Assembly (NCBI RefSeq): GCF_022919215.1
Contig: NZ_CP095046.1
Span: 558,001-622,000 of the forward strand
From: Hymenobacter cellulosilyticus
Lineage (GTDB): Bacteria > Bacteroidota > Bacteroidia > Cytophagales > Hymenobacteraceae
Direction: 5' to 3'
Length of the DNA: 64,000 nucleotides
Translations under genes and position numbers: made by a program
Shown here: one piece after another, positions 1 to 64,000 of the stretch
Position numbering within the stretch: position 1 is the first letter of the stretch
How the letters are laid out: every line of letters starts with the position of its first letter
The notes under the pieces: generated by a model
Seen by the model: only the letters and a program-made list of their open reading frames with translations
What the model was told of the DNA's origin: nothing
Database searches by the model: none

Positions 1-430
1 TGCGCTGCAAGCCCGCCGCCACCGAAGCCCCGGCCACGATGAGTACCAGCTTCTTTTTGGTAGCCGCCCCGTGCTCGTCCAGCAGGCGGGCAATGGTGTG
101 CTGCAGCTCCTCATCCAGCACTGCCGCCGAGCCCAGGTACACCGACAGCTCGGCCCCGCTCGTATCCAGGGCCATGAGCTGGTTGCGGGTAATTACCTCC
201 TCCAGCTCATCCTCATCCGCGGGCACAATCAGCTCGTGGTACATGAGCACGTTGAACAGGTTGTCGGGAATAGCTGTGAAGTTGCCGGCCTCAATCAGCG
301 ACCAGACGTAGTTGGAAATAGTAATGCCCATCCCCTTCCGCGTCGAGAAGAGCATGCGCTTGGATGTCAGCGTTTCTTCCGCGTCGAAGGCATCTGAGAG
401 AAGCGCGTATCTGGATTTCTTTAAATTCAT
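1..430 (-). CDS. SPASM-maturase-like protein, apparently cysteine-less (partial, C-terminus beyond window)
   Basis: The gene starts at the ATG at 430 and runs off the left edge (about 143 residues visible). Its N-terminus resembles that of the radical SAM/SPASM maturase at 1810-3219: an LFSTRKG segment matches AYSTRTG there, and LIVPADEDELEEVI matches ILVPAEEDELASII. Further on, the DEELQHTIARLLDEH helix and the KKLVLIVAGAS strand align with that maturase's SDDLVNKLVERIYDKF and KKIYIGWFGAE. Where the neighbour has its CxxxCxxC cluster loop, this protein reads AELSVYLG with no cysteine. I infer a degenerate radical SAM paralogue, possibly a non-catalytic partner or peptide-binding subunit. It follows the P450 by about 85 bases in the same direction and is probably the last visible gene of the RiPP operon. 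The C-terminal half is unseen, so a SPASM domain cannot be checked. Confidence 0.6.
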   Translation of the reverse strand, partial: MNLKKSRYALLSDAFDAEETLTSKRMLFSTRKGMGITISNYVWSLIEAGNFTAIPDNLFNVLMYHELIVPADEDELEEVITRNQLMALDTSGAELSVYLGSAAVLDEELQHTIARLLDEHGAATKKKLVLIVAGASVAAGLQR

Positions 431-514
431 ACCCGAGTTCTTTACACTGTGGAGTAAGATGTAGTCCTGCCTACCAAGCCAGCCGGCCAGCCGCCACGCA
501 GCCACCGAAGAACC

Positions 515-1673
515 TTACAGAGCAGTATTCCAGGTTACTTGCAGCTTCACCGAAGACGGGCCGCGCTGCACGTAGGGAGCCGTGCGCCAGTTCGTGCCAC
601 CCTTAATAGGTGCGTAGGCCGTGGTGCGGGCAATAAACTTGCTCAGGGCGGTGCCGGCCTGCATATGCGCCAGGCGCGCGCCAATGCAGCGGTAGGCACC
701 CGTACCGTAGCTCAGGTGGGCTGGCTTGCGGGTCAGGTCCAGCCCATCAGGGTTGGTAAACACGCTGGGGTCCCGGTTGGCCGCTCCCACACAAATCAGG
801 ATTTGGCTGCCGGCGGCAATGGTTTTGGTACCCAGGGGAATGGGCCTTTGGCAAACAGCAGGAAGAACTGCACCGGACTGTCGTAGCGCAGCAATTCGTC
901 TACGCACTCATACACCCGGGCCGGCTGCTCCCGCAAGGTAGCCTGCTCGGCCTGGTGCTTGTCGAGGGCCAGAATGGCATTGCCCAGGAAGTTCATCATG
1001 TTATCGTGGCCCGCGTAGAACAGCAGAATCAGCATCGACAGGATAAACGACTCGTCTTCTTCCTCCCGGCGGCAAGCGTCAATCAGGGCGCTGCACAGGT
1101 CGTCGCCGGGGTTCTCCTTCTTATGCTCGATAAATGTGCGCAAAAAGCTCAGAAACAAGCCCCCGACTCCCGCTGTCGTGGGTTATAAATCAGGCCCAGG
1201 TACATACCGTCCAGCTCAGCCACCGTTTCACTCAGGGCCGGAATGTCCTCGTCGGGAATACCGATGATGCGGCTAATGGTTTCGAAGGTCAGCGGGTGGG
1301 CGTAATCCTTGATAAAGTCAATTTCTTCCTTACCCACCAACTTATCAAGCAGTTTGTCGGCCTGCTCCTGCATGGCTTTGCCATCAAACTTCAGGTTTTT
1401 GCCAGCCAAGGCGTGCATCACGTTTTTGCGGTAGGGCAGTCCACTGTCGGGAGCAAAGGCAAACAGCGTTTTGGCAACAGCACTTTTGCCGGAGAAGAGA
1501 ATGGCCTGCGTTTCGGAATCCTGCCCCCAGTGGGAGCACAAGGGATTCTGCAGCAGCGACAAAGCATCCTGATAACCCGTAATAACCCACTGCGTCGGCG
1601 AAACCCGATAAATTGGATTCTCATTTCGTACTTTATGGTAGGCCGGATACGGGTCAACCGTAGGAATGGGCAT
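515..1673 (-). CDS. Cytochrome P450 of the RiPP cluster (two apparent single-base deletions)
   Basis: About 386 residues, the usual length of a soluble bacterial P450. In order: N-terminal DPYPAYHKVRNENPIYR; I-helix YAGHDNMMNFLG; ExxR as ELLRYDSP; and the haem loop YGTGAYRCIGARLA with the ligand Cys. Two features are atypical: the I-helix Thr that usually follows the acidic residue is replaced (AGHDNMMN), and the haem loop has Tyr where Phe and His are common. The frame breaks at a C run at 1160-1164 (reads on as ESGGLFLSFL if one base is restored) and near 857-862 (FAKRPIPLG if one base is restored). Both resume with all motifs intact, so the gene is probably functional. It lies between the SPASM maturase and the degenerate SPASM-like gene, suggesting oxidation or cross-linking of the peptide or of an isoprenoid. 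The substrate is unknown. Confidence 0.85.
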
Positions 1674-1809
1674 AGGGCGCCTACCAAGAACGAGGATGCT
1701 TTCGTGTTCATAAGAATAGATAAATAGTAAGATAAAAGGAGTAGCTATAGTAGTACTAGGCTGGCGGTAAAGCCGGCCGGCCCAGTGGGATAATATGCGG
1801 CTGTGCAGC

Positions 1810-3219
1810 TTAGCGGTAGCGCACGAAATCTTCTTCGGCGAAGGCGTTTTCGAAGGCCGTTAGCACAGCGTCCATTTCGGCCAGGGGAGTCGTAGCCAAC
1901 AGGTACTTAAACTCCATTTCCTTCTGAATATTAAACTTATACGGTGGGCAGGCCGAATTACCCTCTACCCACGACTTAGGGCAGCTTCCTCCGCAGATGG
2001 GCAGCAACCGGCAGCTATGGCAGGGGTATTTGTCGGTGTCGCGCACGATGCTATACCAGTCGTTGTGAGGCTTCACGTCGAATGTCTTGAGCGTGTCCTG
2101 CTGCAGGGTACCGAGCTTGTAGTCCTTGTTTTCGTAGAAGTCGGAATAGGACACTTCCGTGCAGTTGAAGATGTTACCGAAGGCGTCGTACAGCTCCCCT
2201 TTGCCGCCCGTGGCCATGCAGGTGGTTTTCTTCCGCTTGTGCATGGTGGTGTGGAAGGGGTAGCCTAGCTTCACCTGCAAAATCTCCCATTGCAGCTTCA
2301 TACGGGCAAACTGTTCCTTGGTCAAGGACTTGGTCTGAGCATCATTGCCGCCCCAGGAGTAAATCCCGATGAAGTACAGGTTGTAAATGCGGCGGTGCAG
2401 GTTGTCGGCGGCAATAAGTCGAATCAGCGGCTCTACCCCTTCTACGTTGTTGATATCCACATTGCAGCGGATAGTCATTCGGGTTTTGGCGGGGTTGTAA
2501 TCGGGGCTGGAAACGATGCGCTTAACATTCTGATAAATAATATTAAACGAAGGCCCGCCTGCCTTGGTAAAGCGGTGACTGTCGTGGTACTCCTCTACTC
2601 CGTCAAGGGTTATTTCGAAGGTATCCACGTTGAGTTCCTGCACCAGCTCAGCAAAGATGTTTTCTTTCAGGCTCAAGCCGTTAGAAACAATCTTCCCCCC
2701 AATATGCACCGTTGGATCCGCAATGCGGGCCGTCAGGCGGCGGTAGATGGCCCGCATCTGGGGCAGCCCCATCAAGGGCTCGGCGCCAAACCAGCCGATG
2801 TAAATTTTCTTGTAGTTGCCCTTCACGAACTTGTCGTAAATGCGTTCTACCAGCTTATTCACCAGATCGTCGGAGATGCTGCTCTTCACGTGCTGCTGCC
2901 CGCAGTAGTAGCAGCCCAACTGGCACATGGCGCTCGGCTGAATTACTTCGTTGAGCTGGCCCTGCTCGGTTTCGCCGAAATCAATGTTCTCGTTGATAAT
3001 GCTAGCTAGCTCGTCTTCTTCGGCTGGCACCAGAATGCCGGTTTTAATCAGCTTTTCCTGGATATAGACCGGAATACTGCCCACCAGGCCGTTTTGCAGA
3101 AAGTCGTGGCAGAGGCTGCTGAGCGAGACTATATGGCCCGTACGAGTGGAATAAGCCAATCTGGTGTTCTTACCATCGATTGGATTCGTGATTATGGTAT
3201 AATAGGAAAGCTTATACAT
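1810..3219 (-). CDS. Radical SAM/SPASM peptide maturase
   Basis: 469 residues. The N-terminal ~90 residues form a small domain of the kind that precedes many peptide-modifying SPASM enzymes. The radical SAM cluster loop is CQLGCYYC (C99, C103, C106), followed by GWFGAEPL, the equivalent of the GGEP motif. The C-terminus has a Cys-rich SPASM-type pattern, CHSCRLLPICGGSCPKSW followed by a further Cys, which would bind auxiliary FeS clusters. Family knowledge: such enzymes install thioether, carbon-carbon or similar cross-links in ribosomal peptides. It lies 49 bases downstream of the PqqD/M50 gene in the same operon as four precursor genes. Their conserved C-terminal Cys and Trp are the obvious candidate target residues, but the reaction cannot be deduced. 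Confidence 0.88.
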   Translation of the reverse strand: MYKLSYYTIITNPIDGKNTRLAYSTRTGHIVSLSSLCHDFLQNGLVGSIPVYIQEKLIKTGILVPAEEDELASIINENIDFGETEQGQLNEVIQPSAMCQLGCYYCGQQHVKSSISDDLVNKLVERIYDKFVKGNYKKIYIGWFGAEPLMGLPQMRAIYRRLTARIADPTVHIGGKIVSNGLSLKENIFAELVQELNVDTFEITLDGVEEYHDSHRFTKAGGPSFNIIYQNVKRIVSSPDYNPAKTRMTIRCNVDINNVEGVEPLIRLIAADNLHRRIYNLYFIGIYSWGGNDAQTKSLTKEQFARMKLQWEILQVKLGYPFHTTMHKRKKTTCMATGGKGELYDAFGNIFNCTEVSYSDFYENKDYKLGTLQQDTLKTFDVKPHNDWYSIVRDTDKYPCHSCRLLPICGGSCPKSWVEGNSACPPYKFNIQKEMEFKYLLATTPLAEMDAVLTAFENAFAEEDFVRYR

Positions 3220-3268
3220 ATAGTACGATTCATAAATAGTTTATAAAATAACCTAGTACTTACTTAAT

Positions 3269-4525
3269 TCAAGCGCCCAGGGCTACAGCCTCGGGTTGGG
3301 CCGGAGCCCGGGTAGCAAAATATTTATTCCTTACGCCCTCAATAATAGACTTAATCAACATATAGTAGAAGACGAAAGGTATAAATAATTTTGCAATGTT
3401 GCTCTTCAACCAGAAAAAATCTATTTGTTTAAAATCAAACAGCAGTCCGTGGACGAAGGAGTATAGGTTAAGTGGGAAGTTGAGCAGGGAATGGTGGTTG
3501 AAAAAGAGCATGTATCCGGCAAAGGCGATAAACGCGCCGGCCGAGACCAAGCCATAGGCCGTCAGGAATAAGGCGCGTCGGCTGTGGTCCCAGTTCTTGT
3601 TGATGCCAATGCACATACCAAAGAACTTACCCAGGGCCGTCATCGACTTGCCTTTGAGGTTGGAGATATTCAGGGCGTCGCTCAGGGCCCAGTAGCCGTC
3701 GTAACGCAGCAGCGGGTTGAGGTTGGCGGCAACGGAGAGGCCAATGACGAAGGAAATATAGAGCAGGGCCTTTTCCCGGGTAAGGTAAAAAGCAATGGTG
3801 AGCAGCACGCACATGAGCAGCTGCATGTAAATGCCGCCGAAATCGACAATGAGCCGCTCGTGGCGCTTGAGGCGCCAGGTGTCGGTTACGTCGGCGTAGA
3901 ACACGGGCGTAAAGACGTAGAAGCCAAAACCAATGGCCCCGCTGTTGGCGCCAAACCGCTCACAGGCCGCCGCGTGCCCAAACTCGTGGAGCAGCAGGCT
4001 TAGGTAAACCACCGACACTAGCACGCCCAGCAGCTTAGGATTGGAGTCGTGGTAGATGGCCTGAATATCGATGTTGAACGCAAAGTTGGCGGCCAGGAAA
4101 ACCAGGCTGGCCACAAACAGAACCACGAACAGCTTGACGCTGAACAGAAAAGTGAGAAAGGGCGTAATTTTTTTGACCACCCAGGCCGGCAGCAAGGTCA
4201 TCCGCAGCTTCAGGTACTCGTCCTGGGCCTTAATCCGGTCCAGGTTGTCGGTGTCGAAAATGCCGTAGCCGACCAACTGCTTGTTGAAGATAGAAATGAT
4301 GTCTTCCACCGAGAAGTTGACCTGGTTGGCGCGGTTGAAGGCGTAGGTGATGTCCTCCAGGTTGCGGTTGCCGTCAATCTGCTCCAACAGGCTCTTGGTC
4401 AACTGGTTGACATTGAGCTTGATAGGTGTAATTCCGTCGATGCACAGGACGTAGGTGTTTTTATCAAACTGTACGTACGAGTGCTGCTCGGCTAGCTGGG
4501 GAACGTACTCCTTACTGATTTCCAT
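3269..4525 (-). CDS. PqqD-like domain fused to M50-type membrane metallopeptidase
   Basis: 418 residues. Residues ~10-95 look like a PqqD-type peptide-binding domain (KLNVNQLTKSLLEQIDGNRN, then an acidic helix). Several hydrophobic segments follow, with HEFGH at 180-184 and NPLLRYDGYW near 270-279; these are the two zinc-site motifs of site-2-protease-like M50 peptidases. Family knowledge: similar putative peptide zinc metalloproteases occur in RiPP clusters and may remove leaders or cut the peptide in the membrane. The start overlaps the end of the 672-residue cyclase-like gene by 14 bases, implying translational coupling. I infer that it binds the leader through the PqqD part and processes the peptide at the inner membrane. 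Confidence 0.82.
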   Translation of the reverse strand: MEISKEYVPQLAEQHSYVQFDKNTYVLCIDGITPIKLNVNQLTKSLLEQIDGNRNLEDITYAFNRANQVNFSVEDIISIFNKQLVGYGIFDTDNLDRIKAQDEYLKLRMTLLPAWVVKKITPFLTFLFSVKLFVVLFVASLVFLAANFAFNIDIQAIYHDSNPKLLGVLVSVVYLSLLLHEFGHAAACERFGANSGAIGFGFYVFTPVFYADVTDTWRLKRHERLIVDFGGIYMQLLMCVLLTIAFYLTREKALLYISFVIGLSVAANLNPLLRYDGYWALSDALNISNLKGKSMTALGKFFGMCIGINKNWDHSRRALFLTAYGLVSAGAFIAFAGYMLFFNHHSLLNFPLNLYSFVHGLLFDFKQIDFFWLKSNIAKLFIPFVFYYMLIKSIIEGVRNKYFATRAPAQPEAVALGA

Positions 4526-6530
4526 GGATGGCGGTAGCTAATTGATGATAACGCTGCAGGGCCCGGAGCGAAACCGCAGTAGAAAACAGGTTGGCCACTT
4601 CCCCGGTAATAGAGTTGCCGCCGCCCGCTTTATTGATTTTCAGGCGCTTTTTGGACTGGTACCAGTTCAGCGTCGTCGGATTAGGAATAACCAGGAAGTT
4701 GGAGCCCGCAAAGCCCCCGTCCTCGTACTGATTGGCCAGCAGCCAGTCTTTCATCCGGAGGGCGTTGCCGTGGTACCTGGCCAACAGGGCCGGCGCGGCG
4801 GTAATGGTATCCAGCACCAAGGCGGTGTAGAACACGCTCTTCTGCTTTAGAATCTCGCAGGAAAAGCTGCCGTCCTTGTTCTGCTTGCCGACGATGTAGT
4901 CCAGGGCCCGGTTTATTTCGGCCGTGAAATCCTCCTCGTCGCGCAGCATTCCCTGCACCACGAAGCAGGTTGGGTACAAATAGGAAGTCCACCAGTACGG
5001 CTGCCAGATGCCTTTCTCCGACTTGTTGGCCAGGATATAGGCTTTTAGCGCGGCCCGCTGCTCCCGGAAGCTGCTCTGGTTTTCCAGGTGGCTAAGGAAG
5101 TAATAAGCCAGGGCGCTAACGCAGATGTGGGAGCTGGTCCAGCCATTGAGCTGGGTTTTCTTTAGGCCCAGCTGGCTGACCAGGTTAAAGGCCGTGTCGG
5201 AATACGTGCGGAAGCCGCCGGTGCTGGTCTGGCCCTCAAACCACAGGCCCAGATACGGCTCAATGGCGTGCTCCGCGTTGTTCAGGGCAAACAGCACGCA
5301 GGTCGTCGAGTCGAAATCGAAAACCCAGTCGGTGTTGTAGCCCCAGAGGTGGTCTTGCTGGTTGCCGAGCAGAAACTCGCTGGCCTTGGCCAGGTTCGGA
5401 TTGTCTTTTTCCAGGTAAGAAGCCACGAAGCCCGTCGACCAGACGTTGCTCAGGCCCTGCATGTTCGTTACTTCAAACCACGACCCGTCGTCACTCTGCA
5501 GGCGTTCAATATATTTCTTGGAGCGCGCAATGGCTTCTTCAATGCTCGTTTGATTACCGAATGTGGTGCTGATAATTTTTTCCAGCAGCTTATTCACCCG
5601 GTAGGCTTGCACATTGACCTTGTAGAAATTTATCTTATTTCTAACTAGGTCAATGATTTTGATATAGTCCGTCAGCTCGTTGCGGTACGGCTCAATTTCG
5701 TCGATGGCCTTCTGATAATAACTCTTCGAGAGAGTCATCATCCGTTCGGCGGTTTCGGAGGTAAACAGGTACTTTTCCAGTACCTCGGGCGTATAGTCCT
5801 TCAGCTTTTTGCCATTCGACTTCAGCCAAGCTTGCAGGAAAATATGGCCCAGGTTATTTTTCTCGTACTGAAGGTCTTTTTTAAAATCCTCCAGGTCGTC
5901 CTGAATGCAGCGGGCAATGGCAAAGTAATCCAGCGACTGGGTTAGCGCCCGGTGCAGCTCAGTCTGACTGCTGTTTTTGGCGTAATAGGCATCGGCGCCT
6001 ACTTTCGAGAAGGCGCACTTATTGATGGCCAACCGGGTGTAGGTATCGAAGCTCATCTGCACATTGTATTCTTTGTCGAGTAGAATACTGGCCAGAAACT
6101 CGTAGTTGCGCTGGTTCCACAGCACCCAGAAGGCATCCTTCTTCCCAAAATGCCGGGAGAGAATCTTCATCGACTCCTCGTGGTAGATGTGGGACTGCAG
6201 CAGCAGGTGGCTTTCCCGCTCGGCACTGGCGGGTCCCGATATGTCGTCCTTGTCGTGCATGGCATCCAGGCACAGCAGGTACTTGAAGTAGAAGAATCCC
6301 GAAACGCACACTTGGTGGACAAACAAGCTGTTCCGTTCCCCAAAAGCCTTCCGGAATAAATACGGAAAGACTAAATAATACTCCGAGTCGAAGAAGGAAT
6401 TAGGAAAAGCTAAGTGCTTTAAACTACCTGGAAGTGAAACGTTGTCGTCCAAATAAGTTAAAAATGACTGGCGCAGATTCTCGGTAGTTTTATCCAGATG
6501 AGAAAAGCGCACTTTACTGATGTCAATCAT
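4512..6530 (-). CDS. Fusion protein: isoprenyl-synthase-like domain plus squalene-cyclase/prenyltransferase repeat domain
   Basis: 672 residues with no signal peptide. The N-terminal ~320 residues are all-helical, with two acidic motifs spaced as in trans-isoprenyl diphosphate synthases: LDAMHDKDD at ~88-96 and DDLEDFKKD at 211-219. From ~335 there are at least four alpha-alpha-toroid repeats with QW-like motifs (LQSDDGSW, QNKDGSF, NQYEDGGF) and a DFDSTT at 405-410 that resembles the DxDD(T) acid motif of class II terpene cyclases. The same fold is used by protein prenyltransferase beta subunits, but I do not see their Asp-x-Cys...His zinc set clearly. This is the first enzyme gene after the precursors. 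I infer prenyl or terpene chemistry on the peptide. It could instead make a separate terpenoid, or use the fold only for peptide binding. Confidence 0.72.
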   Translation of the reverse strand: MIDISKVRFSHLDKTTENLRQSFLTYLDDNVSLPGSLKHLAFPNSFFDSEYYLVFPYLFRKAFGERNSLFVHQVCVSGFFYFKYLLCLDAMHDKDDISGPASAERESHLLLQSHIYHEESMKILSRHFGKKDAFWVLWNQRNYEFLASILLDKEYNVQMSFDTYTRLAINKCAFSKVGADAYYAKNSSQTELHRALTQSLDYFAIARCIQDDLEDFKKDLQYEKNNLGHIFLQAWLKSNGKKLKDYTPEVLEKYLFTSETAERMMTLSKSYYQKAIDEIEPYRNELTDYIKIIDLVRNKINFYKVNVQAYRVNKLLEKIISTTFGNQTSIEEAIARSKKYIERLQSDDGSWFEVTNMQGLSNVWSTGFVASYLEKDNPNLAKASEFLLGNQQDHLWGYNTDWVFDFDSTTCVLFALNNAEHAIEPYLGLWFEGQTSTGGFRTYSDTAFNLVSQLGLKKTQLNGWTSSHICVSALAYYFLSHLENQSSFREQRAALKAYILANKSEKGIWQPYWWTSYLYPTCFVVQGMLRDEEDFTAEINRALDYIVGKQNKDGSFSCEILKQKSVFYTALVLDTITAAPALLARYHGNALRMKDWLLANQYEDGGFAGSNFLVIPNPTTLNWYQSKKRLKINKAGGGNSITGEVANLFSTAVSLRALQRYHQLATAIHGNQ

Positions 6531-6596
6531 ATAATTATTGTAAAAACAGTTTCATAGAATTCTATCCAGTCCAAAATTCCTTTCCTGCAGAAGCTC

Positions 6597-6645
6597 AAAA
6601 AATGCTTAACAGTTTACCGTTGCAGTTCACTGTTAAGCATTTTTT
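6597..6645 (-). terminator. Hairpin between precursor genes and enzyme genes (attenuator-like)
   Basis: Perfect 17-base arms at 6597-6613 and 6629-6645 flank a 15-base loop, with A/T runs at the stem ends that give a U-run in either direction. It lies after the last precursor gene (ends 6707) and before the first enzyme gene (starts 6530), with all genes on the minus strand. A leaky terminator here would give much more precursor than enzyme mRNA, a common arrangement in RiPP operons. The read-through role is inferred. Confidence 0.8.
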
Positions 6646-6706
6646 AGAGCATCCATTTCACCGGCTGAGGACCATGCACTACACGGCCCCCAGCCGGTGA
6701 CCTAGC

Positions 6707-6871
6707 TTAGCCGATCCAGCACACAGCGTTGCCGGTAACGTCGATAGCGGCATCAGCCACAGCCGTCAGCTCCAGACGGTTTTCCAGCTCTTCAACACTA
6801 AAAAGCTCGAGTTTCTGGTCTTCCGACAGGTCGGTGATTTTAGATAGCAGTTGGGTCTGATCGTTGTTCAT
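6707..6871 (-). CDS. RiPP precursor peptide, copy 1 (most downstream)
   Basis: 54 residues. An acidic helical leader (MNNDQTQLLSKITDLSEDQK, then an LELFSVEELE-type stretch) is followed by LTAVADAAIDVTGNAV and the terminal CWIG. Position 6 is Thr and position 41 is Ala in this copy. It contains one Cys and one Trp, adjacent, three and two residues before the terminal Gly. It is the last of four tandem paralogues and the closest to the hairpin and the modifying enzymes. There is no GlyGly leader-cleavage motif before the core. It is too short for ordinary gene callers, but synonymous differences between copies with a constant protein show it is coding. Confidence 0.9.
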   Translation of the reverse strand: MNNDQTQLLSKITDLSEDQKLELFSVEELENRLELTAVADAAIDVTGNAVCWIG

Positions 6872-6926
6872 AAAACAAGAAATTGAAAGGTGAGAAAGGA
6901 AAAGGATAATCGAAAAGTGGCTTAAA

Positions 6927-7091
6927 CTAGCCGATCCAGCACACGGCGTTACCGGTAACGTCGATGGCAGAATCAGCCACAGCCGTCAATTCCAGGCGGT
7001 TTTCGAGTTCTTCCACGCTGAAGAGTTCGAGTTTCTGGTCCTCCGACAGGTCGGTGATTTTGGACAGCAGTTGGGTCTGATCGTTGTTCAT
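6927..7091 (-). CDS. RiPP precursor peptide, copy 2
   Basis: 54 residues ending in VCWIG, with Thr at position 6 and Ser at position 41. It is separated from copy 1 by 55 bases and from copy 3 by 52 bases of A-rich spacer carrying the same upstream element (rich in AGAAAAGTGGAAA on the + strand). It differs from the other copies at many third codon positions, which supports old duplications under purifying selection. It stops with TAG; copies 1, 3 and 4 stop with TAA. Confidence 0.9.
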   Translation of the reverse strand: MNNDQTQLLSKITDLSEDQKLELFSVEELENRLELTAVADSAIDVTGNAVCWIG

Positions 7092-7143
7092 AAAAAGGAA
7101 TTAGAAAAGTGGAAAAAAGGAAGGAAAATAGGTAAGCAAAGGC

Positions 7144-7308
7144 TTAGCCGATCCAGCACACGGCGTTACCGGTAACATCAATAGCGGCGTCGGCCACGGC
7201 GGTCAGCTCCAACCGGTTTTCCAGCTCTTCGACGCTGAAAAGCTCGAGTTTCTGGTCTTCCGACAAATCCGTGATTTTGGACAGCAGCTGGTTTTGATCG
7301 TTGTTCAT
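7144..7308 (-). CDS. RiPP precursor peptide, copy 3
   Basis: 54 residues with Asn at position 6 and Ala at position 41; otherwise identical to the other copies, ending in NAVCWIG. The start at 7308 matches the start position in all copies. It shares its upstream sequence (AAAAAAGGAGTTAGAAAAGT on the + strand) with copy 4, so these two spacers are the most recent duplicates. No canonical Shine-Dalgarno is needed in this phylum, and none is obvious. Confidence 0.9.
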   Translation of the reverse strand: MNNDQNQLLSKITDLSEDQKLELFSVEELENRLELTAVADAAIDVTGNAVCWIG

Positions 7309-7371
7309 AAAAAAGGAGTTAGAAAAGTGGAAAAATGAAAAAAGGGTAAGCAGAATGTAAACGGGTAGCGC

Positions 7372-7536
7372 TTAGCCAATCCAGCACACGGCGTTGCCGG
7401 TAACGTCGATGGCAGAATCGGCCACGGCGGTTAGTTCCAGGCGGTTTTCGAGTTCTTCCACGCTGAAGAGTTCGAGTTTCTGGTCCTCCGACAGGTCGGT
7501 GATTTTGGACAGCAGCTGGTTTTGATCGTTGTTCAT
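7372..7536 (-). CDS. RiPP precursor peptide, copy 4 (first in transcription order)
   Basis: 54 residues with Asn at position 6 and Ser at position 41, ending in CWIG. The frame stays open upstream to a possible start at 7632, but the extra 32 residues are absent from the other three copies, so the start at 7536 is chosen. This is the first gene after the ~600-base non-coding region that should hold the operon promoter. Confidence 0.88.
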   Translation of the reverse strand: MNNDQNQLLSKITDLSEDQKLELFSVEELENRLELTAVADSAIDVTGNAVCWIG

Positions 7537-8142
7537 AAAAAAGGAGTTAGAAAAGTGGAAAATGAAAAAGTGATAGATGTAGTAAGTATCGCTGAGGGGA
7601 ACAGAGAGCCTGCACTCGGATGCCTGGTACAAGGAAGGCGAAGTGGGTAACGCCTAGCAGGGTCAACCGCTACTGCAGGGCAAGACGCCTGGCGTGCATT
7701 CAGCTGGCGTGCTCGATAAGCAAGCGGGTAGATTGATCTGATGCGCGTAACTGCGCGGCAACAATCGACTCTTGGGAGTAATCCTGGAAAGAAGCGTGAA
7801 TTCATCCACCGAACGGCGGGCCTGGCTGAAGAAAAGCCGTAAGGCAAAAGGCAATCAGGTACTGGGAAGGCTGCCCCGAAAGATTGGGTAACAGCGGCGG
7901 GCACACTACCAGCCCGGGCCTAACTAATGCACTAGAGATAATAACTTTATATGCAGTAAACCTATTCATATTAATTTAAAAAAGCAAGCTAGTTTAAATT
8001 AATTTCGACGTTTTTTATTGTGCATACTAAATTAATATCACCACTTTAAATGCGTTTTTCTAATTAAATCAATTAACACATTTAACAATAAATAGTATCA
8101 ATACTTATCCCAAGCACGAATTATATCCTACCGCAAATTATA
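7537..8142. other. Non-coding region upstream of the precursor array
   Basis: About 600 bases between the exporter genes and the first precursor gene. I see no convincing gene; the short open frames here lack family resemblance. The part from about 7930 to 8140 is strongly AT-rich compared with the rest of the window and holds an 11-base perfect inverted repeat (7970-7980 and 7993-8003, loop 12). The precursor promoter and the exporter terminator are expected here, but I could not fix a clear TAnnTTTG-type promoter. Confidence 0.6.
7970..8003. promoter_or_regulatory. AT-rich inverted repeat upstream of precursor operon
   Basis: The arms ATTAATTTAAA (7970-7980) and TTTAAATTAAT (7993-8003) are perfect complements around a 12-base loop and are followed by a T-rich stretch at 8010-8015. 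It could be an operator for a dimeric regulator of the precursor genes or a weak terminator of the exporter operon. The sequence does not decide between these. Confidence 0.4.
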
Positions 8143-9326
8143 TTACTCTTCCCGCAACGAAAGGGCTGGCCGTATACCCGTGGCTAGCTGACTTGGATAG
8201 ACGGCACACAGAGTAACCAGTCCGTAGATAAGACCCAGGCCCAGCGCTATAGCCAGGATATAAACGCCAGCCGGCACATTGAACACGCCCAAAATGGGGA
8301 ACTGAATAACGGCTAATACGCCCAGTGATAAGCCGAAGGTGGTAATGATCAGAATCTCGCCCAGAATCTGACTACTAATAGCACCGGCACTGGCTCCAAT
8401 AGCGCGACGCAGGCCTATTTCGACGCGGCGGCGGCTGATATTGAGCCACATCACGCCGAATATTCCCAAGGCTACGTTCATCGTCAGGAACAGACATACG
8501 ATACCGAGCATGGTGGGCAGGGCCAGTAGCATTTTGAGCTTGGCCAGGCGCTGCTCGCCCAAGGCCAAAATGGTACTGTTTAAAGAAGGATTGGTGGAGT
8601 GAATTTGCGCGGCCAGCTGCTTTTTCAGCGCGGCCCCGGCCCCGGGCGCCACCCGAACGAGCAGGGTCGATAAGGCTTCCGCGGTGTCATTAGGGCTGAC
8701 GTAGAGCATGATGGCGGGACGTGGAGTGCTTAGCTCGCCGCCGGCGCGGTAGGAGTTGGTTACGCCCACTACCTGCCACTCCTCGTTCAGGCCCCGCACG
8801 ATTTTACCGATAGGCGACTTCCCCGGAAACAAAGCGGCGCGGGTTGCCTCCGTAATGACCACTGGCCGGCGAGTAGCAGCTTCGTCGCGGCGGTCAAACC
8901 ACCGGCCTTCGGCTATCTGCAGATCGAGCACGTTTTGCAGCTCGGGCCAGCAAAGTAGATGTCGGTGGTTTCTGAGCGGCGCTTGTTAGTGCCCTCGCCG
9001 GCGTCCAGTTTGATGGTGCCATTGTTGAACGAGAAAGGCGTATTCTCGCCGCTACGGGCCACGCTGCTTACCCCAGGCGTGGACTTGAGGCGCTGCACCA
9101 CTTGCTGCAGGGTAGCAAACTGCTGGCCGGTTTGGTTTCCTTGCTTCAGGCTGATCTGCCACACATCCTGGTACTGAAAGCCCAGAGGCGTCTGGTAGTT
9201 CTGCCGCATGTACAGTATCAGGCTAGTCACGGCAAACACCGCAATAAAGGCCAGGAATATCTCGGTAACCAGCAGGGCATTGGCCCGGCGACGGTTCCAA
9301 ATAAGGGTAAGGAGGTGGCGTATCAT
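8143..9326 (-). CDS. FtsX-like ABC permease, second of the exporter (one apparent base deletion)
   Basis: About 394 residues. There is an N-terminal membrane segment (ALLVTEIFLAFIAVFAVTSL) and a periplasmic MacB-like core. The C-terminal half has the FtsX fold with three membrane segments and a RRRVEIGLRRAIGAS loop, characteristic of MacB-type permeases. The frame breaks at a G run at 8944-8946; restoring one base gives IYFAGPELQNVLDLQIAEG. Its start overlaps the stop of the first permease by 4 bases. The two permeases probably form a heterodimer driven by the ATPase at 10606-11298. I infer export of the mature RiPP; a general drug or lipoprotein substrate is also possible. Confidence 0.82.
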
Positions 9327-10576
9327 ACCTTGAAGTCGGCTTTTAGTGCCTGTACTACAGGCAGTTTCGACATTTTATAAGCTGGGTAAGCCCCCGACAG
9401 CGCCCCAAAAAACAGGGCCGTTAGGATGCCGGCCCCAAACACCCGGGCATTCAGCGCGAAGTCGGAGTAAGGCATAAACTGGCTGTAGTTGAGCAGCATC
9501 AGGGCGCCGGCGGCCAGAGCCAGGCCGAGCAGGCCCCCGAGCAGGGTCAGAAACACGTTCTCGAACAGGAACTGGGCCACCAGCGTCCGGGAAGTAGCGC
9601 CAAAGGCCTTGCGCACCCCGATTTCGGAGGAGCGCTCCAGCATGCGGCTCACGTTCACGTTGACCAGGTTCAGGGCGGGCAGCAACATAAAGAGCAACGC
9701 CATTACCAAGGAAACCTGCACCATGCGCCCTACTCCACCTTCCGCGTCGGCGTTGTTGTTGAAGCGGGCCGTGAGCGAAGCCAGCAGAGTGCGGGCGTAC
9801 GAGTGGACGGCTTTGTACTTTTTGGGGTCGGGCATGGGCACCTGCTCAATGATGCGGGCATACTCCTGCTGGATGGTGGCTACGTCGGCAGGCTTGCTGG
9901 CCAGGGCAATAGCCTGGTAGTTGCCGATATAGGCCGGGTCGCGCAGGTCTTCGTTGGTGGTCGTGATGGGCACCCAGAAGTCGGCGTAGGAGTTGGAGCG
10001 CGAAATGGGCACGTCGCGCACCACACCGACCACGCGGTAGTGTACGGCCCCGGCTTCGAACGTGCGGCCAACCACGCCGGTGCTGGTACCGAAGTACTTA
10101 CGGCTGGTGCTTTCGTTGATAACCGCTACCAGAGCGGCCTCGCGCACTTCGGTGGCGGTATAAGGCCGGCCTTCTACGAAGTTGAAATTCAGCACTTGCC
10201 AAAACTCACTGTCGGTTAGCTTGCGGTCCAGCTTCAGGGTACTTTCCCCCACGTAGGCCTCCACGTTGTTGTAGTTGCCTTCGCTCAGGGAGATTTTCTC
10301 GGGAGTCCGCATGGGCCGCACGTAACGGTCAAGGAAGGAGTAGCCGATAAAGCCGTTGCTTTGTCCTCCCTCCTGGGCCACCAGCTGAATCCGGTTGATG
10401 AATACCAGCCGGTCGACCTGGGTTTCGGGGGTGTGGGGGCCCACGGTATAGTCGAAAATGGCGTAGAGCACCAGCAGCACCATAAGAGTCAGGCTGGTTC
10501 CGAAGAGGCTGATGAAGGTGAAAAACCGCCGCCGCAGCAGCACCTTCCAGGCAATTTTCAGATAATTGAGCAACAT
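9323..10576 (-). CDS. FtsX-like ABC permease, first of the exporter
   Basis: 417 residues in one intact frame. One membrane segment lies near residues 20-42, then a large periplasmic domain, then three C-terminal membrane segments with the loop SSEIGVRKAFGATSRTLVAQ between the first two, as in MacB/FtsX permeases. It is 29 bases downstream of the ATPase gene and overlaps the next permease by 4 bases. It belongs to the tripartite exporter with the adaptor and outer-membrane factor upstream. Confidence 0.88.
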   Translation of the reverse strand: MLLNYLKIAWKVLLRRRFFTFISLFGTSLTLMVLLVLYAIFDYTVGPHTPETQVDRLVFINRIQLVAQEGGQSNGFIGYSFLDRYVRPMRTPEKISLSEGNYNNVEAYVGESTLKLDRKLTDSEFWQVLNFNFVEGRPYTATEVREAALVAVINESTSRKYFGTSTGVVGRTFEAGAVHYRVVGVVRDVPISRSNSYADFWVPITTTNEDLRDPAYIGNYQAIALASKPADVATIQQEYARIIEQVPMPDPKKYKAVHSYARTLLASLTARFNNNADAEGGVGRMVQVSLVMALLFMLLPALNLVNVNVSRMLERSSEIGVRKAFGATSRTLVAQFLFENVFLTLLGGLLGLALAAGALMLLNYSQFMPYSDFALNARVFGAGILTALFFGALSGAYPAYKMSKLPVVQALKADFKV

Positions 10577-10605
10577 AAGATAGGAGTCTAAAACGCGTGC
10601 GGGTT

Positions 10606-11298
<693 letters not shown>

Positions 11299-11352
11299 GG
11301 TAGTAGCGGTAAAGAGGATAGAGATAAAAGAGACGAAGCAGGACCGCCGGCG

Positions 11353-12809
11353 CTATTGCGCAGCCAGGGGCTGTTGCTTTTCAAAATCATATAGGGTGAG
11401 AGCCCGCAGGCGGTAATAGGCCACCCAGCCGGCCCGCAGAGCGGCAATGTAGCTGCGGCGAGCCCCGTCTTTGGCCTGAGAAGCCAGGCTCAGATCGGTC
11501 AGGCTGATGCGGCCGAGCAGGTAGGTGGAGCGGGCAATGTTGTAGCGCTGCTGGGCCACGGAGTCGGCGTGCTGGGCCAGGCGGAGCTGCACGGCCAGCT
11601 GTTGCTGCTGCCCGGCTTCGGTAAGCACGCTTTGGGCAAAGCTGCGCTCTTCCTGGGCTACGGTATGCTGCACCTGGTCGCGGGTGAGCTTGGCGGTCTT
11701 CACCACGGCCTGTCGGTGCCCCAGTCGAGCAACGGTACCGAGAAAGACAGCTTCACCTGCTGCTGATTGCGCAGATCTTGCAGACTATTATTCAATTCCG
11801 GAGCCTGATTGACATAGCCCAGGTTGGCCGAGAGCGTGGCCTGCATACCGGTTGTGCCCCGGGCCTGGGCCACGTCGCGCTCGGCTTCGAGCAAGCGGCG
11901 CTGAAAGGCCAGCATGGCGCTCCGGTGCTGACGGGCCTGCTCCAACGCTACTTCGGGCGCCACTACGGGCTGGGGCACCAAAGCCGGTACGTCTAGGGCC
12001 GGGGCACCGGTAAGCCCGGTGTAGGCCTGGAGCTCCACGGTGGCATTCTGGGCGCTGAGCTGGGCTTGAATCTTGGCTTGCTGAGCATCAAGCAAGTTAA
12101 GCTCAAGTTGCAGTAAGTCGCTCTGGGAAAGGCGGCCCAAGCGGTACCGTTCCTGCCCGATGCGCAGCAACTCGTCGGTAGCCTGGGCATTCTGGCGGGC
12201 CACTTCGGCATTTACCTGCTGCAGCAGCACGTCGAAGTACAATTCGGTAGTGCGCTGGGCAATCTTTTCCCGCTCTTCCAAGAACTGCCGCTGGCTTTCC
12301 TGGTAGCGCAGGGGCTCGATGCGGCGGTTCCAGTGCAACTCGTTGAACTGCCCGATGGGCTGCGTCAGGCCCAGCGTAAATGGCTGACTGTTGTAGCGCT
12401 TGGCCTTGCCGATAAAGTCGTCGTAGCGCAGCACATCGGCTCCCACGATAACCTGGCCCCCGGTCAGACCGATATTCTGCCTGACGGCCAGCCCCACATT
12501 GGAGTTGTTATTCTTGATTTGCCTGAATACAATGGAACCGTCCTCGGGCTGCACTACCGGAGTGATTGTGCTGCTATAGTTAGGCAGGGTGCCCTGCAGG
12601 CCGAGTTGGGGGCGGTACGTAGAGCGGTAGTCGCGCCACTGCCAGTAGCCGATTTCCCGGTCGGTGTTGGCTTGCTTGCCAATGGCTGAGTGATTCAGGG
12701 CCAGGGAAATAACCTCGTCGAGGTTGAGAGGACGGCTGGCCGTTTGGGCCATTACCGCGTGGAAGGGCAGTCCCAGCAGTGCCAGGAAAGGAAGGATCCG
12801 GAATTTCAT
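11353..12809 (-). CDS. TolC-like outer-membrane efflux protein (one apparent base deletion)
   Basis: About 485 residues with a signal peptide (FLALLGLPFHAVMAQ). The sequence has two halves of long helices typical of outer-membrane factors, with RLGRLSQSDLLQLELNLL in the first half and STYLLGRISLTDLSLA in the second. The frame breaks near 11715: a missing base in a CCC run on the coding strand turns DWGTRQAVVKTAKL into an early stop. Restoring it joins two perfect halves. It is 12 bases downstream of the adaptor gene. It provides the outer-membrane exit duct of the exporter. Confidence 0.85.
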
Positions 12810-12821
12810 GGTCGTAGGGCC

Positions 12822-14068
12822 TTACTCGGTGATGCTCAGCTCCGGCGTATCCAGATACTCCTTCATGTCGGACACGATGACCTGCTCACCCTGCCGCAAA
12901 CCACTCACAATCTGCACGTAGTCGAAGTTGCTGTCGCCAAAGCGCACGGTGCGCTGGCTGGCCTTGCCGTCCTTCACCACGAACACCGACTGTTCCTGAC
13001 CGCCCTGGTAGAAAGCGCCGTTCTTCACCCGTACCACGTTGTGGTGGCCTTTGGTAACCACGAATACATCCACGCGCAGGTTGGACCGCAGGGCCGGATG
13101 ATGGTCCTGATCGAGCTGGGCGTAGAAGGTTACCACACCCTTATCCACGGCCGGGCTGATGGTGCTAATCGTGCCGCGCAGGTCGGTGCCGTTGATGCGC
13201 ACTACCACCGGGTCGCCCACGTGCAGAGCATCAGCATAGGCGTCGGAAATGGTAGCCCGCACTTTGAAGCTGCTCAGGTCGGCCACGCGGGCCAATGGGG
13301 CCCCCTGCTCTACTGAGCCCCGATGTCGTCGTTTACCCAGGTCAGTACGCCACCATCCTGGGCGCTGATGGTAGCTTGAGCCAGCTTACCGGCCAGCTCG
13401 GCTATAGCACGGTTCTGAATAGCCATAGTATATCCCAGTTCCCGCACATCGGCCGCGTTGGAGCGTTGTTGGGTCTGAATCTGGCGGGCCAGGCGGTCGG
13501 CTTCCAGCTGAGCTACTTTCAGGTTCAGCTCGGCTTGGCGTACCGTTTCGGCCGTGCCGCCGCCAATTTTGAGCAGTTGCTGCTCATCGCGCAGGTTGGA
13601 CTGCAGGCTTCTTACTTTGGCCGCCTGCACTTCTACCTGAGTCCGTAGGTCGTTCAGGTCGCGCTCCAGGCCGAGCTGCAGCTGGGAGTTTTTGTTGCGG
13701 TTGCGCAGTTGCTCATCGTCCAGCTTGGCCAGGCTCGAAGCGGCAGCTTCTTTGTCCAGCTCCAAGATGGTTTGACCCGGTGCCAAGCGGGCTCCTACTG
13801 CCACGGCTACTCGCCGGATAGTGCTTTGGATGGGGCTGGTAATAACTGCCTCGTGACCGGGAATCAGGATGCCGGCAGCGGTCAGTGAGGCTTCCACATC
13901 CCCTATTTCTACCGGGGCCATCAGGATGACGCTGCGCTGGATACTAGGCTTCAGAAATGAGCGAAAAGCCATTGTACCGCTGAGAAGTATGACCACCAGA
14001 GCCAAGCTAAGCAACCAGCGCCGCCGACTTTTCTGGCTTCTAACTTTGGGAGCTATTAGTCTGTCCAT
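12822..14068 (-). CDS. HlyD/MacA-type periplasmic adaptor (one apparent base deletion)
   Basis: About 415 residues. An N-terminal membrane anchor (LLSLALVVILLSGTMAF) precedes a biotinyl-lipoyl-like domain, a long coiled-coil hairpin (~120-220, rich in Gln/Leu/Arg heptads), and a C-terminal beta-barrel and membrane-proximal part. The frame breaks at the C run 13318-13321; one restored base gives NDDIGGSVEQGAPLARV. It is the first gene of the exporter operon; a 618-base non-coding region lies upstream. It bridges the inner-membrane permeases and the TolC-like duct. Confidence 0.85.
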
Positions 14069-14686
14069 TTGTATAGAAATAATATGATAATATCACCTGC
14101 AACACGTGGGCTCTGTGCGTAAAAAGCCAGCAAGAGCCGATGCGTAATAGCACTAACTATAGATAATCTAACTTTAAAGGGCGCTGGCAGAAAATTAGCT
14201 GCCGGCTGCAAAATCACCTCAGATAATCCAAGGCGCTTAATTAAAAACCCAGCCTGATAATCAGAGCAAGTTTTATCAGAAATAATGCAAGGCGTACTTC
14301 AGGTAATTAAGCAGAACGTACAAAATCGTAACTGCACGCCTATTATAGCTCAGTTGTTTTTGATTGAAAGCAAGCCGTATAATCTGGTTGACAGCCGCCT
14401 AATGCTCTGAAGAAATAAGCAGCTAAGACCTTGCACAGCAGCCGGAGCGCAGCCTATATGCATGCAACAGTGCCACTAAACCTGGCTAGGCTAAGGTAGC
14501 AGAGAAAACCGATAAGGGCTGGGGTAGTGAACCATAGTTGGTATAGATAAGGGCTGTAAAAATCTTCTAACTAGCGTAATTATAATATTGCTCTCAAATA
14601 TGCAGAAACAATTTCAATAAATACAAGAATAGCCGAAATTTATTTTGCCGGATTATTTCTGACCTATTCTTCAAGAACATAATTAC
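14069..14686. other. Non-coding region upstream of exporter operon
   Basis: About 620 bases of AT-rich sequence without a credible gene, repeat or hairpin. It should hold the exporter promoter and the end of the aspartic-protease-like transcript. I cannot point to a clear promoter. Confidence 0.5.
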
Positions 14687-15742
14687 CTATCGTGTAATAG
14701 CTGACAATACCTCAGCTGACTTTACCTCTGCGCTGTTTGGCTGCTCGATAAGGCCAAAACGGCCTCCAGCGGCATCCAGAATAATGGTATGTTGGCGGAA
14801 TGGTTTATTACCCAGCATTCCACCCATACCCGAAGCGCGCATCAGGGCATACTGCCACCACTTCACCCCCTGGATGTAAGTAACGCTGCACAAAGGCAAG
14901 GCAATGTGTTCCAGCTGCAAGCAAGCCTGGGTGGGGGCCGTGTAAGCAGTCAGGGCATGGCCCCAGGAGTTGACGGTGCTGATTTCGACGTTGCCCTTTG
15001 CGCGGGCCCAGGCTTTCCAGCGCTTCTTGCTGGTTATCAGGGCGTAGGCGCTACTGCCCGAATCGAACAGCAATTCCTGCTGCTGGCCCAGCAAGGCAGT
15101 GCTCAACAACACCCGCCGCCGGGGAAAACGCAAGGGTGTAAAAACGGCCTCACGAGCCAGTGCGGCCGGTAACTGGGCCAGCAGATAGAACTGGCGCTGC
15201 TGGTAGTCGAGCACGAGTACCCGATTTTCCAGCACGTCGGCGCCCAGAGTGCCAATGATGAAAGGCTCAGCGCTGTTGGTAGGCAACTCTTCGTCGCCGT
15301 ATTGCAGCAGCCGAATGTGAGCCGCTGCTACGGTAGCCGGGCCGAGCTGGAAGCTGAAATCAGAAATTCCCCCGTTGTCTTCGCTCAGAGTTGACTCCGT
15401 AGCCGGATACGCTGCCCGCAGGGCCGCCACGGAATGCGCGTACAACATGGAGGAAGGCGCGCCGGTATCGAACTGCAGGTAGCAAGTAAGCGGGCAGCCG
15501 GGCAGCTGCACCGGCACGAGCAGGTAAGCGTAAGGCTCGATGGGTAGGGCATCAGCCTCGGGCAGCCACTCAAAGGTGCACAGGGCGGGCAGGTTGCTTA
15601 CCGTGAGCTGGTTGGGGGCCGGTTCAAAGCGCTTGCGCAGGTAATAATACCCACTTAGCCCGCCGAGCACCAGCAGGGCCAGCAGCCCCGAAGCATAGGG
15701 CTTATTGGGGGCTCCGGACGAAGTACGAATTTCGGTAGGCAT
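14687..15742 (-). CDS. Membrane-anchored retropepsin-like aspartic protease
   Basis: 351 residues. A membrane segment at ~19-34 (GLLALLVLGGLSGYYYL) is followed by a periplasmic part with two aspartic-protease-type motifs: FDTGAPSS (Asp92) and LFDSGSSAYAL (~Asp226). Two D(T/S)G motifs in one chain suggest a pepsin-like or duplicated retropepsin fold that can act as a monomer. It is on the same strand as, and upstream of, the exporter. Bacteroidota have several such proteins of unknown function. It might trim an exported peptide, but nothing in the sequence ties it to the cluster except position. Confidence 0.7.
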   Translation of the reverse strand: MPTEIRTSSGAPNKPYASGLLALLVLGGLSGYYYLRKRFEPAPNQLTVSNLPALCTFEWLPEADALPIEPYAYLLVPVQLPGCPLTCYLQFDTGAPSSMLYAHSVAALRAAYPATESTLSEDNGGISDFSFQLGPATVAAAHIRLLQYGDEELPTNSAEPFIIGTLGADVLENRVLVLDYQQRQFYLLAQLPAALAREAVFTPLRFPRRRVLLSTALLGQQQELLFDSGSSAYALITSKKRWKAWARAKGNVEISTVNSWGHALTAYTAPTQACLQLEHIALPLCSVTYIQGVKWWQYALMRASGMGGMLGNKPFRQHTIILDAAGGRFGLIEQPNSAEVKSAEVLSAITR

Positions 15743-15850
15743 ATACTTATTCTATAGAAAAGCGACTGACAGCTACCAGGATAAGCTCCCCGGTAAATGT
15801 TATAGATGCAGCAAGCAAAACCGCTGCGTTGCCCAAGTCAGAAAAGCCGG

Positions 15851-16714
15851 TTAGCTCGCCATGGCGGGCACGGAAACCAAGGCCGCGCGCACGTCTTCGA
15901 GCAGCCACATCGGGGTGCTGGTAGCGCCACAGACGCCAACGGACTGACCGGGCTCAAACCAGGCTAAATCCAACTCCTCGACCTTAGAAATAAAGTGGGT
16001 ATTGGGATTAGCGGCCTTGCAGACCTGGTAAAGCGCTTTGCCATTGCTGCTCTTGGTGCCCGAGACAAATACGATGTGGTCGAAGCGAATGGCGAAGTGG
16101 CGCAGGTCTTTGTCGCGGTTGCTGACTTGGCGGCAGATGGTATCGTTGGCCATTACCGTGTAGCCGCGTTCCTCCAGCTCCTGCTTAATGCGGTAAAAGC
16201 TGTCGGGGCTTTTGGTGGTTTGGCTATAAAGCGTCAGCTCCTGGGGCAGAGAGTGTTGCAGCAGCTGATCCATATTCTCGAACACCACTGCGTTGCCCTG
16301 GGTTTGCCCAAGCAGGCCCTGCACCTCGGCGTGGCCGTGGGTGCCGTAAATAAAGATCTTGTTCTGCTTGTCGTAGCTAGCTTTGATGCGGTTCTGCAGC
16401 TTGAGCACGACCGGGCAGGAAGCATCAATCAGGGTCAAGTTGTTGGTCAGCGCAATACGGTAGGTGCTGGGCGGCTCCCCGTGGGCCCGAATAAGTACCA
16501 TTTCATCGTGCAGCTGGGTAAAGACGTCATAGGTGATTATGCGCAGCCCCAGGGACTTTAGTCGCTCCACCTCTTCTTCGTTGTGCACTATGTCGCCTAG
16601 ACAGTACAGATAGTCTTGGTCATTTAGTATTTCCTCGGCCATCTGAATGGCGTAGGTAACTCCGAAGCAGAAGCCGGAGTCCTGGTCGATACTAACGGTA
16701 AGATTATGTGCCAT
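15851..16714 (-). CDS. ispH: 4-hydroxy-3-methylbut-2-enyl diphosphate reductase (IspH/LytB)
   Basis: 287 residues from the ATG at 16714; an upstream in-frame start at 16756 adds only a hydrophobic stretch not seen in the family. IspH makes IPP and DMAPP in the last step of the MEP isoprenoid pathway using a 4Fe-4S cluster. The three cluster cysteines are present: C16 in GFCFGV, C100 in DASCPVV and C194 in TICRQVSNR. The substrate-pocket GHAEV (Glu130) and SQTTKS are also there. It lies about 9 kb upstream of the isoprenyl-synthase/cyclase fusion on the same strand. It may be the housekeeping copy or an extra one feeding the cluster; only the full genome can tell. Confidence 0.9.
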   Translation of the reverse strand: MAHNLTVSIDQDSGFCFGVTYAIQMAEEILNDQDYLYCLGDIVHNEEEVERLKSLGLRIITYDVFTQLHDEMVLIRAHGEPPSTYRIALTNNLTLIDASCPVVLKLQNRIKASYDKQNKIFIYGTHGHAEVQGLLGQTQGNAVVFENMDQLLQHSLPQELTLYSQTTKSPDSFYRIKQELEERGYTVMANDTICRQVSNRDKDLRHFAIRFDHIVFVSGTKSSNGKALYQVCKAANPNTHFISKVEELDLAWFEPGQSVGVCGATSTPMWLLEDVRAALVSVPAMAS

Positions 16715-16756
16715 GTAATCGGGCTGAATAACGATATAAAGGATAATGATAAGCAC

Positions 16757-17096
16757 TAGCCGTAGTGCGCAAAACGGCTGAAAGACAGACAGCCGGGCAC
16801 TAACCGGGCTGGCTGAATAAGATCAGAAACACTGCTGCTCAGTTGAGAAGCCAGCTAACAGATAGCGTGTTCAGGGAAATGAGTTGCGCGAAATCCCGAC
16901 AGACCGTTGCACAGCCTGGAATATGAGCAGCGGGAAAAGGAAAAGGGGGAAACTACTGGTCGGCAGGTTTCAGGTAGTGGATAGATTGAGGATAAGGATA
17001 GAGTATATATAGCGCTGCAATATAAATTCTTTTTGTCAATTACTGCATTACCTCACAACATTTAACACAGATACTTATATATCAGCCACTTGCCCT
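16757..17096. other. Intergenic region, no gene seen
   Basis: About 340 bases between the IspH gene and the alpha/beta hydrolase gene. No credible open frame, strong hairpin or repeat was found. It presumably carries the IspH promoter. Confidence 0.4.
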
Positions 17097-17909
17097 TCAC
17101 CTGAGCCGACTGCCATTAGTGGGCAGGTAGGATTCCAGAACATTCAGCGTTTCGGTGGGGGCGCTTAACTGTGGGCAATGGCCGCTAATGGGAAGCGTGA
17201 CCAGAGTGGCATCCGGAATAGCGGCTAGCAGATACTCTCCCACTTCGGGAGGTGCTACTAAGTCTTCGGCGCACTGCACAAGCAGGCAGGGAATGCGCAA
17301 TTGGCCCACATCCTGGCGATTATCGGAGAGGAACGTGACGCGGGCAAACTGCCGGGCAATGGCCGGATTGGTCTGGCAGAAGCTGTGGGTAAGCTCGGCG
17401 GCCAGCGTGGGCTGGTCGGGGGTGCCCATAATGAAGGGCGCGAATGTATCGGCCCAGCCCACGTAGTCGGTTTCCATAAAGGCCAGCATGGCTTCCAGGT
17501 CGGGCCGGTCGAAGCCCCCGTAGTAGCTGGTATCGTTGACGTAGCACGGCGAGGGGCACAGCAGCAGCAGCTTCTTAAAACGTTCGGGCTCGGCAATGGC
17601 CGCCAGGGTACCAATCATGGCTCCTACTGAATGGCCAACCAGATACACCTGCTCCAGGCCCAGGTAGTCGCAGATTTCCAGCACATCCTGGGCATAGCCT
17701 TCCAGGGAGGCATATTTGGTGGGTTCGTAGGCAGCCGCAACCGACAAGCCCGCTCCTACGTGGTCGAAAAGCACCAGGGTGAAATGCTCGGCAAAAGCAG
17801 GCGTGAGGTAGCGCCAGATGCTTTGGTCGCAGCCGAAGCCATTGACGAAGAGCAAGGTCTGGGGACCGTGCCCGATGACGTGGACGTTATTTCGGCGCAG
17901 CACATTCAT
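17097..17909 (-). CDS. RsbQ-like alpha/beta hydrolase
   Basis: 270 residues. The start RRNNVHVIGHGPQTLLFVNG and FGCDQSIWRYLTPAF closely resemble RsbQ, the Bacillus stress-signalling hydrolase, and the related KAI2/D14 receptors. The nucleophile is Ser94 in VGHSVGAMIG, the acid probably the Asp in QCAEDLVAPPE, and the base the His in SGHCPQLS. Family knowledge: RsbQ partners a PAS-domain phosphatase, RsbP. No such partner is adjacent here; the next gene is a divergent GH35 enzyme. The substrate is unknown. Confidence 0.82.
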   Translation of the reverse strand: MNVLRRNNVHVIGHGPQTLLFVNGFGCDQSIWRYLTPAFAEHFTLVLFDHVGAGLSVAAAYEPTKYASLEGYAQDVLEICDYLGLEQVYLVGHSVGAMIGTLAAIAEPERFKKLLLLCPSPCYVNDTSYYGGFDRPDLEAMLAFMETDYVGWADTFAPFIMGTPDQPTLAAELTHSFCQTNPAIARQFARVTFLSDNRQDVGQLRIPCLLVQCAEDLVAPPEVGEYLLAAIPDATLVTLPISGHCPQLSAPTETLNVLESYLPTNGSRLR

Positions 17910-18106
17910 AGCAATTCGGTTTCTACTGATTGAATAGAGAATAACCAGCAGTCTTATCGGCGCAAGCCAACTGAATCTTAAGATAATCTATTTAAGTAGA
18001 TTTTTTCTTTTCCGTCCAGTAAAGCGCAGGAGAGTAACGTCAACTCAGGCCGCTAGCTTGGCGGCTAACCGTGCTCATTCGGGCGAATACCTAACGTCAA
18101 TTTGCT

Positions 18107-19959
18107 ATGAGGAAGCTACTGCTGATAATCCTGCTGCTGAGTGTACCGGGCCGCTTGTGGGCCCAGGCACCTACGCACACGTTTGGGCTGGCCGAGGAGC
18201 AGTTTGTACTCGACGGAAAGCCGTTCCAGATGATTTCCGGGGAAATGCACTATCCGCGGGTGCCACGGGAGGCCTGGCGGCAGCGCCTGCGCATGGCCCG
18301 GGCTATGGGTCTGAACACCATCGGCACCTACGTATTCTGGAATCTGCACGAGCCCGAGCCGGGCCGGTTCGACTTTACGGGCAACAACGACATTGCGGCC
18401 TTTGTGAAAACAGCCCAGGAAGAGGGCTTGTGGGTGGTGCTGCGGCCTAGCCCCTACGTGTGCGCCGAGTGGGAATTCGGGGGTTACCCCTACTGGCTGC
18501 AAAAGGAACCCGGCCTGCAGGTGCGCAGCAAGGACCCGAAGTTTGTGGCTGCTTACCAGCGCTACATTCGGGCCGTGGGCCGGCAGCTGGCGCCCTTGCA
18601 GATAAACCACGGCGGCCCGGTGCTGATGGTGCAGCTGGAAAACGAGTACGGCTCCTACGGCAGCGACAAAGACTATCTGGCGCTAAACCGGCAGCTGTTT
18701 CAGGAGGCGGGCTTCGATGGGCTGCTCTACACCTGCGACCCGGCCAAGGACGTAGCCAACGGGCACCTGAGCGGCCTGCTGCCCGCCGTAAACGGCCTCG
18801 ACAAGCCGGCTCAGGTGAAGCAGCTGGTGCGCCAGCACCACGGCGGCCAGGGCCCCTACTTCATTGCCGAGTGGTACCCGGCCTGGTTTGACTGGTGGGG
18901 CACGCCGCACCACACCGTGCCGGCCGCCACCTACGCCGCCCGCCTGGACTCGGTGCTGGCCGCGGGTATCTCCATCAACATGTACATGTTTCACGGCGGC
19001 ACCACCCGGAGCTTTCTGAACGGAGCCAACTACAAAGGCCCGGGCAAGCCTTACGAGCCCCAAATCAGCAGCTACGACTACGACGCGCCGCTTGACGAGG
19101 CCGGGAATGCCACGGCGAAGTTTCGGCTGTTTCGGCAGGTAATTGAGCGGCATTTGCCGGCCGGCGCCATGCTGCCACCAGTGCCGGCGACCAAGCCCAC
19201 GATGCAGCTGCCGCCCATTGCCCTGACCAATGGCCGCCGCCTCGTGGCCCAGCTGCCGAAGCCCCGGCAGAATGCCCAGCCGCTGACGTTTGAGAACCTA
19301 AATCAGGCCTACGGCTTCGTGCTGTACCGGACTCAGCTGCCGGGTGGGCGCATGGGTACGCTCTCCATCAAGGAGCTGCGCGACTACGCCGTGGTGCTGG
19401 TGAACGGACAGCGCGCCGCCGTGCTGGACCGCCGCCTGGCTCAGGACAGTGTAACACTGAATTTGCCGGCGGGGCCCGTGACCCTGGATATTCTGGTGGA
19501 AAACCTGGGCCGTATCAACTTCGGGCCTTACCTGAACGATAACCGCAAGGGCATCACCCAGCGCGTCACGTTTGGCGGGCAGCTGCTCACCAATTGGCAG
19601 CACTTCGGCCTGCCTTTCGACGATATTTCGAAGGTCACGGCCACCCTAAAAGACCAGCCGGCCGGCACCGAGACTGGTCCGGTACTGCGCAGGGGCAGCT
19701 TCACGGTGAACACGCCGGCTGATACCTACTTCGACATGAGCCGCTGGGGCAAGGGCTGCGTGTGGCTCAACGGCCACCACCTGGGCCGCTACTGGGAAGT
19801 AGGCCCCAGCAAACCCTGTACGTGCCGGCCGAGTGGCTCCAGAAAGGCCGCAACGAGGTGGTCGTGCTGGAGCTGCTCAAGCCTGAACAAGCTGAACTGC
19901 TGACGGTGGACCAGCCTATTCTGGGCGTGGTAAAGCCGGCTGCGGCAACACGGCAGTAG
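18107..19959 (+). CDS. Secreted GH35 beta-galactosidase (one apparent base deletion near the end)
   Basis: About 617 residues with a signal peptide (LLLIILLLSVPGRLWAQ). The TIM barrel starts with the family's MISGEMHYPRVPREAWRQRL and contains QLENEYGSYG (catalytic acid/base Glu) and IAEWYPAWFDWWG (nucleophile Glu). C-terminal beta domains follow, ending in a GRYWEVGPQQTLYVPAEWL segment typical of GH35. That segment is split by a missing C at 19804-19807; the natural stop is then 19957-19959. The enzyme removes terminal beta-galactose in the periplasm or outside. It is followed 144 bases later by a GH97 gene in the same direction, suggesting joint use of a plant or algal glycan. Confidence 0.9.
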
Positions 19960-20046
19960 CCGGAAACCACCAACCAGCTTGAACCAAACCAACTGATAAA
20001 CCGGCGGATAGCAAGAGTTTCGGGGCGGAGCGAATTAGTTGCGTAA

Positions 20047-22266
<2,220 letters not shown>

Positions 22267-22274
22267 TAGCACTA

Positions 22275-22312
22275 AAGCCCTGTCTTACCAAGCGTAAGGC
22301 AGGGCTTTGTTT
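22275..22312 (+). terminator. Rho-independent terminator after GH97 gene
   Basis: Stem AAAGCCCTG...CAGGGCTTT with an inner CTTA/TAAG pairing, followed by TGTTTTT. It lies about 20 bases after the corrected GH97 stop. Confidence 0.85.
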
Positions 22313-22821
22313 TTAAGGACGAAGTTCTATTTCATCAAGAAGGCGGAATTCACCTTCTTCCCAAGAAGCCGACACCTGCTTCCTGGTTGAGTGACGAAGC
22401 GGATACAAGCAGAACAATTAGCTCTATTCGATGAAATATTTTCAAAAAACTTTGCTTATACCTCAGTTTTATTACTTGTTTTTTAAGCGAAGCACTAAAA
22501 ATCCACCACTCTCACAAGAATCAGGCAAACCTTACTTCTTAGCAAATCCTGCGTGTGCAGTAGCCCTGGCAGTCGTGCGACGTAAGCGTAATACAAGCCG
22601 GCGTGCGTCCTTCTTAGCCTAGTACAGTCCTTGCTTTTCTTGAAAAAGGCCTACTATATTTAAATCACCCTAGCAGCTGCTCAGTCCTTTATCCTGAGCC
22701 TTTTGCCTACCTCGGCCCTGCTGCTTACCTGTGTTTCCAGTCCGTTGTGCTACCCAGAATCTGGGGAGCCAGCCGCGTTTTGCCCTGCCCCAACCTAATT
22801 CCCACTTTAACTCCAAACTCC
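22313..22821. other. Intergenic region before GH64 gene
   Basis: About 510 bases. A 63-codon open frame at 22431-22622 has no signal, domain or neighbour logic, and I do not call it a gene. The GH64 promoter should lie here. No strong repeat was found. Confidence 0.45.
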
Positions 22822-25070
22822 ATGAAAACCCGTACGCGTACCGCTTGGCGAAGCCTATTGGTCTTGCTGAGCAGCCTGCTCTTTTCGGCCACCAGCTGGG
22901 CCCAGGGCAGCATTCCGTTTACCATTGCCAACAACTCCCCTTCCCCGACTCCGACCTCTACGTGGCCATCGTAGGCATCGACCCAGCCGGTAACCACGTC
23001 TGGATTAATGCCGCTAACAGCCAGGTGCTGCCCATGAGTGCCTCCTACAACACCGTGACCGGGCCGACTTATAATGGCAACACCGGCCCCGGGCAAAACT
23101 CCAAATACGCGGCCTGCTTCACCCGCCTGAGCAGCATTCCGAACAAGACCTTTACCCTGCCCTACATTGCCGGCTGCCGGGTGTTTATTTCCCGGGGCCA
23201 ACAGCTTTACCTCTATTTCTTCGGCTCCTCGGGCGCGCCTTCGGGTTACGCGGCACCTAACCACCAGAACCCGAACGACCCGAACAAGGGCATCATGTAC
23301 GAGTTCATCGAGCTGACTAACAACCAGTACGGCTTCTTTGGCAACACCACCCGCGTCGACGCTTTCCGCTACCCCATGGGCCTAGAGCTGTTTGGCAACG
23401 GCTACCAGAAGCGTACGGGCGAGCTGAAAAATGCCGCCGATATTGTGGCGGCCTATAAGGCCAACGTGCCGGCCGAGTTTCAAGGCACAGTCAACAGCAC
23501 CACCGGCGAAATCACCTTCCCTTCCAAGACGCCGGCTTTTCAGGATGGCTCGAATGGCACCGTAGCCGGCCCTTATGGCAACTACTTCAAGAGCTACATC
23601 GACGCCATCTGGAACAAGTACAAGACCACGGACCTGATTTTCTACGCTGGCAATGCGGGCGTATTTAAGGGCCGCGTAGATGCCAATGACCGGCTGGTCG
23701 TGGTAGGCCAGAACGGCGCTTTTGCCGGCCGCACCGGCATTATCAACGGCCGCCCCACCACTCAGATGGCCTTCGAAGGCAAGGGCCTGCTCGACAACCG
23801 TGTGAGTGACGGCGACTGCGACTTGGTAGTGCAGGCCCAGATGACGGCCGCCATCAACCGCCACGTGGTAGACGTAACGACTGCCAACCCCGGCCAGCAG
23901 AACTGGTACGATGCTAGCCGGTATTACCAAACTGGTCCGGCCAACTACTATGCCCGCTTCTGGCACCTGCCCGGCATCAGCGTGGATAACCTCAGCTACG
24001 GCTTTGCCTACGACGACGTGAACGACCAGTCGGCCACGTTACACACGCCCCAGCCTACCAAGGTCATTGCCACTTTCGGCGGTTTCGCCGGCTCTACTCC
24101 ACCGCCTGCTACGGGCGTGGCTACTATGTACAAGGACTGCAACTACACCGGTACCGCCGTGGCCCTGCCCGCCGGCGACTACAACCTGGCTGCTTTGCAA
24201 AGCCGCGGCATCCTGAACGACGACGTGTCCTCGCTCAGAGTTAACGCCGGTTACGAGGTGGTGCTCTACGAAGGTGACAATTTTACGGGCGGCACGCTCA
24301 CGGTGGGCAGCGCCGGCAACGGCTGCCTGGTAAACAACCCATTGGGCACCAGCAACTGGAATGATAAAACCACTTCGCTGCGGGTACGCACCGCCACAAC
24401 TTCCTCGTTCAGCGTGACGCTGCAGGCTGAAGCGGCCAACGTGAACAACGGCATGACAGCAGAAACCACCACCGACGCAGGCGGCGGGCAGAACATGGGC
24501 TTCGTGGATGCCGGCGACTATCTGGTCTGGAACGGCATCAATTTCCCCACCTCAGGCTCCTACCTGATTGAGTACCGCGTAGCCAGCGGTGCCAGCGGCG
24601 GCACCATTTCCTCAGACCTTAATGCTGGAGCAACTCAGCTGGGCAACACGGCCATTCCCGGCACCGGCGGCTGGCAGAACTGGACCACCGTGTCCCGCAC
24701 CGTGACTATTAACGCCGGCACCTACAACTTCGGCATCTACGCCCAGACCGGCGGCTGGAACCTTAACTGGGTCCGCATTACTAAAGTCAACAGCGCGGCC
24801 CGCACCACGCTGGCAACGGCAGCCCAGCGCAGCCCCGAAATGCTGCAGCTCTACCCCAACCCGGTAGCTGACCAGTTGTACCTAAGCGCCTCCGCCGACC
24901 TGGGCGGCAGTCAGTACCGCATCATGGACAACAGCGGCCGGACGATGAGCAGCGGCACGGTGGTGGGTAGCTCTGTGGAAACGAGCCAGTTGCCAGCCGG
25001 TATCTACACGCTACAGGTAACGACGCCGGGTCAGCAGCAGCTTCTGCGCCGCTTTGTCAAAACCAAGTAA
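22822..25070 (+). CDS. Secreted GH64-type beta-1,3-glucanase with crystallin-like, CBM6 and T9SS domains (frameshift near start)
   Basis: About 750 residues from the ATG at 22822, which opens a good signal peptide (SLLVLLSSLLFSATSWAQ). The frame breaks in the C run at 22937-22940; restoring one C joins IPFTIANNSPFPDSDLYVAI. Domains in order: a GH64/thaumatin-like glucanase core (~25-430), a beta/gamma-crystallin-like module (MYKDCNYTGTAVALPAGDY to LYEGDNFTGG), a CBM6-like module (LQAEAANVNNGM to WNLNWVRITKV), and a T9SS C-terminal sorting domain (LYPNPVADQLYL to LLRRFVKTK). GH64 enzymes cut beta-1,3-glucan, often releasing laminaripentaose. The protein is predicted to be exported by T9SS to the surface or medium. 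Confidence 0.85.
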
Positions 25071-25093
25071 AGCCAAGTTAGCAGCTTCAACCA

Positions 25094-25127
25094 AAAGCCC
25101 TGCCGGTTGGTCCGGTGGGGCTTTTTT
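25094..25127 (+). terminator. Terminator after GH64 gene
   Basis: Hairpin AAAGCCC...CCGG-loop-CCGG...GGGCTTTTTT starting about 24 bases after the stop, ending in a T run. Confidence 0.8.
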
Positions 25128-25436
25128 GTGGACAATGAAATCCTGCCGTTGCCCGGTGGCGCTGTACACCCGCAGCCCGTGGCCGTGACTATGGGTGCAA
25201 GCCGGATTGGGAATCTGTTGAAAGGAGGTTATGGAAAATTGTCGTGGGCTAAGAAAGTAAGTCCTAACGCTTAGGTGCGCCTCAGTACCTAGTTCTACGC
25301 GGCGGGCACAGCCAGCCGGGCCGGGGCCGCGGAAGCTCCTAGGAACGGCACGAAGTCAACCTTTTTAGAGAAGGGTCAGTACGTACTAGGGTAAGGCCCG
25401 CTGGCCTTTTCTACCACACTCCTCTTCGACCTGACC

Positions 25437-25610
25437 ATGAAAAACTACCGTTTTTACTTTCTGCCCGTTCTCCTGATCCTACTGACCTTCTCGCTCAGCA
25501 GCTGCGATATAATCGGTGATATATTCAAAGCCGGGATGTGGACGGGCCTTATCGGCGTGGTCATCGTGGTCCTGCTGGTCCTGTTCCTGATTCGCAAAAT
25601 GCGCCGCTAA
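25437..25610 (+). CDS. Small membrane lipoprotein-like peptide, 57 residues
   Basis: 57 residues, too short for most gene callers. There is an N-terminal hydrophobic signal (FLPVLLILLTFSLSSC) whose lipobox-like LSSC would make Cys23 the lipidated residue. A short DIIGDIFKAGMWTG stretch, a second membrane segment (VVIVVLLVLFLI) and a basic RKMRR tail follow. Small proteins of this layout, with DIIGDIFKAG, are common in Bacteroidota; their function is unknown to me. It stands alone between a GH64 gene and a convergent T9SS gene and is followed by a strong bidirectional terminator. Confidence 0.75.
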   Translation: MKNYRFYFLPVLLILLTFSLSSCDIIGDIFKAGMWTGLIGVVIVVLLVLFLIRKMRR

Positions 25611-25633
25611 TCCGCTTTTGTCAGCCGATAAAT

Positions 25634-25675
25634 AACAAGAAAGGGCCTTACCGCACGGTAAGGCCCTTTCTTGTT
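25634..25675. terminator. Bidirectional terminator between convergent genes
   Basis: Perfect 19-base arms (25634-25652 and 25657-25675) around a 4-base loop, with A/T-rich stem ends. It serves the small gene on the + strand and the T9SS gene on the minus strand. Confidence 0.9.
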
Positions 25676-25693
25676 GCTAGACTGCGTTTGTAG

Positions 25694-28113
25694 CTACTGC
25701 TTCACTACCCGCAGCGTAACCGGGCCGCCGGGCGTAACCAGCTGCACCAGGTAAACCCCGGCGGGCTGACCTTCCAGCGTAAACGGAGTGCGCACATTGC
25801 CCGCCGCTACCTCCTGATTGAACTGCACTACCGGCTGGCCCAGCAGGTTTAGCACAGTGCCTTGCAGGCGGGCCGGCTCCCGGAAAGAGGTGCCTAGCTC
25901 GTAGGCGCCGACCCCGGGGTTGGGCACTACCGTAAAGGCCGCCTGTTCAGCACTCTGTACCACGGCCACCGGTGAGAAAGCCGTGCTGCCGTCCTGGTCT
26001 ACCTGGCGCAGACGGTAGTAGGCTGTGCCGGGCAGGGGCCGCGCATCACTAAAGGAGTATGACTGCGCCCGGGTGCTGGTACCGGCCCCGGCCACCCGGC
26101 CTATTTCAGTGAATTGCCGGGCATTCTGACTACGCTCCACCACAAAGTAGGCGCTGTTGGTTTCGGTGGCAGTGGCCCAGCGGCACACCACCGTGGAGCC
26201 CGTGTACTGCGCCCCAAAGGCGGTAAGCTCTACCGGCAGCACCCCGCCGGCGCGTGAGGCCACCGCAAAGGGCGAGAAGTTCTTAACCCCGCCCGCTTGG
26301 CACCTTTGTGGTTCGGCGCAGGGGCTGCCACGACTCCCGGATTGTTTCTTACCCGGTCCCAGCTGGCGCCGGTGGTGTAGTGGTCGATAAAGGCGTTGGT
26401 CTCTTCAAAGCCGGTGGCCTCGTCCTTGCTATTCCAGAAGGCCTGCAGGGTGATGTCGGAGTTGCCGGGCACTTCCTCACTTACAAACCAGGTTTTCTTC
26501 ACCACGCCCTCCGTTACCGGATTGGTACCGTTTTCGTTGGCATCGTAGCTGCGGTACACGTTGTCGATAACCCGCACTTTATAAGTATCCTCGGAGCTGG
26601 CCGCCGTTTGCGACAATACCACCGGGGTGTAGTCGGCGGCGGCGGCCGTGGTAGCTACCGGAAAGGTTACTTCGGCCCCGTCGTTGGTTACCGTCTGGCG
26701 CAGGCCGCCCTTGCCCGTGGTCAAAAAGAAGCTCGTGCCGCCCAGAGTCCGGATGCGGCCTTTTTTCAGGATGGTCAGGTCGTGGTCGGCCAAGGCCAGG
26801 GTAGACAGGCCGGAGCTGGTAAAGGCCACGTCGCTGTTGACCAGTACCGGGCCATTCAGGACTTTGGGCCCTACCCCGTTTAGCTTCAGAATGCCGTAGC
26901 TACCTCCGTTTACCTGCTGCGTAGTCGAGGCCGAGCTGTTCAGGTACTCCACCACGCTCTTGAGGTTGAGCGTGCCCAGGGTCAGGCTGTTTTGGGGCCG
27001 AGCAATGCGCAGGCGGGAGCCCGAGGTTACATCTACCGTCGCGGTAAGATTGGTAGCCGCACCCACATACAGCACGGCCGGCTCGGTGGGCGTGCCCACT
27101 ACCAGCTTGGAGTTGGCCCCGGTAATAGCCCAGTTGGAAAGCACCCGGCTGGTCAGTGAATCGGTGCCGCGCACGTAAAACGTGGTGTTGTCCACGGCAA
27201 AGTTGTGGGGCTTGGTGCCCGTACCGTCCGTGTTAATGCCCCATTTGTTCTTGTCGGCAAGGTCGCCGGAGGCTTCAGAGTAAAAGATGTTGGTTTCGGG
27301 CGTAATCACGACGTCGTCGATGCTCAGGCCATTGCCGTTGCTGGACGAGTTGAACACATACGACCAGCGCACCATGATCTCCTCGCCCGGGGCCAGCACT
27401 ACGCCGCTGCCGCCCAGCAGCTTAGCCTGCACCACGCGCCGGTTGGTGGCCGCGTTGCCGTCGCGCGGGGTAATGGCCGTGCTGGTAGACGGCGCGGGTA
27501 CGTCCAGGTCGCCAATGGGCAGCCAAGTTCCGGTGGTAAGCTGGGTAATAGGTCCTGAGGAACGCTGATAATGCACGCGCATGGTTGCCTCCTGGGTATT
27601 GCTCGAGTTGTACCACTGCTCCATGGCATACTTGATTTCCAGGTTCTTAATCGGCACCGTCGAGCTGTTTTTCAACCGGATACCGATGTAGCCAACCCCG
27701 GCCGTAATGTTGGTGGAGGCAATGCCGCCCAGGGCCCGGTCGGTGCTGCCGCTGGTGCCGAAGTGGTACCAGGCCGCGCCGTGCGGCGTACCGTCGGCAT
27801 CTACGGTGGAGGTAGTCGTGGTGCCTTCCTGTCCGTCGTCGGGCGCCAGCTTGGCCGGGGTGCTCAGGCGTTGGTACGACTCAAACTCGTTGGCCCCGTA
27901 GGAATTCAGGGTGAAGCGGGCATACACGCCGGGCAGGGTGGCATTGCTCGAAAAAGCAGCTTTGGTGCCGGCCAGGGAATTGAAGTTCTGCACGTAAGGC
28001 GCCAAACCGGCCGAGGTGGCGTCGGCCGTATTCTTGAACTGGTACTGAGCGGTGGTGAAATGGGGCAGTAGGTTGCCAAGCAGAACGAGGGCGAGTGGGT
28101 AGATTTTTTGCAT
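25694..28113 (-). CDS. Large secreted protein with T9SS sorting domain (one frameshift)
   Basis: About 805 residues. Signal peptide (LALVLLGNLLPHFTTAQ). Its long N-terminal region resembles the beta-rich parts of surface proteins in Hymenobacter-type bacteria (AGTKAAFSSNATLPGVYARF; later GLSIDDVVITPETNIFYS). The C-terminus starts with VLPVELTAFGAQYTGSTVVC, common before T9SS domains in this group, then a fibronectin-like stretch and a sorting domain (FTVVPNPGVGAYEL to VTLRVVKQ). The frame breaks at about 26270-26310; the exact base is not clear. No enzymatic motif was recognised. Likely a surface or secreted structural or adhesion protein. Confidence 0.75.
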
Positions 28114-28336
28114 AGGTGGTGGGTTGAGTAGAGCAGACTACGGGAAATCCCGTTTTGTGATGCCACAACGGAATATCTTCCAATAGTTAAAATTATATAA
28201 AATCATCTTATTTAAAACATAAATAATTAGAGCCAATTTACTTATCCCGAGATATTCCAGGATTGAAGACTAGCACATGCACAGAAATATTCTTCTCAAT
28301 ATCCAACTGCCTTAAACCAGCGCCGCTAAAACAAAA

Positions 28337-28363
28337 CAGCCCGGCTCTTGTGGAGCCGGGCTG
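28337..28363 (-). terminator. Terminator after fatty acid hydroxylase gene
   Basis: GC-rich 11-base arms (28337-28347 and 28353-28363) around a 5-base loop, flanked by an A run at 28329-28335 that becomes a U run on the minus strand. It lies 24 bases after the stop. Confidence 0.8.
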
Positions 28364-28386
28364 CTACTGCTAAGGAACTGGAAAGC

Positions 28387-29066
28387 TTACTTGTCGTGCG
28401 CTTTCTTGGGCATGGTACCGATGATATGGTCCCAGAGGGTGGAAGAAACGCCAAACGCAATTTCGTCCTGCCGGTAGTGGTGCTGGGCGTGGTGGGTCCA
28501 CCACACTTTCAGGAAGTTCTTCGGGGCGCGTAGGCGTGAATGGCATAGTGCACAAACAGATACAGCGCGTAGCCAAACGTGAAGCCGGCCAGAATGCCGA
28601 ACACGTAGCTGCCGAAGATGAAGCGGAAAATGAAGAACAGCAGCGAAGCCACAAATACCGTCACGATGGGCGGCATAGCCAGGCGGGTTTTGTCTTTGGG
28701 AAACTCGTGGTGTACCCCATGCATGGTGTACTGAAACTTGGCCCGCTTCGGCGTGGTGGCCGGAATGTGGTACAAGTAGCGGTGCATAGCATACTCCACG
28801 TAGGTAAACATAAACCAGCCCAGCAGAAACAGGCCGAAAGCCGAAAGGCCGTTGATAAAGCCGTGCGTGAGGCCGTAGTACAGGCTACCCGCCGCCGTGA
28901 GCAGGAAGATGGATACGGGCAGGGCAATGTGGGTGTGCGTAAGACGCTCCAGTAAGGGGTTTTTGAACAACTGCGCCGAACCCTTGTGCTTGGGTTTGAT
29001 CTGGTCAGGTGTTTTTACCGGGCTGGGGGCTAGTTCGGGGGCTGAGGTAGAAGAAGCGGAATTCAT
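28387..29066 (-). CDS. Sterol desaturase/fatty acid hydroxylase family membrane protein (one apparent base deletion)
   Basis: About 226 residues with four or so membrane segments and the family's His clusters: HRYLYH, HGVHHEFP, HYAIHAY and, after the break, HHAQHH. These bind the di-metal centre that oxidises lipid chains. The break is a G run at 28523-28526 (reads HAYAPPKNFLKVWWTHH when one base is restored); the end is MPKKAHDK, stop at 28387-28389. Probably a fatty acid 2-hydroxylase-like enzyme acting on membrane or sphingolipid acyl chains. It is not obviously linked to its neighbours. Confidence 0.85.
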
Positions 29067-29145
29067 AGGAATGATCAGCTATTGTAAGAAGCAAAAGTAC
29101 GCAGAGCCGCACAAACACTACGCCGAATACGCAGCAGGACCCAAT

Positions 29146-29667
29146 TTAGCTGCTGGTTCGGTACTGTTCCAACAGACGCTGTACGGCCGCCACCGTGCAC
29201 GAAGAACCTGAGCAGCGCAGCGGCGCGCGGCTATAAAACTGTTCACGGGCGGCTAAGGTTTCGCGCAGGCGCTTCTCCAGAGCTTCAGAGCTGCTGGTCT
29301 CGGCTAGCAGGGGCCGGGTAGCGGCGCCCCGCTGCAGGCGGCGCACCAGTTCTTCCACTGGCACATGCAGATATAAGGTGGTGCCGGTTTCGAGCAGCAC
29401 TTCCGCATTCTGGTGGAAGCAGGGCGTGCCGCCGCCGGTGGCCAGCACCAGGTCGGGCAGTTCGGCTACCAGGTCGCGCAGCACGGTGGCCTCGCGCTGC
29501 CGGAAGTAGGCTTCCCCTTCGGCGGCAAAGATATCGGCCACGCTGCGCTGCTCCCGCCGCACGATTTCCTGGTCGAGGTCCCGGAAGGGCAGCTCGTAGG
29601 CCACGGCCAGCGCCCGGCCCAGCGTCGTTTTGCCTGCTCCCGGCATTCCAATCAAGTACAGACGCAT
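29146..29667 (-). CDS. aroK: Shikimate kinase
   Basis: 173 residues from the ATG at 29667. The frame is open further upstream, but those codons lie in a repeat and lack resemblance to the family. It phosphorylates shikimate in aromatic amino acid synthesis. P-loop GMPGAGKTT, shikimate-binding DLDQEIVRRE (Asp), GGGTPCF and the lid RRLQRGAATRPLL are all visible. It is the usual length and stands alone between a membrane hydroxylase and a peptide-type permease. Confidence 0.93.
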   Translation of the reverse strand: MRLYLIGMPGAGKTTLGRALAVAYELPFRDLDQEIVRREQRSVADIFAAEGEAYFRQREATVLRDLVAELPDLVLATGGGTPCFHQNAEVLLETGTTLYLHVPVEELVRRLQRGAATRPLLAETSSSEALEKRLRETLAAREQFYSRAPLRCSGSSCTVAAVQRLLEQYRTSS

Positions 29668-29681
29668 GGTTTCTAATGTGC

Positions 29682-29838
29682 TAATGTGCTGATGTGCTAA
29701 TGTGGGGCATATGCTAATGAATGAATAATATGAGAATGTGCTGGAATGTGGAAAATGTGTCTTTGAGGGGCGCATCCGAAGCAATAACACGCTCTTTTCA
29801 TTTCTCACATTTATTCATATTAGCACATCAGCACATTA
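29682..29838. repeat. Inverted repeat of 20 bases flanking ~117 bases
   Basis: TAATGTGCTGATGTGCTAAT at 29682-29701 and its exact complement at 29819-29838, built of short CTAATGTG/CTGATGTG units. It fills the space between aroK and the permease gene, and the right arm covers the permease stop codon. It could fold as a long hairpin in the mRNA or be a decayed mobile repeat. Confidence 0.75.
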
Positions 29839-30891
29839 ACTCAGCTTTACCCGCGGGTCCAGCACGGCGTAGAGCACGTCGACCACGATATTGACCACCA
29901 CGAAGAGGAAGGCAATGAAGATAGTGGCGCCCATTACCACCGGAAAGTCCAGGTTTTCAACAGCCCGCAGTGTGACGGTACCTAGCCCTTTCCAGTTGAA
30001 GATGTACTCAATAAAGAAAGCCCCCGCCATGAGCGAAGCCAGCCAGCCCGACACGGCCGTAATCACCGGATTCAGCGCGTTTTTCAACGCATGCCCCACC
30101 ACCACGCGGTAGCCCGACAGTCCCTTGGCCCGAGCCGTGCGGATGTAATCCTGGCTGAGCACGTCGAGCATGGAGCTACGGGTGAGCTGGGTAATAACAG
30201 CCAGCGGCCGGATGCCCAGGGCAATAGCGGGCAGCAGCAGGTTGCGCAGCACCAGGTGGCGGCCCGTAAAGGGGTCGGTTTCGTAGAGCTGCCCGGTCAG
30301 GTTCAGGCCGGTCCAGTGACTCCAGTAAAAGCCGAAAGTCATGGCAATCAGGATGCCGGCCACGAAGGACGGTACTGATATACCCAGCACGGATGTGGTT
30401 ATCAGAGCCCGGTCGAGCCAGGAATGAGGCTTCAGAGCCGCCACGATGCCGAAGGTGATGCCCAGCACCGCTGCTAGCAGCATGGCCGCCAGGGCCAGCC
30501 AGAGCGTGCCCGTAAAATGGTCGAGTAGGATGCGCAGCACGTCCTTGTTGCTCTGAAACGAGCGGCGCAGGTAGGGTACCTTCAGCACCAAGGACTTGTC
30601 GCCCAAGGGCAGCAGGGCCACACCGCCGTATTTGGCCACGCCGGCCGAGTCACGCGGGTGCAGGCCCAGCGGCGACACGTCATTGAGGTAGCCCACCAGT
30701 TGCACCGGCACGGGCTGGTCGAGGCCCAGGTCGGCGGCAATGGCGGCGCGGGTGGCTACGTCGGAGCGCTGACCGGCCAGCAGGGCCACCGGGTCGCCGG
30801 GCAGCACCGTAAACAGAAAGAACACCGTGAGGGCCACCCCGGCCAGCACCAGTATTCCTTGCAACAGCCGCCGCAGCACGAAAGAAATCAT
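29836..30891 (-). CDS. ABC transporter permease, DppB/OppB type
   Basis: 351 residues with about six membrane segments. It starts FVLRRLLQGILVLAGVALTVFFL, as peptide permeases do, and has the cytoplasmic EAA-type loop QDYIRTARAKGLSGYRVV plus FIEYIFNWKGLG near the C-terminus. Family members import or export di- and oligopeptides or nickel with a DppC partner, ATPases and a binding protein. None of these is next to it here, so the rest of the system may lie elsewhere. In Bacteroidota, lone permease genes of this type are common. Confidence 0.88.
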   Translation of the reverse strand: MISFVLRRLLQGILVLAGVALTVFFLFTVLPGDPVALLAGQRSDVATRAAIAADLGLDQPVPVQLVGYLNDVSPLGLHPRDSAGVAKYGGVALLPLGDKSLVLKVPYLRRSFQSNKDVLRILLDHFTGTLWLALAAMLLAAVLGITFGIVAALKPHSWLDRALITTSVLGISVPSFVAGILIAMTFGFYWSHWTGLNLTGQLYETDPFTGRHLVLRNLLLPAIALGIRPLAVITQLTRSSMLDVLSQDYIRTARAKGLSGYRVVVGHALKNALNPVITAVSGWLASLMAGAFFIEYIFNWKGLGTVTLRAVENLDFPVVMGATIFIAFLFVVVNIVVDVLYAVLDPRVKLS

Positions 30892-30910
30892 TTGGGTTTT
30901 GGGTTAGAAA

Positions 30911-31003
30911 GTCATCCTGAGCTTGCCAAGGAATCTTGCGTGCTAAGGGATGAATGGTAATCTGACGTCAGCACAAGAGGTGTCTCGCTGCATTCGACAT
31001 GAC
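30911..31003. repeat. Intergenic imperfect palindromic element (family member)
   Basis: The left side reads GTCATCCTGAGCTTGCC, like the element at 36409-36530; the right side reads GAGGTGTCTCGCTGCATTCGACATGAC, like the elements at 50227 and 52529. The arms of this copy pair only partly. It lies between convergent-spaced minus-strand genes. Confidence 0.6.
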
Positions 31004-31024
31004 GTTCTGGCTTTGTACTACCAA

Positions 31025-32134
31025 CTACAGCAGTTCCTCGAGCTTGGCGCGGTCGGGAATGTCGTGGTAATGGAACTTGCCTTTCACCACGCCGTCCTTG
31101 AGCAGCATAAAGCCGGGATTCGAGCGAATCATGGACTTAAGCACCGTGGCATCGGCGTAGTAGAAGGGCGCCGAGAGGTTGACTTCGTGGCGGAAGGCGT
31201 CGAACTCGGCCGGACTGCTGCTGGTAATAACCAGCGGCGTAATTTTCTTCTGGGACGAATCAGCCGCCGAAATCAGCTTGTTGATCAGCTCGAACCGGTC
31301 CCGGTCGGCATGGTCAGTGTTCTGTACGATAAGCACCAGCTTGTTGCCCTTGAGCAGCTCCTGGGTATAGTCGCCCTGGTCGTTCCAGACCTTGAAGTCG
31401 GTGATTTTTGGGGCCGATTCTGGATTTAGGGCCACCATCTGCTTGTACTTCCAGGTAGTGTCGGTGGGGTATTCGGTAAACTCCTGGGTTTCGCCGTTGC
31501 GCTCCATAATGTACTTGTAGCGCATGGCCGCCGAGGGCTTCATCAGCTGCCCAATGTCGTTGCCAACTTTGTAGGGCAGGAAGTCGAAGTAGGGCAAATG
31601 GCCCAGGGCCCGCACCCCGATGCCGATGGCCACCGCCGAGGCCAGGGTGATGTACATGATGCCCAGCATGCCTTTGGCAAACACCCGGCGCAGGTAGCGC
31701 TGATTGAGGAACACCACTGCCCAGAGCACCAGCAGGAACACGTCTTTGCTAAACGAGGTCCAGGGCGTGAGCTTGATAAAGTCGCCGAAGCAGCCGCAGT
31801 CGGTTACCTTGTTGAAGGCCGCCGAGTAGAAGGTTAGGAAGGTGAAGAACACCAGCAGCACCAGCAGCACCCACAGGGTTTGGCGCAGGTACCAGCGCAG
31901 CAGCAGGGCCACGCCCAGAATTACCTCCAGGGAGCTGAGCGTGAGCGACAACAGCCGGGCACTGCTCTTAAACCACAGGAAGAAGCTGGCCAAGCTAGGC
32001 ACGGAGGCGGCAAACACCTCGAAATATTCCTCCAGCTTATAGGCCGTGCCAATAGGGTCGTTGAGCTTGACCAGGCCCGAGAAGATAAACAGCGCGCCCA
32101 GCAGCAGCCAGCAGATACGGGTAATGGATTTCAT
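31025..32134 (-). CDS. BT_3928-like DoxX/MauE family membrane protein
   Basis: 369 residues. An N-terminal four-helix membrane unit (LLLGALFIFSGLVKLNDPIG and later helices) carries TDCGCFGDFI, the Cys pair seen in Bacteroidota DoxX-type proteins. A soluble C-terminal part resembles a thioredoxin-like fold without a clear CxxC. The role is not known; DoxX/MauE proteins take part in quinone- or disulfide-linked redox reactions. Its start overlaps the stop of the DUF1599 gene by 4 bases (ATGA), so the two are co-translated. Confidence 0.8.
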   Translation of the reverse strand: MKSITRICWLLLGALFIFSGLVKLNDPIGTAYKLEEYFEVFAASVPSLASFFLWFKSSARLLSLTLSSLEVILGVALLLRWYLRQTLWVLLVLLVFFTFLTFYSAAFNKVTDCGCFGDFIKLTPWTSFSKDVFLLVLWAVVFLNQRYLRRVFAKGMLGIMYITLASAVAIGIGVRALGHLPYFDFLPYKVGNDIGQLMKPSAAMRYKYIMERNGETQEFTEYPTDTTWKYKQMVALNPESAPKITDFKVWNDQGDYTQELLKGNKLVLIVQNTDHADRDRFELINKLISAADSSQKKITPLVITSSSPAEFDAFRHEVNLSAPFYYADATVLKSMIRSNPGFMLLKDGVVKGKFHYHDIPDRAKLEELL

Positions 32135-32718
32135 AACGCTTTAAACTCCTTATTCTGAATCAGGTTTGGGCTCGGGGCCAGAGCCCCGCGCTTAATCAAG
32201 GCAAACACGGCATAATTGAGCATGTCACGGTAGTTGGCATCCACGCCTTCCGACACCCGGGTCAGGCCGGCCAGGTCCTCAATCTGCTTGGTACGGTGCA
32301 GCTTCATCAGGATGATGTCGGTAATGCTTTCCACCCGCATCTGCCGCCAGGCCTCGCCGTAGTCGTGGTTTTTGGCAAACAGCAGGCGGCGGTTTTCGGC
32401 CACCTGCTCGTCGTAGGCGGCGGCCACGTCGGCGGGCTCCAGATCCAGGGGCGCGTCGGCCGGCAGGCGCAGCTGCATCAGGGCAATAACGCAGTAGTTG
32501 ATGATGGCCACAAACTCCTCATCTACCCCATCGGCCACGAGCTGCTTGCCCTTCTCCTGAATGGAGCGGATGCGCTGGGCCTTGATGTAGATCTGGTCGG
32601 TGACCGAGGGCAGGCGCATAATGCGCCACGCCGTGCCGTAGTCGTGGGTCTTGGCCAGGAATAAGCTCCGGCATTGACCAATCACCTGGTCGTACTCGTG
32701 CTGGGTTTGGTTACTCAA
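32131..32718 (-). CDS. DUF1599 protein with two repeated domains
   Basis: 195 residues made of two copies of a ~90-residue domain: THDYGTAWRIMRLPSVTDQI in the first and NHDYGEAWRQMRVESITDII in the second. Each is followed by a helix ending in ...INYCVIAL or ...LNYAVFAL. DUF1599 proteins are related to MazG-like nucleotide pyrophosphatase folds; no reaction is established that I know of. It is divergent from folP and coupled to the DoxX gene. Confidence 0.85.
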   Translation of the reverse strand: MSNQTQHEYDQVIGQCRSLFLAKTHDYGTAWRIMRLPSVTDQIYIKAQRIRSIQEKGKQLVADGVDEEFVAIINYCVIALMQLRLPADAPLDLEPADVAAAYDEQVAENRRLLFAKNHDYGEAWRQMRVESITDIILMKLHRTKQIEDLAGLTRVSEGVDANYRDMLNYAVFALIKRGALAPSPNLIQNKEFKAL

Positions 32719-32765
32719 AATTTTCAGCCTACTTTTAAGAATCCCGGTTTTTAGCCTCTTTGCTC

Positions 32766-33648
32766 ATGTCTGCCCAGGCCGCGAAAGATACGTGTTTTTC
32801 TCCGAGGCAAACGCTGCGTTGCCCGGGGGGGCGCGTGCTGAATCTGGCCTCGCCCCAGGTCATGGGCATCCTGAATCTGACCCCGGATTCCTTCTTTGCT
32901 AAAAGCCGCGTGGCGGGCTCCGACGACCTGCTGCACCGCGCCGAAGCCATGCTGCAGGCCGGGGCCGGCATCCTCGACGTGGGCGGCTACTCGTCCCGGC
33001 CCGGGCCGAGCACATCAGTGAGGAAGAGGAGAAAAGCCGAGTGCTGCCCGCCGTGGAGGCCCTGCGCCGCGCCTTTCCCGAAGCCTTCCTGTCCATCGAC
33101 ACCTTTCGGAGCAGCGTGGCCTGCGCGGCCGTAGCCGCCGGGGCCGACATCATCAACGACATCAGCGGCGGGGAGCTTGACGCGAACATGTTTGCCACGG
33201 CCGGACAGCTGCAAGTGCCCTACGTGCTGATGCACATGCGCGGCACGCCCCAGACTATGCAGCAGCTCACCGACTACCCCGACGGCCTGGTGCTGGAGCT
33301 GGTGCGCTACTTCCGCGACAAAGTGGCCCGGCTGCGCACGGCCGGCGTCACCGACATTATCCTGGACCCGGGCTTCGGCTTTGCCAAGACGGCCACCCAG
33401 AACCACGAGCTGCTCGGCCGCCTGCGGGAACTCCAACTTCTGGGCTTGCCCATTCTGGCCGGCCTCTCGCGCAAGGCCATGGTCTACAAGGCTCTGGGCC
33501 TAACGCCTGACTCGGCGTTGAGCGGAACTGTGGCCGTAAATACCATTGCCTTGCTCAACGGCGCCCGGCTCTTGCGCGTACACGATGTAGCCGAAGCTGT
33601 GCAAACCATTCGGCTGGTTTCCCGCACCATGCTACCCTCCTCCCGTGA
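32766..33648 (+). CDS. folP: Dihydropteroate synthase (two apparent base deletions)
   Basis: About 295 residues. It joins para-aminobenzoate to the pterin diphosphate in folate synthesis. Motifs: MGILNLTPDSFF, GAGILDVGGYSSRPG, DTFRSSVA, INDISGGE, VLMHMRGTP, DPGFGFAKT and GLSRKAM. The frame breaks in the G run at 33003-33005 (reads SSRPGAEHISEEEEKS when one base is restored). Past the end, the uncorrected frame runs on through the next gene. One extra C in the run at 33635-33637 would end the protein at TGA 33646-33648 and give a GTGA overlap with cdaA, the expected coupling. Confidence 0.88.
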
Positions 33649-34481
33649 TTGGCACTTTCAGCATCGGCTTCCTGCGCATTGGCTGGATAGACGTCGTGGA
33701 CGTGCTGCTGGTTACGGTGCTGTTCTATCAGCTCTACAAGCTGCTGACGGGAAGTGTGGCGCTGAAGATTTTCCTGGGGCTGATGTCCATCTACCTGCTC
33801 TACCTGGTGGTGAAAGCCGCCGGCATGGAGCTGCTCACCAGCATCCTGGGGCAGTTTATGAGCGTGGGCGTGCTGGCCAGCATCATTTTGTTTCAGCAGG
33901 AAATCCGCCGCTTTCTGCTCACCATCGGCAAGGCGACGGCCTTTGACCGGATGCGGGTGTTTCCCTGGCGCCGCGACGCGCCCACCGAGCGCATGAGCAT
34001 CACGCCCTTTGTGGAAGCGGCCAAGAGCTTGGCCGGCAAAAACACCGGTGCCTTGATTGCCTTTCAAATGGTGTCGGACCTGAAGTTCTACGGCGACTCC
34101 GGCGACCTGATCGACGCCACCGTGAGCAAGCGCCTGCTCATGTCCATCTTCAACAAAACCTCGCCTTTGCACGACGGAGCCGTGATTATCAGCAACAACC
34201 GCATCAAGGCAGCCCGTTGCATCCTGCCCGTGAGCGAGAATCCCGACGTGCCCGCCTCCATGGGCCTGCGCCACCGCGCCGCCATCGGCCTGACCGAGGT
34301 GACCGACTCGGTGGTGCTGGTGGTGAGCGAGGAAACCGGGCAGATTTCGCTGGTGCGTGGTGGGGAAGTATTCCGCAACCTGTCGTCGTCCGACCTGCGG
34401 GCCCGTCTCAACGAGTTCCTCTTCGATGCCGCTCCCCGCCCGGCCAGCACCTCGGCCTCGGCGGCGGAAGTAGCGGCGTAA
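33645..34481 (+). CDS. cdaA: Diadenylate cyclase (c-di-AMP synthase)
   Basis: 278 residues from a GTG start. Three N-terminal membrane helices (GWIDVVDVLLVTVLFYQLYK onward) precede the DAC domain with the ATP-binding motifs LHDGAVII and RHRAAIGL. It makes the second messenger c-di-AMP, which controls osmolyte and potassium transport. In Bacteroidota it usually follows folP, as here, with a 4-base overlap. The C-terminus is a short Ala/Ser/Pro tail. Confidence 0.93.
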   Translation: MIGTFSIGFLRIGWIDVVDVLLVTVLFYQLYKLLTGSVALKIFLGLMSIYLLYLVVKAAGMELLTSILGQFMSVGVLASIILFQQEIRRFLLTIGKATAFDRMRVFPWRRDAPTERMSITPFVEAAKSLAGKNTGALIAFQMVSDLKFYGDSGDLIDATVSKRLLMSIFNKTSPLHDGAVIISNNRIKAARCILPVSENPDVPASMGLRHRAAIGLTEVTDSVVLVVSEETGQISLVRGGEVFRNLSSSDLRARLNEFLFDAAPRPASTSASAAEVAA

Positions 34482-34622
34482 GCAAGGGGGGTTTATCTAA
34501 TCCTCTTTTATTGGGCTCAGAATCAACTGCAGGGTTTGGCCATCGAAGGAATAAACTAAAGTAACTCTATGCCTCCGCTTGCCGTTATAATTAGCAAACC
34601 CTGCTAAAAAAACAAGCAAGCC

Positions 34623-34982
34623 ATGAAGATATCAGTTGATAACCAGGAAAAAGGCTTTCTGCCCGACGGACGCCACACGGTAGAGATTACCGACATTGAA
34701 GAAGGCGTAAGCGAACATCAACAAGTGCCCTTCTTCGCGGTCCGCATGGAAAACGAAGATGGGTTTGTAAGTCAGCGATTTTACAACTCCCCGGCCGGTA
34801 AACCTATCATTTTGTCGCTATACTCAGCCGTGGGCATCAAACCAGAAGGCGAGAAAGACTTAGATACCAAGCAGTTGATTGGCAAACGGCTGTCGGTGGA
34901 AGTCAGCGACCATACCTACAACGAACCCAACTCGGGCCAGGAACGGAGCATTCGCCAGGCAACAGGCTTCCGCTCAGCCTAA
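34623..34982 (+). CDS. Small DUF669-like protein
   Basis: 119 residues, all soluble and probably beta-rich. Segments DGRHTVEITDIEEG, FFAVRMENEDGFVSQRFY and DTKQLIGKRLSVEVSDHTYN recall DUF669 proteins, which occur next to phage recombination genes and are thought to bind single-stranded DNA. No phage genes are nearby, so it may be a domesticated or lone copy. It is flanked by cdaA and a bidirectional terminator. Family assignment is by memory of pattern only. Confidence 0.5.
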   Translation: MKISVDNQEKGFLPDGRHTVEITDIEEGVSEHQQVPFFAVRMENEDGFVSQRFYNSPAGKPIILSLYSAVGIKPEGEKDLDTKQLIGKRLSVEVSDHTYNEPNSGQERSIRQATGFRSA

Positions 34983-35009
34983 ACGTAGGTTTAATAGCCT
35001 AGCCCCGTA

Positions 35010-35050
35010 ACAGTACCGCCGGCCTACTCCTGTAAGCCGGCGGTATCTGT
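35010..35050. terminator. Bidirectional terminator
   Basis: Stem with ACCGCCGGC/GCCGGCGGT core and outer CAG/CTG pairs, followed by a T run on the + strand. It lies between the convergent 119-residue gene and kbl. Confidence 0.85.
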
Positions 35051-35052
35051 TT

Positions 35053-36300
35053 TTAGGGCGTGTTGGTTACTACCTGGCCAGCTTCGGGCTGGGCCGCCGA
35101 GCGGTCCTTGAGCGTGCCGAGTTCCTTACCCACTTCGATGAAGGCCTGAATGGCTTTGTCGAGGTGGGCGCGGGTGTGGGCGGCCGAGAGCTGCACCCGG
35201 ATACGGGCCTGGCCTTTGGGCACCACGGGAAAGTAGAAGCCGACTACATAAATGCCCTTGTCGAGCATTTTGGCGGCAAAGTCCTGGGCCAGGCGGGCGT
35301 CGTAGAGCATGACGGGCACGATGGGGTGCTCCCCGGGCTTGATGTCGAAGCCGGCTTCGGTCATCTTCTGGCGGAAGTACTTGGTGTTTTCCTCGAGCTG
35401 GTCGCGCAGCTTGGTGCTTTCGGTCAGCAACTCCAGTACTCGCAGGGAGGCACCCACGATGGCCGGGGCCAGGGTGTTGGAGAACAAATACGGGCGGCTG
35501 CGCTGCCGCAGCATCTCGATGATTTCCTTGCGGCCCGAGGTGAAGCCGCCCATGGCCCCGCCCAGAGCTTTGCCCAGGGTGCCGGTGATGATGTCGACGC
35601 GGCCGAGCACGTCGCGGTACTCGTGGGTGCCGCGGCCGGTTTTGCCCAGAAAGCCCATGGAGTGACACTCGTCAATCATCACCAGGGCCTGGTACTTGTC
35701 GGCTAGGTCGCAGATTTTGTCGAGCTGGGCAATGGTGCCGTCCATGCTGAACGAGCCGTCGGTAACGATGATGCGGTGGCGGGTGCCCTTGGCCTGGGCG
35801 TCCTGGAGCTGCTTTTCCAGGTCGTCCATGTCGTTGTGGTTGTAGCGGTAGCGCTGCGCCTTGCACAAACGCACCCCGTCGATGATGCTGGCGTGGTTCA
35901 GGGCGTCGGAAATAATAGCGTCCTGCTCGTTGAAGAGCGGCTCGAACACGCCCCCGTTGGCGTCGAAGGCGGCGGCGTAGAGAATGGTGTCTTCGGTATC
36001 CAGAAACTCGGCCAGCTTGGCTTCCAGCTGCTTGTGAATATCCTGGGTGCCGCAGATAAAGCGCACCGACGACATGCCGTAGCCGTGGGTATCAATGGCT
36101 TCCTTGGCCGCCTTGATTACCTCGGGGTGGGAGGAAAGGCCCAGGTAGTTGTTGGCACAGAAGTTCAGCACCTCGCCCGCTTCATCCGTCGTGATTTCGG
36201 CGCCCTGGGCGGAGGTAATTACCCGCTCCTTCTTGAACAGGCCGTTGTCTTTGATTTCCTGGAGCTGCTGCTGCAGATCGGGCTGGAGGGTGGTATACAT
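35053..36300 (-). CDS. kbl: Glycine C-acetyltransferase (2-amino-3-ketobutyrate CoA ligase)
   Basis: 415 residues. A PLP enzyme of the alpha-oxoamine synthase family that splits 2-amino-3-ketobutyrate into glycine and acetyl-CoA. Motifs: [51 protein letters not shown] and the PLP-lysine stretch [15 protein letters not shown]. The partner enzyme, an SDR-type threonine dehydrogenase, is at 37863-38834, two genes away. Together they convert threonine to glycine. Confidence 0.93.
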
Positions 36301-36408
36301 GCGGGAAGTCGTGAAATTGTGAAGTGGTGAGTGGGATACGGCAAAGGTAACCGTCTGGGTCGGGCTTCGCGCCGCTACCTATACTCTGATTTTTCCTTCC
36401 TCATATAT

Positions 36409-36530
36409 CGTTTGTCATCCTGAGGCGCAGCCGAAAGACCTTATGGAATACGAACGACAAGCGTAACAGCCACTCGAGCCCACGTGATAAGGTCCTTCAC
36501 TCCGCTGCGCTGCATTCAGGATGACAAACG
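36409..36530. repeat. Intergenic imperfect palindromic element
   Basis: Perfect 15-base end arms (36409-36423 and 36516-36530; CGTTTGTCATCCTGA and complement). Inner segments AAGACCTTAT and ATAAGGTCCTT also pair with one bulge, so the whole could fold as a long stem. Related by its left arm to the element at 30911. It lies between kbl and the patatin gene. Confidence 0.8.
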
Positions 36531-36556
36531 AAAAGAGACGCAACGGGCAACGCTTC

Positions 36557-37608
36557 CTACAGCCGCCGCGCCAGAAACTGCTGCACCCCGGCCCGGCCGC
36601 TGTCCATGAGCTGCTGCTTCTGCTCAGCCGTCATCCGCTTGATCTTCGGGTTAAAGCCGGCCGTGCTGATGCTTACCGTCCGGGGCCAGTCGGCGGGGCG
36701 GGCGGGGTTCAGGTTTTCCAGGGCCACGTTATACAAGGCTCCTACGTAGCTGCCGAAGCTGTTGATCTGGTAGGGCGCCAGCTGTTGCCGGCCAGTGGTC
36801 AGGGTGTCGTAGGCAATCTGTTCGGGCCGGTCGAGGCGCAGGCCCAGGGTTTCGGGGTTCACGGTGGGTTGATTGGCCCTCATACCCGCCGGCAGGTACT
36901 GCGGCTGGTCGAACAAGCTCACCGGGTAATTGGCCAACAGGCCGCCATCGACCAACACTTCCACGGCCTGGCCCCGGGCGGGCTTTTGCACCACGTGGCC
37001 CTAGGCATCGAGGAGCACGGCCCGGAAGTAGAGCGGAATACTCATCGAAATGCGCACTGCATCAGCTACGCGCATATCGGGGTGGGTTTCGTAGCTGAAC
37101 ACCTGCCCGCACTGCCGCGTCAGGTTGGTGCCGGTGGTGTACAGGTCGCGGCCTTTGCCTTGCGTCGCCAACGCGTGCAGCTGGCCCAGGGTGAGGTCGG
37201 CCGAGCCGGTTTTGCGGGCCACCAGCTCGCCCATGAAGCGGGTAAACTGGTCGCCGCGGTACCAGCCGTACTGTTTGATAAGCCGAGTGCTGCCCCAAAG
37301 AACATCAGGCGGCCATCGTTGAGGCGCTGCACCGGCATCTCGTTTACCACCGTAATAATCTCGGCCGGTGAATAGCCCACGGCTAGCAAGGCCGCCTGAA
37401 TGGCCCCGGCCGAAGTGCCGCCCACCCGCCGGATACCGGCCAGTACGCCCTGCTTCTCGAGCTCCGCCAGAGCCCCGCCGTAGGCAATGCCCCGGATGCC
37501 GCCGCCTTCCATCACCAGGTTGCGGTAGATAACCGGCGGTTTAGTTTGGGTAAAGCTGGCCGTAGCCAGGTGCAGGGCGCAAACAAGCAGAGAAAGAAAA
37601 CGACGCAT
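36557..37608 (-). CDS. Patatin-like phospholipase with in-frame stop and one frameshift
   Basis: About 350 residues when repaired. Signal peptide (LLVCALHLATASFTQ). Oxyanion loop GGGIRG, nucleophile Ser in GTSAG and the Asp of the dyad in DGGLLANYP are all present, so the catalytic set of a lipid acyl hydrolase is complete. The frame breaks at a C run at 37293-37296 (FFGGSTRLIKQYGW when restored). In addition there is a TAG at 37001-37003 between VLLDA and GHVVQKP in the same frame. This is a substitution (CAG to TAG would explain it), unlike the other breaks, so the gene could be a real pseudogene or contain a second error type. Confidence 0.75.
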
Positions 37609-37862
37609 TGCTCAGAACAGAAGAGGGATGAAGTGACCGGCAAGCCGGACCGTACCCAAGCGGAGCCGCATTCGGGGCGGGCGGTTGTATCAGGGAAAAA
37701 TCCTGTACCGGTCACCAATATATTAGGCCCGAACCACTTACCCGACCAACCCCGGCCCCGGCTGCCTACGTACCAGCTCCACGGGCAGCCCCGCCCCACA
37801 AACCGCGTCTGTGCGGTATCTTTGCAGCCCCACCCTCTACCACTCTCCCACCCCCACTCAAC

Positions 37863-38834
37863 ATGCAGTCTACTCCCAGCGACACTATCCTCGTTATCGG
37901 CGCCGGCGGCCAGCTTGGCCTGGAGCTCACCCACGAACTGCGCCAGCGCTACGGCGCCTCCCACGTGGTGGCCGCGGACGTGCGGGCGCCCAAAGACGCG
38001 GCCACCACGGAAAGCGGTCCGTTTGAGCTGCTCGACGTGCTGGACAAAAATCGGCTGGAAGAAGTAATTCGCCAGTACAAGCCTAAGCAGGTGTATCACC
38101 TGGCGGCTTTGCTGTCGGCCACGGCCGAAAAGAACCCCAAGTTTGGCTGGCAGCTCAACATGGACGGCCTGTTTCACGTCCTCGACGCAGCCGTGGACCT
38201 GGGCGTGCAGCGCGTGTACTGGCCCAGCAGCATCGCCGTTTTTGGCCCCGATACGCCCCGCGAGAATACGCCCCAGCTCACGGTGATGAACCCCAACACG
38301 GTGTACGGCATCAGCAAGCTGGCCGGGGAGCAGTGGTGCGAGTGGTATTTCCGCAAGCACGGCCTGGATGTGCGCAGCCTGCGCTACCCCGGCCTGATTG
38401 GCTACAAGAGCCTGCCCGGCGGCGGCACCACCGACTACGCCGTCGACATCTACCACAAAGCCGTGGCCGGCCAGAGCTACGAGTGTTTTCTGGAGGAAGA
38501 CACCTACCTGCCGATGATGTACATGCCCGACGCGCTGAAAGCCACCCTGGATTTGATGCACGCTCCGGCCGAGCAAATCAAAATTCGTAGCTCCTACAAC
38601 CTGGGTGCCATGAGCTTCAGCCCCAAGGAAATTACGGCCAGCATCCAGCGCCACCTACCCGACTTCCAGGTTACCTACCAGCCCGACTCCCGGCAGCAGA
38701 TTGCCAACTCCTGGCCCGCCAGCATCGACGACCAGCACGCCCGCCGGGACTGGAACTGGCAGCCCGACTTCGACCTCGACAAAATGACCCAGGACATGCT
38801 GCTACACCTGAAGCAGCAACTCCAGCCGGCCTAA
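37863..38834 (+). CDS. L-threonine 3-dehydrogenase, SDR (epimerase-like) type
   Basis: 323 residues. NAD-binding GAGGQLGLELT, DVLDKNRLEEVI, HLAALLSATAEKNP and the catalytic YGISK with Ser in PSSIAVFG are typical of the short-chain threonine dehydrogenase family, as is YPGLIGYKSLPGGGTTDYAV. It oxidises threonine to 2-amino-3-ketobutyrate, the substrate of the Kbl encoded nearby. It could in principle be another sugar epimerase, but the GGGTTDYAVDIY stretch and the Kbl neighbour argue for threonine. Confidence 0.88.
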   Translation: MQSTPSDTILVIGAGGQLGLELTHELRQRYGASHVVAADVRAPKDAATTESGPFELLDVLDKNRLEEVIRQYKPKQVYHLAALLSATAEKNPKFGWQLNMDGLFHVLDAAVDLGVQRVYWPSSIAVFGPDTPRENTPQLTVMNPNTVYGISKLAGEQWCEWYFRKHGLDVRSLRYPGLIGYKSLPGGGTTDYAVDIYHKAVAGQSYECFLEEDTYLPMMYMPDALKATLDLMHAPAEQIKIRSSYNLGAMSFSPKEITASIQRHLPDFQVTYQPDSRQQIANSWPASIDDQHARRDWNWQPDFDLDKMTQDMLLHLKQQLQPA

Positions 38835-38866
38835 TCAGCGGCCCTTTCAGTAGTTTCCTACCACGC

Positions 38867-38900
38867 AACGGCCCCCGTCTTGTACAAGACGGGGCCCGTT
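38867..38900. terminator. Bidirectional terminator
   Basis: Palindrome AACGGCCCCCGTCTTG/CAAGACGGGGCCCGTT with a short centre, just after the threonine dehydrogenase and before the convergent SBBP-type gene. Confidence 0.8.
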
Positions 38901-38936
38901 GGCTAAAGGCTGATTCGAGGTATTACTCCGCTCATC

Positions 38937-40632
38937 TCACTCTACCACTAACCGACTTACAGCGGCCCCACAGCGCACCAGATACATACCCGACTGCAGG
39001 CCGGTTACATTGAGCTCCATAGTGGTGGTGCGGGCGGGCAGCGTCTGGCGGCACATTTCGCGGCCCAGGGCATCGAGTACCAGCACGGCTCTCGGCGCCG
39101 CCGTGGCGGCGGGCCAGGTGAGACGGGCCTGTGTAGCAGTGGGGTTGGGAGCCAGGCTGAATAGCTCTGCTGGCGCAGCAGCCCGAGTACCGGTAACTAG
39201 GCCACTAAACTGCCCAACCAAACCGTAAAGAGAGCTGACTGAGCTGACCGTAGTAGAGCCAAACGTGACGCTAGCCCCTTGCGAATAGCCGACAACAGTT
39301 CCCCTCCGCGCCCATCGGTAGCCAGAGCACTCACTCGCTGATTATCAACCCCGCCCGCTGTCAGGGCCGACACCCAGGCTCCCGCGGCGTCGAGCTGGGC
39401 CACAAATACATCGGTAGTAGCCGCAGAAGCGTCGGCGTTAGAGAGCGTGAAGGGGCCAAGCGTAGCCGTAGAACTACTAAAGTAGCCTGCTACGGTAGCT
39501 GTACCATTAGCGCCGGGAGCAACGTTCAGAGCCTTGTCGTTGCTGGTGCCCCCAGCCCGCACGGCCAGGGTCCACTGCCCCGCCGCGTTACGGCGAGCTA
39601 CAAAGATGTCGGAGGTACCGACGGGACCGGCGTTACTGAGCGTAGTGCTTCCCACGGCTAGGGTAGAGCCACTGAAAGAGCCCACCAAGGTCAGGTTGCC
39701 AGCCGCATCGAGGGCTACCTGACCGAGCTGCTCCTCTTGGTCGCCTCCCAGCTGGGTGACTTCTGACCATTCGCCATCGGCACTCAACCGCCCCATAAAG
39801 ATGTTCGAGTAGGGAGGGCCGGCGCTGCTCAGTAGGCTGTTGCCCATCCTGAAGTCTGAGCTGTTGTACTGTCCAGCTACTAGCACTGAGCCATCAGGAT
39901 AAGCAGCCACAGCACTAGCGCTGTCGTAATAATTCCCGTAACAGCTCACGGCCTGAGTCCACTGTCCGGCTGCGTTGAGGCGAGCGACAAACACGTCGGG
40001 GTGAGGGTAACTAGGGGGTTCGTGGGCCGGATCGTGTTCTGAAGTATAAAAGTCCCGAAAGTGACCGTAGGACTAACGAACGAACCTACAGCTACTAGTT
40101 GCGCGGCGGCATCCAGGCTTAGGGCACTTATTCCATCGTCTTCGCTGCCTCCGGCCCGCACTGCCTGCGTCCACTGCCCCGCCGGACTGAGCCGGGCCAC
40201 AAAGATGTCGCGCTTGCCGGCACTGGTTAGCATAGACGAGCCCAGCGTCAGGGAGTTCTCGAAGGAACTAGCTACTGCCAACTCACCGCCGGGCAGCAAG
40301 AGCAAAGCAGTGGCTCCGTCGTCACCGGTGCCGCCGGCTCGCACTGCCTGTGTCCATTGCCCCGCCGGACTGAGCCGGGCCACAAAGATGTCGCGCTTGC
40401 CAGCGCTGGTCAGTGTAAAGGAGCCTAGCGTCAGGGACCCTCCGAAAGAGCCGGCGACGACTAAGTTACCGGCTGCATCATAGCAGGTAGTGTTACAAAA
40501 GGTGAACTCGCTGCTGGGAGTTGCGGCCAGGGCCATAACCCGCTCCCAGCTTTGGGCCTGCAGCACTCCAGGTGCCCCCACTAGCAACAGCATAAACAAA
40601 CCGGCCCACAGGCGTTGGGTACTGAAGCGCAT
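38937..40632 (-). CDS. Secreted repeat protein with T9SS sorting domain (two apparent base deletions)
   Basis: About 565 residues. Signal peptide ([16 protein letters not shown]), then at least six ~65-residue repeats with [20 protein letters not shown] and LVVAGSF-type strands, as in SBBP/beta-propeller proteins, and a C-terminal sorting domain ([14 protein letters not shown] to RLVVE). Breaks lie at the G run 40014-40018 and the C run 39301-39304; each heals with one base. The repeats in the first part are nearly identical, hinting at recent expansion. Probably a surface-exposed beta-propeller of unknown ligand. Confidence 0.82.
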
Positions 40633-40847
40633 AGCAACAGGAATAGAAGAGGTAGGAATACATGGCTACTCGACAATTTTCTGCCAAGGCCGCCGCACTA
40701 TTTTGTCTTCAATAAACGAATAATTCTTGCTCCTCCTTCCGCCGGCTGAACGCGCACGGCCTCTGGCGTACATGATGCTGACCACCCGCTACCTACTTTG
40801 TGTAGCCGAATGCCAGAGCAAAACACTATAGTTTCTTTCGAGGCTGC

Positions 40848-41669
40848 TTACCCCACCGGCTGCTTTTCTTCTCCGCCTGGCTTGCGCTTCGGCATCTTGG
40901 GCATAGTCATGTGGCGGGGCACATTGAAGAGCCACGAGGTAATAAGCGGCACCACAAAGCAGCCTACGGTGACGAGCGTCAGGCCTACATCGGCGCCGTG
41001 GCTGCCCAGGAAGGTGCTGAAGGGGTGGTTGGGCAGATAATGCTCGAACAAGCTCAGCATCAGCTTCAGGCCCAGAATGCCGATAACCAGAAAGGCCGCC
41101 GTTTCCAGAAACGGGTACTTGGCCATGAGCAGCACAAAGGCCTGGGCCACCAGCCGCATGGCCAGAATACCGATAAACACGCCCAGGCAGATCAGAATCA
41201 GGTTGTCGGTAAAGGCGACGACGGCAAACACGTTGTCGATGCTGAAGGCCAGGTCCATGAGCTCAATCAGCGCTACCGTGGCCCAGAACTTGCCGAACAG
41301 GCCCAAGGTGCGCTTGTAAAGCCAGCTTTTGTCCTTGTCGATTTCGTCCTCGTCGTCCGAGGAATAAGAGCGTTTGGGCTTGAACTGGTTGTAGGCCAGG
41401 TACAGCAGATAAAGGCCACCCAGAGGCTTGAGAAACCAGAACTCAATCAGAAAAGAGGCAAACAGAATGCACAGGCCCCGAAACACGTAAGCCCCGATGA
41501 TGCCGTAACGCAACGCCTTCTGCCGCTGCTCCTTGGGCAAGTCGCCGACCATGGTGGCCAGCACCGCCGCATTATCTACCGACAACAGGCTCTCGATAAT
41601 GACCAGGTTGCCGACAATAGCCGCGGCGGCTAGCGGATTATCGAGAATTTGTTGAACGTGTGGATTCAT
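40848..41669 (-). CDS. TerC-family integral membrane protein
   Basis: 273 residues with about seven membrane segments. Family signatures: ESLLSVDNAAVLATMVGDLP near the N-terminus and DLAFSIDNVFAVVAF in the middle, both with the intramembrane Asp-Asn pairs. An acidic loop (SSDDEDEIDKDKS) lies between the halves. TerC/Alx-like proteins are linked to manganese efflux and metal stress. It stands alone; there is no yybP-ykoY-like riboswitch that I can recognise in its upstream 230 bases. Confidence 0.88.
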   Translation of the reverse strand: MNPHVQQILDNPLAAAAIVGNLVIIESLLSVDNAAVLATMVGDLPKEQRQKALRYGIIGAYVFRGLCILFASFLIEFWFLKPLGGLYLLYLAYNQFKPKRSYSSDDEDEIDKDKSWLYKRTLGLFGKFWATVALIELMDLAFSIDNVFAVVAFTDNLILICLGVFIGILAMRLVAQAFVLLMAKYPFLETAAFLVIGILGLKLMLSLFEHYLPNHPFSTFLGSHGADVGLTLVTVGCFVVPLITSWLFNVPRHMTMPKMPKRKPGGEEKQPVG

Positions 41670-41899
41670 AAGAACAAGGAAAAGACAGTCGGCTACTCTG
41701 ATACGGCACTAGGCAGCTACGCGGTTGCCGGCGTAAACAAAGGTAGAATACCTCAGTAAAACGCATCAGCCACCTTAAAAACCTGTGCCGCCATGGGTCA
41801 GCTGCTGTTTGGGCTACTGCTGCCCGAAACAACTCATCAACTAACCCGACCCCAGCCCGTAAGTTCGTCCGCACGCGTTAATCACCGCTTACTTCTTCC

Positions 41900-42628
41900 A
41901 TGATAGTAAACCTTACCCCCGACGGCTGGCAGATTATCTACCAGCAGGCCCACGCCCTGCTCGCGGCCCAGCTGGCCTGGCAGTGGCAGCCCTTTGGCCC
42001 CACCGACCGGTGGGTGGGTTTGCTGGCTGCCATTGCCCAGCACGACGACGAGCAGGAACACTGGGACGGCCACTACGGCCTCACGCCGGCCGGAGCCCCC
42101 GCCAACTTTACCATGAAGGAATTCTCCCTGCCCCAGGCCACCGGCGTAATGCGGGCCGCCCGCTTCCAGGGACAGTGGCGCAGCCTGCTCACCAGCATGC
42201 ACATGAGCTTCCTCTACGAAAGCCTACGCGGCCAGCAGCCCGAAACCGACCAGTTCCTCGACGAGCAGAAAGCCTGTCAGCAGCGCTGGCGCCGGGCCTT
42301 GCACATTACCAAGGCCGAAGCTCAGCAAGCCTATGACCTGATGCAGTGGTGCGACCGGCTCAGCCTGATTCTGTGCCGGCAGGAGTTGCCCGAAATGGGC
42401 CGCCACCTCGAAATCAGTACCGGCCCCGACGGGCAGCGCCACGAGGTAGCCCAGCCCGCCACCGGGGGCCCGGTCACGATTACGCCCTGGCCGTTTGCGG
42501 CCAAGGAATTCTCCGTAAGCGTGGAAGCCTGCCAGCTAAGTCAGTTGCAGTTCAAGGACGACGAGGAACTAAGCGAAGCCATCCGCCAGGCCCCAATCGT
42601 GACGCTGCGCTGGGACTTTGCCAAATAA
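41900..42628 (+). CDS. DUF3891 family protein
   Basis: 242 residues. HD-like pattern: QQAHALLAAQLAW, then AIAQHDDEQEHWDGHYGL, with conserved His and Asp, and later HMSFLYESLRG and LMQWCDRLSLILCR. This is the layout of DUF3891 (HD-domain-like) proteins of unknown function. It converges with the lipoprotein gene at 42632. Confidence 0.75.
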   Translation: MIVNLTPDGWQIIYQQAHALLAAQLAWQWQPFGPTDRWVGLLAAIAQHDDEQEHWDGHYGLTPAGAPANFTMKEFSLPQATGVMRAARFQGQWRSLLTSMHMSFLYESLRGQQPETDQFLDEQKACQQRWRRALHITKAEAQQAYDLMQWCDRLSLILCRQELPEMGRHLEISTGPDGQRHEVAQPATGGPVTITPWPFAAKEFSVSVEACQLSQLQFKDDEELSEAIRQAPIVTLRWDFAK

Positions 42629-42631
42629 AGT

Positions 42632-43468
42632 CTACTCCAGCCGCGCAATGGGCGCCGGGTTCTGCATCACGCCTGCCGGCACGGTGGTGCTGGCCGTAAT
42701 GTGGCCCAGGCGGCGGCCATCTTTGCCGTCGGTGCGGTCGGCGGCCAGCTTCAGGGGGCCGTACTGCTTGTACTCGGTCCAGCGGCGGCGAAAGGCGGGC
42801 TGGGCGTCGGTGGCCTTGGGGAAGTAAGCCCACTCTTCCACCAGCTTGGTTTTGGGGTTGATGTAGACTTCGTACTTGTTGTCGGGCGTCACGCCTACGT
42901 TTTTGAAGGTCATGTTGAGCACCTCGGCCGGAGAACCGTCCATGAGCTGACCCGCGCCCTTGTAGGTGAGCGTCACGCCCGAGTCCTTGAGCTTGAAGGG
43001 CATCAGCAGCCACCAGGAGTTGTTGACCCAAATCGGGTACATCCGGTCCAGCAGCTTCTTGCCCTTCTCGGTGGTCGAAATGTCCTGCCCCTTGCTGTAG
43101 GTATGGCCCTGCTTGGTGTTGAGGTTATACACGGCCACCAGCGTGTCTTTCTGCCAGCGGAAGTCGCCGGTGTGCTTGTCCCAGAGCTGGTAGGAGCCGT
43201 CCAGAAAATCCCAGCCCAGCAGGCGGGTTTGCTGCCAGGCCGGGTAGCCGCCCATGTTTTGCATCACCGTGTCGGCCCAGGCTTGGGCGCGGGCGTCAGA
43301 GCCGGCCTGGTCGAAGCCCGGCGCAGTAGGGTAGCTCAGTACCTTGCCAGTGGCCTCAGTTGTGCCGGCGGGCAGCGTTTTGGAGGAAGTGCAGGCGCTG
43401 GGGCCGGTGAGCAGCAGGGCCAGGCCAGTGCCGAGCAGCAACGACAGGAAGGAACGGGAAAGAATCAT
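42632..43468 (-). CDS. Predicted lipoprotein of unknown function
   Basis: 278 residues. Signal peptide with a lipobox-like SAC at ~26 (LALLLTGPSACTSSK). The rest is beta-rich and Trp/Tyr-rich with no enzymatic motif; the pattern (WDKHTGDFRWQKDTLVAVYN, INPKTKLVEEWAYFPK) recalls outer-membrane lipoproteins with a LolA-like fold in Bacteroidota. It is divergent from the YihY-like gene. Confidence 0.7.
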   Translation of the reverse strand: MILSRSFLSLLLGTGLALLLTGPSACTSSKTLPAGTTEATGKVLSYPTAPGFDQAGSDARAQAWADTVMQNMGGYPAWQQTRLLGWDFLDGSYQLWDKHTGDFRWQKDTLVAVYNLNTKQGHTYSKGQDISTTEKGKKLLDRMYPIWVNNSWWLLMPFKLKDSGVTLTYKGAGQLMDGSPAEVLNMTFKNVGVTPDNKYEVYINPKTKLVEEWAYFPKATDAQPAFRRRWTEYKQYGPLKLAADRTDGKDGRRLGHITASTTVPAGVMQNPAPIARLE

Positions 43469-43615
43469 GGGGCAGAGTAGATGGGACGACGGGGCATTTG
43501 CGCCCGGCTAAAGCTAGCAACTGTACGCATACCGGATGGTTTTGGTCAGCTCAACTAAACGCCGCGGCCGGTAGCCCGTACTAACTCGTACTTACTCCTT
43601 CCAGCTTTCCGCCCC

Positions 43616-44584
43616 ATGGCCACACACTACCGCTTCTCCGATATTGTCGGTATCCTTAAAACCACGGCCAGCGAGTTTATGACCAATAACTCGTTCCGGC
43701 ACGCCGCGGCCCTGTCCTACTACACCATTTTCTCGCTGCCGCCCCTGCTGCTCATTGTCATTACGGTAGCCAGCTCCATGTATGGCACCGAGGCCGTGAC
43801 GGGCCAGGTCTACGGGCAGATGCGGGGCTTTCTGGGCGCCGACTCGGCCAAGTTTCTGCAGGATTCCATTGCCGAGTTCACCAAGCAGCAGAAAAGCGGC
43901 GTGGCTTCCATCATCGGCATCGGGGCGCTGATTTTTGCTGCCACCACGTTCTTTGTGACGCTGCAGGAAAGCATCAACGACATCTGGAACCTGAAAGTAA
44001 AGCCCCGCAACGGCATCTGGCAGTTTGTGCGCGACCGGCTGCTTTCCTTCGGCCTGATCTTGAGCGTGGCCTTGCTGCTGCTTATTTCCTTTGTGGTAAG
44101 CGCCGTGCTGAGCGCCTTCACGGGCCAGCTGCAGCAGTGGTTTCCCGAAATCGGCGTGGTCGTTATTCGCCTTGTCGACTTTATTTTGTCGCTGGCCGTC
44201 ACGTCCCTGCTTTTCGCCCTGATTTACCGCTTTCTGCCCGATGCCATTATCCGCTGGCGCGACGTGGGCATCGGGGCCTTTATCACGGCCCTGCTTTTTG
44301 TGCTGGGCAAATTCCTGATTGCCTTCTACATTGCCAAGGCTGATCCGGGCTCGGCTTTCGGGGCCGCCGGCTCGGCCATTGTGCTGCTGGTCTGGGTTAA
44401 CTACTCGGCGCTTATCATCTTCTTCGGGGCCGAGTTTACCCAGGAGTTTGCCGACGCCTTTGGTCAGAAAGTGCAGCCCAAGCACCACGCCGTGCGCATC
44501 GAAACCCGGGAAGTGCCCGAGGGCGAAACCAAGGAGGAAATCAGCACCGGCCGGCCCCGCTCTACGGGCCGCTTCAAAAGCTAG
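43616..44584 (+). CDS. YihY/BrkB-like inner membrane protein
   Basis: 322 residues with about six membrane segments. Family signatures: NNSFRHAAALSYYTIFSLPPLLL near the N-terminus, FVTLQESINDIWNLK and, near the end, GSAFGAAGSAIVLLVWVNYS. Formerly labelled ribonuclease BN, but members have no proven nuclease activity. The C-terminal tail is charged and cytoplasmic. Role unknown. Confidence 0.87.
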   Translation: MATHYRFSDIVGILKTTASEFMTNNSFRHAAALSYYTIFSLPPLLLIVITVASSMYGTEAVTGQVYGQMRGFLGADSAKFLQDSIAEFTKQQKSGVASIIGIGALIFAATTFFVTLQESINDIWNLKVKPRNGIWQFVRDRLLSFGLILSVALLLLISFVVSAVLSAFTGQLQQWFPEIGVVVIRLVDFILSLAVTSLLFALIYRFLPDAIIRWRDVGIGAFITALLFVLGKFLIAFYIAKADPGSAFGAAGSAIVLLVWVNYSALIIFFGAEFTQEFADAFGQKVQPKHHAVRIETREVPEGETKEEISTGRPRSTGRFKS

Positions 44585-44680
44585 GCTTACCACTCGGGCA
44601 ACTAAGTCTGTCTGCCAACTCGCACTTACTGTTGACTTTCAACACCATTTATCAGGGGCGCTACGCTACTTTTGCCCTTG

Positions 44681-45490
44681 ATGAAAAGTGTTATCCTTCG
44701 GGTCGTGTTGCTGCTCGCTTGTTGCGGCCAATTCTTTACCGGCTTTGCCCAAACTAGCGCCCAAGCCGCCCGGCCCGGAGGTGCCCCCGCCGATACGGTG
44801 GCGGGTGAGGCCCGCATCACGCGCTTGTTTACCCAAAGGCTTTGCGAGCAGATAGACCTGGAAAGCCGCCATCAGGATTTCTCGGTGCTGACGAAGGCTC
44901 AGGGTATGGGGTTGTTGCAGGATATGCTAACGAACGTCATCATTCGGGATTCAACCGAATTCAATACGTTTGTTCTGCGGGCATCTAGTGAGGATGCGGC
45001 GGTTCAGCGCCTTTCGATAAACGCAGTGCTGGGTCTGCGCACGGTTTGCCCACTGGCGAACAAGCTGCTGGTTCAGCTGGGCATTCAGATGACTAACCTC
45101 GATACCAACTTATCGGCTTCCCAGCAACAGATTGTCCGCACCGTAGCGTTGGACCTATGCGGGCAGATGGCTGCGCTGAATTCTGTCCAGGCCTTCAGCC
45201 GCCGCTTGCCAACTGAACGGCTGGAACTATATTATCAAGCCCGGATTGCTGCTATAAGGCGTCATGGGCAGACTATCCTCATTGCCTTCGGCGACGAACT
45301 GCTGAACGATGCGCGGCTGGAAGACAACATGTGGCTTAATGTTGACCAAGTGATGTTCGAGGAATGCCCCGACCTCACCGGTCTCTTACGGGTGGATCGG
45401 GGCATGGCAAATCTGCAAAAGCAATCGAAGGAACCAGAGCCCGCTCAGCCTACCAAGGCAACCCCTGCCCGGCGCGGCCACAAAAAGTAG
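44681..45490 (+). CDS. Secreted protein with duplicated Cys-containing domain (paralogue A)
   Basis: 269 residues from the ATG at 44681. Signal peptide (VVLLLACCGQFFTGFAQ). Two repeats of a helical unit: RITRLFTQRLCEQIDLE... ending LRTVCPLANKLL, and QIVRTVALDLCGQMAALN... ending FEECPDLTGLL. Each has one Cys in the first helix and a Cys-Pro at its end, suggesting a disulfide per unit. A basic Pro/Ala tail ends the protein. The next gene encodes a paralogue. I do not recognise the family. Confidence 0.65.
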   Translation: MKSVILRVVLLLACCGQFFTGFAQTSAQAARPGGAPADTVAGEARITRLFTQRLCEQIDLESRHQDFSVLTKAQGMGLLQDMLTNVIIRDSTEFNTFVLRASSEDAAVQRLSINAVLGLRTVCPLANKLLVQLGIQMTNLDTNLSASQQQIVRTVALDLCGQMAALNSVQAFSRRLPTERLELYYQARIAAIRRHGQTILIAFGDELLNDARLEDNMWLNVDQVMFEECPDLTGLLRVDRGMANLQKQSKEPEPAQPTKATPARRGHKK

Positions 45491-45714
45491 CTACCCCGGG
45501 CCAATGAGGTGTTCCGTAGTTGATTTTGTAACGACTTGGCGGCTGCGCACATCCGGCTTCTGTTCTAACACTACTCGCCAAACTCATGCACCGATGCTGT
45601 CGGTGGTTACCCTCAATCTACTTCTCTACTCATAGTCCATTACCCGCAAGCATCCCAGCCGTTTCTTACGAGGCCGGCGCTGACAGTGGCCTTCGACTAT
45701 ACTACCTTTGCCGG

Positions 45715-46410
45715 ATGCAGAAACTGATAGTTACCCTGATATTATTCGTGAGCCTGTGTACGGTTGGTCAGCGGGCCCAGGCCCAGACGACAGCCTTAAG
45801 CGACAGTCTGACCGAGAAGAAAATTATTCAGACAGTGGGGGCCGATATGTGCCGGCAGCTGACGGCGGAAAATGCCAAGCAGCCCCTCGAAAATCTTACA
45901 GCCCAGGAAGCCCAGCAGCTCTTCGTGCGCCTCATCATGAGCAGCGCCTCGACTAGTCCGGAGCTGGTTACGGCTCTGACCAGTAACCCGGCCGGTGCCA
46001 ACAAATACGGAGAAATCCTTGGGAAGAAAATTGGGCTGTGGCTGCTAAAGGAGTGTCCTATCACGCAGCCGCTGTTTATGAAAATGGGCGCGCAGGAAAT
46101 CAGCAAAAAGCAGCCGATACCTGCCGCCGAAGCTAAGATCCTGCAGCCGATGGCTGTAGAAGTCTGCCACGACCTGGAAGCCCGCCAGAAAAAGCAGGAC
46201 TTGAACGCCCTCACGCCCGAAAAACGGTCGGAGGTGCTGCAGGAAGTAGTGCAGAAAAGCATGAAGGCTCACGCCAAGGAGCTTACCCAGCAGTACGGCG
46301 CCGACATCTTCCTCGACTCGGAACGTATGCGGGCTGTGGGCACCAAGCTCGGCCTGCAAATGGGCACGCAATGCCCAAACATTCTGATGATGCTGGCCAA
46401 CGTCAAGTAA
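45715..46410 (+). CDS. Secreted protein with duplicated Cys-containing domain (paralogue B)
   Basis: 231 residues from the ATG at 45715; an in-frame start at 45586 adds a stretch without family resemblance before the clear signal peptide (LIVTLILFVSLCTVGQRAQAQ). Two repeats as in its neighbour: IIQTVGADMCRQL... ending LLKECPITQPL, and ILQPMAVEVCHDL... ending MGTQCPNILM. The pair arose by tandem duplication of a gene already duplicated inside. Exported to the periplasm; function unknown. A strong terminator follows. Confidence 0.65.
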   Translation: MQKLIVTLILFVSLCTVGQRAQAQTTALSDSLTEKKIIQTVGADMCRQLTAENAKQPLENLTAQEAQQLFVRLIMSSASTSPELVTALTSNPAGANKYGEILGKKIGLWLLKECPITQPLFMKMGAQEISKKQPIPAAEAKILQPMAVEVCHDLEARQKKQDLNALTPEKRSEVLQEVVQKSMKAHAKELTQQYGADIFLDSERMRAVGTKLGLQMGTQCPNILMMLANVK

Positions 46411-46431
46411 CGCTGACATTCAACCTCAAAT

Positions 46432-46474
46432 GCCACACGGCCCGCTCTCTGCCATAGAAAGCGGGCCGTGTGGC
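46432..46474. terminator. Bidirectional terminator
   Basis: Stem GCCACACGGCCCGCT/AGCGGGCCGTGTGGC with an inner TCT/AGA pairing, between paralogue B and the convergent rlmN. Confidence 0.88.
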
Positions 46475-46500
46475 GTTCGGTAGTATTCTGGTTGGAAGGA

Positions 46501-47571
46501 CTACGCCAACTCGGCTTTTTCCTTTACCGCCAGCTGTCCGCAGGCGGCATCAATGTCTTTACCGCGGGAGCGGCGGATGTTGGTTTGCACGCCGCGGTCG
46601 GCCAGAAACTTGTGGAAGGCCGTGATTTTGTCGGCTTCCGCGTTCTGGTAGCTGGCGTTTTCGATGGGGTTGTACTCAATCAAATTCACCTTGCAGGGCA
46701 GCCACTTCGAAATCTGGTAGAGCTCGGCGGCGTCCTCCAGCGTGTCGTTGAAGTTCTCGAACACGATGTATTCGTAGGTGACTTTGCGGCCAGTTTTCTG
46801 GTGGTAGTACTGCAGCGCGTCCTTCAGCGCGGCCAGGGAGTTGGCCTCGTTGATGGGCATAATCTCGTTGCGCTTCACGTCGTTGGGGGCGTGCAACGAG
46901 AGGGCCAGATTAGCCTTCACATCGTCGTCGGCCAGCTTCTTGATCATCTTGGCAATGCCGGCGGTGCTAATCGTAATGCGGCGTGGGGCCATGTTCAGGC
47001 CGTCGGGGGCGGTGATGCGCTCCACGCTCTTTACCACGTTGGCGTAGTTGAGCAGCGGCTCGCCCATGCCCATGTACACGATGTTGGTGAGCGGCGTGCC
47101 ATACTGGGCCTCGCACTGCTCCCGGATGCGCACCACCTGGTCGTAGATTTCGGCCGCGTCCAGGTTGCGCTTGCGCTCCATGTAGCCCGTAGCGCAAAAC
47201 TTACACGTGAGCGAGCAGCCCACCTGCGAGGAAATGCAGGCCGTCATGCGCGTGTCGTGCGGGATGAGCACGCCCTCCACGATGTTGCCGTCGTGCAGCC
47301 GGAAGGCCGACTTGATGGTGCCGTCGTTGCTGAGTTGTTGATTCTGAACCGTCACGCCGTTGATGACGAAGTGCTTGGCCAGCAACTCGCGAGTGGCCAG
47401 GGAAATGTTGTTCATTTCCTCAAACGAGGCCGCGGTATTCTTCCACAGCCACTCCAGCACCTGCTTGGCGCGGAAGGGTTTTTCGCCGTGCTCCACCATA
47501 AAGGCTTTGAGCTCGTCGGGGGTGAGTTTGCGGATGTCGCGCTTGGAAACAACGGGCAGGTCAATCATCAT
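46501..47571 (-). CDS. rlmN: 23S rRNA (adenine2503-C2)-methyltransferase
   Basis: 356 residues. Radical SAM enzyme that methylates A2503 of 23S rRNA (and a tRNA adenine). Cluster motif CKFCATGY in GCSLTCKFCATG, the GMGEPLLNY motif, and the late catalytic Cys in a CGQLA-type end are present. Typical length. Divergent from the thiamine operon. Confidence 0.94.
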   Translation of the reverse strand: MMIDLPVVSKRDIRKLTPDELKAFMVEHGEKPFRAKQVLEWLWKNTAASFEEMNNISLATRELLAKHFVINGVTVQNQQLSNDGTIKSAFRLHDGNIVEGVLIPHDTRMTACISSQVGCSLTCKFCATGYMERKRNLDAAEIYDQVVRIREQCEAQYGTPLTNIVYMGMGEPLLNYANVVKSVERITAPDGLNMAPRRITISTAGIAKMIKKLADDDVKANLALSLHAPNDVKRNEIMPINEANSLAALKDALQYYHQKTGRKVTYEYIVFENFNDTLEDAAELYQISKWLPCKVNLIEYNPIENASYQNAEADKITAFHKFLADRGVQTNIRRSRGKDIDAACGQLAVKEKAELA

Positions 47572-47666
47572 AACTGCAAAGATACTATAGCGGAAGCCGA
47601 AGATGTGCGTCCTATCTGCTAGAACATTGTCTAACCCGCTGACGCTGAAAAAAGTGCCGCCTTTTG

Positions 47667-47829
47667 CCTGTCATTGCGAGCAAAGCGAAGCAATCCGTCC
47701 TCTGCGCAATACGAAATGACCTTTACCCAGAAAGCCTTTCCTGTTATAACGGTGAAGGCTTATCAAGTTAGAGGGCCCGGCACATTTCAGAGGATGGATT
47801 GCTCCGTCGTCCCTCCTCGCAATGACAGG
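47667..47829. repeat. Long imperfect palindromic element upstream of TPP riboswitch
   Basis: End arms CCTGTCATTGCGAG at 47667-47680 and its complement at 47816-47829; inner GCAATCC at 47690 pairs with GGATTGC near 47797. The family differs in sequence from the elements at 50227 and 52529 but has the same plan. It is typical of the non-coding dispersed repeats seen in this kind of genome. Confidence 0.75.
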
Positions 47830-47904
47830 GAAAGAAAGCACGGATTGCAACATCATAATTTCGCAACCTCGCCATTTCACAAATTCCCTTACCTTGCCGG
47901 CATA

Positions 47905-47985
47905 AACTTTAGGGGTGTTCTGCTACGCGGGACTGAGAAATACCCTTGGAACCTGATCCAGGTAATGCTGGCGAAGGGAAAAGTG
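47905..47985 (+). promoter_or_regulatory. TPP riboswitch (THI element)
   Basis: Contains the conserved parts in order: AGGGGTG, CTGAGA followed by AATACCCTT, GAACCTGATC and, after GGTAATGCTGGCG, AAGGGAA. These match the thiamine pyrophosphate-binding junction. It is about 90 bases before thiS and should repress the operon when TPP is plentiful. Confidence 0.95.
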
Positions 47986-48073
47986 ACCAGAAACGGGACG
48001 CTCTGTGCCCGTGGCGTACGCCGTCCTATCGTTTATTGTTCTGACTCCATCAACCTGCTACTCTGCTTGTTGC

Positions 48074-50189
<2,116 letters not shown>

Positions 50190-50226
50190 ACGCTTAGTCG
50201 CTGCCGGCTAAGCCGCCCTTCATGCT

Positions 50227-50307
50227 GAGCCTTCGCGAGACATCTTGCCTGCAGTGGTAATCAGCTAGCATTGCAACGAGGCCAGGCGAGATGTCTCGCG
50301 AAGGCTC
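50227..50307. repeat. Intergenic imperfect palindrome (thiC-thiD)
   Basis: 24-base arms at 50227-50250 and 50284-50307 with one mismatch (GAGCCTTCGCGAGACATCT core), then CGACATGACG and a T run. Same family as 52529-52627. It sits inside the operon and could act as a partial terminator or mRNA processing site. Confidence 0.85.
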
Positions 50308-50335
50308 GACATGACGTTCTTTTTTACCAACTCCG

Positions 50336-51115
50336 ATGCCCACAACCCGCCCGTACGCCCTGAGCATAGCCGGCTTCGACCCCAGCGCCGGGGCCGGCCT
50401 GCTGGCCGACTGCAAGACGCTGGAAGCTCACGGCGTATATGGGCTGGGCGTATGCACGGCCCTGACAGTGCAGAACGACATAACTTTTGAGCGGGTGAAC
50501 TGGGTGCCGCTGGCCGATATCCAGGACCAGATCGGGCTGTTGCTGGAGCGTTTTCCGGTCGACTACATCAAGATCGGGCTGTTTGAGAGTCTAGCGAAGC
50601 TGCTGGAGCTGCTGCGGTGGCTGCGGCAGCTGCGCCCGGCCGCCTGCATCGTCTGGGACCCGGTGCTGAAGGCTACGGCCGGCTACGAGTTTCACCAGCA
50701 TCCCGATTGGAAGCTGGTGCTGAAGCTGCTGGCTGAGTGTACGCTCATCACCCCGAATCTGCCGGAGATGCTACGGCTGTGGCCGGCAACTTCGGCCGAG
50801 GCTGCCGCTGCCGACGCGGCCATGTTTTGTCCCGTGCTGCTTAAAGGCGGCCACGGCAGCGGCCATGAGGCCGTGGACACGCTGTTTTTTGATGGGGAGA
50901 ACTACCACTTTACCCAGCCCCGCCTGCCCCACGGCGAAAAGCACGGCAGCGGCTGCGTGCTGTCGGCCGCTGTTCTGGCGCAGCTGGCTTTAGGAAACTC
51001 CTTGCCCGACGCCTGCCGGCTGGGCAAGCACTACACCACCACCTTTCTGGCCAGCAACGACACGCTGCTCGGCTACCACTCTCTTCCTCTTTCTCCGCCG
51101 TATGCAGATCAGTAA
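50336..51115 (+). CDS. thiD: Hydroxymethylpyrimidine (phospho)kinase ThiD
   Basis: 259 residues. Ribokinase fold: SIAGFDPSAGAGLLADCKTL at the start, DPVLKATAG in the middle and KHGSGCVLSAAV with the catalytic Asp/Gly region near the end. It phosphorylates HMP-P to HMP-PP. Its end overlaps thiE by 14 bases. Confidence 0.9.
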   Translation: MPTTRPYALSIAGFDPSAGAGLLADCKTLEAHGVYGLGVCTALTVQNDITFERVNWVPLADIQDQIGLLLERFPVDYIKIGLFESLAKLLELLRWLRQLRPAACIVWDPVLKATAGYEFHQHPDWKLVLKLLAECTLITPNLPEMLRLWPATSAEAAAADAAMFCPVLLKGGHGSGHEAVDTLFFDGENYHFTQPRLPHGEKHGSGCVLSAAVLAQLALGNSLPDACRLGKHYTTTFLASNDTLLGYHSLPLSPPYADQ

Positions 51116-51722
51116 CCTTCATTTCATAACCAACCGGCCCGAGCACGCCGAGCAGGCCTGCCGCGGCGGAGTGCGCTGGGTGCAGCTCCGGGTGAAAAAT
51201 GCGGCTCCCAACCACTGGAAGCAACTGGCCCTAAACACCCAGGCCGTGTGCCAACGCTACGGCGCCACGCTTATCATCAACGACAACCCCGCACTGGCCC
51301 TGGCAATCGGAGCCGACGGCGTGCACCTGGGCAAGCAGGATATGCCCGCGGCTGAGGCCCGGGCGCTGCTAGGACCTGATAAAATCCTGGGTGGTACGGC
51401 CAACACTTTCGAGGACATTGAGCAGCTGGTGCAGGCCGGCGTCGACTACATCGGGCTGGGGCCTTTCCGTTTTACGACTACCAAGGAAAAGCTAAGCCCT
51501 ATTCTGGGGCTGGAAGGCTACACGGACATTCTCGAGCAATGCGCAGCAGCGGGCTTCACAGTGCCCATTATCGGCATTGGCGGCATAACGTTGGCCGACG
51601 TGAAAGCGCTGCAGCTCACCGGCCTGCACGGCGTGGCCATATCGGGCGCCATTGCCAACACGGACGACCTACCCAGCGCGGCCGCACAGTTTGTCAACTA
51701 CTTGCAGGAGCTTACCCTATGA
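51102..51722 (+). CDS. thiE: Thiamine phosphate synthase ThiE
   Basis: 206 residues, TIM barrel. It joins HMP-PP and thiazole phosphate. Motifs [38 protein letters not shown] and [10 protein letters not shown] are visible. It overlaps thiD and, by 4 bases (ATGA), thiG. Confidence 0.92.
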
Positions 51723-52491
51723 AAACTCAACCATTGGTTATTGCCGGCCGCACGTTTTCGTCCCGCCTGTTTACCGGCACGGGCAAGTTCAGCTCGGCCG
51801 CATTGATGGAAGAAGCCCTGCTGGCCTCCGGCTCGGAGCTGGTGACGGTGGCTTTGAAGCGCGTCGACGTGACTTCGGCCGAAGACGACCTGCTCCGCCA
51901 CCTGGGTCACGCGCAGTTCAGCCTCCTGCCCAACACCTCCGGGGTGCGCACGGCCAAGGAAGCCGTGTTTGCCGCCCAATTGGCCCGCGAGGCCCTGGAA
52001 ACTGATTGGCTCAAGCTCGAAATTCACCCCGACCCCAAGTACCTGCTGCCCGACCCGGTTGAAACCCTTAAGGCGGCCGAGGAGCTGGTGAAGCTGGGCT
52101 TTGTGGTGCTGCCCTACGTTCACGCCGACCCGGTGCTGTGCAAGCGCCTGGAGGAAGTGGGCGTGGCCGCCGTGATGCCCTGGGCGCCCCCATCGGTTCC
52201 AACAAAGGCCTGCTGACCCGCGAATTCCTGGAAATCATCATAAGCCAGAGCCGGGTGCCGGTGGTAGTCGACGCCGGCATTGGGGCCCCCTCGCACGCCG
52301 CCGCGGCCCTGGAAATGGGTGCCGACGCGGTACTGGTGAATACCGCCATAGCCGTGGCCGGGCGGCCGGTGGCCATGGCCCACGCCTTCCGCCTGGCCGT
52401 GGAAGCCGGCCGCCTGGCCTACGAAGCCAAGCTCGCCGCCCCGGTAACGCACGCCGTAGCCAGCTCCCCACTCACGGCCTTTCTGGATTAG
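51719..52491 (+). CDS. thiG: Thiazole synthase ThiG (one apparent base deletion)
   Basis: About 258 residues. It forms the thiazole ring from DXP, dehydroglycine and ThiS sulfur. Start [20 protein letters not shown] and later [29 protein letters not shown] and [20 protein letters not shown] are family marks. The frame breaks at the C run 52178-52180; one C restores [14 protein letters not shown]. Confidence 0.92.
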
Positions 52492-52528
52492 CGAATAGTT
52501 GTTGGTTGGCAATTTTAACCTTAAGAAC

Positions 52529-52627
52529 GTCATGTCGACCGTAGGGAGACATCTCGCCTGCAATGGTGGTAATCTAATTACTCCTCCTACATCAGCACGC
52601 GAGATGTCTCCCTGCGGTCGACATGAC
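52529..52627. repeat. Intergenic imperfect palindrome (thiG-thiH)
   Basis: 29-base arms at 52529-52557 and 52599-52627 with one mismatch (GTCATGTCGACC and GGGAGACATCTCGC parts), followed by a T run. Clear sister of 50227-50307, with a similar CCTGCA(A/G)TGGT centre. Confidence 0.9.
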
Positions 52628-52652
52628 CGCCTTTTTTTAACCTACCTCACCC

Positions 52653-53776
52653 ATGAGCTTCCGCCCCATCTTCGAAGCCCGCACCTGGGACGACGTCAAA
52701 GCCAGCATCTACGCCAAAACCGCGGCCGACGTGGAGCGGGCCCTGACTTCGCCCAGGCGCACCCTGGACGATTTTCAGGCCCTGATTTCGCCCGCGGCGG
52801 CTCCTTACCTGGAGCAGATGGCCCGGCTCAGTCAGCAGCTCACGCGCCGGCGGTTCGGCAATACGGTACAGCTCTACGTGCCGCTGTATCTGAGCAACGA
52901 GTGCCAGAACATCTGCACCTACTGCGGCTTCAGCCTCGACAACAAGATTCGGCGGCGCACTTTGAGCAGCGTGGAAATGCTGCAGGAAGCGGCCGTACTC
53001 AAAGAATGGGGCTACGACCATGTGCTGCTCGTGACGGGTGAAGCCAACCAGACCGTGGGCGTCGACTACCTGGAAAAGGCCCTGCAAACGCTAAGGCCAC
53101 ACTTCTCCCACATTTCCATGGAAGTACAGCCCCTCGACCAGGCCGACTACGAGCGGCTCATTCCGCAGGGGCTGAACACGGTGCTGGTATACCAGGAAAC
53201 CTACCATCAGGCCGACTACCGCCAACATCACCCCAAGGGCAAGAAGTCGAACTTTCACTACCGCCTCGACACGCCCGACCGCCTGGGCCGGGCCGGTATT
53301 CACAAGATGGGCCTGGGCGTGCTCTTCGGCCTGGAAGACTGGCGCACCGACTCCTTCTACACCGCCCTCCACCTCGACTACCTGGAACGCACCTACTGGC
53401 AAACCAAGTACAGCCTGTCGTTTCCGCGCCTGCGCCCGGCCGAGGGGTTGTTGCAGCCCAAAGTGGAAATGAGTGACCGGGAGCTGGTCCAGCTGGTTTG
53501 CGCCTACCGCCTGCTCAACGAGGAAGTGGAGCTGTCCATTTCCACCCGGGAAAGCCCCAGCTTCCGCGACAATATCATCCGCCTGGGCATCACCAGCATT
53601 AGCGCGGGCTCCAAAACCAACCCCGGCGGCTACACCGTGGCCCCGAGTCGTTGGAGCAGTTCGAAATATCCGACGAGCGTAGCCCCGCCGAAATTGCCGC
53701 TATGCTGCGCCGCCAGGGCTACGAGCCGGTCTGGAAAGACTGGGACCCGACTTTAACCGCTCTGGCCCGCCCCTAA
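52653..53776 (+). CDS. thiH: 2-iminoacetate synthase ThiH (one apparent base deletion)
   Basis: About 374 residues. Radical SAM lyase that turns tyrosine into dehydroglycine for ThiG. Cluster motif [10 protein letters not shown], later [14 protein letters not shown] and [10 protein letters not shown]. The frame breaks at the C run 53641-53644; restoring one C gives [16 protein letters not shown] and an end in LTALARP with the stop at 53774-53776. ThiF, the activating enzyme for ThiS, is not seen in this operon. Confidence 0.92.
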
Positions 53777-53793
53777 CCCAGCAGTAGCTTGAC

Positions 53794-54419
53794 CTACACA
53801 ACTGGCGCTACAGGCTGCGCGGCTACCTGCTGCAGCTCCCGGAACACGGCTACCGGATTCGGGTGCTGCCAGATGGCCCGAGCACGGCGGCTCCCGCGAA
53901 GCCGAGTTGCCGGGCCTGGCCCAGGGTTGAGGCATCGATGCCGCCCAGGGCTATTACCTGCGGCCGAAACGTGGGACGGATGGCCCAGCGGTGCAGGGCG
54001 GCTTGCAGCTCCGCCGCCTGGAAAGCAGCCGAGTAGCCCACTTTGCTGATGCTGTTGAAGATGGGGCTCAAAAACACGTGGTGGTAGCGGCGCCGGTGCC
54101 TTTCAACCTCGGCCAGGCTGTGAAATGAGGTGGACAGGTGCTGTCCAGGCATCGGGCGGCCCCGCCATTTTCCCCGGGTGGCGGCGGGCAGGTGCAGGCC
54201 CTGCAGGGCGTAGTCGCGGGCCAGCTCGTGGTGCTGGTGCAGCATAATACGGCCGTGAAACTCGACCGGCACGGCGCGCAGGTAGGCCTCCACCTCGGCC
54301 CGCGAGGCGCCGGGCTTGCGCAGGTGCAGGGACGTGAGGCCCGCTTCAAACAGCTGAGTCAAAACATGGTGCTCCTCGGGCAAAAACCAGGGCGAGGAAA
54401 TAAGCAGCAGTTGAAACAT
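53794..54419 (-). CDS. TenI/ThiE-like protein (one apparent base deletion)
   Basis: About 209 residues, TIM barrel. Start LLISSPWFLPEEHHVLTQLF, then GLTSLHLRKPG, IMLHQHHELARDYALQGLHL, VFLSPIFNSISKVGY and VIALGGID. These match TenI (thiazole tautomerase) and ThiE-like proteins. The break at the C run 53877-53879 heals to GAIWQHPNPVAVFREL, ending at 53794. As a separate ThiE is present, TenI function (aromatising the thiazole) is more likely. It converges with thiH. Confidence 0.82.
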
Positions 54420-54421
54420 CG

Positions 54422-54859
54422 TTAGTGCTGGGTTTCGCTGCCCAGGCGCTGGGCCATGGTCGCATCCATGGGGCGCAGCTTGCGGGTGGTGTAGTCGAAG
54501 AGCAGCATGCCGGTTTTGGCCCGGGCAATTTCGCGGCCGTCCTGGTTTTTCACCCAGTACACCACGTCGAAGCCGTACTTGCTGACCTCGGTGGCAGCCA
54601 GCTGAATGTGCAGCACGTCGCCGTAGAAGCCTTCCCCCTTGTACTCAATAGCCACGTCGGCCATGATGACGCCCTGACCGGTGGCGGGGTCTACCTCCCG
54701 CAGCCCCAGGTGCTGCAGAAACTGCACCCGGGCCTCGTGCAGGATGCTCAGAAGGGCATCATTCCCCAGGTGGTTGCCGTAATTAAGGTCGGTGATGCGG
54801 ACCGGAATCTGCACCGTCAGGGAATATGCGGTGGGTAACGCTACTTTTACGCGGGCCAT
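54422..54859 (-). CDS. Acyl-CoA thioesterase, 4HBT hot-dog family
   Basis: 145 residues from the ATG at 54859. Hot-dog signature RITDLNYGNHLGNDALLSIL and IEYKGEGFYGDVL. The acidic residue near the start of the long helix is Asp/Asn-rich as in 4-hydroxybenzoyl-CoA thioesterases. It hydrolyses an acyl-CoA of unknown kind. Three bases upstream of the TenI-like gene in the same direction; divergent from mnmD. Confidence 0.87.
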   Translation of the reverse strand: MARVKVALPTAYSLTVQIPVRITDLNYGNHLGNDALLSILHEARVQFLQHLGLREVDPATGQGVIMADVAIEYKGEGFYGDVLHIQLAATEVSKYGFDVVYWVKNQDGREIARAKTGMLLFDYTTRKLRPMDATMAQRLGSETQH

Positions 54860-54875
54860 GTTGCCAAAAACAAAG

Positions 54876-55579
54876 ATGATGATGCACGAAACGGAAGGCG
54901 GCGTAAAAGTAGAGGTTAGAACCACAGCCGACGGCTCCAGCACCCTCTATGTGCCCGCCCTGGATGAGCACTACCACTCCACCCACGGGGCCCTGCGCGA
55001 GGCCCAGCACGTATACCTGGCCGCCGGTCTGGAGCCCCACCTCACCGAGCCCAAGCCGGTGCGAGTGCTCGAAATCGGCTTTGGTACCGGCCTCAACGCC
55101 CTGCTCACCCTGCAGCGCAGCCTGAGCGCCAGTCAGATCATCGAGTACGACACGCTGGAGAAGTACCCCTTGCCGCCCACCGTCATCCAGAGCCTGGGCG
55201 TGGAGCGCTACGTGCTCAACCCCGAGCTGCTGGCCTTTCACGAGTACCTGCACGCCGCCCCTGGAACGAAGTGGTGCACCTGACCGAGCATTTTCTGCTG
55301 CACAAGCTGCCCGCAGCCCTGCAAGACACGGCCCTGGCTGCCGCCCGCTACGACGTCATCTACTTCGACGCCTTTGCCCCCGACAAGCAGCCCGACCTCT
55401 GGACCGAAGCCGTGTTCGAACAGCTCTACCAAGCCACCGCCCCAGGCGGAACCCTGGTCAGCTACTGCGCCAAGGGCTCCTTCCGCCGTAGCCTGAAAGC
55501 AGCCGGCTGGCTGGTCGAGAAGCTGCCCGGCCCGCCCGGCAAGCGCGAAATGACCCGGGCCCGCAAAGCAGCGGAGTAA
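54876..55579 (+). CDS. mnmD: tRNA 5-aminomethyl-2-thiouridine methyltransferase, MnmD type (one apparent base deletion)
   Basis: About 235 residues, without the FAD-linked MnmC2 half. SAM-binding VLEIGFGTGLNALLTL and catalytic YFDAFAPDKQPDLW are visible, with FRRSLKAAGW near the C-terminus. It finishes the mnm5 modification of tRNA wobble uridine. The frame breaks at the C run 55258-55261; one C restores HAAPWNEVVHLTEHF. Three consecutive ATGs at 54876-54884 leave the start uncertain by one or two codons. Confidence 0.85.
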
Positions 55580-55826
55580 CCCGGCGGCCAACGGCCGGTC
55601 GGCTTCCCGGCGTAGTGCAAAAACTTTCCTTCGCTCTATTCCCCGTCTACCGGCCTTCTCTCCTGGACCTCCCTGGACCTTCCCGCCAGCTACCTTGCTT
55701 CTTCCTCAGACCTCTGTTCTTGAATAAATACTACTTTCAACAGCCGCTGCCGCTTGTCCTGCCCACCTGTAGCCAGGAGCCAGCGGCCGCACCTTCCCCG
55801 GGTTTCTGCGTAAGTTACCCCCAACT

Positions 55827-57039
55827 ATGAGTCGCAAGCTGCTTGAAACCGACGGCCCCGAGTGGGTGCGCCAAGGCATTATTACCCGGGAGCAGCACGC
55901 GCAGCTCCTGGCTCTGTACCCCGAGGAACAGCGCGTGGTGGGGCTGCTGCCCTGCTGGGCTCCCTGCTGCTGGGCCTGAGCGCCCTGAGCGTGGTGGCCG
56001 CCAACTGGCAGGGCTTACCCGAGTGGCTCCGGCTGCTGCTGCTGCTGGGCAGTATGGGCGGGGCCTACGCCGGCGGCGAGTATTTTCTGGCCCGCAAGAA
56101 TGAGTCCCTGGGCATTGGCCTGATTGGGCTGGGCTTGATCTTGTTCGGCTGCGGCATTATTCTCACCAGCCAGATGTACCAGCTAATCGGCTACGACGCC
56201 CCGGGCCTGCTGGCCTGGGCCCTGGCCGGCACGGCCCTTACCTACCTCTACCGCAGCCGCACCATCTTCGTGCTGATGGCCTGCATCGGGGGTATCGTGC
56301 AGGGCTACAGCACCGGGCAGCTGGGCTCGTTCAGTTACCTTACCGCCGCTCTTACTGTGGTGGGCCTCGGCTACTACTGGTGGCGCCACCCCGATGCCCT
56401 GCTGGGCACGGTGCTGGCCACGGGCCTGCTCTGGCAGGCAGGGCTGCTCATCGGGCACCTGCACGCCAAAATCACCTGGTTCTTTATTCCGGCCATGCTC
56501 ATTTACGCCGTCGGCGACTGGCAAACCGACCGGTCGGCGGGCCGGGCTTTGCAAACCCCGCCCTGGCCACGGCTTTCCTGTTTACCCTGGGCCTGGCCCT
56601 CTACGGCGAGGCCGACACCTACGCCGGCATGCTGCGGCCACCGTTTCTGGCCTACATCGGGGCCTTGCTGGCGGTGTTTGCCCTGTCGTGGTGGGGCAAG
56701 TACCGCCGGGGCCGCCCCGGCAGCGCCACCGACTGGCTCCTGCTGCTGCCCGGCTTCTACCTGCACGGCGGTCTGGCATTGGCCATTGCCACGCTGGTAG
56801 TGCTCTACGCCTACTCGGGCACGGTGCTGTGGCGGGCGCACCAGGAAAATAACCCCGACCGGGTCACCCTGGGGACCGTCCTGTTCATCCTAACCACTAT
56901 GGTGGCCTACTTCAAGCTGACCTGGGCCTTTATGGATAAGTCGCTGTTCTTCCTGGTGGGCGGGGTGCTGCTGCTGGGCATGAGCTGGTATCTGCGGCGC
57001 AGGAATGCCCAGTCGTTGTCTTCCAAACAGCCCGAGTAA
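55827..57039 (+). CDS. DUF2157 membrane protein (two apparent base deletions)
   Basis: About 405 residues. The N-terminus (LLETDGPEWVRQGIITREQH) is the DUF2157 cytoplasmic segment, then 9-10 membrane helices. Breaks at the C runs 55950-55952 (GLLPLLGSLLLGLSAL when healed) and 56556-56559 (LQTPALATAFLFTLG). Function unknown. It is 2 bases from the GDYXXLXY gene, a frequent partner. Confidence 0.82.
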
Positions 57040-57041
57040 GC

Positions 57042-57586
57042 ATGGCCCCTACTACCACTCCCTCCTTCTTCACCCACCGCCGTCTGATCGGGCTGGCCGT
57101 GGCGGCCCAGATGCTGTTTCTGCTGGCCGTGGCCGGGGCCGGCTATGCTACCACTGCCCTGGGCCGCACCATTACGCTACGTACCACCCCCGTCGACCCG
57201 CGCGACCTGCTCTACGGCGACTACCTGCGGCTTAATTACAGCATCAGTCAGGTGCCACCCACGCTTTGGCGGGGCCCCGAACCGCCCCGCAAGCACCAGC
57301 CGGTGTACGTGGTATTGCAGCCCCGCAACGGCGCCTACGAAGCCACCGCCGTATACCCCACCGAGCCCACCACCCCGGCCCCGACCAGGCCGTGCTACGC
57401 GGCTGGGTGACGGACAGCTGGCGCCATGGCCTGCGCCTGCGCTATAACCTGGAGCGGTACTACGTGCCCGAAGCCACGGGCAAGAGCCTGCAAAAGACTG
57501 GCGGCCGGCGGCCCTTCCTGGTGCACGTCAGCGTGGCGCCCTGGGGTCAGGCCCGCATTACGAAGGTGGAAGAGCTGCCGAAGTAG
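57042..57586 (+). CDS. GDYXXLXY protein (one apparent base deletion)
   Basis: About 182 residues. One N-terminal membrane helix (LAVAAQMLFLLAVAGAGYAT), then PVDPRDLLYGDYLRLNYSIS, which holds the GDYxxLxY motif naming the family. It ends PFLVHVSVAPWGQARITKVE. The break at the C run 57379-57382 heals to PTTPAPDQAVLRGWV. Members usually sit beside DUF2157 or DUF4401 membrane proteins and may form one envelope complex; the role is unknown. Confidence 0.85.
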
Positions 57587-57594
57587 CCTTATCC

Positions 57595-58083
57595 ATGTCA
57601 ACAGCCAAACGAACTTCCGTCACCATTCTCGCTATTGGGGTAGGCACCCTGGCCTTAGCCGTGGTCCTAACCAGTGCCGCCCTCGGATTCGACCAGCTCC
57701 TAGCTCCCAGCGTGGATATACAGCTGCACAATACCTATGTTGTGGTGGCGCCTTACCTACTGGTGGCGGGGCTCTTTGTGCCGTTGCTGCTGGGAGGCGT
57801 GGTCAGTTACCTGCTCTACAGGCGTTATGCGCCCGTGGTCTGGGTCCTGCTGGGTTTGGGGACAGTATTTGTCGGCTTGTGCTCGGGGCTGCTGTATACC
57901 CTCAGCAACCCTCTGAATGGCAGCACCATCTATCCGCCACTCGACCCGGCCGCACCGCTGGCCCCTAGTCCAGAGAAAACCTTTGATAGTATGCTTTTGC
58001 TGGTATTGGTTCAGTTTGCGGCAGTGCTGGCAGTAATTGTATTAAGCTATAAAGCCGGTAAACGCTCCGCGCAACAAGGATAA
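57595..58083 (+). CDS. Small membrane protein with a cytochrome-oxidase-like DIQLHNTYVVVA motif
   Basis: 162 residues, four membrane segments. The loop VDIQLHNTYVVVAPY strongly recalls the DxxLHDTYYVVAHFHY motif of haem-copper oxidase subunit I, but the ligand His residues of AHFHY are replaced by APYLL. No other oxidase motif is present. It is 9 bases after the GDYXXLXY gene. I do not recognise a function. Confidence 0.7.
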   Translation: MSTAKRTSVTILAIGVGTLALAVVLTSAALGFDQLLAPSVDIQLHNTYVVVAPYLLVAGLFVPLLLGGVVSYLLYRRYAPVVWVLLGLGTVFVGLCSGLLYTLSNPLNGSTIYPPLDPAAPLAPSPEKTFDSMLLLVLVQFAAVLAVIVLSYKAGKRSAQQG

Positions 58084-58113
58084 GCCGGGAGCGAACCAGC
58101 CTTAAGAGCAACT

Positions 58114-58629
58114 CTATAGTCCATGCTGCTTGAGCAGGTCGTAGTCACCCCGATACATATCTGCCAAAGCGTAGTGCCGTTGATTAGTAATGCTCATTTC
58201 ATCTAATGCATCCACTAAATCCCGGTACTTGGCCTCGTTTGATGGCTTAATTATGACTATTGTATTAGGATTGCGTTGTCGCACTTCCAGCAGTAGACGC
58301 CGTAAGCCTGCCGAACCGTCATGTACCGTTTGTAGCTCGGGTATATCGTCTGAGTAGAGTCCTCCTTTGTAGTAATGTACTTGGCCATTCTTGCCAAGAA
58401 TGAGCGTTACAACATCTGAGAGTCGTCTATCTACAATAATATCATCCGCCTTAGCCTTTGCAGGCATTAAGAGCTGCAGTGCAGTGGATTTGGAGAACTC
58501 AGCCGTAAGCAGAAAGAACGTGACCAGCAAGAAGCCCAGGCCCACCATCGGGGTCATATCCGGGTGCAGGATACGGCGGAAGGTGCGCCGAGCAGAGCGC
58601 AGACCGGTGGCAGGATGAGAAGTTGTCAT
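58114..58629 (-). CDS. ExbD-like protein, copy 1 of 3
   Basis: 171 residues: a basic N-terminal tail, one membrane helix (MVGLGFLLVTFFLLTAEF) and a periplasmic domain ending in YRGDYDLLKQHGL. In true ExbD the helix starts TPxxDxx with a proton-carrying Asp; here it reads TPMVGLGF, so the Asp is a Gly. No ExbB or TonB gene is adjacent. It may have a structural role rather than drive transport. Confidence 0.78.
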   Translation of the reverse strand: MTTSHPATGLRSARRTFRRILHPDMTPMVGLGFLLVTFFLLTAEFSKSTALQLLMPAKAKADDIIVDRRLSDVVTLILGKNGQVHYYKGGLYSDDIPELQTVHDGSAGLRRLLLEVRQRNPNTIVIIKPSNEAKYRDLVDALDEMSITNQRHYALADMYRGDYDLLKQHGL

Positions 58630-58640
58630 GATACAGGTAC

Positions 58641-59176
58641 CTACAGATTGTAGTGCTTCAGTAAGGCGTAGTCTCCGTGGTACATATCTGAGATTGTGTA
58701 CCGCTTTTGGTCGGTGATATTAATCTCATCCAGCACATCGACCAAGTCGCGGTACTTGGCGTCAGGACCCGGTTTTATTATTACTATAGTTCTGGGGTTT
58801 GCAGCCTTTTCTGCCAGCAATATCTGCCGCAATCCGGCAGAGCTAAGATTTGTGGTTCGCAGTTCGGTATCCTTACCGTCGTAACTATAAGCATCTCCCT
58901 TATAGTAGTGCACCTGGCTGTTCTTACCAAGAATCAATGTCGTAACATCCAAACTCAACAGCCCCCGCAGTGGCTCTCGCCTGAATCATACTTAGGTTTT
59001 ACCGGCATCGTCAACTGCATCACCGTCGGCTTCACAAAGTCGGCGGCCAGTAGAAAGAACGTGACCAGCAGAAAACCCAGCCCCACCATCGGGGTCATAT
59101 CTGGGTGCAGGATGCGGCGAAAGTTGCGCCGGGCGGAGCGCAGACCAGGCGCTGGAGTCGGTTGGGAGGTAGCCAT
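58641..59176 (-). CDS. ExbD-like protein, copy 2 of 3 (one apparent base deletion)
   Basis: About 178 residues. N-terminal half is close to copy 1 (ILHPDMTPMVGLGFLLVTFF), again with Gly in place of the helix Asp. Break at the C run 58962-58966; one base joins GGLLSLDVTTLILGKN. The periplasmic half ends YHGDYALLKHYNL. 11 bases from copy 1 and 14 from copy 3. Confidence 0.75.
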
Positions 59177-59190
59177 GATACAAGGAGAGT

Positions 59191-59688
59191 TTATAAGCCG
59201 TTCTGCCGGAGCAGCGCGTAATCAAGCTTGTGCAGATCCACCACCGCGTACTTTTTCTGGTCGGTGATGTTCATCTCATCCAGGGCGTCCACTAAGTCGC
59301 GGTACTTGGCGCCGGGCCCGGGCTTGATGAGGATAACGACCCGGGGATTGTTGTAACGGGCTTCCAGCAAGACGCGCCGCAGGCCCGAGTAGCCATTATG
59401 AATGGTCTGTAACTTAGGCAATTCTCCTGAATAGTAACCGCCCCGGTAATAATGAATCTGGCGCTGCCGGCCGAGCAGCAGCGTAAGGCCGTCGTGCGCT
59501 GAAAATTTCTGAATGTACTCTTTATGATTCTGGGAGGGCATCGTCAGCTGTAGCACCGTCTGCTTTGCCGCTTTGGAGGTCAGCAGCAAAAGCACGGCCA
59601 GCACCAGGCTCACACAGACTATAGGCGTCAAATCCAGGGGCCGAATATTGCGGCGACGGCTGGAACGGATAGAAGATGGGGTAGTCAT
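59191..59688 (-). CDS. ExbD-like protein, copy 3 of 3
   Basis: 165 residues. The membrane helix reads LTPIVCVSLVLAVLLLLT, with Cys at the place of the conserved Asp. The periplasmic half keeps QIHYYRGGYYSG and AKYRDLVDALDEMNITDQKK, shared by all three copies. It is the first of the three in transcription order and the most diverged. Confidence 0.78.
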   Translation of the reverse strand: MTTPSSIRSSRRRNIRPLDLTPIVCVSLVLAVLLLLTSKAAKQTVLQLTMPSQNHKEYIQKFSAHDGLTLLLGRQRQIHYYRGGYYSGELPKLQTIHNGYSGLRRVLLEARYNNPRVVILIKPGPGAKYRDLVDALDEMNITDQKKYAVVDLHKLDYALLRQNGL

Positions 59689-59770
59689 AGGGCGCGAGGG
59701 TTCGTAACCGGACCCTCAGGCAACGCTCCCCCACGGCCGTTTGTTGTTCCCGCCCCAGGCCCGGTCAGCG

Positions 59771-60349
59771 CTACCGCTCGAAGTGCCACACCCGGGTGGG
59801 CGTCACGCAGGCGTGCAGGCGCACGTCGCCTTCCCAGGCATCGGCTATGCGCAGCACGGGGTCTTCCAGCGAGAGGCCGATGAGCAGCACGTCGGGGCGG
59901 CACTGCTGCAGAAACCGGTCGTAGAAGCCTTTGCCGTAGCCCACGCGGTTGCCGGCTTCGTCGAAGGCCAGCAGGGGCAGCAGCACGGCATCCAGCTCGT
60001 AGGGCGCTACTTCCTCGGCATTCAGGGGCTCGGGCACGTCCCAGGCATTTTCCACCAGCTCGGTTTGGGGCGTGAGCAGGTAATGACGCAGGGAAAGTCC
60101 GTCTTCCTGCATGACCGGCACCACAATGCGCACGGCGGGAAACTCCCGCCAGAAGCGGCGAATAATGGCCCAGGTATCCAGCTCGCGCTGCCGCTGAATG
60201 GGTAGAAACACGTGCACCGTTTCCAGCTTAGTCAGGTCGGTTTCCTTGAACAGCTGAGCGGCTACCTGCTGGCTGCGGGTTGCCAGTTCCAGGTCCGACA
60301 TAGCCCGCCGCCACGTCAACATCTGCCGCCGCAGGTCACTTTTCAACAT
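59771..60349 (-). CDS. 5-formyltetrahydrofolate cyclo-ligase
   Basis: 192 residues. It converts 5-formyl-THF to 5,10-methenyl-THF with ATP. N-terminal LKSDLRRQMLTWRR binds ATP, and the C-terminal LLPLLAFDEAGNRVGYGKGFYDRFL is the family signature. Typical length; standing alone after the ExbD-like genes. Confidence 0.92.
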   Translation of the reverse strand: MLKSDLRRQMLTWRRAMSDLELATRSQQVAAQLFKETDLTKLETVHVFLPIQRQRELDTWAIIRRFWREFPAVRIVVPVMQEDGLSLRHYLLTPQTELVENAWDVPEPLNAEEVAPYELDAVLLPLLAFDEAGNRVGYGKGFYDRFLQQCRPDVLLIGLSLEDPVLRIADAWEGDVRLHACVTPTRVWHFER

Positions 60350-60388
60350 AAACGCAGGTATAAGCTTGAAAGAAATGGTAGAGCCAGG

Positions 60389-61261
60389 CTAGTCCTGGGC
60401 GGTTACGTAAAAGCTGATTTTGGGCTGCATGCCCGCCAGATATGCTCCTACCGAAGTTCGCTCCCAGCTGGCCTGGCTGGTTTCGCGCAGATAAAAATCG
60501 TTGTTGGCGTAGCCCAGGCCCGCCACAAAGGCCAGCTGCGACTGAACCTTGGCATTGGCCGGACCTTTAATCCACTCCAGAGCCAGCATAAAGTCCTCGT
60601 CCAGAATCAGCTGGTCGGGCGTGAGGTCCACGGTGATGGTGCCTTTCTCGATGCCGGAGGTGACGATGACGTCGCGCCGCAGCAGCTTTTCCTGCGAGGG
60701 CCGGCCGTTGGGCAGCAGCCGGTAGATATTCACCCGGAACGTGAGCGGGCCGCTGTGGTTGTAGGCCACGTTGAAGTTGGCATTGATAACGCGGGTGGGC
60801 TTGCGGCTAAGGTTGATAACCGAGCCGATTTCCGTACCCAGGTCGTTCGACGACATATTCAGCGTGCCGCTGGCGTCGGGGTTGCGGAACCCCAGAGTGC
60901 GGGTGCGCTTGTACATTCCCTTGGCTTTTACCTTCACTTCGCGCAGCACCACAGCCTCGGGGCTCAGCTCCACGGCGGGCTGCTGCCGTAGCTCCTGTAC
61001 CCGCAGCAGCCGCGGCCGGAATCCCAGGCTGGATATGCGCACGGTATCAGTGGGCTGGGCCTCGGCCAAGTTTAGCCGGTATGTGCCTTGCTCGTCGGCC
61101 ACCGTGCCCACGCCCTTGTGCAGCACCCCGATGTTGACGTAGGGCACCGGCTCGTGGGTGTTGGCGTCGCGGATGGTGCCAGTAATGGCTTGAGCCCGGC
61201 CCGTAAGCGTAGCCAGCAGAGCCGGTAGCAGCAGGATAAAGCGAAGTGAATACTGGGGCAT
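60389..61261 (-). CDS. Secreted carboxypeptidase-regulatory-like domain protein
   Basis: 290 residues. Signal peptide (ILLLPALLATLTGRAQA). Residues ~25-105 form a CarboxypepD_reg-like beta-sandwich (ITGTIRDANTHEPVPYVNIG, GTYRLNLAEAQPTDTVRISSLGF), common at the start of SusC/TonB-type proteins, but here no receptor barrel follows. The remaining 180 residues are beta-rich and unassigned. Likely periplasmic or outer-membrane associated; function unknown. Confidence 0.75.
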   Translation of the reverse strand: MPQYSLRFILLLPALLATLTGRAQAITGTIRDANTHEPVPYVNIGVLHKGVGTVADEQGTYRLNLAEAQPTDTVRISSLGFRPRLLRVQELRQQPAVELSPEAVVLREVKVKAKGMYKRTRTLGFRNPDASGTLNMSSNDLGTEIGSVINLSRKPTRVINANFNVAYNHSGPLTFRVNIYRLLPNGRPSQEKLLRRDVIVTSGIEKGTITVDLTPDQLILDEDFMLALEWIKGPANAKVQSQLAFVAGLGYANNDFYLRETSQASWERTSVGAYLAGMQPKISFYVTAQD

Positions 61262-61370
61262 AACTGGATGAAACCTGGGCTAACTGGATAAAAAGAGGAG
61301 CAATATAAAGCAGAACAGGCGCACCCGGAGCTTCCGGGTGCGCCTACCACGCAAATACTTAGAGTCGAAG

Positions 61371-62951
61371 CTACGCCTCTTCCACAATGGCAAACTCGAG
61401 GGCCAGCGGCTCGAAGCTCTCCAGCAGCTGGTTGATAAACTGCGGGTTGTTGATCAGAATAGACAGCACGTTGTCGACGCGCTCCTGCAGGTCGCCGCCG
61501 GGAAACAGCTTTTCCTTGACGGCCGTGAGCTGGGAGTAGGCCGTGTCATGCTTGGCTTCGGCGGCTTTGCTCAGGCGCTTTTCCAGGCCGGCCAGGCCCC
61601 CGGCCGTTTTCTGGGCTTCGGCGGCCACGGTTTTCACCAGGGTCGGGTCGAGGCGCTGGGCCAGCTCGGTTACCTGCTGAAAGGCGGCGGCAATGGCCTG
61701 CTGCTGCTCCCGCAGGCTGATTTCTTCCTGGCCTAGGGTAGCACCCACCTGCTTTTTGAGCTCGGGCAGGGGCCGGAAAATGTCGGCGGGTGTGAGGCCC
61801 AGCTTGCGCAGCTTGCCGGCGTGGGCCTTGCCCAGGTACAGAGCCGAGTTGCGCAACAGCAGCATCGGAAACGGCACCTGGTTGTCACTGAATACCTGCT
61901 TGAGCTGAAACCAGTAAGCTACTTCCGCCCCGCCGCCGATGTAGCACAGGTTGGGCAGCAGAATCTCCTGGTACAGAGGCCGCAGCACTACATTCGGGCT
62001 AAAACACTCGGGCCGGGTGCGGGCCAGCTCCAGCAGCTCGTTCTGGGTGTAGCACAGGTCGGTATTGCGGATGGCGTAACAGTCGCCGTCCTGCTCGATT
62101 CGCTCCCGCTTGCCTTCCGAGGTCAGGAAAAACAGGTTGAGGGGCCGCGAATACACTTGGGGTTTGTAGCCGGCCGCTTCGAGCTGGGCGTTGGTGGTCT
62201 GCACGGCTTGGTTGGAAGCCTGCTCCCGGATTTCGTGCTCCAGCACCGGCACCAGGGCCTGCTTCAGCGCGGCACTGTCGCCATCGATGCTTACCAGCCC
62301 GTATTCGCCAAACAGGGCGTGCACTAGGCGGCGGGTGGCTTCGGTGAGGGTACCGCCGGCCTCGTAGGCCTCGCGGAAAGCGGCGGGCACATCGGCGGGC
62401 AGCTGGTCGAGAATCTGCTCCGAGAGGCCGTCCAGCGCCATCCGGCCCACCGGACCGCCCACTTGGGCGGACTGCCACTCGTGCTTTTTGCCGAAGAGGT
62501 GAAAGTGGTTGATTTCGGCGAAGTCGTGGTCTTCGGTAGCCATCCAGTACACCGGCACGAAGTCGCACTGCGGGTACTGCTGCTTGAGCTGCCGGCTCAG
62601 CTTGAGCGTGCTTACAATCTTGTAAATAAAGTAGAGCGGACCGGTGAGCAGATTGAGCTGGTGGCCAGTGGTGACGGTAAAGGTCGTATCTAGGCTGAGC
62701 AGCTCCAGGTTGGCTGCCACAGCCGGATTCACGTCGGGCAGACTTTGGTACTGCTCCCGCAGGGCTGCTACCAGGCGCTGCCGGGCCTCGGGCGAGTAGG
62801 CCGCCTGCTTTTCCGTTATCTGGGCCCCGAACTCCTCCAGCCGCGGAAACCGGTGGTAGTAGGGCTGCAGCTCAGGTTTCTGGCTTATGTAATCGGCGAG
62901 AAAGGACGAAAAGGCGCCCGTGGCGGCGTAGCTAAGATGATGCAGGGGCAT
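61371..62951 (-). CDS. bshC: Bacillithiol biosynthesis cysteine-adding enzyme BshC
   Basis: 526 residues. The last enzyme of bacillithiol synthesis, adding cysteine to glucosaminyl-malate. TGHQLNLLTGPLYFIYKIVS with the family's TGHQ...GP motif, MATEDHDFAEINH and, later, VVLRPLYQEILLPNLCYIGG are visible. A coiled-coil stretch lies near the C-terminus. It is evidence that this organism uses bacillithiol rather than glutathione. Confidence 0.93.
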   Translation of the reverse strand: MPLHHLSYAATGAFSSFLADYISQKPELQPYYHRFPRLEEFGAQITEKQAAYSPEARQRLVAALREQYQSLPDVNPAVAANLELLSLDTTFTVTTGHQLNLLTGPLYFIYKIVSTLKLSRQLKQQYPQCDFVPVYWMATEDHDFAEINHFHLFGKKHEWQSAQVGGPVGRMALDGLSEQILDQLPADVPAAFREAYEAGGTLTEATRRLVHALFGEYGLVSIDGDSAALKQALVPVLEHEIREQASNQAVQTTNAQLEAAGYKPQVYSRPLNLFFLTSEGKRERIEQDGDCYAIRNTDLCYTQNELLELARTRPECFSPNVVLRPLYQEILLPNLCYIGGGAEVAYWFQLKQVFSDNQVPFPMLLLRNSALYLGKAHAGKLRKLGLTPADIFRPLPELKKQVGATLGQEEISLREQQQAIAAAFQQVTELAQRLDPTLVKTVAAEAQKTAGGLAGLEKRLSKAAEAKHDTAYSQLTAVKEKLFPGGDLQERVDNVLSILINNPQFINQLLESFEPLALEFAIVEEA

Positions 62952-63102
62952 ATCGGCAGGGAGAAGTCAATTGGCGGTGCAAGGTCCGGAAAAAAAGTAC
63001 AGCGAAGCCGCAAGTTCCGGCGCTACCGGGCGCACCTCGCAGCACGTTTTGCTGTTGACAAGGCTTTACGTCCGTCTTGAATAGAGGTCAAACCACGTCC
63101 GC

Positions 63103-63318
63103 ATGAATCTGTTTCAGCTCCTGGGCCTGTGGCTGCTTATTGTGCTGCCCCTGCCCTGGATATACACCCTGCTTTATATACAACGGGGCGAATTTCCCGG
63201 GCGCTGGGAAAAGCGCCGCTGGTTTCATACCGTACTCACTCAGCCAGTTATCGGCCTGGTGCTCTACTGGACCAAGGGGCATCGCCGGAGAAGGTCTAAA
63301 CGAAAAAAAGCTGCCTGA
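63103..63318 (+). CDS. Small membrane protein, 71 residues, unknown
   Basis: Two hydrophobic segments (LLGLWLLIVLPLPWIYTLLY and TVLTQPVIGLVLYW) separated by a basic loop, and a very basic tail (RRRRSKRKK). No family recognised. A terminator overlaps its end. Divergent from bshC; supported by the hydrophobic pattern and the terminator only. Confidence 0.5.
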   Translation: MNLFQLLGLWLLIVLPLPWIYTLLYIQRGEFPGRWEKRRWFHTVLTQPVIGLVLYWTKGHRRRRSKRKKAA

Positions 63319-63335
63319 ACGGGCAGCTTTTTTCT
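63304..63335. terminator. Terminator between small membrane gene and rimO
   Basis: AAAAAAGCTGCC-loop-GGGCAGCTTTTTT, with T run in both directions; it includes the stop region of the small gene. It serves both convergent genes. Confidence 0.88.
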
Positions 63336-63357
63336 TTATCAGGTTCTACTGAAGGCG

Positions 63358-64000
63358 CTATACCAGCTTGCCGTACAGGTCGAAGTCGGAAGCATCGGTG
63401 ATTTGCACGTTGGCAAAGCCGCCGAGCGACACGTAGGTATCGGGCGTGGCCGGCACCAGCACTTCGTTGTCGACCTCGGGCGAGTCGAATTCGGTACGGC
63501 CCACGTAGTAGCCACTTTCCTTGCGGTCAAACAGTACTTTGTAAACGTTGCCGACTTTCTGCTCGTTGAGCTCCATCGAAATGCCCTGCTGCAGCTCCAT
63601 AATCTGGTCGGCGCGGTCCTGCTTTACTTCGGCGGGCACATTGTCTTCCAGCGTGTAGGAGTGGGTGTTGTCCTCGTGCGAGTAGGTAAAGATGCCCAGG
63701 CGTTCAAACTTGGTTTGCTCCACGAAGTCGTAAAGCTCCTCGAAATCCTGCTGGGTTTCGCCGGGGTGACCGGCAATCAGCGTGGTGCGCAAGGCAATGT
63801 CGGGCACGCGCTGCCGGATGGTGTCCACCAGCTCCACCGTGCGGCGCTTGCTAATGCCGCGGCGCATGGTCTTGAGCATATTGTCGCTGATATGCTGCAG
63901 GGGCATATCCAGGTACTTGCAGATGTTGGGGCGCTCCATCATCACGTCCAGGGCGTCCAGCGGAAACTGCGACGGGTAGGCGTATTGCAGCCGGATCCAG
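63358..64000 (-). CDS. rimO: Ribosomal protein S12 methylthiotransferase RimO (partial, N-terminus beyond window)
   Basis: The C-terminal ~214 residues. Segments LDMPLQHISDNMLKTMRRG, RTTLIAGHPGETQQDFEELY and a TRAM domain (QKVGNVYKVLFDRKESGYYVGRT) are typical of RimO, which methylthiolates the Asp of ribosomal protein S12. The radical SAM cluster motif lies beyond the right edge. MiaB is the main alternative; the RTEFDSPEVDNEVLV stretch favours RimO. Confidence 0.88.
   Translation of the reverse strand, partial: WIRLQYAYPSQFPLDALDVMMERPNICKYLDMPLQHISDNMLKTMRRGISKRRTVELVDTIRQRVPDIALRTTLIAGHPGETQQDFEELYDFVEQTKFERLGIFTYSHEDNTHSYTLEDNVPAEVKQDRADQIMELQQGISMELNEQKVGNVYKVLFDRKESGYYVGRTEFDSPEVDNEVLVPATPDTYVSLGGFANVQITDASDFDLYGKLV

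Follow-up and report, generated by a model that had tools for sequence, protein, structure and literature searches.

A window of 64,000 nucleotides from Hymenobacter cellulosilyticus (GCF_022919215.1, NZ_CP095046.1, positions 558,001-622,000, forward strand) was analyzed; "the window" denotes this whole stretch. Its positions 2-7536 encode, all on the minus strand, four precursor peptides, a fusion of a prenyl-synthase-like domain (P) and a terpene-cyclase-like domain (C), an M50 protease with a PqqD/RRE-like domain (RRE-M50), a radical SAM/SPASM enzyme, a cytochrome P450 and a SPASM-like protein (Table 1). The ORF list and profile searches of the window gave the fusion, M50 and radical SAM/SPASM genes as single open frames. 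The precursors carry the leader LFSVEELENRLE, all four have a core Trp and they share 96-100% identity with the query copy; the start of precursor 1 is an inner ATG of a longer frame.

Table 1. Features of the cluster and its surroundings (positions in the window)
Feature	Position	Strand	Basis or remark
Precursor 1, 54 aa, leader to RLE, core LTAVADSAIDVTGNAVCWIG	7372..7536	-	ORF; profile of related precursors
Precursor 2, 54 aa, core LTAVADAAIDVTGNAVCWIG	7144..7308	-	ORF
Precursor 3, 54 aa, core LTAVADSAIDVTGNAVCWIG	6927..7091	-	ORF
Precursor 4, 54 aa, core LTAVADAAIDVTGNAVCWIG	6707..6871	-	ORF
P-C fusion, 672 aa	4512..6530	-	Fold comparison, family profile
RRE-M50 protein, 418 aa	3269..4525	-	Fold comparison, motifs
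Radical SAM/SPASM peptide maturase, 469 aa	1810..3219	-	PF04055 2.2e-9; TIGR04463 9.5e-45; TIGR04085 7.9e-10
Cytochrome P450, three overlapping frames (1149-1673, 796-1158, 515-907)	515..1673	-	Profile searches, motif
SPASM-like protein, N-terminal part	2..505	-	Rest beyond window start, frame break there
MacB-type permeases, ABC ATPase, TolC-like and HlyD-like genes	8143..14068	-	Pfam; upstream of precursors

Gene order and integrity of the cluster

The gene set and its order are common to two further Hymenobacter genomes (G407 and G408), in which the P450 (a single 399-aa frame) and the SPASM-like gene are intact. The order is also kept in Chryseobacterium sp. ISL-6 (L020) and, with an inserted MacB permease, in Parachryseolinea (L018). 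The MacB permease lies inside the L018 cluster, and the MacB/ABC ATPase/TolC-like/HlyD-like block of the window is a possible exporter for the cluster.

The P450, whose heme motif YGTGAYRCIG lies in the piece at 515-907, is split in the window, and the SPASM-like gene runs off the window start and is split outside it (12585-13505 and 12244-12573 in L017), followed there by a gene for a 308-aa protein. The motif CxxxCxxC is absent from relatives of the SPASM-like protein. Compared with both G407 and G408, these two genes have single-base deletions, and none is listed in the fusion, M50 and radical SAM frames. Such deletions could reflect decay of the cluster in this strain, with an incompletely tailored peptide as its product. 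We consider this unlikely, since other nearby genes (a GH97 glycosidase, a MacB permease and a TolC-like gene) look similarly split, which suggests an indel-rich assembly, and the genome, in 3 contigs, has a given completeness of 95.48.

Folds and motifs of the encoded enzymes

Residues about 6-301 of the fusion have the fold of a trans-prenyl-diphosphate synthase (D89, D93; D211, D212, D215, D219) and residues 327-665 that of an MstE-like class II terpene cyclase (D405, D407), the best fold matches of the halves being trans-prenyl synthases and class II cyclases. The best PDB match of the fusion family profile was MstE, whose D109 falls on D407; for the C half of the window protein, 8pak and 8paj, both small cyclases, equaled MstE in Z (39.8, 39.2). 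No Pfam prenyl-synthase match was obtained for the window fusion, and a divergent relative matched PF00348 at E 2.3e-5, below the cut-off. The Asp motifs of the P domain are kept in 59 of 59 rows (the window's own included). Q210 stands directly before D211, where Gln occurs in 6 of the 59 rows; 50 of the 59 have Gln at -3 from D211, and for ChrPC-type enzymes a Gln next to the second Asp-rich motif is described with no stated spacing.

The acidic motif of the C half is DFDS, where squalene-hopene cyclases have DxDD. This difference would suit an inactive toroid half that acts as a peptide-binding scaffold, the product then bearing an uncyclized prenyl chain as in ComX. Within the genus Hymenobacter, moreover, 13 of 120 genomes match and seven of these 13 are P-only; P-only relatives with Trp-bearing precursors occur, and the C half may therefore be dispensable for prenylation. 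An inactive C half is nevertheless improbable in our judgment: of the 50 rows aligned over this region, 49 keep D405 and D407, MstE has DADT at this motif and was solved with its cyclized product, and the C domain of ChrPC is reported to cyclize the prenyl chain (PMC13290415).

In the RRE-M50 protein, a second structure aligner found a PqqD/RRE-like fold at residues 1-92 and a site-2-protease-like fold at residues 161-288, with HExxH at 180-184 and NPxxxxD at 270-276, the combination expected of an RRE-bearing M50 RiPP protease. A Foldseek search with the M50 model gave no PDB match below E 0.001, and the best NCBIfam match was NF041824 (daptide HExxH protease), at 137.6 against a cut-off of 300. 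The radical SAM/SPASM enzyme has CQLGCYYC at residue 99 (CxxxCxxC) and CHSCRLLPIC at residue 400 (SPASM), and scored below the cut-offs of thioether maturase equivalogs (TIGR04463, 153.1 against 525; PapB, 83.3 against 340).

The preliminary description had reported four precursors beside a prenyl-synthase/cyclase fusion, a PqqD-M50 peptidase and a radical SAM/SPASM enzyme, all of which were found as claimed and bear the folds and motifs that these labels imply. It had also named a P450 and a SPASM-like relative; both are present, the former split over three overlapping frames and the latter a split gene with only its N-terminal part in the window.

Precursors and neighbors in related loci

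Duplicate loci, defined by an identical anchor (last 150 residues), were removed before counting, which reduced 69 loci to 62; near-identical pairs (e.g. L039/L044 and L054/L057) were kept, and two of the 62 (L062 and L063) match only in the cyclase half. The leader pattern was found in 82 of 7717 short ORFs at the 62 loci, compared with 0, 0, 0, 0 and 1 of about 10,400 in five shuffles. Since this is far above the shuffles and the gene order recurs in other genomes, the cluster is not a product of chance.

Among 75 unique cores collected with the leader-only pattern, 74 contain Trp, exactly one in 65; shuffled cores gave 50.5 on average and at most 59. The pattern misses near variants (e.g. 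L050, L079 and L092), which were left out of the counts. Near-variant leaders such as these are likewise followed by Trp. The precursor profile retrieved 368 candidates at E 0.1, and all 120 matches listed contain Trp, a supporting count given that the profile itself contains Trp; the readable names among these 120 are hypothetical or uncharacterized proteins. The family-wide mark is Trp after a FxVEELExRxE leader. The ending CWIG, put forward earlier as the mark of these precursors, was set aside as a family signature: the C-W pair occurs in 6 of the 47 loci with cores, namely the P450-bearing ones.

CWIG can also be read as Cys-a-a-X, so that the fusion would prenylate the Cys in the manner of eukaryotic CaaX prenyltransferases and the M50 protein would be a CaaX-type protease. 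Cys is fourth from the end in 13 of the 75 unique cores, and the score of the C half against the toroid family PF00432 falls just short of the cut-off. We regard this reading as very unlikely and set it aside, for Cys occurs in 40 of the 75 cores against 74 for Trp, and no target Cys is conserved near the C terminus; the fusion resembles class II cyclases and trans-prenyl synthases, FTase being absent among the 50 fold matches listed; and both Asp motifs of trans-prenyl synthases are kept, which FTase, to our knowledge, lacks.

A matching precursor lies within 9 kb in 47 of the 62 non-identical loci; among the 15 others, five are contigs shorter than 5 kb and two (L079 and L092) have near-miss leaders with Trp. 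The fusion (or P) gene adjoins the M50 gene on the same strand in 51 of the 62. Genomes with precursor-profile matches number 11 of 395 in the phylum, and 9 of these are among the 11 fusion-bearing genomes, 7 of the 9 having contributed a row to the profile. Only 13 of the 62 loci showed the radical SAM enzyme, which is thus an optional part. Every core contains Cys in 13 of 13 radical SAM-bearing loci versus 7 of 34 without the enzyme (too few supported pairs for a paired test). Two loci have the leader type, radical SAM and M50 genes and no P domain in the stretch, and three of their four cores are Trp-free. That the fusion makes a free terpene unattached to any peptide, the RiPP genes being a separate neighboring pathway, is the least probable reading and was set aside: bifunctional prenyl synthases/cyclases that make free terpenes do exist, but the M50 gene and the precursor are the constant neighbors, the precursor profile tracks the fusion genomes and the radical SAM gene is what varies.

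These data bear out the claim of a RiPP cluster: precursors and neighbors recur in other genera, as the preliminary description had proposed to check, and on whether the enzymes regularly occur without a precursor the counts speak in its favor. A lanthipeptide link was rejected. LanB-type dehydratase genes occur in L020, L029, L030 and L033 on the opposite strand, and gene clustering showed none in the remaining loci; they are therefore taken as neighbors.

Related systems and proposed product

The preliminary description had held that the combination matches no RiPP class. This does not stand, because a review already describes ChrPC, in which a trans-prenyl-synthase-like domain and a terpene cyclase domain act on Trp in a ribosomal peptide, and credits this chemistry to 2024 work (PMC13290415). 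By that description, ChrPC and the window protein share a trans-prenyl-synthase-like P domain, a cyclase C domain and an internal Trp target; the window has both Asp-rich motifs, the fused cyclase with an acidic motif and the internal Trp in an adjacent precursor. ComQ and PalQ are likewise described as trans-prenyl-synthase-like enzymes that prenylate Trp in a ribosomal peptide (ComX and PalX), but they occur in Bacillus and Paenibacillus with no fused cyclase described, so the window protein is not of the ComQ single-domain type. NctPC also joins a prenyltransferase to an MstE-like cyclase and targets Trp, but its P domain is an ABBA barrel, unlike the trans-prenyl-synthase fold of the window. 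MstE itself (PDB 6sbb), a monodomain class II terpene cyclase, resembles the C half in fold and acidic motif, but identity is about 20% and its solved complexes hold prenylated dihydroxybenzoate and no peptide. M50 proteases that cut RiPP precursors are published; EpeP, TglG/TmoG and the daptide HExxH protease (NF041824) are membrane M50 proteases of RiPP pathways, from which the window protein differs by its N-terminal PqqD-like domain. In the literature, among the matches listed, no title or abstract opening described a radical SAM/P450-bearing P-C cluster, which is no proof of absence.

It is very probable that the cluster places a terpene chain on the single Trp of the peptide and folds this chain into rings, and the isoprenoid-type change suggested at the outset is very likely right. 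The cluster looks like a new example of ChrPC-type chemistry with extra tailoring enzymes and not a new class. From the observed folds, motif residues, gene order, leader and Trp we infer the chemical steps, their order and export. The leader would be bound by maturation enzymes, one being the M50 protein with its RRE-like domain. The P domain would move a prenyl chain, of C10-C20 if ChrPC is a guide, onto the only core Trp, and the C domain would protonate the chain through D407 and close it into rings. The radical SAM/SPASM enzyme would act on the neighboring Cys, most likely forming a thioether, perhaps aided by the SPASM-like pseudo-enzyme, and the P450 would oxidize the product. At the inner membrane the RRE-M50 protease would take the leader off the lipidated peptide, which the ABC system would export. 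This proposal as a whole, an isoprenoid-decorated RiPP made by Trp prenylation and cyclization, tailoring, leader removal and export, we consider likely.

A broader reading is possible but doubtful, namely that Bacteroidota share one RiPP chassis (a FxVEELExRxE-type leader with RRE-M50) with exchangeable lipidation modules, these being a prenyltransferase-cyclase fusion, a prenyltransferase alone or an acyltransferase-like enzyme, to which the window clade adds radical SAM and P450 enzymes. Lipidation would park the precursor in the membrane until the M50 protease releases it, and a Cys-Trp core would combine a terpene polycycle with a thioether and an oxidation. Products of the radical SAM and P450 branch would join three chemistries on adjacent Cys and Trp. 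Ring-closed long isoprenoids on ribosomal peptides are rare, and the enzymes that install them are of use in producing lipidated peptides. Further members can be sought with a simple handle: the leader motif, a single core Trp and a P-C fusion beside RRE-M50.

Gene order of the window cluster and its known class

The gene set named in a preliminary description (precursors, a prenyl-synthase/cyclase fusion, an M50 protein, a radical SAM/SPASM (rSAM) enzyme, a P450 and a SPASM-like protein) was recovered as open reading frames in the window. The fusion joins a trans-prenyl-synthase-like P domain to an MstE-like terpene cyclase C domain. The identical order was found in G407 and G408, two genomes of the same genus, in which the P450 (399 aa) and the SPASM-like protein (396 aa) each occupied one frame. 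A 308-aa protein comes after the SPASM-like gene, outside the window, and the window fusion is 90% identical to a protein of Hymenobacter chitinivorans DSM 11115.

The same description had placed the cluster in no known RiPP class; according to a 2026 review (PMC13290415), the class has been known since 2024. The review describes ChrPC as a prenyltransferase-cyclase whose P domain uses C10-C20 donors to modify an internal Trp and whose C domain cyclises the prenyl group, and it credits this work to Hubrich et al. 2024 (Chem 10, 3224-3242). Related papers concern PalQ (PMC10853753), lanthipeptide prenylation (PMC12715784) and TMcin (PMC13252029). Because the window fusion showed those structural features of the ChrPC kind that could be tested, with no clear outcome at the Gln site, membership of the cluster in this kind, as portrayed in the review, is well supported. 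The analysis shows its anatomy and conservation, and every chemical step is a prediction. We assume that 'Chr' stands for Chryseobacterium; in that case L020, a locus of Chryseobacterium sp. ISL-6 with the full gene order of the window, may be similar to the published cluster.

Coordinates of the window cluster and of related features
Feature	Position	Remarks
Window	G000:C1:558001-622000	genome of 3 contigs
Four precursors, 54 aa each, CWIG at end	6707-7536	minus strand
Fusion protein, 672 aa	4512-6530	minus strand
M50 protein, 418 aa	3269-4525	minus strand
rSAM/SPASM enzyme, 469 aa	1810-3219	minus strand
P450, split over three frames	515-1673	minus strand
SPASM-like protein, start only	2-505	minus strand; remainder upstream of window, another frame break there
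Split-looking MacB permease, TolC-like gene and GH97 glycosidase, adjacent frames	window 8143-12809; L017 (stretch beyond window start) 8893-11084	
L086 (G228)	627-6439	P-only, Asp motifs intact, precursor core Cys-rich without Trp
L118 (G017)	8224-11170	three precursors, rSAM enzyme, M50 protein, 327-aa protein without Pfam match
L120 (G385, second locus there)	659-4996	precursor, rSAM, M50, 367-aa protein
CarboxypepD_reg-like neighbours	L041 8779-9951; L054 13204-14445; plus relatives	two representatives scanned

Distribution of the family and its precursors

The scan of genome contigs yielded 46 loci, more were added from further genomes, and locus counts rest on 62 loci with non-identical anchors. 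The fusion was present in 11 of 395 genomes of the phylum; the search within the genus was positive in 13 of 120 genomes, 7 of which yielded P-domain (P-only) proteins only, 303-315 aa where length was read. The fusion or P gene adjoined an M50 gene on the same strand in 51 of the 62 loci, and the proposed association of enzymes with precursors held in 47, where a leader-bearing precursor lay within 9 kb. L030 and L033 each held two distinct fusion genes, both accompanied by an M50 gene and precursors of their own, and in L030 a MauE/thioredoxin-like gene followed the second pair. LanB-type dehydratase genes (Lant_dehydr_N and Lant_dehydr_C matched in the two representatives scanned) lay on the opposite strand beside the cluster in L020, L029, L030 and L033, and CarboxypepD_reg-like proteins were among the commonest extra neighbour families of fusion-M50 pairs (10 and 13 loci).

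The FxVEELExRxE-type leader pattern is specific, matching 82 of 7717 short ORFs, compared with at most one match per shuffle in five shuffles of about 10,400 each. Trp occurred in 74 of 75 unique motif-plus-core sequences, the core being otherwise variable; when residues were shuffled among cores (1000 runs), the number averaged 50.5 and reached at most 59. Exactly one Trp was present in 65, and in 50 sequences the first Trp lay 3 or 4 residues past the motif. The sole Trp-free case, from L086, is perhaps modified at another acceptor residue. A precursor-profile search returned 368 proteins at E 0.1, and all 120 matches listed had a looser form of the motif plus Trp, which is not independent since the profile includes Trp. 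Of the 395 genomes, 11 matched the profile and 11 had a fusion, with 9 in common; this overlap is partly circular because 7 of the 9 contributed a row to the profile.

Loci with a P domain alone or with none found

P-only relatives (303-315 aa) adjoined M50 genes in seven genus genomes (L092-L094, L096-L099). Precursors with Trp directly after the leader were seen in L092, L094, L096 and L098, where Trp is probably prenylated without ring closure; no precursor was seen in L093, L097 and L099.

Two genomes, G017 and G328, had a profile match and no fusion; the locus in G328 (L119) held only an orphan motif, with no Trp. No P domain was found within the L118, L119 and L120 stretches, and the 367-aa protein of L120 matched Lip_A_acyltrans slightly under cut-off. 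The leaders of L118 and L120 resembled those of fusion loci, and Trp was absent from 3 of their 4 cores (F, F and W at the equivalent position in L118); mostly Trp-free cores where no P domain was found are what a Trp-directed P domain would predict, but the sample is very small and G385, which carries L120, has a fusion elsewhere in its genome. Tentatively, a shared leader/RRE-M50 chassis might carry exchangeable lipidation modules, with one branch in which a Cys-Trp core would receive a terpene, a thioether and a P450 modification.

Tailoring partners and frame breaks

Cys was present in every core at 13 of 13 rSAM-bearing loci versus 7 of 34 without rSAM (Fisher 5.5e-7); 4 of these 34 lie on contigs shorter than 7 kb and might have an rSAM gene that escaped notice. 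The C-W pair occurred at 6 of 6 loci with P450 versus 0 of 41 without (9e-8). On a quick P-domain tree the rSAM state changed five times, with only two independent pairs well supported, and P450 and C-W changed once each; these counts make a link between rSAM and Cys plausible, and the one between P450 and C-W is, on this tree, a single historical event. None of the five relatives of the SPASM-like protein that were read had CxxxCxxC, and two of them (L020, L077) also lacked the SPASM cysteine motif; that the protein acts as a scaffold is a guess.

Single-base deletions were found in the window P450 and SPASM-like genes relative to both G407 and G408, and none were listed within the fusion, M50 and rSAM frames. 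Such a pattern would fit a loss of late tailoring steps in the window strain; this is unlikely, however, as nearby genes look split likewise, the N-terminal domain and remainder of a GH97 enzyme being on separate ORFs and the MacB permease and TolC-like genes fragmented. Since these further genes appear split too, an indel-rich assembly is the simpler, and likely, reading of the frame breaks.
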